The notes under the pieces: model-generated | What the model saw: the letters and a program-made list of their open reading frames with translations, nothing else | Database searches by the model: none | What the model was told of the DNA's origin: nothing | Translations under genes and position numbers: made by a program | Origin: Turnera subulata | Lineage: Eukaryota; Streptophyta; Magnoliopsida; Malpighiales; Passifloraceae | NCBI GenBank assembly: GCA_028386065.3 | Contig: JAKUCV010003306.1 | Location: forward strand, 63,640 to 127,639 | Direction: 5' to 3' | Length of the DNA: 64,000 bases | Part shown: positions 1-64,000 of the stretch, one piece after another | Position numbering within the stretch: the stretch's first letter is position 1 | Layout of the letters: every line of letters begins with the position of its first letter

Positions 1-3000
1 TAATGGATCTGAGTCCTGTCCGAGGGTACGCTTCAGCTCGCCCTGTACGCTCCTGCACTACAAACAACTCATCCTACGGGATGAAACCCCGCAGGCGAGG
101 GGTGAGTCCGAAGTGCTCACCGACGAAAGATAAAAAATGATATATAATCATCCATAATACTTTCGAAGTAAACACAACAATCACAACAATAAGCACAAAC
201 AATCACAACACAAGAAAATTACCATAACAACTATACCAAGACCAAAAGAATGCTTAACTATTTTTATTACCAATTTTATCTTCCGGGCCCCGTCACTGGA
301 CAAGCTAGGGTCGTACCTGGTTATTAACTAATTCTGGATGCCAGGCCCCACCACAATCTAGGATCAACATCCCCATATCACAAATCCGGGATCAACATCC
401 CAATGTCACAAATCCGGGATCAACATCCCAATATCACAAATCCGAGATCAACATCCCAATATCACAAATCCGGGGTCAACACCCCAACCAACTAACCCAC
501 TGGCCATGTCACCACAGAACTAGTCTCTAACCATCTAGTCGTACCACTACTTTCCAAGTGACCATTATACCATCATCTCAAATTCCAGTCCAAATCCATT
601 ACTCTTTCATCAGTTACCCAATTTCTATTATCTTAGATTAACTCCACAGACTCAATCTCTTATCTCAATCTCATGACACAAATTATTCAAAATTAACAGC
701 TCAGCATTATTTCCAACACAATATACACAAGTATATCACAATCCAACAACAGCATCAACAATTCCACAGCAATCAGTAACAGTCAATAATTATTCCAACA
801 GATCAATCTAACAACAAAAATACACAAACAACAAAGATACACACACAGCATTACGGGCACATATCAAGGTTTATCCATCCTCACCTGATGTGTCTCTGAA
901 ATTGCTATCCGGTCAAATCTCGATACCCTATATGTACATATAGGAACACGATAATCACTTATAATGCATAAACAAAGATAATTATGCATAATGCCGGTTT
1001 AGAAATCGTTATACGGCTTGTCTTATATCCAATTTTTATTGTTTCCATAAATTTCTTTCATATGATGTTAACCTCTTTATTCAATATACTATCTATACTT
1101 AATTTCAAATTGAAACCGAAACCGAGTTTCCTGTTGATATTCTAATTATACTTAATGTTAAATTAAAACCGAATCCGAACGTTCAAGCCGATATCCCGGC
1201 CCATTAGTCGCTCGTGTCAAATACATATTTACGATTAGTACAATAGCTCATTAAATAATACAAAAGTTATCTAATATTTAATGGAATGAAATTCATACGT
1301 AATAATATAACAGATTAATATAAAATCTCTAGTGGTAAATAATGTATCCAGTAGTAGGTATATAGTATTCCGTCAAGCCAATAATACAAATCTTAATATT
1401 CTAAAAGTATAGTAAAACATACTTTGGTCATAGAATAAATTCCATCCGGTTATGTATTTATAATTAACTTATAATTTCATAATTAATTCCAAGATGATGT
1501 TTTTTTTTTTTTAATCTATAGATTAATTCATTTACCATTGTTTTTAATTTACAAATTAATTCATTAACCAATTGTAATATCACACGTCCATCGGGTCCGT
1601 TATTAGATTGTCAAAAGCATACGTGTCTCGGGAACATGGGCCTCCGTACGTTCGGCCCGTCTCCGAGTCCGTTGTGCAAACCGAGCCCAAACCCGAGCTC
1701 ATGGTATAAATCGAGTCCAAGGAATTACCCAAAGATCGGTTTCCGGGCTCGCCGAAAACTCGCCGGATTTCGGCCGAGGTACTGTTCACGACACCATTCC
1801 AGTTACTGCTCTTCAACCAAAACATCCAGACCACCGAACAGGAACACCACCAAAGCCACTGCTAGCACCATCGCCATACCGACGGCCACACACCGGTGAG
1901 CGGAACTCCACCAAACTACCACATCCACCATCCAAATCAATCCAACCCAGAGCCATAACAACCCCACCGGAGACATCACAGCCAGCCCAAATCCACACCC
2001 AATCCAAACAACACAGCCACAATAAAAAAAAAGAACAACAACAACCAAAACCCGATTAGATTAATCTAACTTGAGCCGGGTTTAAAGAAAGAGAAGGGAA
2101 AGTGGGAAGAGTCGTCGCCGTGACTTACCCACACCACTCCATTGTTGGTGACGATATGGGAGGAGAGGCGGCCAGAAGAGAAAGGGAGGGAAGGAGATCG
2201 GGCGGCGACGGCGTTTGGCGGTGTGTTACAGGCGTCAGGTAGCAGGAGAGAGGGAGCAAGTGACCCTGCTCCTTGGTTGTCCCGCCCCGGCGACCACTAC
2301 CGGAGGCGGCGCGTCACGAACAGAAGCAGGTGATAGGGGAGCAGAGGCAGCGAGAAGTGATGGTAGCGACGGATCGTGGGTGACAGCCGAGCTTGTCTCG
2401 TCCGGCGGCGCTTGCGAGCAGAGCAGGGACGACGGCTCGCCATGGCGACGGAGGGAGGAAGAGATAAGGAAGGGGTTGGTAAGTGGGGTCGACGGCTAGA
2501 GTTGCAAGGGTCGGTGGCTGTGATAGATGGAAAGGAACGGTGGCGGCTTGGTGGTGAGAGAGAGACGTAAGGGAGAGAAAGGAAAGAGGTTGATGTTGGG
2601 GTGGGTGCAGAGGAGGCAAGGGGAAATCGGGAAGGAGAAGAGGAAAATAAAGAAGGAAAAAAAAGGAAAGGAAGACAAGAAGAAAACAGGGCCGGCAGCT
2701 GGAAGAAAAGAAAGTGGTGGAGGGGTAAGTGGTCACGGGTGGAGAGGCGGCTGAGAAGAAAGAAAAAGAGAAAGAAAAAGGAAAAGGAGAAAGGAAGGAA
2801 AAGAGAGAAAAGAGAGAAGAAAAGTGGGGCCCGCGCGGCTGGGGAAAAACCTGGAGAGAGGAAGAACTGTAACCGGGAAAGAGGAGAAAGAAGAGTGGCC
2901 TCGTGGCAAGCCACATTTGGCCGGTCCGGGTTCTCGTGTCGGAATCTCGTAAACGGAGGGATACTCCCGCCTTTCCGAAAAATTCCGTCCCGAGTCCAAA

Positions 3001-3240
3001 AATACAACTTGGGCTCGGAAAATTCGATTAATCCTCCTGAGCATCGACCAACTCTCAGAACTGAAAACCGAGGCTCGGTTAGTTAGGAAGAAACTCCCGA
3101 GTGTGGGAAAACTCTCGGTTTCGAAAAACGACCCCCGATTTACCTTGAATTAATTACCCAAGATTAATTCATTCGGTAAATCACTGTATAACGACTTTAA
3201 CTGTCTCGGTAAAAATCCAAATTTTACCAGGGCTGTTACA
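1..3240 (-). mobile_element. Ty3/gypsy LTR, partial (runs off window start)
   Basis: On the minus strand an LTR starts at 3240 with TGTAACAGCC, directly preceded by a purine tract, and extends toward position 1. The PPT text (aaggggggtagaa before TGTAACA) is typical of plant chromoviruses of the Tekay/Del type; that family assignment is from knowledge and is not proven here. The first ~130 bases match, with divergence, the tract near 62826-62950, including a shared stretch around gtgagtccgaagtgctcacc, so the same LTR family occurs at both ends of the window. The LTR end lies outside the window. Positions 2442-3240 are strongly purine-rich on the plus strand and are repeated at 4482-5267. No coding sequence is supported here; long minus-strand frames at 2297-3007 are low-complexity Phe/Ser/Leu readings of that purine tract. 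Confidence 0.65.
356..486. repeat. ~29-bp tandem repeat, about 5 units
   Basis: Five consecutive units share the core gatcaacatccc followed by a variant of atatcacaaatccg. The last unit is altered to ggtcaacacccc. The array lies inside the gypsy LTR. Confidence 0.8.
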
Positions 3241-3253
3241 TTCTACCCCCCTT
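3241..3253 (-). other. polypurine tract of the minus-strand gypsy element
   Basis: Read on the minus strand this is aaggggggtagaa, immediately before the LTR start TGTAACA. It marks the internal side of the 3' LTR and fixes the element's orientation. Confidence 0.7.
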
Positions 3254-3384
3254 AAAAAGAATTTCATCCCCGAAATTCCGTCTTATCCGTGAGTCCTGCC
3301 ACGATAAGCTTCTGGCACACTCTGCCAGGTGTCCAAACTCAACATGAGATACCGCTTATACCCTTAAGCGACATCTCATCCGCT

Positions 3385-3392
3385 TATAAATA
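3385..3392 (+). promoter_or_regulatory. TATA box ahead of the antisense ORF
   Basis: TATAAATA lies 35 bp upstream of the ATG at 3427, on the strand opposite to the retroelement. A usual TATA-to-start spacing would give a very short leader, or transcription starting near 3415. Confidence 0.4.
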
Positions 3393-3426
3393 CCGAACCT
3401 CATAGCTGAGACATTCACTCTCAGCC

Positions 3427-3804
3427 ATGGACTCTCCGCTTCGTTCTCGAACGACCTCAGACTCCGAGAACAACAGCTACATCGGCGGCACGGCTTTCCC
3501 GACAAGCTCTGAGGACGAACCTCCGAAGAAGCGGTTCAAGACCGACATCATCGGCCTGAAGGAGCACATGGTCGTTTCCCCAAAACGACGAAAGAAACGT
3601 GCCAGCAAGAAGGCTGAAAACAAGAAAGGCAAGGCGGTAGCTGAGAGCAGCACTTCGCAACAAAAGCTGACGTAGCTGAACGTCTCCCTGAAGAAGATCA
3701 GCTCGGCGGTGGCACAAATCGAACTGGCGTGCGCGGAACTGTTCCCTCACATGAAGACCGTCCAGAAACTTGTAAAAGATCTAGAGAAGCAAGTAACTCA
3801 ATAG
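3427..3804 (+). pseudogene. antisense ORF in retroelement internal region, one internal stop
   Basis: An ATG in good context (gccATGg) opens an 82-codon frame ending at TAG 3673-3675. The same frame then continues for 42 further codons to TAG 3802-3804. The first part is Ser/Asp/Glu-rich, then strongly basic (PKRRKKRASKKAENKKGK, nuclear-signal-like). The part after the stop looks like a short amphipathic helix (SLKKISSAVAQIELACAELF). A single nonsense change in a formerly 125-codon gene is the simplest reading. It lies between the PPT and the second LTR fragment, antisense to the element. Additional and sometimes antisense ORFs near the 3' LTR are known in some plant Ty3/gypsy lineages (for example gene23 of Grande). 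No function is recognised. Confidence 0.4.
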
Positions 3805-4479
3805 AGTACTTCTTCTCCGTTGTAAACCTTATTATAAATAAAATAAGTTTTCCTTTAAAATAAAACTCTTGTGTCTCGAAATCTTGTGTTAAATAGAAAG
3901 ACGAAACATCTCAAGGCAGATTAAAAATCAACAATAAGATTATAAAATCAAATATAAAGAAATCAAAAATTAATACTTGTTTAACAAAATCAAAACAAAA
4001 AGAAATTAAAACCAAAACATGTTTTCATGAACGGTGCTCGTATCGGACGTGAACATCCTCGAATCACGAAACGTAACTCGCACAGCGATGATCACGGGAA
4101 CGTCCTGTGTCCCTCGAAAGAAACGTTACCCACTTGCTCACAAATTTCGCATGAGCCAAAACGTCTGTCTCGTCTCGTATCTCTCCATGATGCCCAAACA
4201 GCTGTAAACTTGTCGCACATGCACTCCACTCGAGATACGGTCCCATCCGTCTAGCCTTAACGGTCACGGATGCAAGTGATAAAAGATGCAAGAAAAATGT
4301 AGTAAGACCATAAAAGAAAAGACAAAGTAGCCAGAGCGAAACAAAATCATGTGATGGAAATAGGCTGAAAAACTCTGGCGTGGTAGTCCGAAAAACGCGT
4401 AAAGTGACAAAGCAATAAATGAAAGCAACGGTAAATTCAAAAAGCAAAATCTTGAAAATCAAAAATAATAATCACGCTC
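3805..4479. other. internal remnant between the two LTR copies
   Basis: No gag or pol motif is visible in any frame. Short frames exist (75 codons plus strand from 4027; 132 codons minus strand to 4064), but I see no recognisable domain. An intact element would carry several kb of pol here, so most of the interior has been deleted. Confidence 0.5.
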
Positions 4480-5267
4480 CCATGGCGACGGAGGGAGGAA
4501 GAGATAAGGAAGGGGTTGGTATGTGGGGTCGACGGCTAGAGTTGCAGGGGTCGGTGGCTGTGATAGATGGAAAGGAACGGTGGCGGCTTGGTGGTGAGAG
4601 AGAGACGTAAGGGAGAAAAAGGAAAGAGGTTGATGTTGGGGTGGGTGCAGAGGAGGCGAGGGGAAATCGGGAAGGAGAAAAGGAAAATAAAGAAGGAAAA
4701 AAAAGGAAAAGAAGACAAGAAGAAAATAGGGCCGGCGGCTGGAAGAAAAGAAAGTGGTGGAGGGGTAAGTGGTCACGGGTGGAGAGGCGGCTGAGAAGAA
4801 AGAAAAAGGAAAAGGAGAAAGGAAGGAAAAGAAAGAAAAGAGAGAAGAAAAGTGGGGCCCGCGCAGCTGGGCAAAAACCGGGAGAGAGGAAGAATTGTAA
4901 CCGGGAAAGAGGAGAAAGAAGAGTGGCCTCGTGGCAAGCAACATTTGGCCGGTCCGGGTTCTCGTGTCGGAATCTCGTAAACGCAGGGATACTCCCGTCT
5001 TTCCGACAAATTCCTCCCGAGTCCAAAAATACAACTTGGGCTCGAAAAATCCGATTAATCCTCCTGAGCATCGACCAACTCTCGGAACTGAAAACCGAGG
5101 CTCGGTTAGTTAGGAAGATACTCCCGAGCGCGGGAAAACTCTCGGTTTCGAAAAACGACCCCCGATTTACCTTGAATTAATTACCCAAGATTAATTCATT
5201 CGGTAAATCACTGTATAACGACTTTAACAGTCCCGGTAAAAATCCAAATTTTACCCGGGCTGTTACA
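4480..5267 (-). mobile_element. truncated second copy of the gypsy LTR
   Basis: Positions 4482-5267 repeat 2442-3240 nearly base for base, with a handful of substitutions and one ~12-bp deletion in the purine run near 4805. The copy starts with TGTAACAGCC on the minus strand and breaks off at ccatggcgacgg, so the rest of this LTR is missing. By strand order it is the remnant of the 5' LTR, joined by deletion to the 3' end of the interior. Confidence 0.7.
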
Positions 5268-6420
5268 AATAATCATTATTCTAATCACTATTCAATGCAT
5301 GGTTTGGTGGGTTATTATGCTTTGATCTATCAAAATGATCAAGGTTTAAATCCTACTTTTGTTATATGTTGTTCTATTTTAAGCTTTATGCTGATTTTTT
5401 TTACCTTTATTTAGTTGCCCCCCTAGGTGTAATTCCTGGATCCGCCCCTGCCTACTTGTTATTGCAGTCTATAAATAGCCTTCATATCCTCATTAACACA
5501 AGAAGGCAGGGTATTAGAAATCAAAAAAATTATTTTATTGAGCTTGCTAAGTGCACATAAAATCTTTGAGAAATCTTTGAGCTTTATTTGTATTAAACAG
5601 TGAGTCACTCTTTGCGTATTAGATTGAGTTAGGTTAAAATTTTGAGCCTTTTAAAAAGCTTTGGGTATATGTTTGGGTTGAGTCTTTATAAAAGTCTAAG
5701 TTTAGAGTTGAACTTTGAAAAAACTCTTGTAAAGATTGTTGCTTGAGTATTGAAAAAGTTAGGTTATAATAGGTTGGGTTTCACCTTAGAAGAAATCACG
5801 ATATAGTATTGTTGGAAAATCTCAAGAGGGAGTATTGAGTAGTGGATATTTCCGTTAAGGGAAACCACTCTAAATCCTTGTGTCTTATGATTGTGTACGA
5901 TTGCTCTCTCCATGCCTTTTTCAATCTTTGTGTTCTTTCATTACCCATAATTTTGGTGGCAACCCAAAATTGCCACAAAGTTGTTTTAGGAACTAATTTA
6001 CCCCTATTAGCTATATTGGGATTATAACACTCAGGATTATTTAAAATTAATTCCTCCATGATAGATGCTCTCTTCATTATCTACTAAACGTTCTCTTGAA
6101 ATTTCTTCCCAACTGGGGAAACATCTTGAAAATATTCAAAATAATTAAAAATTTTGTAATATAAGAATTACAATATATATGAAAAATCTCATATGTGTAA
6201 TTTCAAAATGTGTAGAGAATAGAAAAAGACATGTGTGTAAATCTGATGATGATGATTAATAAGATGCTTATGATTAATTAATTGTATTTATTGACATAAT
6301 GCTCACACTAAATTGACACAATGCTCATGTTGTTACACTTTGATATTAGAGACACGAAATCGGTTTTAATCAGAAAAGGCTAATTCACACCCCCGACCAC
6401 TTTGGGCCAACAATGTGTTT
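5268..6420 (+). other. spacer with degenerate LTR-like tract
   Basis: The tract has a TATA-like tctataaatag near 5470. It also has a stretch around 5830-5890 (gagtagtggatatttccgtt, then gaaaccactctaaatcc) that resembles the R/U5 part of plant copia LTRs, and a weak primer-site-like text near 6340. I could not define ends or a target duplication. The minus-strand frame at 5796-6077 has no recognisable domain. Confidence 0.25.
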
Positions 6421-6937
6421 ATGTAAATTAATTATTTAAATAAAATAGAATGAAAAATTAATTAGAGATGATGTCCAAAGTATTTATATAGGTTTTAGTT
6501 TTATATTTTTTAAAGAAATTAAAGTGTACTAAAAATATATAAAAAATAGTAATTAATTTGCCTTATCTGGTTGATACCTTTACACTTAAAAAATATAAAT
6601 AAATTATAATAATAATTTTAAAAACTAAGATTTTTGATAATTAATAAATTCATTTGAAGTTGGGTTCTAAAATTTTACCCACCCTTAACGAAGAAAAGCA
6701 CCTTTTACCATTTATACACCCAAGCTTGGTCATGCTGCTCTAATCTTCCCAAGATTATGGAGGTGATAATTATAAATAAACTCAATTTTTTTATATAACA
6801 GAATTATATAAATAATCCACATCCCAACCCTCAAAACCTCAAACCACTGTGCAAATTTATGATTCAAAGAAAGATACCACTACACTACAACTAATATTGG
6901 TGATAAATGAATAAATTTATTTAGTTAAATAATTAAA

Positions 6938-6968
<31 letters not shown>

Positions 6969-7339
6969 TACTAAATTACTAAATTGATATATATTTTTTC
7001 ATTTTATAAAATGAAGTGTCAATAATATTGTCTTTTCATTCTTAATGTAATTGTTCTTTAGGATTATCAATAGAGTTGGGTAACAAAATATATTAGAAAT
7101 GTTATAAAAAAAAATTTGGTACAGTAATCAACAAAAAAAATAGCATATGGGAGCTTATTTGAATAAAGAAAATGCTTAATGTATATTTTAATTTGAATAA
7201 AGTATTTGCTTGCAAATTTTAATTTGGTTACATTTATGCAATGTCTAAATAGACCAAAATATAGTTTTACCACATAAGCAAATGTATACATAATTGTATT
7301 TTCAACTCTTCAAAGAACACTCCATTTTTTTCCGTTCCC
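6421..7339. other. AT-rich spacer
   Basis: No gene is seen. A (TA)n run occupies about 6943-6968. The frames here are short and AT-biased. Confidence 0.6.
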
Positions 7340-7347
7340 CTTGCATC

Positions 7348-7890
7348 TAGACTTGGCAAAAAGGGTATTGATACTACAACCCGACACGAACTCGACACGA
7401 AATTAGCAGGTATAGGTCAGAGATCTTCAACCCGTTCAGTTAAATGGGTTGACCCGATACGACACGAAAATTAGCAAGTCAGGTCCGACGATTATATTTA
7501 GGGTATAGATATTTTACTAATTTAATATAAGACTTACTTAATATTTAAGGCCAAAGATACTAAAATTATTCAAAAATATTTCTATAAATGCTTTAAAATA
7601 TTATTATATTATGATTTTATAATTTATAATTTTATTTAATAGATGAGAAAATCTAATTATATACTTATTTACTTAAAAAATACAACGACATGTGCAAAAT
7701 AGAAAAATTTCAAACTGATTTTTTGGCTTGTTAGACTTAATAGGTAGCCCGTGAGTCAACCCGAACCCGACACGATAATAAACGGGTTGGACATGACACG
7801 ACACGATTATTAAATGGGTTGGGTCGGGTTGAAGAATTGGAACCCGTTTACCTGTTCAACCCGACACGACAACAGGAATTGTCAGGTCTA
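7348..7890. mobile_element. non-autonomous hAT element (543 bp)
   Basis: The ends are imperfect inverted repeats: TAGACTTGGCAAAA at the left, and TAGACCTGACAATT when the right end is read on the minus strand. They are flanked by 8-bp direct repeats cttgcatc (7340-7347) and cctgcatt (7891-7898), matching at 6 of 8. Subterminal repeats of the type aacccgacacgac / gggttgggtcgggtt occur near both ends, a usual layout for plant Ac/Ds-type hAT elements. There is no transposase ORF. Confidence 0.75.
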
Positions 7891-7898
7891 CCTGCATT

Positions 7899-10800
7899 GC
7901 CTCCTACTTCATACTAACATATTGTGATATTTACACGTTGTATAGAATAATTATTCTAACCACTTTTTTGCCAATTTTTTTATTTTTTAAAAACAATGCA
8001 TTAAAATTTTTCCCGTTATACAAGGAGACTTTACTTATTGACCTAATATACAAATGATAATTTCTCTTTATTTCCACTCAGTAGTATTTCTTCAAAAATA
8101 TTATTTCAAATTTTCAATTTTTTTCATAATGTTTATGTAAATGTATTTTATTCCGACCCAACTAATAATATTAGATTTACGCTTTCTATCTTTATAAAAT
8201 TTCTTAGTATTTTTTTATTTATCATATTTCTGAATATGTATATTTAACTTTAATATCTTATTAAAGTTTTTATTCATATATAATTTCTTAATTATATTCT
8301 TAATTACTTTATGAACCAAAATAATTATTTATTTTTTAATTTTTATCATAGAATAATTTATGGATGATATTTTTGTATCTAATTTTTTTTATGTATTATC
8401 ATTCCTTTATTTTGATATAATTTTTTCATTTAAAATTTGTTTGGATTGTGTTGAAAATATCAACAAGGTTTGAACTTTTATATTAAACTAGTTTTTTCTG
8501 CATGTGCGATGCACATGTATAGTATTATGTTTTTTAAATCACATGGTATAGTGTTAGTCATTATTTTGAGAAGAATTTATATATAATGAAGTCAATTTTT
8601 TTTTAATATAATCTAGGCAACCGGATAAGTATTATTTAGAATTAGTTTATGTAGTGGAATAAGAATTTATAAATCAATCATTGTTGATAATATTTATTAA
8701 TCCTTTGATATTCAAACTTACATAATTTTAATTATTAAATTATATTATTAATGAAGGAGAATATTAAATTATATCATTATTTTTTATTATTATTTCTTTT
8801 CGTGATTGTTTATTTTTTCTGATAGCTTACGTTAACTATTGGACTCTAATTTAATTTTTCTTTATTATAATTCTTGTTGACAACAAACTATAAACATAAC
8901 AGTTATGAATTCCTATGATTATTTTTTTCCGTTATTAATTTTTATCGTAATCACTGTTCTTGTTCGTACTTTTTATTCACTATTCGACTCTCCTTCTCCA
9001 AAATTCTTCTTGACAAAAAATTACAAACACATATTCCATGAACTCTTGTGATTATTCTTCTTCATGATTATTCTTTTTAGTAAACGTTATTTTTGTTCAT
9101 TGTTTTCGCTGACTTTTTGGTTGTTCTTCTTCATAGTTCTATTATTTTCAATAAGTATTATTTTTAAAATTTTTTAGTAATTATTGACAAAATATAAAAT
9201 AAATACTTGTATTAAATAATTTTATTATTTTTTAATTATTTTTTTCATAAACGTCGTTGTTGTTATTGGTAGTTTTTGTTGACTATTCGGTTGTTCTTTG
9301 ATTTTTTCTTGATCGTTCTTGTTGAGTTATTGTAATTATTCATCTCTATGATTATTTTTTTTTGTAGACGTTGTTCTTCTTCGTAGTTTTTGCTAACACT
9401 TTTAATCATTAAATTGAGAAGAACTTATATATAATATAGACAATGATTTTTGTATTAGAGTAGAAATTTATAAATCTATTTTTATTCTCCATAATTCTTA
9501 TTGATAATAGATTACAAAAAAAATATATATGTCGTGAGATGTTAGCCGAATTGTTTTCCAATACAAGACAATAAAGGCAATATTTATTATACCCAAGACA
9601 AATGTGCAACGTAATATGTGAAGCAAAGAACAATGCTACCTGTTTCTGCAATTTAATTTTGTTGCTTTGTCCACCGCGATTCTTGCACGCCGCACCACAA
9701 CTGATCTACCTATCCACCACTTCTACCATTTATTCTTGAGATTGTAATCTAGGTCACGATCTTTTGTTTTATCTAATTTTTTTCTAGCTCCGCTACCACT
9801 TGCTAGCAGCTCTTACGATTATTTTTTTTGCATATGTTACTCCTGTTCATAGATTTCGTTGACTCTTCGGTAGTTCTTCATCATAGTTCTATAATTTTTC
9901 AATAATTATTGTCTTTGTAATCCATAAAAGTTGTTGAGAAAATATAAATAAATATTTACATATTAATCATTTTCTTGAAAAGAATTTATATATAATATAG
10001 AAAATTTTTTATTATTCTTATTTTTAATTTTTGTTGACTATTTAATTTTTTTTTCAATTTTTTTCACCATAGTTCTTATTAAAGATAAATTATAAATTCA
10101 TCTATCATGAGTTCTTGTAATCATTCTTCTCCATGATTATTTCTTGTTTATAGTTTTCACTGACTCTTTTGTTGTTCTTCTTCGTACTTCTATTGTTTTA
10201 CAGTAATTATTATTTTTTAATTCTTGTCTGTTGTTCAGAAAATATAAATATAGGCTTATATATTATTCTTTATATTGGGAAGAACATGTATATAATGTAG
10301 ACAAAAATTTTCTTTGATAATCTAGACAAACGAATTGTTTACAAATTAGTTTTGTATTAAAAATTCATAAAAAGATCGGTTAATAATATTTTCCAATCAT
10401 TTGATATTCTAAGTTATATAGTTTTAATTATTAAGTTTTATTATTATGGAATGGAATTAGTAAATTATATTATTATTTTTTTATTATTATTCATTTTCGT
10501 AGTCGTCGTTCTTGTTGTTAGTTTTCGTCCACTATTCGAGTGTTCTTCGATTTTTATACAAATACATCCATCATGAGTTCTTTTGATTATTCCTCTCTAT
10601 GATTATTGCTTTCTGTATACTTAATTTGTTCTTGTTCGTAGATTTTGCTGACTCTTCGAATGTTCTTCTTCATATTTCTATTATTTTTTCAATAATTGTT
10701 GTTCTTTGTAATGCTTGGTAGTTGTTGAGAAAATATAAATAAAGGTTTATATATTAGTCATTATCTTGAAAAAAACTTATATATAAATGTAAACAAATAT

Positions 10801-11371
10801 TTTTTTAATATTTTCAAAATTTTTAGAATTAATTTTTGCATCAGAATAGGAATTTATATATTGATTAATCATTTGATATGCTACATTATATTTGTTATTA
10901 TTTAAATTTAAGTAGGAATATTTTTGTACCTCAATTTCGGCTAAGTTCTATAGTATATGTAGATTATATTTTCTTAACATTTTTTGTGAGTCATAGTATA
11001 TGTAGATTATATTTTCTTAACATTTTTTTGGGAGTTATAATACTTCTTATAAATTTATACTAATTATCTAGACCTCCCCTCCCAAGCTAAAAAAAAAAAA
11101 TTCCAGCAAAGAAGAATTGGATGGCATGTATATATTGGAGGCCCTATAATTTAATAGTTTAATATAAACATAAAGAAATTAAGCAATGAAGAAGTTGATG
11201 GCATGCCATATATTATAGGTACAATAGGAATAATAAGTAGATATATATTATTTTAGAATTAGTTTTTGGATAAGGATAAGATTATAGCTATTAAGATTTT
11301 AAACATTAAATTTTAGTATGATAGGTTGTCTAGTTAATATCTATGTTTATATATTGATATATTGATAATAA
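7899..11371. repeat. AT-rich region with diverged dispersed repeats
   Basis: A module recurs near 8551, 9400, 9960, 10260 and 10750: a text like cattatcttgaaaagaac, then ttatatataatgtagacaa. Between them a second module recurs (ttcgttgactattcggttgttcttcttcatag, with variants). Spacing is irregular, roughly 300-850 bp, so this is a decayed family and not a clean satellite. No gene is supported; the longest frames are about 80 codons and compositionally AT-driven. Confidence 0.5.
10951..11036. repeat. 43-bp tandem duplication
   Basis: The text beginning tagtatatgtagattatatt occurs at 10951 and again at 10994 with almost no change. Confidence 0.8.
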
Positions 11372-12809
<1,438 letters not shown>

Positions 12810-12970
12810 TAATAATAATTAATTAATAAAGGGTAATTGGGTCAATTTTAATTAATGAAGGGTAATGAGTCAATTTGTCAGCTTTTCTAGAATTGGTGCT
12901 TTTATATAGTATATAGATATAGATATATTTTTTTAAATATCCCTTCATACCAAAATTCATGCTCCCTCTC

Positions 12971-13954
12971 TGTTTTTTTGCCAGAAAAACATAGTTGTAT
13001 TCAACTAAATGGGAAGAACCGGTTACATCTGAAGACATAAATATAAATAACAGTAAGGATTAAATCCGGGATTATACTAAGGAATTTGGGGATTGAATTA
13101 ATGTCAGAACAAACAATCCAATTCAATCCCCAATTTTGCCAATCCCATATCCTAAAACATACTTGCTCCATACAAGTATAACATATGAAAAACAAAAGGC
13201 AGGCCTCTATAATGCTAGCACGAGCATGCTGAGATGGAAATCGGAGCAGGCATAAATAAACAGTGACATCTTCGGGGTGCATGCTTGCGATGAGTGGGGG
13301 AACATCTACAAGTAGAATGAACCACTCTAGTGCTAAGCACTTTAAACTTGTCACCAGAGAACTTTGAATTCCGGAATTGGCTCTATTAACATCTTGTATG
13401 TCATGTAGCATTACAAAGCAAGAAGGATACACCGAAATCCATCCTTGCTTAATCACCAGTTCAAAAACAAAAACCACCAAGCTTGGGTCAAGGTCATCGT
13501 CATCGTCATCATCATCGCCATCTCCTTCGTCGTCGCCGGAGCTGGAGCCGTCACCATCACCGAAGCCCGTACCCATGGCCATCACGGATCTACCGCCACT
13601 GTTGTCGGTGCCGTCATCGCCTCTATTGCCGGTGCCACTGTCTCCCATTTGGCACAAATCACAGCAGCCCATGAAAGGAGAAGACCCCTGCTTAAAAAAA
13701 CACACACTAGGTACGGCTAAATAACTTAAACTCAACTGAGAAGAGAGCACTGGATTGGGAGGTTGAGAATTGTAACTGGAAGGTTTATTGGACTACCACA
13801 AACTTTGGATGAAAACGTGAATTGAAAATAATAAGATCTGAGATTTCAGATCTGGTTTTCAATTTTGAATTTGCAGAAAATTTTTAGTTAGACTCGAGAG
13901 AGAGGGTAAAGAGAAAACTCATGGTGAGAGAGGTTCGTGTGGAGAGATTTGCTC
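12971..13954 (-). pseudogene. probable retroposed sequence with 17-bp target duplication
   Basis: The 17-mer aattcatgctccctctc occurs at 12954-12970 and 13955-13971, flanking 984 bp. A T7 run right after the left copy would be a short poly(A) tail of a minus-strand transcript. The minus strand holds an open frame ending at 13001. From its first ATG (13670-13672) it is 223 codons, with CCDLCQMG near the start, a Gly/Asp-rich part and a run of eight aspartates. No known domain is recognised. A retroposed, intronless copy of an unknown gene fits. The short tail and the lack of a recognised parent leave doubt. Confidence 0.4.
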
Positions 13955-14551
13955 AATTCATGCTCCCTCTCGATAGGCACAATTAACGCACTACTAATAA
14001 ACAAAAAAGGAAATGGAAAAATCTACCTCGCTGGCAACGGCGTCGTCTCGTACACAAAAGTATAGAAATCCATGTTCACCACCCGCAAATAATTCACGCG
14101 CAACTTGATTTAACACGTTTAGCGATACCCGCTGGCGTGGCAATTAAACAAAAAGAGTGCAAAGCATCTACCAAACACGCGCGTACCTATACTCTGGTAA
14201 GACTCCATGGAAGAACGTTTTTGGGTTTTTGGTACGGATGGTACCCATATTTTATGGTTTGAGACAATCATGTACCTACAACTTTTCTCGAGACATTTAT
14301 GTATCTGGAGTTTTAGCGAGCAGGTCAGTCATGGGTCTCGGGCTGGGTATCTGCTGACGTGGAAGCTGCCCAAAATTGGGCTGCTGCCCGTAACTCAAAA
14401 CGACGTCGTTTCATCACGATACGACGTCGTTTTGACGTCCACATGGCAAAGGTGGATCCCATCATCCAAATACCTGACCCAACTACCAACCCTGTTTTAC
14501 CCAAACCGATCCAAACCCCTCCGACTCGGATGACCCCATACCCACCCACCC

Positions 14552-14589
14552 AACAATAATAATAATGATAATGACAATAATAATATAAC

Positions 14590-14647
<58 letters not shown>

Positions 14648-14650
14648 GTA
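14552..14650. repeat. (AAT)n microsatellite
   Basis: A long run of aat/ata units with a short agt interruption near 14647. A mirrored run lies at about 16438-16520 in the other arm. Confidence 0.9.
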
Positions 14651-15234
14651 GTAGTAGTAGTAATAGTAATAGTAATAATAATAATACTAATAATACTGAT
14701 AATGATATAATAATAATTGTCCCCTATTTTGGCGTTAATCCTATTTTTATGTATTAACTTGAATAAAAAATTATCCCCAAAATTATTCGAAATCATTACC
14801 AATTTGAGAAAGAAAATTAATTATTATTTCCCAGTTTGGCCTCCCCCTTGTTAACAAATTAATGCCTTAATTAATGATTCCGCTTAAGGAAATAACACAA
14901 AAGGCAACCATTTTAATACCTTACCTAGCTATCACAAAACGAAACAAGCAATATAGTGCATTATTGTCATCTTTTTTTTTAACATCATAGTGCATTACTG
15001 ACTAATCTCTCTCTTTTTCTTGCATATGAATGAATATAACAATATCATCGTTCGTTACTTTCTTTACCACTTTGACCGAAACTAATTACTTTTAGAAAAT
15101 GAAAAAAATGAAAATCACACTCTCAACTTCTTCACCCTTATTCATTCCTTCTTTCTTCCTCCTTAGATCCAAAGCAAAAAGATTCAATCTTTCCCTAGAA
15201 AACACAAGAAAGTCCAAATCCTTTTCCATAGAAA

Positions 15235-15731
15235 ATGCATAGAAAAAAGAACCCACAAAAGATCCAAAAATCTCCTTTCCAAAGACCCTCCTCCTCGTCA
15301 TCCTCTCCCTTTTTCTCCTCCTCATCTTCTTCTTCCTCACCTCCAGCTCCCCCTCCCAAAATCCTTCTTACCCGATAAAACCACTCTTCGTTTCCAAATC
15401 CAGAGCCCACCCGATCCCTCCTTTCAACTGCTTCAACTCCCCTCAAGCCCACCCGATGGTTGCCAACACCGTCGAGAATCTCAAGAACCCTTTCCTCTTC
15501 TCTCTCTCGGATTTCGGGTCCTCGCCCGATAAGCCCTATAAGAACATCGTGCGCCTGCTCAAAGGGAAACCCATTAGGATCTTGTCAGATCAGGGCTTAT
15601 TCTCGTCGGATCCGACTTGGGTCTTGATGAATCTTGCAGGATTTAGCCCGGATTTGACCGGATCTAGATCGGGTTTTGGTGGATTATTTGCTAGATTGGA
15701 ACTGTGTAATTTTTTCTTGATTTTCGGTTGA
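15235..15731 (+). pseudogene. captured gene fragment, N-terminus of a type II membrane protein
   Basis: The frame running through 15243-15731 encodes a basic start (KDPKISFPKT), one hydrophobic segment (TLLLVILSLFLLLIFFF) and a Pro/Ser-rich stem. It continues with coding-looking text (MVANTVENLKNPF, then DKPYKNIVRLLKGKPIR). After about 15580 the resemblance to a protein stops, as at an exon end. The only nearby upstream ATG (15235) is one frame off; it would be restored by one extra A in the A-run at 15243-15248, so the start appears frameshifted. The anchor-plus-stem layout is that of Golgi enzymes such as glycosyltransferases, but I do not identify the family. It sits between inverted transposon arms and is presumably a captured first exon. 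Confidence 0.45.
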
Positions 15732-16456
15732 TGAATAATTGTTGATGATGAGCTTGACTTTTTGTGGTTCTGCACGGACGACGCCATTGATATTGCATAG
15801 GGTATTTTGATTTATGGATAGTGGTATTGCAGGGTTCTAGTTGTCTTCTAGTAAAGGAGTAACGGGGTGCGGGTTTTGATGGTTTCAGGGGCAGTGAGGT
15901 TTCATGGTTAGACTCAAAGGGCTTCCTACTTCATCAAGAATTTTGAATATGTGGACACTGAGGAAAATTGGCAAAACCATGCCTTTAAAATGATAAATTA
16001 ATTAAATATAATTTAATTTAAGTTTTGCAATTATTGTGTATTATTATTATAAATATTAGGTAATTAAACTATTTTTTTCTAATAACAATATTATTCTTTT
16101 AGCTCCATTAAATTTCAAAACAGAAAAATTGAAAGTATGATGTAATTAAGATTATAAAATAAATACCATTCTGTAAGAAAAAGATAAATACCATTTAAAA
16201 AATTTTGAGAAAATTAATAAGAGATTTAGGAATAAAATAGGATCCACTGGTATGTAAATTTTTTTATCTCTTTATAATTTTTCATGGTTAATAAAATTAT
16301 TTTAAAATTTAAATGTGGCAGGCTTTTTAAAAAAACAAAATTGGTTATGGATTATAATTGTGGTTAATTAAAACTGTGTACTTTTTTATTTAACTTAGTA
16401 GGTTAAAAAAAATTTGATTTAAGGTTTATAATTGATACTATTACTATTATTACTAC

Positions 16457-16488
<32 letters not shown>

Positions 16489-16915
16489 TATTATTATTGT
16501 CATTATCATTATTATTATTGTTGGGTGGGTGGGTGGGTATGGGGTCATCCGAGTCGGAGGGGTTTGGATCGGTTTGGGTAAAACTGGGTTGGTAGTTGGG
16601 TCAGGTATTTGGATGATGGGATCCACTTTTGCCATGTGGACGTCAAAACGACGTCGTTTTGAGTTACGGCAGCAGCCCAATTTTGGGCAGCTTCCACGTC
16701 AGCAGATACCCAGCCCGAGACCCATGACTGACCTGCCCGCTAAAACTCCAGGTACATAAATGTCTCGAAAAAAGTTATAGGTACATGATTGTCTCAAACC
16801 ATAAAATATGGGTACCATCCGTACCAAAAACCCAACGTTTTTCAATTTTGGGCAGCTTCCACGTCAGTAGATACCCAACGTTATAGGTACTCTTGTTTTT
16901 CAAATTTTTTTTTTG

Positions 16916-16924
16916 TATAAATAC
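16916..16924 (+). promoter_or_regulatory. TATA box of the SSP4-type gene
   Basis: TATAAATAC lies about 1 kb upstream of the coding start and only ~26 bp beyond the last transposon-derived text (ends ~16890). Transcription would start near 16950 (cataatacacagagagaaa). The ~960-bp leader probably contains an intron: a donor-like ctcgggtaagacc lies near 17350 and an acceptor-like cttcggtgtag near 17800. Confidence 0.5.
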
Positions 16925-17913
16925 AAGATGATGATAATTTCATAATACACAGAGAGAAAAGAATTTTTTTTTTCAATTTCTAATTTTCGTATTTATCATC
17001 ACCCCCGGGCCTTTTATTTCAGACAAAAAAAAAAAATCGATCCCGTTTCGGTTTCCCTCTCTTTCCACTCCTTGGAGGGAAAAAACCACACCTCAAAAAT
17101 CAAAAAAAGAAAAGAAAAAAATCGACTCTTACTCTCATCTCTCGATAGTAGTTTACTGGTAATAGCAGGAAACAAAAATCAGCAAAAAAGGATCTAGGGT
17201 TTTTACATTTTCTTTGCTATTACCTCAGTTGTACTCAGTTCTTCAATTTCTACACTCACTCGATCTCTTTTTGCCGTGTCCTTCATCATGCGGTGCTACA
17301 GTGCTTGACTTCAAGTTCTGATCAGTTCATGACTTGTTTTGACTACTCGGGTAAGACCATTTTTGGGGAGGTTTAATTCGCTTTGTTAGCTTAAGCTTGT
17401 TGCTTTTTGGGTTTTACTGTACTTAAACTAGGGATTAGTAGGTTTAGACGACGCGGATTTGTTGTATTGATTTGGGGTTTGGGGCTTTTGAGGTTCTTGC
17501 ATGTACTGAGAGGTGGGTCTAGGGTTTGAGCTCTCGGTTTTGACTTGTTGCTTGCATGCATTTGTTTCTAGGTACTGTGCCCCGAATCATGGGTTTTGCC
17601 TATTTTTGGGAGTTTTTGCTGGATTAAGGGATTAGGGATTCATTTCTTTAATTTAATTTGTAACCTCTACTATTTCTATGGTGTGCTTTGTAATCTCTTA
17701 TTTTGGTAGAAGTTTTGGGTTATTAGCTGTTGAAAGTTAGAATCAATTAGCTTACGTGCTACTTTTAACATTCTCTGTATGTAATATGTACTTCGGTGTA
17801 GGTGGTTCTGGCCAGAACTGTAACTATCTGAATTTTTCTGGTGGTTGTGCTGAAGATTAGTAAGTGGAAATAAGTAGCCGAATATTGGGATTGTCTTCCT
17901 GTGGTCTGTGGAA

Positions 17914-20900
17914 ATGCAAACTAAGAAAAGAGTTTCGGGAAGAAATGTTTCTCGAGAAGTTGCTAGTCCCAGGGTTCCAAGAGCTCAGAAGAAGGCATCC
18001 GAAAATGCACAAGTCTCTGATAAAAAAGTTTCAGAGCTAATTACATCTTCTACTAGAAAGAAAGCCGGTATGCTGTTGCTTTCTCATGGTCTATGAATTA
18101 AAGTTTCTGAGAAGTTCTTTTCTTGTTTCATTAAATGTTCTCATTTCATTACAGTAAGGTTTTGTACAAAGCAAGTCATATGATGTGCTTCGTTGCAGTA
18201 GCTGATTTTCTCTCAGATTATAACATCCTGTATTTTCCTTTTGACAATTCTTGTCTGTATACATATGGGATGTTTGAACCTCTTTTCCGCTTGATACTCC
18301 AAATGAACTGAGATGATGTCACTTCACGCCTATTATTTTGTGAAATGAACTGTCATGCCATAATGAACAATGAGAAGCAACATTGATTATAGTGAAGTAT
18401 ATGTTTTCACACTCTTGAAACATTTTAGCTCCCTAAGCAAAGCCCATACAATATGAATGCTTGTCTTTGAGGCGACCTTTTGATACCTTATTACAATTTC
18501 GTATTCCGCCTCATATTGCAAGTGTTTAGTTAATTCAGTAGGGCACAACATGACGCTATAACTGACCATTTTTTAGGGCATGGTCTGGCATCCTCTCGTT
18601 GTTTTTGATACTAGAAGAGTATCCCCGCCAACATAACCATTTTTTGGCATCCTCTCTTTTGGTACCATTTAAGTTGAATGGTGAAGTATATTTCTTTGCT
18701 TTCTCTTTTTCTCTTTTCTTTTGTAAACAAAAAATGTTTAGTCAATGAACTGTGATTTTGATCTTGTCTCAATGCACGTTGACCTGATTATTTTCTACCT
18801 ATGCAATTCTATTATTATAGTATCCAGCGTCTTGCATTACCGACTGGAGGTACATGTTGTATTTGGCACGCTAGTTTTACCAGAATGAGATAAATAGTTA
18901 TATGTGTTTATGATTATCTTCTCGAACATTTTGGCAGGCGTTCTAACCAAGAAAGCTGCGGAGTTAGTTAAAGCAACAAATCTGAATGACAAACACAACC
19001 TGGTGCAGGAGACTTCTATTGTGTCTTCTCAGTCTGATATTGTCAACTGTAAGGTAATTGTCTAGTTTTCCAGCCATGTAAACTGTGTCTCTATGACATT
19101 TTGCTTTTGATTCTTCCTTCAGTTTTGCTATGCATTTGTTTAAGTCCGTATTTCCATACAAAATTTTATTCAACAGTCTTTTATCAATAATTGTTGCGGG
19201 TATGGAAAGATTTAGGAGGTGAAGATGTGAGTAGATATCAAAAGATTGGATACGAAACAGCATATTGTATGATTTTCTAATTTACTCTGCAGGGTTATCA
19301 TGAGGAAGCCACTCAATGTGCATTGGAAACGATATTCTCTCCTGGTTTTCACGTTTCTAAAGTTGTTGGCAGGGAAATTGCAAATGAAGGTAGGCAGTAA
19401 ACATTGATTTCTTTGTTGAGAAGATGTTGTACATTTGTATTTTGCATTATGTGCTCCATAACATTCTTTTGAAATCCTCCATTCTCTTATGTGTCTCTAT
19501 TTAGTTGATTTTATCAAAGTGTTTCGGAATGGAGAGACACAGGAGAGCACATTAACTTCAATGAATGTGTCATGCCATAATGGCATAGAAGATGCAAACA
19601 TATTGTCTAGAAAGTCAGACTATGGTGATCCAATGCTCTCTGTAGCTACAAATGCTTGGAATGGAGTTTCAGGAGTTGGTCTTTCATCTGAGGTCTCAGC
19701 TATACATCTTGCAATGAAAAACTCTACACTGGAATGTGTTGATGAGCACGCTCATGACACTATGGGGGCAGATGCTTGCGTGGAGGAAGACGATTATGAG
19801 GAGTTTGAAGACTTTGATCCTTATTTTTTTATCAAGAACTTGCCCGAGTTGTCATCAGTTGTTCCCACTTTTCGGCCCACGCTTCTACCTAAGCAAACCC
19901 GGAGTTGTCCTCCTATTACTCTTGTTTTGGACTTGGATGGTAAGCAGCTTAGGTGCGAGTTTGCACATAAATTTTCAAACATGCTCATCGAATGTGGCCT
20001 GTCACATCCTTGCAGATTGTTTGTGCTACTGGATTGAGACCTGCACTTAGACATCATATTGAGCTATTTATGTTGCCCCCTTTTGACTGTGGCAGAGATT
20101 GTATGGTCCCTGGTTTCATCAGGATGATTACAAATTTACTTTAGATATTGCTGTTTTGTCATATGAAGTTTACTTTAGATGTTTAATTTTTTCTGAACCT
20201 AGAAGGAAAATAACTGGTCTTTTTTGGGTTGAAATTGCTGAATTTCCTTGTAAGATCTTACTTTAGTCGTGTCAGCAGTTGAGCCTTTTTTTTGGGGTTT
20301 AAGACATTATTGGGATCAAGTTTCTGTTTCAATGGGAATCCGCATTCAGGTTGTGCCTTTAGTGCTTGTTGAATATTGGCAAATTGGTGAGTAGGAAAGT
20401 AATAATTTGATCTTTTTTGTCATATTTATTCAGAAGTAGATAAGAATTTAGAAGTGAGGCTCAGTCCCATACATATGGTTTTAGATGACAACAGTGATCA
20501 AATATTGCAAGTTCCATTGTTCTTAGCTTTGAGACGCCTGTTTTCTCTGAGGAATACTTGTCCAATTTGTTGACTGAGATTAATTTTTGGCAGAGACTTT
20601 GGTGCACTCTACCGCAGAACCTTGTGATGATGCAGACTTCACATTCAATGTTTACTTTAACGAACAGGAGCATACATTATACGTACGATGCCGTCCTTTT
20701 CTCAGAGATTTCATGGAGAGAGTTTCCGGTCTTTTTGAGATCATCATATTTACAGCCAGTCGAAGTATATATGCAGAGCAGCTGCTAAATGTGCTCGACC
20801 CAAAGAGGAAAGTATTTCGCCATCGTGTTTTCCGTGAATCCTGTGTCTTTGTGGAGGGGAATTATCTCAAAGATTTGTCAGTCCTTGGCCGTGATTTGGC

Positions 20901-21483
20901 GCGTGTTGTCATAATTGATAACTCTCCACAGGTATGGTTGTTGAATCCTATCATGCTGTGTTGACTTGATAAAACATAATGTTTTTGTGAGGCTTAGGTT
21001 TGAATGCTGAAGGCATTCTACTGTATATTGTTATCCACTGATTGGTTGTGGGACTTCAAGCGTTTTGATTAAATGGTCATTTGGTGGCATTTAGTTTACT
21101 GTATCTAGCTTACTGTGTCTGGATAAAACAAAGGCAGCTGTTTGTGGTCTGATTGGAGGAAAACAACCATTTATTTCTGTTCTGGATGCAGACTGTTGTA
21201 AGTTCTGTTCTATGATTATTGTCACAGTTCTCAGTAGCATGGATGGTTTCTTTTTCTTTTCCAGGCGTTTGGGTTTCAAGTGGATAATGGAATACCTATT
21301 GAAAGCTGGTTCGATGATCCATTGGATCAGGAATTGCTTTTGCTGCTACCATTTTTGGAATCTCTGGCTGGAGTTGAAGATGTCAGGCCGTTGATCGCAA
21401 AGAAGTATAATCTGCGGGCGAAGATCGATGCGGCTGTTTGCCCTCTTTTAAATTCCCATAGAAGAGACCTTATGGAGAGTTAA
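17914..21483 (+). CDS. SSP4: SCP1-like CTD small phosphatase, SSP4 type (6 coding exons)
   Basis: Coding exons are 17914-18067, 18938-19053, 19293-19389, 19505-19939, 20594-20931 and 21265-21483. All introns are GT-AG, phases agree, and the product is 452 aa. The start is ATG 17914 ([11 protein letters not shown]). The N-terminal half is hydrophilic and basic, then acidic ([17 protein letters not shown]). The catalytic FCP1/NIF domain begins with the DxDxT motif DLDETLVHS (about residues 265-273), split by the intron at 19940-20593. It continues through [11 protein letters not shown] and [13 protein letters not shown], the RHRVFRESC segment and IIDNSPQ (to residue 380), ending with [17 protein letters not shown]. 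These haloacid-dehalogenase phosphatases dephosphorylate serines of the RNA polymerase II C-terminal domain. Length and layout match Arabidopsis SSP4/SSP4b (about 450 aa), from knowledge. No break is seen, so the gene looks functional. The SSP4 versus SSP4b/SSP5 assignment is less certain. Confidence 0.9.
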
Positions 21484-22113
21484 CCTTGGTGTACAAGTGT
21501 TGTAGTTGGAATGTGCACTTAGGTATGTCCTGTATTTATTAGACAAGTATTGTGGCGAGGAAAATCATATCCCTTTTTTGTTTAAATTGTCTCAGCAAAA
21601 TAGCATTAGAAACCTGAGTGCCATCCTGACCGCCGTTGAGGGGAAAGAATATCGTCATGGGAGTGTTAGTAAGAGCTGAAACTATTAAAAGGAGCTTTTC
21701 GTGTTGTTCTGGGCAAATACCTACAATGGCGTTAGCTTGGAATATAGTCATAAGTTGTATTTAAATATTTATTATACGACTATGGATGGTAATGGAATTT
21801 GTTTTTTTTTTTTTTCTGAATAAGGATAACCCTTTTGATGGATATATGCCAAATTCTTTTTTTTTTAATATTTCCTGTCGTCCTGATATTAATCGATTTC
21901 GCCTGTCCATTTTGGTCGGTTGAGGAATGAGAACTGAACTGACTAATGATTGCCAATGGAGTTGGTTGCTCGGTACGATGGCAGTTTGTGATTTTCTATG
22001 TCATTATGCAAATGTCAAAAATTTGTTAATCTCTGTTAGCAATTAGCATATTTTCTCTTGTGAATTGTAGTGTCTATTTAAATCACTTCATTTTGTCACA
22101 TGATGACGCATAT
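21484..22113. other. 3' UTR and spacer
   Basis: No gene is seen. The 3' UTR of the phosphatase gene probably ends within the first ~300 bp. Poly(T) runs occur near 21800 and 21857. Confidence 0.5.
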
Positions 22114-22570
22114 TGTCACGGGCCAAGAGCGTGGCGCAGCGGATGCACACTCTCACCGTGCGGCACAAGCAAGATCGCCCCTTAACTTGTAAGCCTACCA
22201 CACGCAAACACAACGAAGAGAGAACAAAGAGAATAATAAAGCAAGAGAAATAATTGGGAGAAGACTCGGTATTATTATTAATAAACCATCAACAACAATA
22301 CGCGCCCAACAACCCCCCCACACGCGTCCTATTTATATAGGTGCCGCAAGGCTCTCTCCTAGTTTGACAGTGCTAAGTAATCCTAGTCCAACACAAACTC
22401 GGTTTACTTAACCCCCACACAAACCCAATCCTAATACAACAAGGTTAGCTACTACTAGTCACAATAGGATTCCTACCAAACAACCAAAGTAGTGTCCCTA
22501 CCCAACTCAAACTCCTATGTACACTAGGATTCCGGACTCCTATGCGCACTAGGATTCCGGGGTCGTGACA
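22114..22570 (-). repeat. 3' LTR of the LARD-like element
   Basis: 457 bp, TG...CA ends. It contains the transcription-type text tatttatatagg near 22330. Confidence 0.85.
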
Positions 22571-22581
22571 TTCTCCACCAC

Positions 22582-23445
22582 CTAATCTTGCAACGCCCTC
22601 GTTGCAGCCCGATGATGCACCACAACTACTCGACCCACGAATAGTCGCTTCCGATGTTCATGCTTCCACTTCGCTTTGTGAAAATCCTTCCACTCCTCGA
22701 AATGCCAAAGCCAACGAACCATCGAACAAAATCCATGCTCATGATCAAACCATGACTCATGCCCAACCATATCCGGTATCCAATCACTCGCATGCCCACT
22801 TGAACTTCGGCTACAATCCCCGCAACCACGAACAAGTGAAACCCGCTGCTCATCATGTAATCCTATGACTCCAAGTAACGCCCTTGTACTTGTATCCTGT
22901 CGCTCACCATGTAATCTTATGGCTCCAAGCAACGTCACTGAACCAGTCTCTACCCCGAGAACGTGTCCGTCCGCGTACCCGTGCACCCGATGTAAGAACC
23001 TACACCGTACCCCAGGCTTCATGCCATCTCTGCCCGTTGTGCATTCCTCGCTGGAACCCTCTCCACCACCCGAACCATCACAGTCCCTTGTGAATGAAGA
23101 GCACCCGATCTCTGTCCTGAAATCGGCCCGTGAAAGAACTATACCTCGCTCCCTCATCGGTCCCTCAATCCTGGATAAGCCATGAATGTCCATCTCATCC
23201 TGCCATGCAAACCCGCACCCAGCACCGATGAACGTCCCAACACCATGTCTACCATCCACAGAATGAGTCGCATTCTCACCCGCCAACCGTCGTTTGTGTG
23301 TGTCCAGGATCTCCGTCAAATCCATCACAACAACTCTCCAGTCCGGCGTCAATCCGCAACAGCCTTCTTGTATGCCACAAAATTTCCACGCAACCCATCC
23401 GAGCTTGCCAAGTGCAACTTCGAACGAAGCTCTCCACACCCGCAA
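22582..23445 (-). CDS. uncharacterised open frame inside the LARD
   Basis: A 287-codon open frame, sense to the element, ends 11 bp from the LTR. From its first ATG (23325) it is 247 aa. It is Gly/Arg/His-rich and ends in RKRLFVGRVVVVHHRAATR. No retrotransposon domain is recognised. Being open over 860 bp in GC-richer DNA is weak evidence of coding. It may be a residual captured gene or chance. Confidence 0.25.
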   Translation of the reverse strand: MRVWRASFEVALGKLGWVAWKFCGIQEGCCGLTPDWRVVVMDLTEILDTHKRRLAGENATHSVDGRHGVGTFIGAGCGFAWQDEMDIHGLSRIEGPMRERGIVLSRADFRTEIGCSSFTRDCDGSGGGEGSSEECTTGRDGMKPGVRCRFLHRVHGYADGHVLGVETGSVTLLGAIRLHGERQDTSTRALLGVIGLHDEQRVSLVRGCGDCSRSSSGHASDWIPDMVGHESWFDHEHGFCSMVRWLWHFEEWKDFHKAKWKHEHRKRLFVGRVVVVHHRAATRALQD

Positions 23446-24599
23446 TTCACCAAGGACTCCCCGCGCAATTTTGCTCCAGCAACCAAGTCTAACCTTGCAA
23501 AATCCCCTCCTAGATGCTCACAAAGTATCCACACTCCTTGCTGTCCAAAGTTCTCTCCAATTGCACTCCCAAGAGTCTCCACAATTCGACCAAGAACCAA
23601 GCCAAGCAACCCGTGCACTTTGTTTCCAAGCAGTAAGAAAGTTCCCTTGAGTCTAATCCTTCTCCGGAAGCCAAAACCCCACCAAGTTTCTCCTTGGAAC
23701 CTGCCTTGAATCCACACCGAAATAGTCGCCCCCAAAATTGCCTTGCACCCGTGTACCGTCCCACGCAATTGCACGCCCAGCCTGCGCCAATTGTGTGCAG
23801 CCCCGCTAATTCTGCGCACCAGCCCACGCCAAGCAGCCTACCAATCGTCCAGCGTGTACCACCAGCACCCAACCGCACCAGAACACGCCTGATCAGCTCG
23901 CCAATAACGCACCAGCGCTCACAGTAATCAGCTAGCACCCGACAAAACACCACGATCTCGCAAACAATTTCAGCAACCAAGTGTGATCAAGCCACAGAAA
24001 ACCACCAAGAAAACTCAAGTAAAAGCTTCGAATCCTTCTCTGCCCACCCTAGTCACCTTTATTTGCTCCAAAGCTCCACAAACCTTGCTGTCCAAACACC
24101 AAGCCAATCTACACCTCTCCACAAGATGCACCAATCGGCCAGCAAAGAACACAACAACAAGATTGCACTTTGTCCAAGCACCAACAAAAGTCAACCAGGA
24201 AAAACAAATAAAACCACTTGATTCTCCTTCCCCTCTTGAAGCAAAAGAACCAGGTACCTTGTTTGAAGTCGCACTCCTTGTTCCTGCCCAAACCAGCCGC
24301 ACTAAATCTGTCCAGTGTCGATGCGCAACCCGCAGCACCAATTCCTGCCTCCTGTCACACCAAGTCTGCCCGTCTCACGCCAAAACCAGCAGCACCTGCA
24401 CGCATCCAACAAGCAAATCCCGCCTCTAGCCCGCACCAAGACAGCCCACAAAAAAGATATCGACAAGGCAACGCCACAAAAAAAGTCGACCAACAGCAAC
24501 AAAAAGATTCAACAACTCCAAAACAAAAACCAAGCCTCAAAATTACCTTCAAGAGTGCGTGTGAATTTATATAAAAAAAAATTCCGTACCAACCTGCCT

Positions 24600-24800
24600 T
24601 GCTGCAGCCCGATCGCACAAAAAGTGCGCCCAGTCGCGCCAAGAAGTGCGCCCAGTCGAGCCAAAAAGGCGCGCCCAGCAGAACCAAAAAAACGCACCCA
24701 GTCGAACAAAAAGGCGCGCCCAGCAGAACCCAGAAAGCGCACACAGTCGAGCAAAAAGGCGCGCCCAGACATGCACCCGCGAACCAAAAGGCACGCCCAG
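24600..24800. repeat. degenerate tandem repeat with ggcgcgcccag core
   Basis: About seven units of roughly 22-34 bp carry gcgcccag preceded by an A-rich or Arg-codon-like spacer. It lies next to the 5' LTR on its internal side, in the leader position of the element. Confidence 0.7.
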
Positions 24801-24894
24801 ATCTGCACCCGCGAAACAATTGGCGCACCTACCAGCACCAGCAGCGCACCAAATCGCACCAGCAACGAACCAAAAGGTACCAACAGCAAGTCAA

Positions 24895-24906
24895 GCTCCG
24901 CTACCA
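24895..24906 (-). other. primer binding site of the LARD-like element
   Basis: TGGTAGCGGAGC on the minus strand matches the usual plant initiator-Met primer site TGGTATCAGAGC at 10 of 12 positions. The same 12-mer is used by other elements in this window. Confidence 0.6.
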
Positions 24907-24908
24907 CT

Positions 24909-25365
24909 TGTCACGGGCCAAGAGTGTGGCGCAGCGGATGCACACTCTCACCGTGCGGCACAAGCAAGATTGTCCCTTAACTTGTAAGCCTACCACACGC
25001 AAACACAACGAAGAGAGAACAAAGAGAATAATAAAGCAAGAGAAATAATTGGGAGAAGACTCGGTATTATTATTAATAAACCACCAACAACAATATACGC
25101 CCAACAACCCCCCCTCACGCGTCCTATTTATATAGGTGCCACAAGGCTCTCTCCTAGTTTGACAGTGCTAAGTAATCCTAGTCCAACACAAACTCGGTTT
25201 ACTTAACCCCCACACAAACCCAATCCTAATACAACAAGGTTAGTTACTCCTAGTCACAATAGGATTCCTACCAAACAACCAAAGTAGTGTCCCAACCCAA
25301 CTCAAACTCCTATGCACACTAGGATTCCGGACTCCTATGCGCACTAGGATTCTGGGGTCGTGACA
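24909..25365 (-). repeat. 5' LTR of the LARD-like element
   Basis: 457 bp, about 97% identical to the other copy by hand comparison. Confidence 0.85.
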
Positions 25366-25521
25366 ATATGCTCCAAATACGAGCCAAAAGTACCATTTGT
25401 AATTTCCATAACTAACTAATATATTCTCAAAAAACAAAAAAAAAATCCATAACTAATATGGTAAAAGATAAAGTCCATCAAGGCACATGTCACCAAACTA
25501 TAGTGAGCGCCTAAGGTTCCT
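25366..25521. other. short spacer
   Basis: No feature is seen beyond the atat flank of the LARD insertion. Confidence 0.5.
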
Positions 25522-27385
25522 GGTTCTCTTTTTTTACCCTTACGATTCGGATTGGGCTCCTCTCCGGTTGGGGGTAACAGGAGATATCCTGTTACTTTAT
25601 TTTCAACCGTTAGATTAAATCTAATGGTTTTTAATTATTTTATATTAAAAATATAACTTTTAACACTTCATTTATTTTTTTCCTTTCTTTTAACCGAGAA
25701 CAAAACAAAACAACTCATTTAATTTTTTTTCTTTTTCACACGCATGTTCTTTACTCTCTTGTTTTTTGTCTTCAACCAGTAGAGGAAAACAAAAAATCAC
25801 CATGAATACTAGATTTACAATAAACTTCAAAAACTAGTTGATTCGAAATAGAACTTTCATGGTGATGATTGAACTACTAGTAACATCTTTCTCTTTTCTT
25901 TCATGACTGCTTTACATATAACTCTTAGTTTCCATTCTTTTCTCTGAACTTCTATCTTACTGTAGGTTTTCCAACGTAAGTTGCGACTCCAATGCAAATT
26001 AATAAGGAAATGATGCAATTAACAGAGAGAGTAATATTATTTTTTTTGTATTAATTGGTCCCTAATATACGCAAATATGTGTATATATCCATACGCCATC
26101 CCAAAATCATGGATCTTAATTATCATAAATTTCTATCTTACTGTAGGTTTTCCAACGTTAGTTGCGACTCCAATGCAAATTAATAAGGAAATGATGCAAT
26201 TAACAGAGAGAGTAATATTATTATTTTTTTGTATTAATTGGTCCCTAATATACGCAAATATGTGTATATATCCATACGCCATCCCAAAATCATGGATCTT
26301 AATTATCATAAATTTCGAAATCATTCCATATCTGCATATTTTTCTCGCGTATACATTCATGGAGGATATACATAGGAGTGGAGACAACGAAAAGAAGCAT
26401 ACACACTTTTCTTTAATTTCTCTAAGGATTTCCTTTTGGTTCTGCTCACCATATCTTTGTGATGTGGAAGTAGACCCTGAGCAAGCATCATGGCTGCTGT
26501 GTTGTTAACTTTCATGGTGATTATTCAAAAATTAGTTTTTGAAGTTAATTGCAAATTTAGTATTTATGGTGATTTTTTTTTGTTTCTCCTCACAGGTTGA
26601 AGATAAGAAACAAAAGAGTAAAGAACATGCGTAAAAAGAATTAAATGAGTTGTTTTGTTTATGTCCTCGAATAAAGGAAAGAAACAAAAAAAAGTAAAAT
26701 AAATGAAGTGTTGAAAAATTATCTTTTAAATATAAAATAATTATCTCTCCCCCCTCTCCATCATCTCTCTAGAATACTCTCAACTCTTCCTCCCGCTTGC
26801 GACCTGGTACCTGAGGGGCTACCTACGGGCAGCCTCTCCCACTTCTCTTCCCTTCTTCTTTTTTCTTTCTTTTCTTTGTTTTTGTACTTAGGTCGTTTTG
26901 CTCTAGCTAGCATGATCTTGCAGACGATATACTATCTGATGATGCAGGGTTGCAGCTATGGAGGAAGAAGTCTGAAGCAGATCTGAGGATACTGGTCTTC
27001 CTGTTGCTTGTTCAAGCAACCAGCCATGCAGGTATGCGTTCTTCGTTGACTGGATGGATCGCTGAAGCCGGACACGGCGAGTTTGGGTGCGGGTTGCTGT
27101 TCCACCAGTGGCTCGAGCCGGTAGTGTATTCCTTGGACCTCTACCGCCTTCCCTCCTTTTCAGGCATGTCTCTCTGTCTCGGAGTAATTGTATCTGCGTG
27201 GTGTTTTTGTAATCCTTATGTAATGGTGGTTTCCCCACCTCCTACTTATAATCAATAAAAAACTTTCTCGTTTGGTAAAAAAAAAATAAAATAATTAAGA
27301 ATCATTTGATTTAATCTAATGGTTAAAATTGAAGTAACATGATATCTCCCCCCTTAACCCCAACGGGAGAAGAGCCCAGCCCCCT
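25522..27385. mobile_element. element with ~100-bp inverted ends, possible MULE
   Basis: The left arm (from gggctcctctcc at 25554 to about 25660) is repeated inverted at about 27285-27377. Shared texts are the gttggggt run, gagatatc, tgttact, the attagatta run and taattatttta. Inner arms also pair: aacacttcatttattttt (near 25658) matches aaataaatgaagtgtt near 26700. A possible 9-bp duplication is aaggttcct (25513-25521) and acggttcct (27386-27394), but the left inverted end starts ~32 bp inside it, so the true ends are unsure. Cargo at 26890-27290 looks transcript-derived: a 102-codon frame, then an aataaa and an A-run, like a poly(A) tail. Confidence 0.45.
25951..26313. repeat. 181-bp tandem duplication
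   Basis: The text starting tctatcttactgtaggtttt occurs at 25951 and 26132 and runs nearly identical for ~181 bp each. The 143-codon frame across it repeats a peptide for that reason and is not considered a gene. Confidence 0.9.
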
Positions 27386-27663
27386 ACGGTTCCTACAAAA
27401 TGACAGATATGCTGCCACTAGTCTCACTCTCACCACGAGAGAGAGGTGCATTCCTCCAGTAACCATAGTTGTAACCGTCTAACCACGGTTAACAATCACA
27501 CTCACACCACACCACCCAGCCCTTTTTAAGTACCCTCCAAAAACCGTCTCCCCACTGGCGCTTCTCTCCTCTCTGTTCTCATTTTCTTTTCGTTCAAATT
27601 TTCAAAACAAACCTCTCTTTCTCTCTCTCCCTGTGTCCCCCAATACCCAAACAGCTGGAGCTC

Positions 27664-27933
27664 ATAGCAGAAACCTCTACAACAATGGTGAGCAAACAGA
27701 AACCAAACCTCCACATTCTCCATCCCGCGATCATTTTAAGTTCCATTTCGCTTAAATCTCTCTCTGCCTTTCTTCGTCTAATGTTTGTTGCTTGCGTTAT
27801 AGCAGAAACCTCTACAACAATGGTGAGCAAACAGAAACCAAACCTCCACATTCTCCATCCCGCGATCATTTTAAGTTCCATTTCGCTTAAATCTCTCTCT
27901 GCCTTTCTTCGTCTAATGTTTGTTGCTTGCGTT
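27664..27933 (+). repeat. 135-bp tandem duplication containing ASY1 exon 1
   Basis: Two adjacent copies (27664-27798 and 27799-27933) of the end of the 5' UTR, the ATG and the beginning of intron 1. They appear identical over nearly their whole length. Each copy holds a potential start ATG (27685, 27820) followed directly by a gtgagc donor. Confidence 0.9.
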
Positions 27934-30900
27934 TTCTACTGGTTTCCAGGTTGTCGCTCAGAAACTGAAGGAAACGGAGATCACCGAGCAGGACTCACTC
28001 CTTCTGGTCATACTCTAAACTCACTGCAAAAAAAAACTCTGCGTTTTGTGCATTTTCTGTGGCTACTTGTGGTGATGTTGCTCTGTTTGTTTTTGGTCTT
28101 CTCCAGCTAAATTTATCGTTCTTGTTGTTATGATTTTCTGAAATCAACGCTGCGTTTTGTTTGCCGTTTTGCTTGGGGAAAAAACACTTGCGATACCGAA
28201 TACTTTTCCGCTACCTCTTCTTTCATTTGTTGGTTATACTCGAAAGCATGTACAAGCTCGATCACCCGGTTTTGGATGATTTTCCTTTCTCATTTTTTCA
28301 AATTTCTCGTAATCTAGCCATTGTTAGCTTGTTTATGCTTGTTAGTTTTGAAATCGCAACTTCAATAGGCTTTTGCTTTTTGTATTTAGCTGCATTTTCG
28401 TTTGCTATTCTGATTTTTTGATGTTTTTCTACTGGAGATATTGTTAGATTATCAGATCTGGAGCTTTTGAGTCATCACTTCATCGGTGGTGTTACTGTTT
28501 TCTCGGTGTTTAGCAATAGAATGGATTTCACGTTGCTTGATTGCGTCTTTTGTTTTTGTTTTTGAGTAGACTCGGAACCTGCTTCGTATTGCGATTTTCA
28601 ATATCAGTTACATAAGAGGCCTGTTTCCAGAGAAGTATTTCAATGACAAGTCTGTTCCCGCTTTAGGTAAAACTTCCTTCCCTTGTGTATTTTTTGTTTC
28701 TCATAATGGTTGTGATTTTTTTAAAAAAATCTCTTTGAAATATGTTTTTTATGACGTCAAAAACAGAGAAGAAGATCAAGAAGTTGATGCCTATGGACGC
28801 GGAGTCTCGTAGACTGATTGATTGGATGGAGAAAGGCACGTTGATTTTTGTTTTTGGAGATTATAGAATCTTATTCGTATTTTCGAGGCTTATGCTTCAA
28901 GTTGAATTTCACCGTTTATCTCGTTTCTGTTTTGCAGGTGTCTATGATGCTTTGCAGAAAAAATACCTGAAGACGCTTTTGTTCTGTGTCTGTGAGTCAA
29001 TTGATGGTCCGATGATAGAAGAATACACATGTAAGTGAGATTTCTATATGATTCTGCCATACTCTTGGATGGGTCTGCGAGTCATTGAAGGAATCATTGA
29101 TTCTTTGCTTGAGGAAAAAAGAAAAGACAATGAAGAGAATAAACTAATTATGGATGGGTCGTCACTGTATTTTAAGAATTATTTGTTTCTATATTTCTTA
29201 TTTGGATGCACTGTTGGGATGGTTTCAGTGGTGATATAACTTTCCGATTGCAGTTTCCTTCAGTTATTCTAACTCTGATAGCCAAGAGGTGTCAATGAAT
29301 ATTAATCGAACTGGAAACAAGAAACAAGGAGGGACATTCAAGTGCAACTCTACTGAAGAAATCACTCCCAATCAGATGAGGTTATAGAAATGAGAGTTAA
29401 ACTTGAGTCTGAATATTTCATTTTTGTCTTCAAACTTAAATGAGTGTTTTTTTGGTCGATTAACGTCTTCAGGAGTTCTGCTTGTAAAATGGTTCGGACA
29501 TTGGTTCAGTTGATGAGAACCCTGGACAGGATGCCTGAAGAGGTAATTAAATCCATTCACCTTATAAAATTTGAATACCTTGATTGTGGGATGAAACAAA
29601 CTGCCTGCACCGTGGATGTGTTTACTTATACAGCTGTCCACTTAAACTGACTAAGTTATCTTTTCGTCTGTTTCAGCGCACGATATTGATGAAACTACTC
29701 TACTATGACGATGTGACGGTATGACGTGAAACAACAATTTGTTTATATTGGTCTTCGTAGCTTCACAATTTACCAGTGTGTCTGTGATTTGTTTCTGTAT
29801 TTCTTGGAATTAAGCATTGGTGGTTTACTTTAATTTTTGTTAAGCATTGATCGCTTAATTTATTTTTCTTCCACCTGTAAGTTTTATTGTGCCGGACTAG
29901 TTTGGACTTTGAATGGATGGATTAACGGAAACAAAAAAATTTCAATTGTAGTCTTTGTAATGCATGATGCAACTAAAACTTATACACATCTTTATATCTG
30001 GATACCCTACTTTTTTTTTTAAGGATCCTTATAAACGGTTCTTCCTCTAGAAACATGTTCGCTTTGCTCACTGAATGAATGTATTGAACACTATTTCTAC
30101 TTAATATTGTTTGTTCATGCAGCCAGCAGATTATGAGCCTCCATTCTTCAGGGGCTGCACAGAAGAAGAAACCTATTATTCATGGACCAAACATCCTCTG
30201 AAAATGGAGGTTGGCAATGTCAACAGCAAGCATTTTGTACTAGCTCTGAAGGTTGGAATTGAACATTTTTCTGGCATGCAAAAATTTTTGTGTACGGTTA
30301 AGTTTAATATCAATTCCTTTTCATCTGGTAACTTATGCAGGTAAAGAGTGTGCTTGATCCCTGTGAGGATGAAAATGATGATATGGAGGAGGATGGAGTC
30401 AGCCTAGGAGCAGATTCTGTACAAAAGGGATTATTCTTCTGATTCTGACAGTGAGGTGAAGTTGCAATACTGCTTCAATGTTGTGCTGTAACAGTCCCTT
30501 TAAAGTGCAACTGAGGTTAATTGATATAACCAACCAATTTAAAATGCTTCTACAGGTTAAACAGTCACAAGAAGATGAATTCAGAGTTGTTCCAGTTGGT
30601 AATTACATGATTCTTTGACTATTGCTTCATATACAGTTACCAGTTATTCGATGTTATCTGTGATTCTCAGTCAGCAACTAATTAGTACTTATTCTTGATA
30701 GATAACCAACAACCGGAGGAAGACAATGGCATGGTTGATGAAGGTAATGCACCGATTGGAGAAATACTAGGCAGTCTTTCTTACGTTGGAATTTATGCTT
30801 GGGCATGCAAAAGTGAAAAATTGCCGGAAGAATTTAGGAAGTTAGTTTTTCCAAAAGTTTCATGTCCTGTCGGTTTTCTCTTGGATGCCAGCACAGTTTC

Positions 30901-33084
30901 TCATCCGATTCAACTTGACTGGGCTCTATGATATGAGTTGAATGTTTTGCAGAGAATACCCAGTACCCAGAGGAAGTTGAGCAACAATTTTCTCGGGTGA
31001 AGGACTGGGTCAGCAGTCGTCACCTTGATACTCTTGAATTAACGGATATTCTCTCAAATTTCCCAGACATCTCTGTGGTAAGGGATTTCTCATTTTCTGA
31101 TTTTTCAATTTCCTTTTGTAACTTGATTTTAGACAAGGAAGATATAAGTACATCATTCTGAATCAAGGCTTTGAATATAACATTCATGTGTGTTTATTAT
31201 GCAGGTATTGACTGAAGGTGACTGGACAAATTTCTTGAACAAGAGACGCTATTACTATATTCTTCTAATTTTCACATGTGATGCTGCTTTTTTTTTAATA
31301 CCGTTTTAATTGAATTTCAGAAATTGTGGAAAAGCTGATCAAGGAAGGTGTTTTAACAAAAAGCGGAACCGATTGTTACACCAAGAACAAGCAAAAGGTT
31401 CAATTTTTTGTTATCAGTTCAAATTCAGTCCAAACCCATATGCCATCTAACTTTTAACACTCACACTTATCTCTTTTTACGAGCACCACACTAGGCATGC
31501 GAGTACCAGTTCAATGAGGTGAAAGAGGAGATGGATGGACAATCAATTAGCAAGAAGGTTCCTCAGGGTGATGACCTCATATACATGAAGGTGAGTTTCT
31601 TCTATTTCAGGTTTAGTTGATACTGTGAAGCCTCTGCATTGATTAGGCAAGACGTCCCTAAAGTAGATATTATTGTCGCCAAAGTGCTCGCATTTCATTT
31701 TTTTTTTTTTTTTTGGTATCTGCAAGTACTTTTTCTCGCACATCTTGGAACTAAAGTAGCTACTAAAAGCAAATCTCCTTGCAGGGGACTGTTTGCTTTT
31801 CCGGAGTTCTTCTTTGGCTGATACTATTTCACAATTTTTTGTCGAATCATCCTTCTTAGATCTTTCAGTTTCTAAGAATAGTGCTCTCCATTGTCCCATT
31901 TTGTATTATGACTTTGTCTCCTAACATTTTCAGGCTTTGTATCATGCTCTTCCGATGAAATATGTAACTGTCACAAACCTCCAAAGAAAACTAGATGGGG
32001 AAGCCAGTCAGGGTGCTGTGCGCAAGCTAATCGATAGAATGACCAAAGATGGTTATCTTGAAGCCCAAAGCAACCGTAGGCTAGGTAGGCTGTTTGATGC
32101 CTTCTGATTCAAGAGACAATATTATCTTACTGTGACTTTGTCATCCACTAATTTCACGCTGTTACAGGCAAGCGTGTGATCCATTCCAGCCTAACCGAGA
32201 AAAAGCTGATGGAAGTCAAGAAAGCATTGCATGCTGAGTTTATGGTGATAACTGCTGCTATTGTTTATCTGCTGCTTGTGATTTGATTAGAACATCTTTT
32301 GAAAACTCGTTCCTCTCGACAGGATAGTGATACCAATGAGCCACAAGCCAAGTCCAATCAGCCAGAAGCCCAGAGCAAAGGTATCCAATCAAATTTCTCC
32401 TCAATTTAGGTTTTGTTTTAGTATGCATATTTTTTTCAAATTCTAGCAGTTACTGCTGTATAAATTCGTCAAATTATCAGGGAATGACCAAAGAGATGGC
32501 TCGACATGTGGCGTCCTGCATTCCATCGGATCAGATCTTACGCGCATGACGATCAGATCAGACATTAATCAAAACGGATCTATCAGGAGTGAGCAGACTA
32601 TCTCAAAAAATAGGGACAAAGGAAATACTCCTACAAGCAGAGTAGAGGTTGGTCTAGGCATTGGAGACTCTTTTTTTCCCTTATTTTTTCTTGGTAGGAA
32701 ATCGATATAGTAAGGCTATTTCTCGGATGTCTATCAAAGAGTTCTTCTGTTTTTTGCCATTTTGCAGCCAGTTGCATCAAGAGAAAGTTTTGCCGCAGGA
32801 ATGGAGAATGGTAGAGCAGATGGGAACCCAAACTGCAGTGATGATGCGGACACTATGCTCTGCAGCAAGTCCAGTCAAGACAAGCGATCCAGGAAAGCCA
32901 GCACGGTATGCTTCTAAGTTCAGATTTTTTCACAATTGAATCACATTTGCAGTTAAACTTATGAAATGGCACAAAATACACAGGCATCGCCAAGGTTGCA
33001 TTTCTAATACTCCAGGAATTTCCTTCGCAGGTTAAGGAGCCTATTATCCAGTATATGAAGCGCCAGAAATCTCAAGCTGTTTGA
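27820..33084 (+). CDS. ASY1: ASY1, meiotic HORMA-domain axis protein (22 exons, frameshift in exon 10)
   Basis: Exon 1 is the ATG alone (27820-27822, or 27685-27687 in the duplicate). The others are 27950-28006, 28570-28666, 28767-28835, 28938-29030, 29254-29380, 29473-29542, 29677-29718, 30123-30251, 30341-30455, 30556-30598, 30702-30743, 30953-31077, 31205-31217, 31321-31397, 31495-31590, 31934-32084, 32168-32244, 32323-32380, 32481-32647, 32768-32905 and 33031-33084. The HORMA domain is about residues 15-225 ([51 protein letters not shown]). A winged-helix-like region follows ([32 protein letters not shown]), and the C-terminus [13 protein letters not shown] matches the closure-motif region. 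ASY1 coats meiotic chromosome axes and promotes synapsis and inter-homolog recombination. Sequence and length (~613 codons against 596 aa in Arabidopsis) make the identity firm. Exon 10 has one extra base, probably in the A-run 30423-30426; translation then stops at TGA 30440, leaving 262 aa. Phases elsewhere agree. Intron 4 is GC-AG. Confidence 0.93.
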
Positions 33085-34282
33085 TCTCAAGCTCGATTGG
33101 GTCTCATACTGAAAAGAAAGTTCTGTCATTCCTTTTTCCAGATACCATAGTTACAAGATATATCAACACAAGTTGTTTTATTTTGCTTACCACAAATTGT
33201 TAAAGTGGAAGGTATGATAGGGGCTGAATGCTTTTCCCGGCCTCGTATTTTCTAGGGATGGTTTCGCCCATGGCTTACTTATCGTTGTTCGCTTATTGAT
33301 TGAAAACTGACGCCGAGCAATCCTACCTCTGAAAAATGCTTATGTGGTCATTGATTGAAAACTGGCTTATTTTCCTCCACCAAAAAAAAAGAGAATAATG
33401 CTTTTTTGTTCGTGTTCTTTTCCTCGCTATATTACTAGCCTCTGAAAAATTCTCAACGGTTTCTAGGACTGTTTCTCTTATGTGGTCATAACTTCACATT
33501 TTCTCAACTTATGATCTATTAATTTTAACTTGATATATGGCCAATTTAGTAGGGGTATGGATATGGAATTGGCCAAAATGGAAAACTTCGAGGACCCAAA
33601 AACCGAAAAACCTTTATTTTTTTTGGGTAGAAATTCTTGAGATATAATTACTCATTCCCCCACTAAAAGGTTTTCTCGTAAAGTCATGATCAATGATCAT
33701 TACTAAATTGAATAAACATATGCTTTGCTTAAATAAAAAAGAATAAACATATATATGCTGATTGATTTTTTTTTTGAACAGTGGTCGATTGTATTACCTG
33801 TATGCATCAGGAGAATCCTATCCAATTTACAGCACAACAATTGGATCTAACTGTCAATATATGCTGATTGATTAGTTTAACTATATATCAATCGTTTTCT
33901 TCATATTTAACATTATCAGAAGCATGGAATATATCTTGTTTCTACCCTGATAAGATTCCTTAAATGCCTTTCTCCTTGGACCATAGAATATATCTTCTTT
34001 TCAACATTATTTGGTTTAGAACACCTCCCCAATTGTTTTTTTCTTTTGGTCGAAATTCCCCTCTCCAATTGTTTATTCAGTATGACTGATCTTGTAAAAT
34101 AAAGAAATCAATTTAAACATGAAATTATTCTTCAGGTGAATACCACGAGGTTCTTTTATTTTTTCAAAGAGAAATGTATTATCACAATTCACAAACACGC
34201 TGATCATGAGTAGTACTAGTACCAAATACAATATTCTAACTTTTTGCCTGGAATGGAACGAATCCAGCGCAGATTGCAATGG
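33085..34282. other. 3' UTR and AT-rich spacer
   Basis: The ASY1 3' UTR probably covers the first few hundred bases. No gene or clear element follows before the LINE. Confidence 0.5.
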
Positions 34283-35859
34283 CCTGGAATGATAGTTCGT
34301 GATTGTGAAGGGGAGGATCGTGCTCGAGGTGGGGATTAGCTCTATTATGGGGTGATGAATGCCAGGTTTCTTTGTTGTCTATCAAAGTGGAGGGGATTAG
34401 GCCAGGAACACCATGGCGTTTTATGGGATTCTATGGGTAGCCAAAGATCACTGGAAAATAGAGATTTTGGGATCTACTTCGGATATTACAATCCCAATAT
34501 TCTATACCATGGCTGCGTGGGGGTGATTTTAAAGAAATTCTTTTTCAAGAAGGGAAGCGGGGAGGTACGGCGAGATATATGGCAGCTGTGCAAGAGTTTC
34601 GTGATGTTCTTAGTCAATGCCAATTACATGATTTGGGTTTCAGGGGTTGTTTATTCACTTGGATTCGGGGGGAAGGGATTGATGCTATCGAGGAACGCTT
34701 GGATCGGCTTGGATCGAATTGTGGCAAATGATATCTGGATGCAATGTTTTCCCAATGTCCTTGTTAAGCACTTGCCTCGCCAAAAATCGGACCATAATCC
34801 TTTGAAAGTGATTCTTTATACTCAATTCAGTTCAAATCAGGCATCCCAGCATATATTTCGGTTTGAAGCCATGTGGATGGGGGAGCCGGGTTGTAATGAC
34901 ACCATGAGGCTGCTTGGGCTGGCAATTCTGATTCTGTATCCGTGTTGAATCTCCAACATAATCTTACTCGCTGCAGTGATCAATTGCGTCAATGGAGTAA
35001 GTCTGTTTGTGGTAATGTCACATGACAATTGACCCAAAAAAGACAGGCCCTTGAACGTCTCAATGCGATAGCACCTACGAGCTAGGTTATTCACCAATCT
35101 AAACAGCTGAACCGGGAAATTGAAGATTTGATAAAGCAGGAAGAAGTGATGTGGGTGCAGCGCTCTAGGGTCCTTTGGCTGCAACATGGTGATAAACATA
35201 CAAAGTACTTTTTCCACAAAGCGAATCAACGCAGGAAGACTAATCAGATTTGCCTGATCAAGTTGGAATCGGGACAGGTTTATACACTGCAGAATGACAT
35301 TGCCACTGTTTTTTGTGATTATTATGCCGACCTGTTTTGATCTGATGGTACACTTTATATGCGAGATGTTATTGATTGTATCCCAGTTCGGGTTACTGAT
35401 GCAATGAAAACTCAACGCACACAACCTTATTCTAAGAAGGAGGTTTATCATTCATTGATGCAGATGCATCCATCCAAGGCACAAGGCCCAGATGGTTTTT
35501 CTCCTTTGTTCTTTCAGAAGTATCGGTAGTGGGTGGGGGATGATGTGTCTCGCATGGTCTTGGATGTGCTTAACAAGGGAGTGGATCCTTCACCTTTAAA
35601 TTATACCTTTGTCACTCTCATCCCCTATGTGAAGAATGCTGAATATTGCAGTCAGTTTGGGCCGATCAGTCTATGTAATGTGGTATTCAGGATCCTTACC
35701 AAAACTATCGCTAATCGACTGCGCCTCATTCTACCTGATCTCATTGGTCCGGAGCAGAGTGCTTTCATACCTGATCGCCTAATCACTCATAATGCTCTGA
35801 TAGCTTTTGAGACTGTACATCATATGAAACACCGATGTAAGAGTCAAAAAGGCTATAAG
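34283..35859 (+). pseudogene. LINE (L1-type) segment 1: endonuclease end and RT start
   Basis: A 5'-truncated ORF2 with several frameshifts and stops. Endonuclease text includes WLRGGDFKEILFQEGKRGG (about 34514-34570) and SDHNPLK. The linker has LWLQHGDKHTKYFFHKANQRR (near 35171), and RT begins with KAQGPDGFSPLFFQKYR (near 35480) and GPISLCNVVFRILTKTIANR. Stops occur at 35338, 35527 and elsewhere. The frame breaks at 35859 because a Cassandra element entered after GGC TAT AAG and resumes at 36514. The 5' end is approximate. Confidence 0.8.
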
Positions 35860-36508
35860 TGTGACACCCGGGGTCTATAAGGTCGTGAAGTGTACGCCGG
35901 TATGGGACAATAAAATCGAGAATAGATTAAACCGTTTGTTGGATACTAACTATATCAACAAGGTGCACCTACTTTTTCGGTGCTCATTCCAAAAGAACTC
36001 CAAAGTTAAACGTGCTTGACTTGGGGCAATTCTGGGATGGGTGACCTCCAGGGAAGTTTTTCCTGGAAACATACGAGTGAGGACAAAGCATGTTGGAAAG
36101 GTTCTGTGTTGGTCTGTAGTGACAGTCGACAAGCCGGGACGTTACAGTTGGTAGCGGAGCTCCAGGACTCCCCTAGTGCGATGCGGGATTCAGGGACGAA
36201 CTTAGTGGAAATTGGTGGGCCTGTGACACCCGTGGTCTATGAGGTCGGGAAGTGTACGCCAGTATGGGACTATACAATCGAGAATAGCTTAAATGGTTTG
36301 ATGAGTACTAACTATATCAACAAGGTGCACCTACCTTTTTGGTACTCATTCTAGAAGAACTCCAAAGTTAAATGTGCTTGACTTGGGGCAATTCTGGGAT
36401 GGGTGACCTCCTGGGAAGTTTTCCCCGGAAACGTGCGAGTGAGGACAAAGCATGTTGGAAAGGTCCCGTGTTGGCCTGTAGTGACAGTCGACAAGCCAGG
36501 ACGTTACA
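35860..36508 (+). mobile_element. Cassandra TRIM, copy 1 (649 bp)
   Basis: Two 287-bp LTRs (35860-36146, 36222-36508; TGTGACACCC...GACGTTACA) flank only 75 bp holding the primer site TGGTAGCGGAGC (36149). The target duplication ataag is at 35855-35859 and 36509-36513. Each LTR contains the 5S rRNA-like segment that defines Cassandra: an A-box-like aagttaaacgtgc and a C-box-like gggatgggtgacctcc. There is no coding capacity; mobility must use other elements' enzymes. Confidence 0.92.
36002..36057 (+). promoter_or_regulatory. 5S rRNA-like internal Pol III promoter, LTR 1
   Basis: A-box-like aaagttaaacgtgcttg (36002-36018) and C-box-like gggatgggtgacctcc (from 36034), separated as in plant 5S rRNA genes. 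In LTR 2 the same boxes lie at 36364-36380 and 36396-36419; there the C box equals the usual plant 5S text. Confidence 0.8.
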
Positions 36509-36513
36509 ATAAG

Positions 36514-38170
36514 GGCTTGAAACTTGATATGAGCAAGGTGTTGAATGGAGGTTCTTAGAGGCAGTTTTGATTAAAATGGATTTTCCTATGCCGTGGATCC
36601 AGATGATTATGCGTTGTATTACAATGGTCAGTTACTTTCTCTTGATCAATAGGGTACCACAACAGCCTATCTCCCCTGGTCGAGGGCTTCGACAAGTGAT
36701 CCTTTGTCCCTTTATCTATTTCTTTTTTATGCTGAGGGTTTATCGCACTTATTATTAGGAAAGTTTAGAGGGGTCATATACATAGTGTTCAAGTATGTCT
36801 GACTGCCTCCCAGGTTTCGCATTTGTTTTGCTGATGATAGTATCTTGTTTGCTCGAGCTACAAGGAGAGAAGCTAGCTCAATTTCTACTTTGCTTCATAG
36901 TTATGCAGCTGCATCTGAGTAGAAGATTAACCTTGATAAGTCATAAGTATTTTTTAGCCGTAATGTTCCCGATGCGTTACATTCTACATTGCAAGGGATT
37001 TGAGTGTCAAGGCAGTGGATACTTTAGACAAATATCTGGATTTACCAGCACTAATCGGTCGGTACAAGAAATCAATTTTTTCAGTTGTGTGTGATCGTGT
37101 GGCAAAGAAAATATGGCAGTAGAAGGAGAAATTTTTTACGGATGCAGGCAGGGAGATTTTTATTAAATCCATTGTGCAATCCATCCCTAATTATCTTATG
37201 AGTTGTTTCAGGCTTCCCGTCTTTATATGTTCTAAACTTGAGAGCTTGATTCGTCAATTCTAGTGGGGTAGTAGGGATGGTCGTAGATGCATCCATTGGC
37301 TTTATTGGGAGTGGCTTTGCAGCTCTAAAGCTGCAGGTGGTATGGTTTTCTGAGTGTTTGAGGGTACCAATTTGGCCTTTTTTGCTAAGCAAGGCGTCCG
37401 CTTGCTCTCGGATCAAACTAGCTTGTTAGCCCAAATCCTCAAAGCTAGGTATTATCCACGCCTTCTTTCCTGAATGCTCAGGTTGTCTACCAACCCAGTT
37501 ATACATAGAGAAGTATTATTGGCTCCCGACCTATATTAGAGCAAGGTCTAATTCGTACTATTAGTGATGGTCGTGACATTAACATATGGGGGGATAACTG
37601 GTTACCTAGAGAGGGTCGTATGCAGGTGGAATCGCCTATCTCTATCCTTCCAGGCAATGCTAAGATTAATGATCTTATTGACCATCATTCAGGGGATTGG
37701 AATCGACCCTTGGTAGATCAGGTTTTTTATAAGAAGGAGGCCAATATTATCAAGAGCTCCTTTAGTTCCTGGTGCCCATAGAGATAGTATTGCATGGTTT
37801 CATAGTAGTTCGGGCGAGTATTTAGTCAAGACGGGTTATAAGGTGGCCCTTAGTAGTATTTGTCCTCAAATTAATACACGAGAAGTTGCTACTGATGGGG
37901 TAATGAGATCGAGGTGGCGTGGTCTGTGGCGCTTATCTATCCTGCCCAAAATAAGAACTTTTGCTAGGAAAGTCTGCACTAATATCCTTCTTGTTCGTGC
38001 TAATCTGCTCTCTCGTCATGTTCCTGTTGATAGAATTTGTCCCAGGTGTAATCACACTGTGGAGAATGATATGCATCTCTTTGTTGAGTGTGATTGGGCT
38101 AAGGATATCTGGCAAAATTGGCCATTTCCTCTTGTATTGCCAGTTGTGGGTACTCATATATGTGGGGAAT
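36514..38170 (+). pseudogene. LINE segment 2: RT to zinc-finger domain
   Basis: The ORF2 frame resumes with KGLKLDMSK. The RT active-site motif reads FADDSILFARA (about 36827-36859). A zf-RVT domain follows (RWRGLWRLSILPKIRTF, then CPRCNHTVENDMHLFVECDW, about 38040-38100). Many stops and shifts are present. The sequence is cut at 38170 by the LTR of gypsy A and resumes at 57420. Confidence 0.8.
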
Positions 38171-39004
38171 TGATATATGCAAGCCAGTACCAAGTGGAAC
38201 TCAAGATCGTGATGGCGCCATTAGCTTACCCCGAGGACCAATCACGAGGGCTCGATTGAAGATGATAAAGAATCACATGTTACATTATGCTCAAACTTGG
38301 GTCAATCGGGAGTTGCAAGAAGATAAGTTGGATAAATTCGGAGATGAATTTAAAGAAACTCCTAAGTTTGTGAGCATTTTGAAGGATTCAAGTCACAAGT
38401 AGCCATTTTTACTGTTCAATCCGAAAATTACTATTCATGCCGGAAATTACTATTCACTGCCAGCGTTTACTGTTCATTTTCAGGTTGGAAAATCCACTAA
38501 GGAGCTAGAGATACCCACTATCCATATTGAGTGCTCTTTCATCATTTGGTTTGTTGGTGTGGTTGGTGTTAGTGTGGTTGGTGTGCATTAAAGAAAATAA
38601 AAGCTTTGTATTTTAAATTCCATCCTTTGCTTTTTGGCTTCTATAAAAGCCAACCATGTATCAAGTTTGTAATCAGATTACATACTTGAAATGTGAGTGA
38701 ATTCTAAGGAAGCTAAATGCTTTCCTTTGTTGTTCTTCTTGGTTGAGAGATTCAATTAAAAAAAAAAAAAACAAGAGAGGGATTCTTTTGGCTTTACTCT
38801 TTTGGATTGATTATTCTTATCAAGTGATTTACTTGTGGTGAATAATTAATTCCTTGTATTCCTAATTGTTTGTTGCCTAATCCTTTGAGTTTAGGAGGTG
38901 AAAAATAGGGATACTAAACCTTAGTTTGATTGGAGATTGGAGGCCTTGGGATCAATTAGTTGCAGAGGTAATCCTAGTGGAATTCTAGGGTTGTTGCTGC
39001 ATCA
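38171..39004 (+). repeat. 5' LTR of gypsy A (834 bp)
   Basis: TG...CA ends. It contains a likely TATA text ttctataaaagcc near 38638. It is nearly identical to the 3' LTR; the copies differ by a ~15-bp indel in a gtggttggtg repeat and scattered substitutions. Confidence 0.9.
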
Positions 39005-39006
39005 TT

Positions 39007-39018
39007 TGGTAGCGGAGC
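39007..39018 (+). other. primer binding site of gypsy A
   Basis: TGGTAGCGGAGC lies two bases after the 5' LTR. Confidence 0.6.
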
Positions 39019-39153
39019 TTACAGGTTCAATCAATCATACCTTGTGTTGTTCAATTCTTGCTCTTCCTATTGTTAATCTTGTCGTCCTTCAATTTTTCTT
39101 CTCTTCTTGTTTTAATCTTCCTGTTTTTCAAAAAAGAAAAAAAAAGTATTACA

Positions 39154-39590
39154 ACATCGATGTTTGGAACCAAAACATCGATGTTGGGACAGTAAAATTT
39201 GAATTTTTGAAGCTAACGGTCACCAAAACATCGATGTTCAAACCCTAAAATCGATGTTTTTAAGCTTCTGTCAACAAAAATCTTGGAAACCATTGTAAAA
39301 ACATCGATGTTCAAACCCCTACATCGATGTTCTTGAGCTTCTGCCAAAGAAATCTTGAAACCAATTGTTTAAACATCGATGTTCGAACCCCAACATCGAT
39401 GTTCTTGAGCTACTGCCAAAGGAAAACCTGAAACCAATTGTTTAAACATCGATGTTTAAACCCCAACATCGATGTTCTTGAGTTTCTGCCAAAATTATCT
39501 TGTGAAAACATCGATGTTTTGAAGCCCAACATCGATGTTGTAGATATTCTGTCAAAACATTTTGAAAACGAATTGTAAGAACATCGATGT
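39154..39590. repeat. paired-palindrome array in gypsy A leader
   Basis: Twelve exact copies of the palindrome ACATCGATGT (usually within AACATCGATGTT) and one degenerate copy. Most occur as pairs 20-21 bp apart with a linker such as gagctactgccaaa between pairs. The array sits between primer site and gag, in the untranslated leader. Frames through it give repetitive peptides (TSML, NIDV types) but switch register, so coding is unlikely. Confidence 0.9.
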
Positions 39591-40019
39591 GTTGAGGCTA
39601 CTGTTACTTTCGACATAGTTGGGAATATCTTCTTTCTTTCTGCTTATTTGATCATCTTGTTTTTTCTTTTCAGCTTTTCCAAATTGAGCGATAATTGTCT
39701 CATATCATTCAGTTGCTACAACATTCCATCACATACATCTTGTCCTTGTGTCTGATCTTTCTTCTTGTTTGTTGGAGTCATTTATTTGTTCTAGAATTGT
39801 TGTTCCTTTCATTCTTTCTTTAGGCTTTCATTGTTTTTGTTAATTATTTGTTGCAAGTTGGTTGCTTGATTTTGTGATATCTAATCCTAACTAGTAAAGT
39901 TGAAACAGAATCAAGAGAGGAAAAAGGCTGAGAGTTACATCCCTTGCCAAGAGTGAACCAACACGAGTGTAAACACGTTAGGACTTGTTTTACTAACAAG
40001 TATTTGCAGGTTATACACC

Positions 40020-41296
40020 ATGTCTAATAGTAGCAGTGAGGGTGGTGAACCAAACCTTGCTTCTATTATGGTATTGTTGAGGGATTTTAGGGCTCAGATA
40101 GATGCTCAGATGAAGGAGGTTAGGGATGAAGTCAGGGCGACAAATCTAGGATTGAGGGAGACCAATACCCGAATTGAAAGACAAACAAGAGAGTTGAGTG
40201 ATAGGTTGGAGAGGCAAGAACAAACTGTTCAAGATATCTCTACTAGCATTGCTACTCCAAGAAGAGCAGGAGGAGGAGAGCAGGAACAGACTGCTCGCCC
40301 TAGAGAGCAAGCTACACACCATGTTAATGAAGATCCCATTCTTGAAGAATAATTGGAGGAACAACTTGGAGAGGTTAATCAGAGAGTGCATGCTGGGGGT
40401 AGAGGAGGCCGAGGTCTGTTTGGCAGAGGAGGAGGCGCAGCTGGATATCAGAGACCCAGATTCTTTGATAGAGTAGAAGAAAGAGCAGTGAGGATTGATC
40501 GAGTTGTTGGATCCATCAAAATGAAAATTCTAATTTTTCGAGGTTCTAGTGATCCAGAGGAGTATTTGGAGTGGGTGCAGAGTGTGGAGTCAATTTTTGA
40601 CTGCCATAGGTACTCGGAGGAAAAGAAGGTCAAGCTTGCAGTTGTGGAGTTCAAAGATTATGCCAGATCTTTGTGGAATAAGCTTGTCACTTTAAGGAGG
40701 AGATATAGAGACCTTAAGATAGAAACATGGGAGGAGATGAAGAGGAACATGAAGAAGAGATTTGTTCCTGCTTCATATCAGAGAGAGTTGCTTCCTAAGC
40801 TTCAAGCAACCAAGCAGGGAACTAGGAGTGTAGAAGAGTACTGGAAGGCACTTGAGATGACTATGCATTAGACTGGGATCGAGGAAGATGAGGAGACCAC
40901 CATGTCAAGGTTTTACTATGGGTTGAACAGGGATATTGCTAATATTCTAGAGCTACAACATTATGCAGAAATTGAAGAGATGGTAGCTCTAGCTTCTAAG
41001 ATTGAAAAGCAACTCAAGAGCAAGACCTATGAGAAGCCTTCTAGTTATACCAGTTGGAGTTCCAGTGCAAAATACACCAAGCAAGAAGTGGGGAGCTCAA
41101 GTAAGCCTGTTCTTGACACACCTAAGTCGATTCCTTAGAGACCTAGGGAGGGACAGAAACCGGTTGAACAGAAGACTCCCAATAAACCAACAAAAGCTCA
41201 GCATAAGGCTAGAAATGTGAAGTGTTTCAAGTGCATAGGATTGGGACATTATGCTTCTCAGTGCCCGAATAAGAGGGTGATGCTTACCACTGAGCA
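40020..41296 (+). pseudogene. gypsy A gag, with three in-frame stops
   Basis: Starts MSNSSSEGGEPN and has a coiled-coil-like part (ETNTRIERQTRELSDRLERQ). The capsid-type Retrotrans_gag domain includes DPEEYLEWVQSVESIF and FVPASYQRELLPKL. A CCHC zinc knuckle, CFKCIGLGHYASQC, lies near 41222. Stops at 40350, 40869 and 41136 interrupt the frame. Gag would form the particle shell and bind RNA. Confidence 0.85.
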
Positions 41297-41302
41297 TGGG
41301 AG

Positions 41303-42774
41303 GTGTACTCAGATGATGAGAGGGAGGAGCCCTATGTTAATCCAGCACTAGCTGACATGCCTGAGTTGGAGGATGCAGACGATGAGTTTGTTGAGCCAGA
41401 GGAGGTGGTTCAGAAGTTATGTGTGACCCGGAGGATGCTCAATATCCAGCAGAAGGAAGAGGGAATTGAGCAAAGGGAGGACATCTTTCACACTAGGTGT
41501 TTAGTACAAGACAGGCCCTGCAGCATGATCATAGATGGGGGAAGTTGCACCAATGTCGTGAGTACCATGTTAGTGGAAAAGTTGGGCCTGAAAACTCAGA
41601 AACATCCAAAGCCATACAAGCTTCAATGGCTTAATGATAGTGGCGAGATCAAAGTTACCGGTCAGGTACTTATTTCCTTCACTATTGGGAAGTACTCTGA
41701 TGAGGTTTTATGTGATGTTGTACCAATGTAGGCGTGTCATATCTTGTTGGGAAAGCCATGGCAGTATGACAGAAGGGTACTGCATGATGGTCGTACGAAT
41801 AGGTACACATTCACCGTGGGTGAAAGGAATGTGGTGCTTGCGCCACTATCCCCCATGGATGTCTATGAGGGTCAGTTGTTTATGCACAAGTCTGTGGAGG
41901 CTTGGAGGAAGGAGAAGATGGCTGGTTTAGCCAAACTCAGTGAAGTTAAGGGGAAAGCCGAGGGCTTTACAAAAGGAGAGAAAAAACTTAGTGAGAAAAA
42001 GAGAGAAAATTTCTATGCAAGTTCAAGGGATTTGAGGGTAGCTTGTGAGAACAAACAAGAGATTTTAGTACTCTAATATAAGGGGACTTATTTTAGTACA
42101 GCTGACCTTGACCCAAAATTGCCTAGTTATATTGTTTCTCTTTTGCAGGACTACAGTGATGTCTTTCCGGAGGAACTGCCTAGGGAATTGCCGCCACTTA
42201 GGGGCATTGAGCATCAGATTGACTTTATTCCTGGTGCCCAAATTCCAAACAGGCCAGCATATAGGGCCAATCCAGAGGAGAGAAAGGAGATACAAAAGCA
42301 AGTAGAGGGCTTGCTTTCTAAGGGGTTGATTCGAGAGAGCCTCTCTCCGTGTGCTGTACCAGTAATTCTTGTTCCAAAGAAGGAGGGCACTTGGCGGATG
42401 TGTGTTGACTGTCGAGCTGTCAACAAAATAACGGTAAAGTATCGCCATCCCATTCCTAGGTTAGATGACATGCTTGATGAATTATATGGTGCATGCATTT
42501 TTACTAAGATTAACCTCATGAGTGGATATCATCAGATTCGCATGAAAATAGGGGATGAGTGGAAAACTGCATTTAAGACTAAATTCGGGTTGTATGAATG
42601 GTTAGTTATGCCGTTTGGTTTGACTAATGCACCTAGTACATTTATGCGTCTAATGAATCATGTCTTGCGGTATTTCATTGGAAAATTTGTTGTTGTGTAC
42701 TTTGATGATATTCTTATCTATAGCAGAAGTGTTGAAGAACATTTGGAACATCTTAAGCTTGTATTGGATGCAAA
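41303..42774 (+). pseudogene. gypsy A protease and first part of reverse transcriptase
   Basis: The protease has IIDGGSCTNVVS (about 41527). Stops follow at 41729 and 42074. RT includes [40 protein letters not shown] and the active site YFDDILIYS (about 42698-42724). The frame breaks at 42774, after text for HLKLVLDA, where gypsy B begins; RT resumes near 53680. Confidence 0.88.
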
Positions 42775-43541
42775 TGATACAAACCAAGGAAGAAGTAATG
42801 GAGACAAACATGGAGCTTGGATGTATTCCAACAAGCTCACTTTCTGAATCATATCCAAGATTCGTACTCACAAGAAGTTCAAGAAGAGATGGAAAATCAA
42901 GATTGGAGAGGAGCTAAAACTGAAGCCCATCAATTTGCTGTCAATTAAGGAGTAGTTGACTCAAGAGCACATTCGGGCCCAGTCGACATCAATCCACCTT
43001 CAAGGAGGTGTCGATATATCCATTTTATTTTTATTAATTATAGTTGTCAAATTAAAATCGACTAGTTTTATTTTATTTTATTATTGTAAGTATTTAATTA
43101 GTGTCCAAGTTATGTGGGCTCAATTAAATCCTAGGAGAGGAGGCGCCAAGACTTGGAGTTCAAGGAGGAGCTGACGTACTGTTCACCAACTTTACTGTTC
43201 ACCGACTTTGAGGAGGTGTGTTCTCCTATAAATAGAACCGTTGGGGTTCATTGTTATTCAGATTATTTGAGTAATAAAAAGTTCAGTTAAACTTGAATAA
43301 TCTTGGCCCAAAGAGAGGAGTCTCTTTATTTGTTTTATCCTTTGTGCTTTGTTTCTTTGTTGTCTAGCACCGAGAGTTTAGGAGGTGGAGGGGCTTTCGC
43401 GTCCATCTGTTGTCTAACATGGATTGTTAGGAGGTGAAGAGCGTCGGTGCAAGAACAATGCACAATTGGTTGTGATTTGAGATCGGGACAACTTTAGATA
43501 CGAAGGTGCTTCTAGGACCGGCTAGGCGTGTTATCGTATCA
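42775..43541 (+). repeat. 5' LTR of gypsy B (767 bp)
   Basis: Repeated at 44491-45317. TATA-like cctataaatagaacc near 43225. Confidence 0.85.
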
Positions 43542-43705
43542 ATTTTGGTAGCGGAGCTCAGGTTATCAAATCAATCAACTATCCTTTTATTTTTCTGTTG
43601 ATTATTATTTTGCCGCAATTATTTTTTAAAAAAAAAAGAAGAAGAAGAAATCGATTGATTACATTTATAGCCAAATTGTTTGCAAGAGAGGTTGAAGTTA
43701 TTACA

Positions 43706-44311
43706 ATGGAGTTGTTGCAATGGAGGGCCTTGAGTGATGCGCTGGTTCGAATCAACAACCGGTTGCTCGACGAAGACGAAAAATTTGCAGAGCTCCGGCG
43801 CGAAGCTAGAAACAACATGGAGGAGCTTAAACGCTTAATTGCAGGCGTGACCGAGCAGAGAAGGCAGCGACCGTTGCCACAGCAGCAACAGCAGCCTCCT
43901 CCACGCCAACAGCCCTCACCACCATTAGCGGAGGAACCAGTGCGCCGAGCTGAGCCACAACAGAGGGACGAGACACCCGACCCTTGGGAACAAGCCGATC
44001 ATCAGAGACGTTTGGAAGACGAGATCGAACATGAAGCTCAGGAAGAAGAAGATGCACTAATGGAAGATCGATATGTGCAAGAGGCGCCTGCATCCGACCA
44101 ACTACTTCTAGTGACCAGGCGAGCTCTTAGTGCACAATTGGAAGAAGATGAGACCGAGCAGAGGGAGAACATCTTCCACACCAGATGCCATGTCGATGGA
44201 AAAGCATGCAGTGTGATCTTCGATAGTGGAAATTGTGCGAATGTAGCTAGTGCCTTGATGGTTGAGAAATTGAAATTAGCAGTGTCGAGACATGATGTGT
44301 TTCTTTTGTAG
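43706..44311 (+). pseudogene. gypsy B fused gag/protease remnant
   Basis: A 201-aa open frame from ATG 43706. It has an acidic coiled-coil-like N-terminus (RINNRLLDEDEKFAELRREA) and Gln/Pro-rich middle (LPQQQQQPPPRQQPSPP). After a junction comes protease text, ENIFHTRCHVDGKACSVIFD then SGNCANVAS, with a D-S-G triad like gypsy A's protease region. The capsid domain, zinc knuckle, RT and integrase are missing. The open fusion could still be translated. Confidence 0.6.
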
Positions 44312-44490
44312 GATGATTCTTGTCCTAAAGGATTGCCGCCCCTAGGCGAAGATGGACCTATATGTGGGGCGCCGATTACAATCAAAAAGGAGCATCAGGT
44401 TTTAAGTTCCTTTTCTATGCCTTTAATGTCTAAATTGGAGAACATGATGAGTATCGATTCGAGGACGAATCGCTTTGAGGAGAGAGGGAA

Positions 44491-45317
44491 TGATGCAAAC
44501 CAAGGCAAGACTATCGCACGCCAAGGCGACCAAGGAAGAAGCAATGGAGACAAACATGGAGCTTGGATGTATTCCAACAAGCTCACTTTCCGAATCATAT
44601 CCAAGATTCGTACTCACAAGAAGTTCAAGAAGAGATGGAAAATCAAGATTGGAGAGGAGCTGAAACTGAAGCCCATCAATTTGCTGTCAATTAAGGAGTA
44701 GTTGACTCAAGAGCACATTCGGGCCCAGTCGACATCAATCGACCTTCAAGGAGGTGTCGACATATCCATTTTATTTTTATTAATTATAGTTGTCAAATTA
44801 AAATCGACTAGTTTTATTTTATTTTATTATTGTAAGGATTTAATTAGTGTTCAAGTTATGTGGGCTCAACTAAATCCTAGTCCATCTAGTAATAGGAGAG
44901 GAGGCGCCAAGACTTGGAGTTCAAGGATGAGCTGACGTACTGTTCACCGACATTACTGTTCACCGACTTCACTGTTCACCGACTTTGAGGAGGTGTGTTC
45001 TCCTATAAATAGAACCCTTGGGGTTCATTGTTATTCAGATTATTTGAGTAATAAAAAGTTTAGTTAAACTTGAATAATCTCGGCCCAAAGAGAGGAGTCT
45101 CTTTGTTTGTTTTATCCTTTGTGCTTTGTTTCTTTGTTGTCTAGCACCGAGAGTTTAGGAGGTAGAGGGGCTTTCGAGTCCATCTGTTGTCTAACACGGA
45201 CTGTTAGGAGGTGAAGAGCATCGGCGCAAGAAAAGTGCACGATTGGTTGTGATTTGAGATCGGGACAACTTTAGATACGAAGGTGCTTCTAGGACCGGCT
45301 AGGTGTGTTGTCGTATC
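44491..45317 (+). repeat. 3' LTR of gypsy B, cut by copia C
   Basis: Same start as the 5' LTR. It ends at cgtatc, where copia C inserted; gtatc is duplicated at 53674-53678 and the terminal a follows. Confidence 0.85.
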
Positions 45318-46761
45318 TGTTAGTGTAATATGCCCAAAAGCCAATCATGGATGATTATTTGTAGTCATGTATACACATTAAGGTTATTCCAATAAGTATC
45401 GTTTATGAGATAAACGCTTGCACATACTTATAACCCTAGAATATTTCATATTCTTAAATGTCCCTAGTCGATTATTATTATGGATGGGTTGTAATAATAA
45501 ATTAAGACTAGCGTAATTAGTGGTTCTTATAGATGTATTGTCCTCCGACCTGAGATCGTCAAGGTATCCAACATATGAGTCATGTACTTTGATATTATTC
45601 CTAGTCACCCGTAACTGGGTGGACATAAGGGTAATCATTGGGTATATGATGATTATGTAGTGGGTTTTGATTGATCAAGAGGGGATTCATCCGACCCATA
45701 TAACGGGTATATTATTGGATGGTTTCTTGATAGAGTTGAACTGTTAAATGCATGGCCATGCTCAGATTGGGTGATGTGGTGATATCACAGGTTTTCGTTT
45801 TATACAGTTAACTCGGGGATCAAGAAACATAGATTAAACATATACGAGATTGACATATTCCATGTCTCGTGTTTGATCTAGATAATGGGACGAAGGGACG
45901 ATGACATATTTCGAGGCATAGAGAATCAGTACTGATCTTGTCGTTCGGGTAGCAATGATGTGCTGCTAGACGCCGCTCTTTGCTTATAATTGTAAAAATG
46001 AGATTTTACGATTATTGCCGGACGTTACAAGTGCCTACAGGGTCACACACATAGAACCGTTGATTCGAGCAGGTGGTTGAACCGTGGTTGGACCATGGTT
46101 GGACCGGGTGTGGTTGGACCGTGGTTGGACCATAGTTGAACCAGGTCTTTTTGGGCTGGTTGGTTCACTTATTGTCAGAATAATTGAGCCACAGTAAGTG
46201 CCATGTGATGTGTATTACATTGTTGCTAAGTGGTGGACATTATCATAAGATTCCTAATCTAGTTGGCCAAAGGTGTTGGCCACCTTGTCTTCCACTTTAG
46301 TGAGTTGGAAAGGAAAGGCATAATCTGATTATTCAAGGGTCTTTCCATCAACGTTTGTGTGTCTGAAAATTCAGAGCTTGAGAGGGTCTTGGAGTCCTTG
46401 AGAGTTTCAGAACATACACATCACTCTCTTCATTCTTTGTGAAAGAAAGAAGAACACAAACACCACAAACACAAGCACCCGCTTCTTGTTGCTAGCACAT
46501 TAGTGCGGGTGAGCTCGGGATTGGATTCGTGTGATGATTCTAAGCTGGTCACGGTTCGTGTGGATACCGTAGAGGGGCGAGGCTTTTGTCTGGCTCTAAC
46601 TGATTCGATTCTACAGTTGGGTGAAAGACCTCAACCGAACAAGGTACGTAAAATTGTTATGCAGTTTATGCATGCTTCACTTGGTTCTTGGTTGAGTTTC
46701 CGTGCTTCTGCTGCTTGTTGTGCTTGGTATATGAATGTCATATAGCTTAGGGAAACTTACA
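45318..46761 (+). repeat. 5' LTR of copia C (1444 bp)
   Basis: TG...CA ends. It includes a tandem gtggttggacc tract near 46080-46135. Confidence 0.88.
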
Positions 46762-47063
46762 GTGGTAGCGGGGCCTCTTGTGAAGCTCTAAACCGGATTT
46801 ATGTGCATATGTTGATATGTTCATGTATATATATATGATATGTTATATGTGATGTAGCATGATCATTATATGTTGATTTCAATTGTATATGTGATATATA
46901 TGTTGTTTTTGGATGTGTCAAAAGTGTTTTGACAACATGAACTTGATTGGTATGTGATATCAATCAAGGAGTTCTTGGCAGTAAGTCGAAAGAGTTCGAC
47001 TAGGAAAAATCGAGTGTCGGTTTGTGTATAGAACGATTGTCGTTCTAGTACAGCTAGGCCATA

Positions 47064-48022
47064 ACATCGATGTTGGTGAGACCAACATCGATGTTTGCAT
47101 GAAGTTTAGCCTTGGCAGAACCTTCATAACATCGATGTTGTGTGACAAACATCGATGTTCTGATGAAGTTTAGCCTCGGCCGAATCATCACAACATCGAT
47201 GTTGTGTGACCAACATCGATGTTCTCATGCAAAATTCTCAAAACATCGATGTTTAAGAGTTAAACATCGATGTTATTTGAGCTCGGCCAAATTGGTTTGA
47301 GTTCCAGAGCTCCAACAACATCGATGTGTGAGTGTCAACATCGATGTTCTTGAGTTCCAGAACCCAAACATCGATGTTTAAATGTTAAACATCGATGTTA
47401 TAATGCTACTGCCAAGATATTGAACTTTCAAGTACTTAAAACATCGATGTTTAAGTGTTCAACATCGATGTTCTTGAGCTACTGCCAAATGGTGGAGTTC
47501 AAGTACTCAAAACATCGATGTTTAAGTGTTCAACATCGATGTTCTATGCATTCGAAAACTTCCAACATCGATGTTTGAGTGTCAACATCGATGTTTTGCA
47601 GATTCGCAAACTCCAAACATCGATGTTGAAGGGTTCAACATCGATGTTGTGGAACCCAGTAACTTCAACTGTGAATTCGAGGTAGAAGGAGGCCAAATTG
47701 GTGTCTGGCCTTAACAGGAAAGTTGTAGCCCTACTTCTTAGCTTTCTAGGGACACTAAGTTTGCACAAATCCGAGCTCTACAGCTCTGGATATGGCCGAA
47801 ATACTGAGTACTACAAAAATCTTGAACTTTCAGAATCTCAACAACATCGATGTTTGAAAGTTCAACATCGATGTTATGGAGCTACTGCCAAAATTGTTTG
47901 GAGCTCGAGTTCTCACAACATCGATGTTGTAATGTCCAACATCGATGTTATTGAGCTACTGCCAAAGAGTTGGGACAATTTGATTGTCACAACATCGATT
48001 TTCCAAATGGTAACATCGATGT
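47064..48022. repeat. paired-palindrome array in copia C leader
   Basis: Twenty-five exact ACATCGATGT palindromes and one degenerate copy, mostly in pairs whose members start 20 or 21 bp apart. Linkers often contain gagctactgccaaa. The array is interrupted at about 47650-47840 by unrelated text. It lies between primer site and gag. A stretch of about 30 bp spanning palindrome and linker (47460-47489) is identical to one in gypsy A (39391-39420). Confidence 0.92.
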
Positions 48023-48699
48023 TATCATGTATTTTGTTTTTCCAAACTTACATGACATCAATGTATGATTTATCAAGAACAAGCATTTAATGTGCTGGAA
48101 TTATATGTTGATGAAAAATATTAAGTTCTTAGTTGTCTTCCATGATAAGCACTCATCAAGCTTAAGATCAACAATTGGTAGTTCTCTGCCAAAGCAAGGT
48201 GCTATTGTTTATCCTAAGAAGGTGCGAGTGGATAATTGTAATATCTCGATTGCTTATTGTGGGTGTGGACTTAACTAGGTTATCTTAATAGGATTAAGGA
48301 CCTAGGAGCAAGGGTTGAGAAATGTCTATAAGATAGACTTGGATAAGGTGTTGTTCACTCAACTATCCAAGAGTTGCATAGAGATGTAATTGACAAGAGT
48401 TGTCTACCTAAATAGCTATGGTATAAGTTTATCAGCCAAAGCTGACTTATGTTGTAGTGAAATATGGATCTTGGCCTACTTATATAATTGTCTTGATTTA
48501 TGTAGTAGGAGCACATTTAATAGAAATTCCTTATTAAATGATTTGTATGCATGACTATTATTTGTGTGAGTTGATCATTGTTGTAGAATTACCATGGCAC
48601 AAAACACTAGCACTTATTTATGCGATTGGTCCTTGAGTAGGACAAGCTGAATAGGAATAGTTTCATAGAGTGGCATCACTTTTAAGGATAGTCTTCAAA

Positions 48700-49280
48700 C
48701 AAGAAAAATTTGTATGTCCTTGAAGGGCCTGTTCTTAATGAATTGGCGCCTAATGCTTCTAGGGGCAGAAGTAGATGCTTGTGAGAAGCATGTTGATGAT
48801 GCATTGGATGTTGCATGCCTTATGCTAATTGCCATGGACTCTGAGCTTCAGAAGCAAGATGAGAACATGTGGGCGTTCGATATGATCGAACACCTGAAAA
48901 TGCTCTGAGGAGAGCAAGTAAGGCATGGGAGGTACGAGACCTCTAAGGCATTGTTCCAATGCAAGATGGCTAAGTTATCACCCGTTAGACCTCATGTGCT
49001 CAAGATGATTAGATACATTGAGAGCCTTAGGGGTCTTGGTTTCCTTTGAAAAGGAAAGGGTAAAGCAAAGTTAGAGAAGAAGAAGAAATGTACCAAAAGG
49101 TTTGGTGCATGTGCATCTTCTTATTCTCATGTGCTGAAACCCAAGGGTGGTGTTGCAAAGAAGGAAATTGTTTCCGTTGCAACAAACCAGGCCATTAGAA
49201 ACGCAACTGCCCTGTTTACCTTGAAGAGGTAAAGAAGCAGAAGGGAAGTGAGACTTCCGCTTCAGGTATTTTGTTATAGA
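48700..49280 (+). pseudogene. copia C gag remnant
   Basis: Fragments in shifting frames read ALDVACLMLIAMDSELQKQ, ALFQCKMAKLSPVRPHVLKM and a CCHC knuckle (CFRCNKPGH...KRNC near 49170) in which a TAG stop replaces the residue after His. These are copia gag signatures. Confidence 0.75.
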
Positions 49281-52131
49281 GGCTAATATCTCTACCTCTG
49301 CATCGTGGGTATAAGATACCGGATGTGGTTCTCACATTTGAGGAAATGTGAAGGAACTGAGAAAGAGTGGGAGATTGGCTAAGGATGAGATAGACCTACG
49401 CCTCGGAATTGGAGCAAGAGTTGCTACATTAGCCGTAGGGACTTTCTATCTATCCTTACCGAATGGTTTGGTTTTAGAACTGGACAATTGTTATTATGTG
49501 CCTACCATAAGCAGGAATTTGATTTCTGTGTCTTGTATGGACAAGAAAAGTTTTTCATTGATAATAAAGAACAATTGTTGTTCTATTTATTTCAAAGAAA
49601 TTGATTATGGTGGTGCATTTTTAACGATGGTTTGCATGTTCTAAAACTATAAACGCCTGTCTATAACGTTAATATGAAGAAGGTTAGAATGAATGATTCT
49701 AGTGAAACTTATCTCTGGCATAGTCGTTTGGGCCATATAAACGAGACTCGTATTCCTAAACTCCATAAAGATGGATTTTTAGACTCATTTGATTTTGAAT
49801 CATATGAGACATATGAGTCATGTTTATTAGGCAAAATGACTAAGGCTTCCTTTACGGGTAAAGGTGAAGAGCCTAGGACTTGCTAAGTCTAATACATACT
49901 GATGTATGCGGACCTATGTCTACACAGGCTAGAGGTGGTTTTCAATACTTCATTACATTTACTGATGACTTCAGTAGATACGGCTATGTGTATCTAATGA
50001 GACACAAGTCAGAATCCTTTGAAAAGTTCAAAGAATTCAAGAATGAAGTACAGAATCGACTCGGAAAAGTATTAAGATGCTTCAATAAGATCGAGGTGGT
50101 GAATACTTAGATCGAGATTTTCTTGACTATCTAAAGAGTTATGGTATAGTATCACAACTTACTCCACCGGGTATGCCTCCATGGTATGGAGAATCTGTAA
50201 GGAAGAACAGAACCTTGTTAGACATGGTTCGTTCTATGATGAGTCAAGCTGACCTTCCTTCTTCCTTTTAGGGACATGCATTATTGAGTGCTGCATTTAC
50301 CTTAACCGTGTTCCATCTAATCGGTTGGATAGACACCATATGAGATATGGATTGGGAAGCATCCCAATTTGTCTTTTATGAGGATTTAGGGTTGTGAGGC
50401 TTACGTGAGACGTTAAGCATCAGATAAACTCGACCCTAAATCCGATAAGTGCCTTTTGTATGATACCTTAAAGGGTATTGTTTCTATAATCCCATAGAGC
50501 ACAAAGTGTTTGTGGCTCGGAATGCTATTTTTCTAGAAAGAGTGTCTATTTCTAGAAGAATCAGTGGGAGGAGAATAGAACTCGAAGAAGTTCGAGATAA
50601 AGAGGCTGAGATGGAACAAAGGACAGGATCCGCAAGTTGTTGTGGATGAGAATCCTGTTCCTGTAACACATGGACCGCGTAGGTTGGATAGGATTCGGTA
50701 TGAGCCTGAGAGATATGGATTTCTCGTGACTCATACCGGAGACGTGATGCTCATAGATGAGGATGAGCCCACTTTCTATCAGCTGGCCATTACGGGTCCG
50801 GACTCCAGGAAGTGGCTAGAAGCCATGAATTCGGAAATGGAATCCATGTATCAAAACAAGGTATGGACCTTGGTTGATCCACCCGAAGGGGTAAAACCCA
50901 TAGGGTGCAAATAGGTCTTTGAGAAAGACCGACATGGATGGTAATGTGATTACCTTTAAAGGGCAATTGGTTGTGAAAGGTTTCAAGCAAGTTCATGGTA
51001 TTGGCTATGATGAAACCTTCTCACCAGTCGCCATGGTTAAATCCATCCGGATTCTATTGGCTATAGCGGCATACTATGATTATGAGATATGGCAAATGGA
51101 TGTCAAAACTGCTTTCCTTAACGGAAATTTTGGAGGATGTGTACATGACACAGCCTGAAGGTTTTGTCAATCCAGAGAATGCCAATTTGGTATGCAAGTT
51201 GCAGAGATCCATTTATGGATTGAAGCAAGCTTCTAGGAGTTGGAATCTTCGTTTTAATGATGCAATCAAAGAGTTTGGTTTCATTAAAAGTGAAGATGTT
51301 TCATGTGTTTACTAGAAGGTTAGTGGGAGCACTATTGTTTTCTTGTTGTTGTAGGTCGACGACATCCTACTTATTGAGAATGATATTCCGACACTAAAGT
51401 CTGTAAAGACTTGGTTAGGAAAGGATTTCTCAATGAAAGACTTAGGAGAGGCTGCCTAAGTGTTAAGCATAAAGATCTATAGAGAAAGATCCAAAAGGCT
51501 TCTCGGGCTAAGTCGGAGTACATATGTTGACAGGGTGCTAAAGGCGTTTAGCATGCAAGATTCCTAGAAGGTTTTCTTGCCCATGTCACAAGGCATATCT
51601 CTCTCAAAGAGTCAATGTCCTAGTACGATTAGAGAGAGAGAGCGGATGAGTAAGATCCCTTGTGCTTCGGCAATAGGATCTATCATTTATGCCATATTAT
51701 GTACTCGACCGAATGTCGCTAATGCTCTGAGCGTCACAAGCAGATGCCAATCTGATCCCGGTGAAAGTCACTGGATAGCGGTTAAGAAAATCCTTAAGTA
51801 CTTGAGAAGCACTAAGGATACATTCCTGGTTTACGGAAGCGTTGATGGGCTTGTTGTAAAGTGTTACAAAGATGCCTGCTTCCAAACTGACAGGGATGAT
51901 TTTATATCGCAATCAGTTTACATGTTTTGTCTTGGATGTGGCGGTGTTTGCTGGAAGAGTTACAGGCAAGAAACAGTTGCCAACCCTACAACTGTGGCTG
52001 TACAAAGTTCCATTTGAGAACTTTGTATCAGATCTTTTGACTAAGCCTCTCACGCAGCGGAAGCATGATGGTCATGCTAAATCCACATATATGAGATATA
52101 TGGATGATTGGCTTTAGTGCAAGTGGGAGAT
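49281..52131 (+). pseudogene. copia C pol remnant: protease, integrase, RT, RNase H
   Basis: The protease text DTGCGSH is near 49317. GAG-pre-integrase has YLWHSRLGHINETRIPKL (near 49710) and the integrase core has LIHTDVCGPMSTQARGG and FITFTDDFSRYGYVYLM (49880-50010). RT includes WLEAMNSEMESMYQNKVWTL and VKTAFLNGN, with MTQPEGFVNPENANLVCKLQ following. The RT YVDD site is spoiled by TAG in place of Tyr (near 51352), and RNase H follows (LGCGGVCWKSYRQ). More than six stops are present, so it is not functional. Confidence 0.85.
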
Positions 52132-53673
52132 TGTTACTGTAATATGCCCAAAAGCCAATCATGGAAGATTATTTGTAGTCATGTATACACATTAAGGTTA
52201 TTCCAATAAGTATCATTTATGAGATAAACGCTTGCACATACTTATAACCCAAGAATATTTCATATTCTTAAATGTCCCTAGTCGATTATTATTATGGATG
52301 GGTTGTAATAATAAATTAAGACTAGCGTATGTTGAGAATTTATATGTGATATGAATTCTACATACGGGTACAAGTTAGAGAACTTGTAGACTGGACCGAC
52401 CCACACAAGAACCCTACATGGAACGTTATACGTATTTCATTAGTGGTTCTTATAGATGTATTGTCCTCCGACCTGAGATCGTCAAGGTATCCAACATATG
52501 AGTCATGTACTTTGATATTATTCCTAGTCACCCGTAACTGGGTGGACATAAGGGTAATCATTGGGTATATGATGATTATGTAGTGGGTTTTGATTGATCA
52601 ACAGGGGATTCGTCCGACCCATATAACGGGTATATTATCAGATGGTTTCTTGATAGAGTTGAACTGTTAAATGCATGGCCATGCTCGGATTGGGTGATAT
52701 GGTGATATCACGGGTTTCCGTTTTATACAGTTAACTCGGGGATCAAGAAACATAGATTAAACATATACGAGATTGACATATTCCATGTCTCGTGTTTGAT
52801 CTAGATAATGGGACGAAGGGACGATGACATATTTCGAGGCATAGAGAATCAGTACTGATCTTGTCGTTCGGGTAGCAATGATGTGTTGCTAGACGCCGCT
52901 CTTTGCTTATAATTGTAAAAATGAGATTTTACGATTATTGCCGGACGTTACAAGTGCCTACAGGGTCACACACATAGAACCATTGATTCGAGCAGGTGGT
53001 TGAATTGTGGTTGGACCATGGTTGGACCGGGTGTGGTTAGACCGTGGTTGGACCAGGTCGTTTTGGGCTGGTTGGTTCGCTTATTGTCAGAATAATTGAG
53101 CCACACTAAGTGCCATGTGATGTGTATTACATTGTTGCTAAGTGGTGGACATTATCATAAGATTCCTAATCTAGTTGGCCAAAGGTGTTGACCACCTTGT
53201 CTTCCACTTTAGTGAGTTGGAAAGGAAAGGCATAATCTGATTGTGCAAGGGTCTTTCCATCAACGTTTGTGTGCCTGAAAATTCAGAGCTTGAGAGGGTC
53301 TTGGAGTCCTTGAGAGTTTCAGAACATACACATCACTCTCTTCATTCTTTGTGAAAGAAAGAAGAACACAAACACCACAAACACAAGCACCCGCTTCTTG
53401 TTGCTAGCACATCAGTTCGGGTGAGCTTGGGATTGGATTCGTGTGACGATTCCAAGCTGGTCACAGTTCGTGTGGATACCGTAGAGGGGCGAGGCTTTTG
53501 TCTGGCTCTAACTGATTCGATTCTACAGTTGGGTGAAAGACCTCAACCGAACATGGTACGTAAAATTGTTATACGGTTTATGCATGCTTCACTTGGTTCT
53601 TGGTTGAGTTTCCGTGCTTCCGCTGCTTGTTGTGCTTGGTATATGAATGTTATATAGCTTAGGGAAACTTACA
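52132..53673 (+). repeat. 3' LTR of copia C (1542 bp)
   Basis: Matches the 5' LTR except for a ~100-bp block present only here and scattered substitutions. Confidence 0.88.
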
Positions 53674-53679
53674 GTATCA

Positions 53680-54952
53680 ACTTAGGGCTGAGAAATTATT
53701 TGCCAAGCTTAAGAAGTGTACTTTTTGCATGGATAGTGTTATCTTTCTTGGATATGTGGTTAGTTCCAGAGGAATAGAAGTCGACCAGGAAAAGGTGAGG
53801 GCTATCAGAGAATGGTCGATTCCTACTTCTATCTCTGAGGTGAGATCTTTTCATGGCCTTGCTAGTTTTTATAGGAGCTTTGTAAAAGATTTCAGTGCCA
53901 TTGCTGCTCCTTTGAATGATATTGTCAAGAAGGAAGTAGGATTTAAATGGGGAGATGCACAACAAAAGGCATTCTCGACTTTAAAAGATAGATTGTGCTC
54001 TGCTCCCATTCTTAAGGTGCCTAACTTTGATTCTACTTTTGAGGTTGAGTGTGATGCTTCTGGTATAGGCATAGGTGCTGTTCTTTTGCAGGAAAAAAGG
54101 CCAATTGACTATTTCAGTGAGAAGTTGAAGGGTGCTCAACTCAACTATTCCACTTATGACAAGGAGCTGTATGCATTAGTGCGAGCGTTACAGACATGGC
54201 AACACTATCTTTGGCCAAAGGAATTCGTGATTCACACTGATCATGAAAGTTTGAAGCACCTAAAAGGCCAAGGTAAGCTGGGGAAAAGGCATGCAAAGTG
54301 GCTGGAGTTCATTGAGACTTTTCCCTATGTTGTCAAGTACAAACAAGGTAAGGATAATGTAGTTGCTGATGCATTATCCAGGAGGTATGCTCTACTCTTT
54401 TCTCTTAGTTCTAAGTTGTTGGGACTTGAGTATATCAAGGAGTTGTATTCGTCTGATTCTGACTTTGCTAATGTATATGATGCATGTGAGCAATCTGGAT
54501 TTCAAAAGTTTTATAGAGATAATGGATATTTATTTCGTGAGGGAAAACTTTGCATTCCATCTTGTTCTATGCGTGAGCTGTTGACTAGGGAGTCACATGA
54601 TGGTGGTTTGATGGGTCACTTTGGTGTTGCTAAAACTCTTGACATTCTGCAGGAACATTTTTATTGGCCTAACATGAAAAAGAATGTTGAGCAGGTTTGT
54701 AGTAGCTATGTGGCATGTCGACATGCCAAATATAGAATGCAACCTCATGGGTTGTATACACCTTTGCCTGTTCCTACTCATCCTTGGACTGATCTTTTTA
54801 TGGATTTTGTGGTAGGATTGCCTAGGACTAGAAAAGGTAGAGATAGCATCTTTGTTGTGGTTGACAGGTTTAGTAAGATGGCTCATTTTATTGCTTGTCA
54901 TAAGATTGATGATGCATCTCATGTTTCTGAATTGTTCTTTAGGGATGTAGTC
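53680..54952 (+). pseudogene. gypsy A: end of RT, RNase H, integrase N-terminal part
   Basis: The frame continues the RT begun before gypsy B ([16 protein letters not shown], then [17 protein letters not shown]). RNase H has [18 protein letters not shown] and [12 protein letters not shown]. The integrase zinc region ([25 protein letters not shown]) and the first catalytic Asp ([16 protein letters not shown]) follow. The frame is open until a Cassandra enters after GAT GTA GTC. Confidence 0.9.
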
Positions 54953-55884
54953 TGTAACGTCCCGGCTTGTCGACTGTCACTACAGACCAACACGGGACCT
55001 TTCCAACATGCTTTGTCCTCACTCGCATATTTCTAGGGAAAACTTCCCAGGAGGTCACCCATCTTAGAATTGCTCCAAGTCAAGCACGTTTAACTTTGGA
55101 GTTTTTCTAGAATGAGTACCGAAAAGGTAGGTGCACCTTGTCAGTCTCAGGATCTCTCCTATTCCGGTGTGGATTTGGTTCATTCGTGTGCCCTTCCGTC
55201 TAGAAGCCTGCCAGAAGCCGCTCCTTGTCCATGCTCATCCAGGCACCGGCGTACACTCCCCGCCCTCATAGACCCCGGGTGTCACAGGCCCACCAGCTTC
55301 CGCTAGGTTCGTCCCCGAACCCTGCACCGTACTAGGGGAGTCCTGGAGCTCCTCTACCAACTGTAACGTCCCGGCTTGTCGACTGTCACTACAGACCAAC
55401 ACGGGACCTTTCCAACATGCTTGACCAACACGGGACCTTTCCAACATGCTTTGTCCTCACTCGCATGTTTCTAGGGGAAACTTCCCAGGAGGTCACCCAT
55501 CTTAGAATTGCTCCAAGTCAAGCACGTTTAACTTTAAAGTTTTTCTAGAATGAGCACCGAAAAGGTAGGTGCACCTTGTTGATATAGCTAGTACCCATCA
55601 AACCGTTTAAGTTATTCTCAAGTGTACAGTCCCAAACCTGTACAACCTCGAAATCACTTCATTTGAGCTATTCTTAATTATACAGTCCCATACCCGTATA
55701 ATTACGAAATCGCCGCAACTGTGCAGCCCCATCCTTACACAGTCTCAGGATCTCTCCTATTCCGGTGTGGATTTGGTTCATTCGTGTGCCCCTCCGTCTA
55801 GAAGCCTGCCAGAAGCCGCTCCTTGTCCATGCTCATCCCGGCATCGGCGTACACTCCCCGCCCTTATAGACCCCGGGTGTAACA
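54953..55884 (-). mobile_element. Cassandra TRIM, copy 2 (932 bp)
   Basis: The LTRs are 54953-55286 (334 bp) and 55362-55884 (523 bp), with a 75-bp interior. The target duplication tagtc is at 54948-54952 and 55885-55889. Minus orientation. The longer LTR carries about 150 bp missing from the other, plus a ~29-bp tandem duplication near 55400-55445 (gaccaacacgggacctttcc). 5S-like boxes are at 55042-55063 and 55081-55097, and at 55480-55501 and 55519-55535. The primer site is altered to TGGTAGAGGAGC. Confidence 0.9.
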
Positions 55885-55889
55885 TAGTC

Positions 55890-56604
55890 CGTTTGCGTGG
55901 CATTCCTAGGACAATTGTTTCTGATAGAGATACTAAGTTCTTGAGTCACTTTTGGCGTGTGTTGTGGAATAAATTAGGGACCAAGTTGTTGTTTTCTACT
56001 GCTTGTCATCCTCAGACTGATGGCCTAACTGAAGTGGTCAATAGGACTTTAGGGTCTTTATTGCGTGCTGTTGTGGGTAAGAACTTGAAAACTTGGGAAG
56101 ATTGTTTGCCATTGATAGAGTTTGCCTATAATAGGAGCATTCATTCTTCTATAGGATATTCTCCATTTGAGATTGTGTATGGTTTTAATCCACTAACCTC
56201 CTTGGATTTGTTGCCTTTACCTTTGAATGAGCTTGTCAATGTAGATGGGCAGCAAAAAGCAAAGTTGGTTCAATCCATACATGAGAAGGCTCCCAAGCAC
56301 ATCGAAGAGAAGAATGCTAAAGTGCCACAAAGGGCCAACAAAGGGCGCAAGCTGGTTAGGTTTGAACCTGGTGATTGGGTTTCGGTACACTTTAGGAAGG
56401 AGAGGTTTCCTCAGCAAAGGAAATCTAAGTTGGATGCAAGGGGAGATGGTCCTTTTCAAGTCCACGAGCGCATCAATAACAATGCCTACAAAATAGATCT
56501 GCCTGGTGAGTATGCAGTGAGTGCTACTTTTAATGTTTCTGATCTTTCTCCCTTTGATAATGCAGGGATAGATTCGAGGACGAATCCTTTTGAGGAGGGG
56601 GGAA
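55890..56604 (+). pseudogene. gypsy A integrase C-terminal part
   Basis: The frame resumes as [20 protein letters not shown] with the second catalytic Asp, then the Glu region [40 protein letters not shown] and the C-terminal [20 protein letters not shown]. It ends in [13 protein letters not shown] and [11 protein letters not shown] just before the LTR. No chromodomain is present. No stop is seen in this part, so integrase decay is mainly due to the Cassandra insertion. Confidence 0.9.
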
Positions 56605-57419
56605 TGATATATGCAAGCCAGTACCAAGTGGAACTCAAGATCGTGATGGCGCCATTAGCTTACCCCAAGGACCAATCACGAGGGCTCGATTGAACATGAT
56701 AAAGAATCACATGTTACATTATGCTCAAACTTGGGTCAATCGGGAGAAGCAAGAAGATAAGTTAGATAAATTCGGAGATGAATTTAAAGAAACTCCTAAG
56801 TTTGTGAGCATTTTGGAGGATTCAAGTCACAAGTAGCCATTTTTACCGTTCAACCTGAAAATTACTATTCACGCCGGAAATTACTATTCACTGCCGGCAT
56901 TTACTGTTCATTTTCAGGTTGGAAAATCCACTAAGGAGCTAGAGATACCCACTATCCATATTGAGTGCTCTTTCATCATTTGGTTTATTGGTGTGGTTGG
57001 TGTGCATTAAAGAAAACAAAAGCTTTGTATTTTAAATTCCATCCTTTGCTTTTTGGCTTCTATAAAAGCCAACCATGTATCAAATTTGTAATCAGATTAC
57101 ATACATGAAATGTGAGTGAATTCTAAGGAAGCTAAATGCTTTCCTTTGTTGTTCTTCTTGGCTGAGCGATTCGATAAAAAAAAAAACAAGAGAGGGATTC
57201 TCTTGGCGTTACTCTTTAGGATTGATTATTCTTATCTAGTGATTTACTTGTGGTGAATAATTAATTCCTTGTATTCCTAATTGTTTGTTGCCTAATCCTT
57301 TGAGTTTAGGAGGTGAAGAATAGGGATACTAAACCCTAGTTTGATTGGAGATTGGAGGTCTTGGGATCAATTAGTTGCAGAGGTAATCCTAGTGGAATTC
57401 TAGGGTTGTTGCTGCATCA
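56605..57419 (+). repeat. 3' LTR of gypsy A (815 bp)
   Basis: Same start and end as the 5' LTR, followed by target duplication ggaat. Confidence 0.9.
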
Positions 57420-58035
57420 GGAATGGCTTCATCATATAGCCACAACACCTGATTAGGGTGTTCTGGAGCGTATACTGATGCTGTTATGCAGCACGTGGAA
57501 AGACAAAAACATGTTAATCTTTCAATCTCGCAGTTCTCCCATTACGACCATCATTCAACATGCTATATCTCTTCTTACTCAATATCAACAATCACATGTG
57601 GTTTCGGCCTCAAGCAACAGCCCTGCTCGTCCTTCTCATTGGTCACCTCCCCCTGCTAGTTTTGTCAAAATCAATACTGATGTGTCTAGCTTATCAGATG
57701 GATCGAGTTTTGGCATTGTTATTCGGGATGTTCAGGGATCTGTTCTTGCTGCACAGGCTTCTCTGATTCACTCTCGTTACTCTAGCCGGGATGATGAAGC
57801 TATGTGTATCCGTTTAGGCTTACAAATGGCTCGCTCTATGCACTTGGATAGGATTATCTTGGAGTTTGATTGCCTAGAAGTCATTACAGCTATCAAAGCA
57901 CGACGTCTTGTCCTTCACAATTTGGCCAGATCATTTTGGATATTCTTCATTTATCATCTTTCTTTTCAGACTATTTTTCATGTTATATTCCTGGATTATA
58001 TAATAAGATTGACGATGTTATCAGTCGGTGGCCAT
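57420..58035 (+). pseudogene. LINE segment 3: RNase H domain
   Basis: The LINE frame resumes after gypsy A. RNase H (RVT_3 type) reads SFVKINTDVSSLSDGSSFG (near 57658), IVIRDVQGSVLAAQASLI, DEAMCIRLGLQMARSMHLDR and ILEFDCLEVITAI, so the acidic catalytic positions are present. It is cut at 58035 by an hAT element and continues at 59313. Confidence 0.85.
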
Positions 58036-58290
58036 TAGGGTAGGGCAAATTTCCCGAGCCGATACCGACCGAATACCGATGGTATCGGCTCAAAATTCTT
58101 TGGGATTTCAGCGCCATCCCTTCCGACCATACCGTGCCAATAAGACCGTTGGCTCTGCTCGGTTAGATAGTGGTCATGCCGTCGGTTTTCGGCAGGAGCT
58201 GTACCGACAACTCTCAAACCCAACCCAACCCAAGACTGCCCTTTAATTACTGTCTCTCTCTCCCCCTCCCTCCTCTTTCATAAAAAAAAA

Positions 58291-58331
<41 letters not shown>

Positions 58332-59304
58332 AAAATACACAGAGACACTCACCTCAATCTCTCAGCCTCTCTCGTCTCTCTCTGTCGGAAAATCCACCCC
58401 TTGCAACGTCGCCACCGCAGTTGGTTTTGCAGTCGCTCACCTATGCACCTCAGCCCACACATGCGCCTCGCATGAAATCGCTGTTACTACAGCTCTCGGC
58501 GGTGATGGCTTCGCGACAGTGCCCATGTCATTCTAGTACCCTATACCTCACTACTCGCCCTTGTCTTGATGCTCAAATTATCCTCCAAGTAGCAAACCCA
58601 AAACACCCAAATTCTTGATTCCTTATTTCCCCAATCAAACCCTAATTAGCTAATTCCCCAATCGAAACCCTAATACCCAAATTCTCATCGGCGTGTAAGT
58701 ATCAGTTTGCAGAATTATTGTATTTGGGATGCTGCTAAGAGATTGTTTGTTATGTTGTTAGGTAAAGGTTTCTGAGAATTTTGGGTAATATCAAATGGTG
58801 GATTGATGAATGTTCTGTGTGTTGTTGACATTGTTGTGGGTTTTTTTTTTCTGGGTAAATGTTGTATATCAAATTGTTTTTTTTTTCTGGGTAGAATTCT
58901 GGATAATGTCAAATTGTTTTTTATTTTTTTGGATCGTTGTTCGCAAGTGGATGGTTTTAATTATTTTTTAGAAACGATTTTATGTCATTTTTGATTGAGT
59001 TTGGGATTATTTTTGCGGTGGGCAGTGATGATTTTCATTTATTTTCTTCCTTTACAATTTTTTTCCAATCTCTTTGATTTCTTCTTCTTCCATTCTTCCC
59101 TATCGTTAGCCTTTTTCTGGTATGAAGTTTGGAATCGGTAGGCATACATACCGACCGAACCGAGGTCGGTATAAATCGGCATCATGCTGATCGACATAAG
59201 TAGTTTAGCGGGACGGCATCGGTCGGAAAATAGGGCAGTCGGAAAAGTCATACCGATCCCTTATCGGCACGGTATGTGCCGTACCGACCGATTGCTAACC
59301 CCTA
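58036..59304. mobile_element. non-autonomous hAT element (1269 bp)
   Basis: The left end is TAGGGTAGGGCAAA; the right end read on the minus strand is TAGGGGTTAGCAATCGG. Both are followed by repeated cggtcggtac / ccgataccgaccg texts. The 8-bp target duplications gtggccat (58028-58035) and gcggccat (59305-59312) match at 7 of 8. The interior has a (CT)n run at 58293-58329 and no transposase. Confidence 0.8.
58293..58329. repeat. (CT)n microsatellite
   Basis: Uninterrupted ct run inside the hAT element. Confidence 0.9.
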
Positions 59305-59312
59305 GCGGCCAT

Positions 59313-59422
59313 CTAGTAGTAGTCCTCTTGTATCCTGGACAAACTCTTTACCGGCTAGTTCGAGACAATATGCTTACACATGCTTGAAGTAATGCAGTGA
59401 AATCTTTCATCCTAAAAAAAAA
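59313..59422 (+). pseudogene. LINE 3' tail with poly(A)
   Basis: The last coding text and 3' UTR (gcagtgaaatctttcatcct) end in an A9 run at 59414-59422, a usual plant L1 terminus. The target duplication of the LINE was not found because its 5' end is uncertain. Confidence 0.7.
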
Positions 59423-60221
59423 CTTTTTCCCTGGAGGACATGTTGATGGACCGGGGCATGAGGCCAGCCGGTTTTTATCACGAAACGAAAAATTCCCGGG
59501 AGGTCCAAATATTCTAACAATATATAGAAAAGTAAGAAGTTTCATTATGCTATAGGAGATATGGTTTTTTTCCTTGCAAACTCCACTGCTTATGTCATGA
59601 TTCAACCTCCTTTAACTTGATCGTCGTGTGCATATTTTAGGACTATGTCTCTATCAGCTTATTATATATTCTTCCCACTTTGTGGTAGCATCGTACTCAA
59701 ATCGTGAAGGCAACTATTGGGACCTTAGGATAACATAAAAGTCTGACAAAAACTGAAAAATTTTCTTGGACTGATATATATCTTTGAAATATTCAAGAAT
59801 CATCATCAGGTATGTTTATTAATTCGGGAATGATTAAATTTATAAACACACTTTTTCAATTGTAAAAAGAAAACGTTTGTTGTTCCAAATTGGAACAATT
59901 CGGCTGAGGACCTAGAAGTAGGAAGAATTGGTTTCTGAGGTCTCTATTTGTTTAAAATGGATCATCTTCGTCCAAATTAAACAGGAACAATTAGAATCGA
60001 TAATATATGATCCCATGAAAACGTGGACACTATATTAAAAACCCTAAGAAGCCATGCGGCAATTCTTTATTCTAGGATTATTTGGATTTAGATTCTCCTC
60101 TACTATTTTTAAAATATGATAATTTAAGATGAATTATTATTTTCTAGGGCCAATACCGGGATCGATGCATGAGGTCTCTGGTCACATATTTCAAACATAT
60201 TCCTGATGACTCCAGTACACG
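59423..60221. other. spacer
   Basis: No gene or clear element is seen. Confidence 0.5.
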
Positions 60222-61190
60222 GAGAAATTATAAGGTACGCATTGCGTACCACGTCATCATCCTATTAGTAATATTAAGGGCCCACCTTTTAAAACACATC
60301 AGTTAATTTTAAACATGTCAATGGATCCGTCGTGGAATTTATTTTCTTGTTTTTATTGCACAAGAATTTATCATGATTCAGCACCAACGTTTTCATCGCC
60401 GGCGCACAAGACGACCGCCACCTCAAGCTCCGCACCGCCATTCTCTCTCACCACATCCGCCATCATCGCCGCATGTTGGAGCACTGCAACATGAGCGCCA
60501 CCCACCACCTCTCATCTCCTCTCCTTCTGATAATTTAATTTAATAATGAAATTAGGTCTAAGATTCTTCCCCACCTTTGCTTTCCCCCAATTGCCACCGC
60601 TAATCCCCCCATCTCTTTACAATATATTTACTTCTTCTTCCTTACTTTTATCGGATAACAAAAGAAAAAAATCTTATACTCAAAATTATTCACAAACATA
60701 AAAAACTAACTATCACAGTAATGGTATTAAAAGAGTTAAGCGACGGCGAGCATCGTGCAACGAGCATCCTCATACATAGATGCCATTATGTTCTCTCTCT
60801 CACCCGACGATCTGAGAAAAGCGCCGCCGCCGTTCGCTGCTGATGCCAGAATCAAACACACTACCATCGTCAAGCTCGACGTCGAAGCTCTCTTCTCTTC
60901 TGGTTCTTGAAAACCCAAGACCATAAAAGACACCATCAAAGAGTACAAGAGTGCAGGGGCAAGATAACTGTTGGTAGAACCAAGGAGAATCGTCGACTGG
61001 TTTCCTTTTTTTTTTTTTCTGAAACAAGTTGTTATTTTATTTTTCTTTTTAATAGAAAGAGCAGTGAAATTAAATTCCACGACGGATCCATTGACGTGTT
61101 TAAAATTAACTGATGTGTTTTAAAAGTTGGGCCCTTAATATTACTAATAGGATGATGACGTGGTACGCAATGCGTACCTTATAATTTCTC
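60222..61190. mobile_element. element with ~128-bp inverted ends and gene-like cargo (969 bp)
   Basis: 60222-60349 and 61062-61190 are near-perfect inverted copies (gagaaattataaggtacgca at the left end, its complement at the right). GC-richer interior pieces look exon-derived: 60390-60520 reads FIAGAQDDRHLKLRTAILSH on the plus strand, and 60740-60910 reads FSLSPDDLRKAPPPFAADAR. No target duplication of 8-10 bp is apparent. Mutator-like elements often carry such cargo, but the class is inferred. Confidence 0.55.
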
Positions 61191-61836
61191 AAATTAATCA
61201 TTTTAAGCCGGTAAGAGTTGTCATTAATTGTTTTTAGCGTAAGCGACTATTCTTATCATTTTAGTATAGTAAGAGGATAATCATATATTTTACTCATTAA
61301 CATTTCCTGCAGTTAAATCAGCTGCTTTTTTATTTTCTAAAATGCAAAATGGCTTTGTTAGATGGAAAGCCAAAGCGACTTTGTTGAGAATAAATACAAG
61401 TTTTAGTCTATATATAACGATCTCTATAACACTTTTTATATAGTTTGACAAATTGACAAACTATGAATACATAATTATTTACTGTTTACAGAAAGATTGT
61501 GTACAAGCTACGCTTTCTTGAACACTAGCTGACTAATATAATTTAGAAACAAGCACATGAAAATAATGCATCTTGCTATTGAGTTTGATGGTTTATGTCA
61601 AACAAAAAGTACTGATATATTGTACAAATAAATGTTTGAGTGATTAAGCATGAACTGTTGCTGAAATAACATCGAAGTCCTTGGTGTTGATCAAAAATTG
61701 AGTTAATCACCTCTTAATGCTAAATTGTGATTTAACCATGTTTAGTCATGGTGTATAATTAATTTTGATGACTAACAAATTACAAGTGTACTTGAGCTTT
61801 CCTTGTGTTGATTTTAGCTTACATGAGGAATTATGG
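61191..61836. other. spacer
   Basis: AT-rich, no feature seen. Confidence 0.5.
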
Positions 61837-62208
61837 TTTCTCAAGGTTATTAAACCCGACCTGACCATTGACATGTTTTAGTGGCCGAATCGCGGTTTTA
61901 GAGGTCTAACCGAGGTCCAACCGGGTCTGACCGATATTAGAAATAATAGTAAAAACATATAAAATTTTTAATAAAGGTCCACCCAAATGTCTGATCATGG
62001 TCTGACCAACACAATTTTTTGAAATCTTTGACTTTTGACCCGGAAAAACTGGAAACGGGTCAACAAAACCAGAAAACCCGAAGAACCCGTCATGACACGG
62101 CCGGTTTTTTGGAGGATACAACTCGGAGGGGCAAAAACCCAGATTTTTCTCCGGGTCACGGTTACCCCGATTCAACTGTCCGGGCCGGTCCGGATTTGAT
62201 AACAACAT
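61837..62208. mobile_element. possible MITE-like element
   Basis: The left text aaggttattaaacccgacc and the right text ggtccggatttgataacaac are partly complementary, and gggtc/gaccc motifs fill the interior. Ends and target duplication are not secured. Confidence 0.3.
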
Positions 62209-62575
62209 GGTTTTTGTTGCAACCATATCTGCGAGCTGTCACTTTCAACTTTTTATGCAAGTTGGGTGTGATCCTCCAAATAATTAAATCCCACTTCCAA
62301 CGGCTTGAATTGGTGAATAAGTAAGAGGGAAGACTTTATAAAAGTGCAGATGACTTTAGCACCTAACTCCTACTCAACTTAAGAAGGTGGTCCAAACTTT
62401 CCATTTTTTGTAATACTTTGCAACCAAGGGGTTGACATGACGCAACGGTCCCAAATTGAAGCTTTAATGAACTGAAGTCTACTAGGAGTTCAAAGAGCCG
62501 TTGCAGCTACTTTCCCCCAAACTTAGATTCTATAAAGAGTGTCCATTACACCTCTAAAAGGCATCCCAACTATTG
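62209..62575. other. spacer
   Basis: No feature seen. Confidence 0.5.
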
Positions 62576-63716
62576 TGAAACGCCCCGATCCGTATTTATC
62601 GTTATACACAGTAAACACGTGGGACCTATTATTTACTACAGAAACCACAGCGGTAAATACCACAAGCCAACAGTAATAATACAACAACAGTACATAATAC
62701 AACAACATTACTCGTCCCGGCACGGAGACATTATTACAACAAGCAACAAAAGCAGAGTAATAAAATGCAAGCAGCGGAAGTCTTAATACAATACAACAAT
62801 AAGCAACAATATGAAAATGATGCAACGCAGGATGGATCCGGGCCTGGCAGAGGGTGCGCCACAGCTTGCCTCGAACGTACCTGAACTATGCACAATCAAA
62901 CTACGTGACCAGGTCACGTAGGCGAGGGTGAGTCCGAAGTGCTCACCGGGTAAAATCCATAAGCAAATATACATATACAAGCAACCGATAATAATCAAGT
63001 CACATCAACAGCAATTAACTAAGGTTCTCACAAACCTTAAATAACACATTCTGTGATTCTCGACACGCTATACCAATTTTATTATCAGGGCCCCTATCAC
63101 AAGCTAAATGGTGGCCATCGCCTGGTAGTCAAGCTAGCTAGCTCGTGGACCCCGCCCTGGTACCTCCACGTATAACTGGCACAGACAGGGAGCAGACCCC
63201 AAGCACACTCTCCCCCAGCATCATAAAAATAAGACTACCATCTGGCTGTTCCAACATTTAACTGTGACTTACTAGAAGTCTAAGTGTTTCCATTTTATTA
63301 TTTCTATACCCTCAACTAGTTACTATACTTCTAGTTCCTTACCATTATCTCATTATCCCGAGCAGGCTCACAGCCTCTCCGCTTATAATACAAGCTTATT
63401 CCAAACTATTCCCTCATACTAGTACCCCCGGTACTCAACTCACACAATTTTCACAGTCAACAACAACGGTAATAACTTATTTATACAACAATTCCATCAT
63501 CATTAATAACATCAATAACAACAATCATCAATTTAATACATCACAAAACAACCCATTCACAACCACAAAGTATCATACCAACAAATATCACACATAGCAA
63601 ACAAACAGCAACTTGATATCACCGGCAGTATATAAATATTTACTTATCCTCACCTTAGCCAATTTCCTATTCTTGGAAGTCCTCGAAATGTCCCGGCTCA
63701 GGCTCCTCGGGGTACT
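62576..63716 (-). mobile_element. Ty3/gypsy LTR fragment, same family as window start
   Basis: It begins TGAAACGCCCCGATCC, the minus-strand LTR end. Blocks correspond to 1-1000: the gcgagggtgagtccgaagtg text, the cagggcccc...gctaa block, and a cctcacct block before a break. The LTR is cut at 63716 by another element. Confidence 0.55.
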
Positions 63717-64000
63717 TGATGTGTGAACATTTTACACATCATTTGGGGTTTTATTTTGTGACTTTTATCTTTGTTTTAGTCTTTATTTATTTTATTCTTG
63801 TGTTTATTTTATTTAAATCTTTAATAAATTCTCATCCTAGTTTTCGAGGACCTTTTTGCAGGAAAATATGAATTCTTGGTCATTTTAGAGTCAAGCTCTT
63901 TGGATAAGGACTTGGTTGGAGATGGTGAAGAAGGAGGGATGCATTTGGTTATTAGCCAAATCATCCAAACCGTTTTACTTTCAGAATATTTGGCTTGGTG
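63717..64000. mobile_element. start of another LTR-like element, runs off window
   Basis: TGATGTGT and ACACATCA (63717-63724, 63734-63741) form a perfect inverted repeat at the break in the gypsy LTR; the sequence character then changes to T-rich. It starts with TG as LTRs do. No protein is seen. Confidence 0.4.

Follow-up and report, generated by a model that had tools for sequence, protein, structure and literature searches.

Palindrome pairs at whole helical-turn spacing recur in copia and gypsy elements of Turnera subulata

Introduction

Why should the leader of a decayed plant retrotransposon be filled with copies of one short palindrome, set in pairs at a nearly constant distance? The question is raised by a 64,000-nt stretch of Turnera subulata DNA (hereafter the window), in which the exact word ACATCGATGT occurs 37 times against 0.07 expected from shuffled sequence. 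The initial annotation attributed the repeats to a single copia leader and proposed that they could act in RNA, as stems or dimerisation contacts, or in DNA, as sites for a dimeric protein. Here, we describe the arrays of the window and of other loci in the same genome, and we weigh these and further explanations against the spacing, conservation and position of the palindromes.

Results

The copia element that bears the array lies on the plus strand. Its 5' LTR (45318..46761, ends set by eye) and 3' LTR (52132..53673, plus strand) were recovered by self-alignment, differ by 35 mismatches in 1435 columns (2.4%) and are bordered by the target-site duplication GTATC (45313..45317 on the left, 53674-53678 on the right). 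About 109 bp of the 3' LTR (52330-52438) are without a counterpart in the 5' LTR. Directly 3' of the 5' LTR stands a primer-site-like TGGTAGCGGGGCC (46763..46775, plus strand). No significant Pfam match to gag was obtained in the window pieces scanned; a probable gag remnant (49050..49229, plus strand) resembles the stretch that precedes a zinc-knuckle-like end in the related locus L025. The remaining coding pieces (49653..52014, plus strand) consist of 49653-51312, in which gag_pre-integrs and RVT_2 score above the Pfam cut-offs and rve below its cut-off, and of 51568-52014, which served as the RNase H query. The coding region is split into short frames, and the element is decayed.

Pairs were called with the 12-mer AACATCGATGTT, allowing at most one mismatch. 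By this measure the array (47063..48023) holds 26 palindromes in 13 pairs; an exact-word count within 47064-48022 returned 25 copies of ACATCGATGT, the number first reported. All 13 complete pairs start 20 bp (n = 4) or 21 bp (n = 9) apart, with 8-9 letters separating the two 12-mers, and the array is located 3' of TGGTAGCGGGGCC and 5' of the probable gag remnant, as had been described. An extra copy decayed at its CpG, ACATCAATGT, follows the array at 48055..48064. A second shared word, GAGCTACTGCCAAA, lies downstream of a pair at 47476..47489 (plus strand) and is found again at 47879 and 47953, with a three-mismatch variant at 47403. A protein-coding repeat was considered and rejected for the window, as the 20- and 21-bp spacings are mixed and palindromes occur in each of the three frames.

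The view that the array is confined to one copia leader proved too narrow. A second array, absent from the initial annotation, occupies the leader of the enclosing Ty3/gypsy element (39153..39591), and still other elements carry one (see below). This gypsy array comprises 12 exact copies of ACATCGATGT (spanning 39154-39590) plus one copy with a single mismatch; they form six pairs, again with starts 20 or 21 bp apart, and leave one copy unpaired. It also contains GAGCTACTGCCAAA (39407..39420, plus strand), with variants at 39335 and 39480; in both window arrays this word sits three to four bases past palindrome pairs.

The enclosing element was assigned to Ty3/gypsy because Retrotrans_gag and RVT_1 are matched in the first part of its coding region (gag and reverse transcriptase, 40353..42782, plus strand, by Pfam). 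It has LTRs at 38171..39004 and 56605..57419 (both plus strand, ends set by eye), a target duplication GGAAT (38166-38170 and 57420-57424) and a primer-site-like TGGTAGCGGAGC (39007..39018, plus strand). Its pol is interrupted by a third LTR element (42783..45317, plus strand), near the end of whose second LTR the copia element is inserted, and resumes at 53690..55033 (plus strand) with RNase H and an integrase zinc domain. LTR mismatches amount to 3.2% in the gypsy element and 3.4% in the middle element, beside the 2.4% of the copia element. Nesting was rejected as the route by which the array came to be shared, as the copia element is in the gypsy pol and not in the gypsy leader. Throughout the nest (38164-57424), each of the three LTR elements has a primer-site-like sequence of the form TGGTAGCGG(A/G)GC. 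Short duplicated or inverted blocks of ~145-290 bp, 87-97% alike, were also seen at 54952-55884, in the gypsy integrase region, and at 35860-36508, ~19 kb upstream. The protein hits listed (at least 120) reach no more than 75% identity and by themselves point no further than to a flowering plant.

To place the two arrays in their genome, pairs were counted in the 518.7-Mb T. subulata assembly, with the reversed word as control and D as the start-to-start distance; repeat counts are lower bounds. At least 37,721 pairs were found at D = 20-21 (control 24), at least 49,188 at D = 14-44 (control 28), at least 1,085 at D = 22-29 (control 1) and at least 371 at D = 46-49 (control 0). Per bp of distance this corresponds to roughly 18,900 pairs for 20-21, 136 for 22-29 and 93 for 46-49. 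Among 50 places listed for D = 22-29, 45 had D = 22, three had D = 23, and D = 25 and D = 29 were represented once each. No exact copy was present in thirteen arbitrary stretches (115 kb); the pairs are therefore clustered.

The array carriers in this plant belong to no fewer than three copia families; a single gypsy carrier was identified, the element of the window. The copia family of the window also bears the array at C12 (L025) and at L044. In copia element D, whose reverse transcriptase piece is 49-51% identical to that of the window, the array is inside the LTR near its end; E, in which no coding sequence was found, has an LTR pair related to that of D and bears the array in the LTR, 5' of the primer site. 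Copia element F (reverse transcriptase piece, 54%) has its array upstream of a primer-site-like match. Array G, which is not near a promoter, lies on C15, flanked by a copia RNase H and a 3' LTR copy; either that copia element or another one may be its carrier. At L047 a primer-site-like match precedes the array, and overall such a match is no more than ~1.3 kb away from the array in A, A2, B, D, E, F and L047.

We then asked how neighbouring palindromes are spaced in 22 arrays (the three window clusters and 19 elsewhere), again accepting copies with at most one mismatch. Six of the nine later loci, L044-L049, had been picked from the D = 22-29 pair list for holding a D = 22 pair. The 208 neighbour distances fall almost entirely (203/208) into four classes, 20-22 (n = 111), 30-32 (n = 9), 42-45 (n = 21) and 50-55 bp (n = 62), with 18, 19, 25, 58 and 74 bp as the five exceptions; no distance of 34-40 or 46-49 bp occurs among the 208. 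These classes correspond to about 2, 3, 4 and 5 helical turns, for which a B-DNA period of 10.5 bp gives expected distances of 21, 31.5, 42 and 52.5 bp. Phase agreement, taken as the real part over 30 group-by-class means, was 0.75 for periods of both 10.5 and 10.75 bp, and 0.42 and 0.46 for 10.25 and 11 bp, respectively; the period is resolved only to ~10.4-10.9 bp. The 10.5-bp value was reached in 0 of 20,000 random draws with fully independent classes and in 0.4% of draws with three shared linker classes. On the window alone the helical-phase test is weak (0.03-0.13).

The array groups are not independent, because their linkers share words, and D and E are also related. Linker 8-mers common to at least three of the seven groups numbered 36, compared with 5.1 in shuffles (maximum 12); 7-mers common to two groups showed no excess (408 vs 455.9). 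The spacing classes may thus be partly inherited from one ancestral unit. The identical 20-21 bp spacing is found in a copia (RVT_2) and a gypsy (RVT_1) element, which belong to different Pfam families. It had been suggested that the two members of a pair could present themselves on one helix face; the spacing in the sequence supports this beyond the earlier claim, because the distances between pairs are also near multiples of 10.5 bp.

An RNA element, in which the palindromes would serve as hairpins or kissing contacts of the genomic RNA for dimerisation, packaging or translation control, was the other function first proposed. Retroviral dimer-initiation signals usually consist of one self-complementary loop palindrome in the leader RNA; here there are dozens, and in F they lie upstream of a TATA-like match. 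The copia array folds at -257.9 kcal/mol compared with a mean of -147.2 kcal/mol for 20 shuffles (z -15.6), and all 19 window pairs fold as hairpins, four of them with unbroken 15-bp stems. Such strong folding is expected, however, because any repeated palindrome folds. As to the filler between the palindromes, in the copia array it favours pairing (18/500 shuffles as good; 30/300 with 10-nt flanks), whereas in the gypsy array it does not exceed shuffles (351/500; 175/300 with flanks), and over 84 fillers inner pairing is weak (117/2000). An outer stem that includes the T..A edge letters stands far above shuffles (0/2000 as good), but these letters are part of the 12-bp palindrome, and no covariation was detected between them (69/84 complementary vs a permuted mean of 69.4; 1543/2000). 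Moreover, an RNA element gives no obvious reason for linkers near 31, 43 and 53 bp.

Position relative to the promoter bears on the same question. TATA-like sequences were scanned as pattern matches in 15 segments. The array is downstream of such a match in B (~500 bp), D, D2 and E (~200 bp), which fits a location in the 5' part of the genomic RNA; A fits too, by its primer site, its lone plus-strand TATA-like match lying beyond that site. No usable TATA-like match was found in A, A2, L041, L042, L045, L047 and L048. In F (plus strand), the sole firm case, the array is upstream of the match, and L046 (plus) and L043 and L049 (minus) show the same order by pattern alone, a placement that would argue against a role in the transcript. 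Taken with the weak filler pairing and the lack of covariation beside the palindromes, these data leave RNA stems or dimerisation unsupported as a common leader function, and we regard an RNA element as an unlikely explanation of the arrays. Pairing in RNA may nonetheless play a part in some elements, including in the copia leader. A known RNA family was rejected: every Rfam match was below the gathering score of its family, and nearly all were to models of plant microRNA precursors, a result to be expected of hairpins.

The family comparison proposed in the initial annotation, namely whether related copies keep palindromes and spacing while the filler diverges, was carried out. Two further copies of the copia family, C12 and L044, retain the array and its spacing, so that the refuting outcome named in that annotation, relatives without the array or with freely varying pair spacing, did not arise. 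Between the window and C12, whose integrase piece is 89.6% identical to that of the window, mismatches amount to 3/196 in palindromes and 132/706 in the rest of the aligned leader (Fisher, 4e-12); the corresponding values are 3/74 and 68/448 for the window and L044, and 5/100 and 73/483 for C12 and L044. Among the three copies, divergence is thus 1.5-5.0% in palindromes and 15.1-18.7% elsewhere in the leader, a three- to twelvefold contrast. It is biased somewhat towards the palindromes, as a position was scored as palindromic if no more than one mismatch was present in one or more of the sequences. Together with the arrays of other elements, these family copies support the initial suggestion of selection on spacing with variable filler.

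The same figures bear on a neutral origin, in which a tandem repeat would have been captured once, multiplied by slippage or template switching and passed between elements as a functionless satellite. The arrays are indeed partly tandem, with several unit lengths (50-74 bp among others), and linker words are common to groups. Recombination between elements is common. In an ordinary satellite, however, the unit is conserved along its length, and drift would neither hold the palindromes at their low divergence against that of the surrounding leader nor keep three discrete linker classes across groups. In the sampled loci, 13 of 15 damaged copies stand 20-21 bp from an exact one, and the damage therefore looks recent. 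We consider a neutral satellite decidedly improbable.

Very improbable, in our judgement, is a silencing or small-RNA hotspot, in which transcribed palindromes would feed small RNA production and the spacing would be a by-product. Palindromes of maize Sireviruses are described as small-RNA hotspots in the available text of PMC5311732 and PMC10760457, but such a role predicts neither a helical register nor any conservation by the element. A unit of 73-74 bp cannot be divided evenly by 21, and a 21-nt small-RNA phase was rejected on this account. CpG-type damage accounts for 4 of the 15 damaged copies in the sampled loci, beside 128 exact ones. CpG changes in the LTR pairs affect 12/49 sites in the copia and 7/16 in the gypsy element, and scaling these LTR values to one branch predicts 6.1 CpG-decayed palindromes in the window, where one was seen (P 0.015); this is a weak hint that CpG loss within the window palindromes is, if anything, low.

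Discussion

We lean towards the explanation that the array constitutes DNA docking sites, shared by different elements, for a putative host DNA-binding protein. A DNA array is favoured over an RNA dimer signal because of the spacing classes, the conserved palindromes, the scant evidence that the fillers were selected to pair in RNA, and the location of the F array 5' of a TATA-like match; linkers of whole turns are expected of a DNA array. The host protein would bind the palindrome ACATCGATGT as a dimer, and the module would consist of two such sites, two helical turns apart. Neighbouring modules 3, 4 or 5 turns away would bring the proteins onto one helix face, where cooperative binding would be possible. 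The array would probably act as an enhancer or a chromatin-opening element, because most arrays are found close to the primer site and the end of the 5' LTR. The carriers may have come by it through exchange with one another, through convergence, or through both. Literature on ATCGAT together with DAP-seq, covered as titles and abstract beginnings, yielded no binding protein on point.

In a broader form, which we put forward tentatively, one host factor that binds a 10-bp palindrome in helical register might have become a regulatory handle common to the copia and gypsy elements of this plant. The elements would pass the array to one another or evolve it anew, and the 519-Mb genome would owe its 37,721 or more site pairs to this process. 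If this is true, retrotransposons of both superfamilies answer to a single regulatory switch within one plant, and cis-modules move between different superfamilies or arise in them. The grammar of the array (site, pair spacing and turn-quantised linkers) would be legible from sequence, and a clear test would be available for a host protein that switches on or marks these elements. Tens of thousands of natural variants would also be at hand for studies of helical phasing in plant regulation.

Among known systems, the Sirevirus motifs are closest in kind and the Drosophila leader arrays closest in position, as far as the available text of the sources goes. Ty1/copia Sireviruses carry short palindromes repeated 8-32 times per element and clustered in the LTRs and before env (PMC2829016, available part). 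With 25 and 12 exact copies, both window elements reach the minimum of eight copies per element. In the Tnd-1 motif ACAATCGATTGT (8 copies at 100% identity) the centre is ATCGAT, as in ACATCGATGT, but Tnd-1 is the only similar entry in the table of that source, the Sirevirus motifs otherwise having a CGG-CCG core. They are, moreover, reported there as specific to Sireviruses, whereas here one motif serves copia and gypsy, in leader or LTR, and one of the window carriers is a Ty3/gypsy element (RVT_1, Retrotrans_gag). No fixed spacing is named for them in the part of PMC2829016 available, in contrast to the spacing classes found here.

The leader of Drosophila gypsy contains an insulator of 12 Su(Hw) sites, and the 5' UTR of Drosophila copia a tandem repeat with an enhancer (PMC7168160, available text). 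These are protein-binding sites in a 5' UTR that act on DNA, and their likeness to the present arrays is one of position. Both window elements bear the array between primer site and gag, as do arrays of the Drosophila type, whereas D and E bear it in the LTR, ahead of the primer site. The Drosophila hosts belong to another kingdom, and the binding protein is known for the gypsy insulator according to the same text, whereas here it is putative. In maize, the palindrome CACCGGACNNNGTCCGGTG occurs in Copia and Helitron elements and is linked to small RNAs (PMC10760457, available text); it is likewise one palindrome across transposon superfamilies in one genome, but its sequence and the partner superfamily are different, and no helical register is reported in the text available. 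In the literature covered, from which subscription journals were mostly absent, we found nothing on one palindrome common to copia and gypsy with whole-turn spacing. Searches for ACATCGATGT, and for CATCGATG with retrotransposon, gave nothing relevant in the titles and abstract beginnings of the matches listed.

Some arrays also contain another word. The MSA consensus YCYAACGGYYA (MYB3R, G2/M) is matched six times in the 10.3 kb of array sequence, while the 115 kb of other loci hold one match and the window none; 5 of the 22 arrays hold such an MSA-like word. Control at G2/M by MYB3R is no more than a lead. Two MSA-like words occur in the array of L046 (C165:22901-23500); some 80 bp separate the end of this array from a TATA-like match downstream, which is followed by an ATG.

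Palindrome runs were also encountered outside plants. A viral or bacterial origin of the arrays was rejected, as the matches amount to one IMG/VR contig and five prokaryote loci whose flanks, compared by eye, are unlike the linkers. In the single IMG/VR match (L001, 6504-6537), two copies lie inside a phage open reading frame and are unrelated. Four loci of the uncultured bacterium Kiruna_bin-04925 (L003, L004, L005 and L006) have runs of 11, 11, 13 and 12 copies of ACATCGATGT, respectively, at an exact 21-bp pitch, with open frames over the run on both strands in L004 and on one in L005. In a Tannerella sp. bin (L002, 4699-4813), five exact copies of the palindrome follow each other at 21- or 42-bp steps, with an NIDV-like reading recognised by eye.
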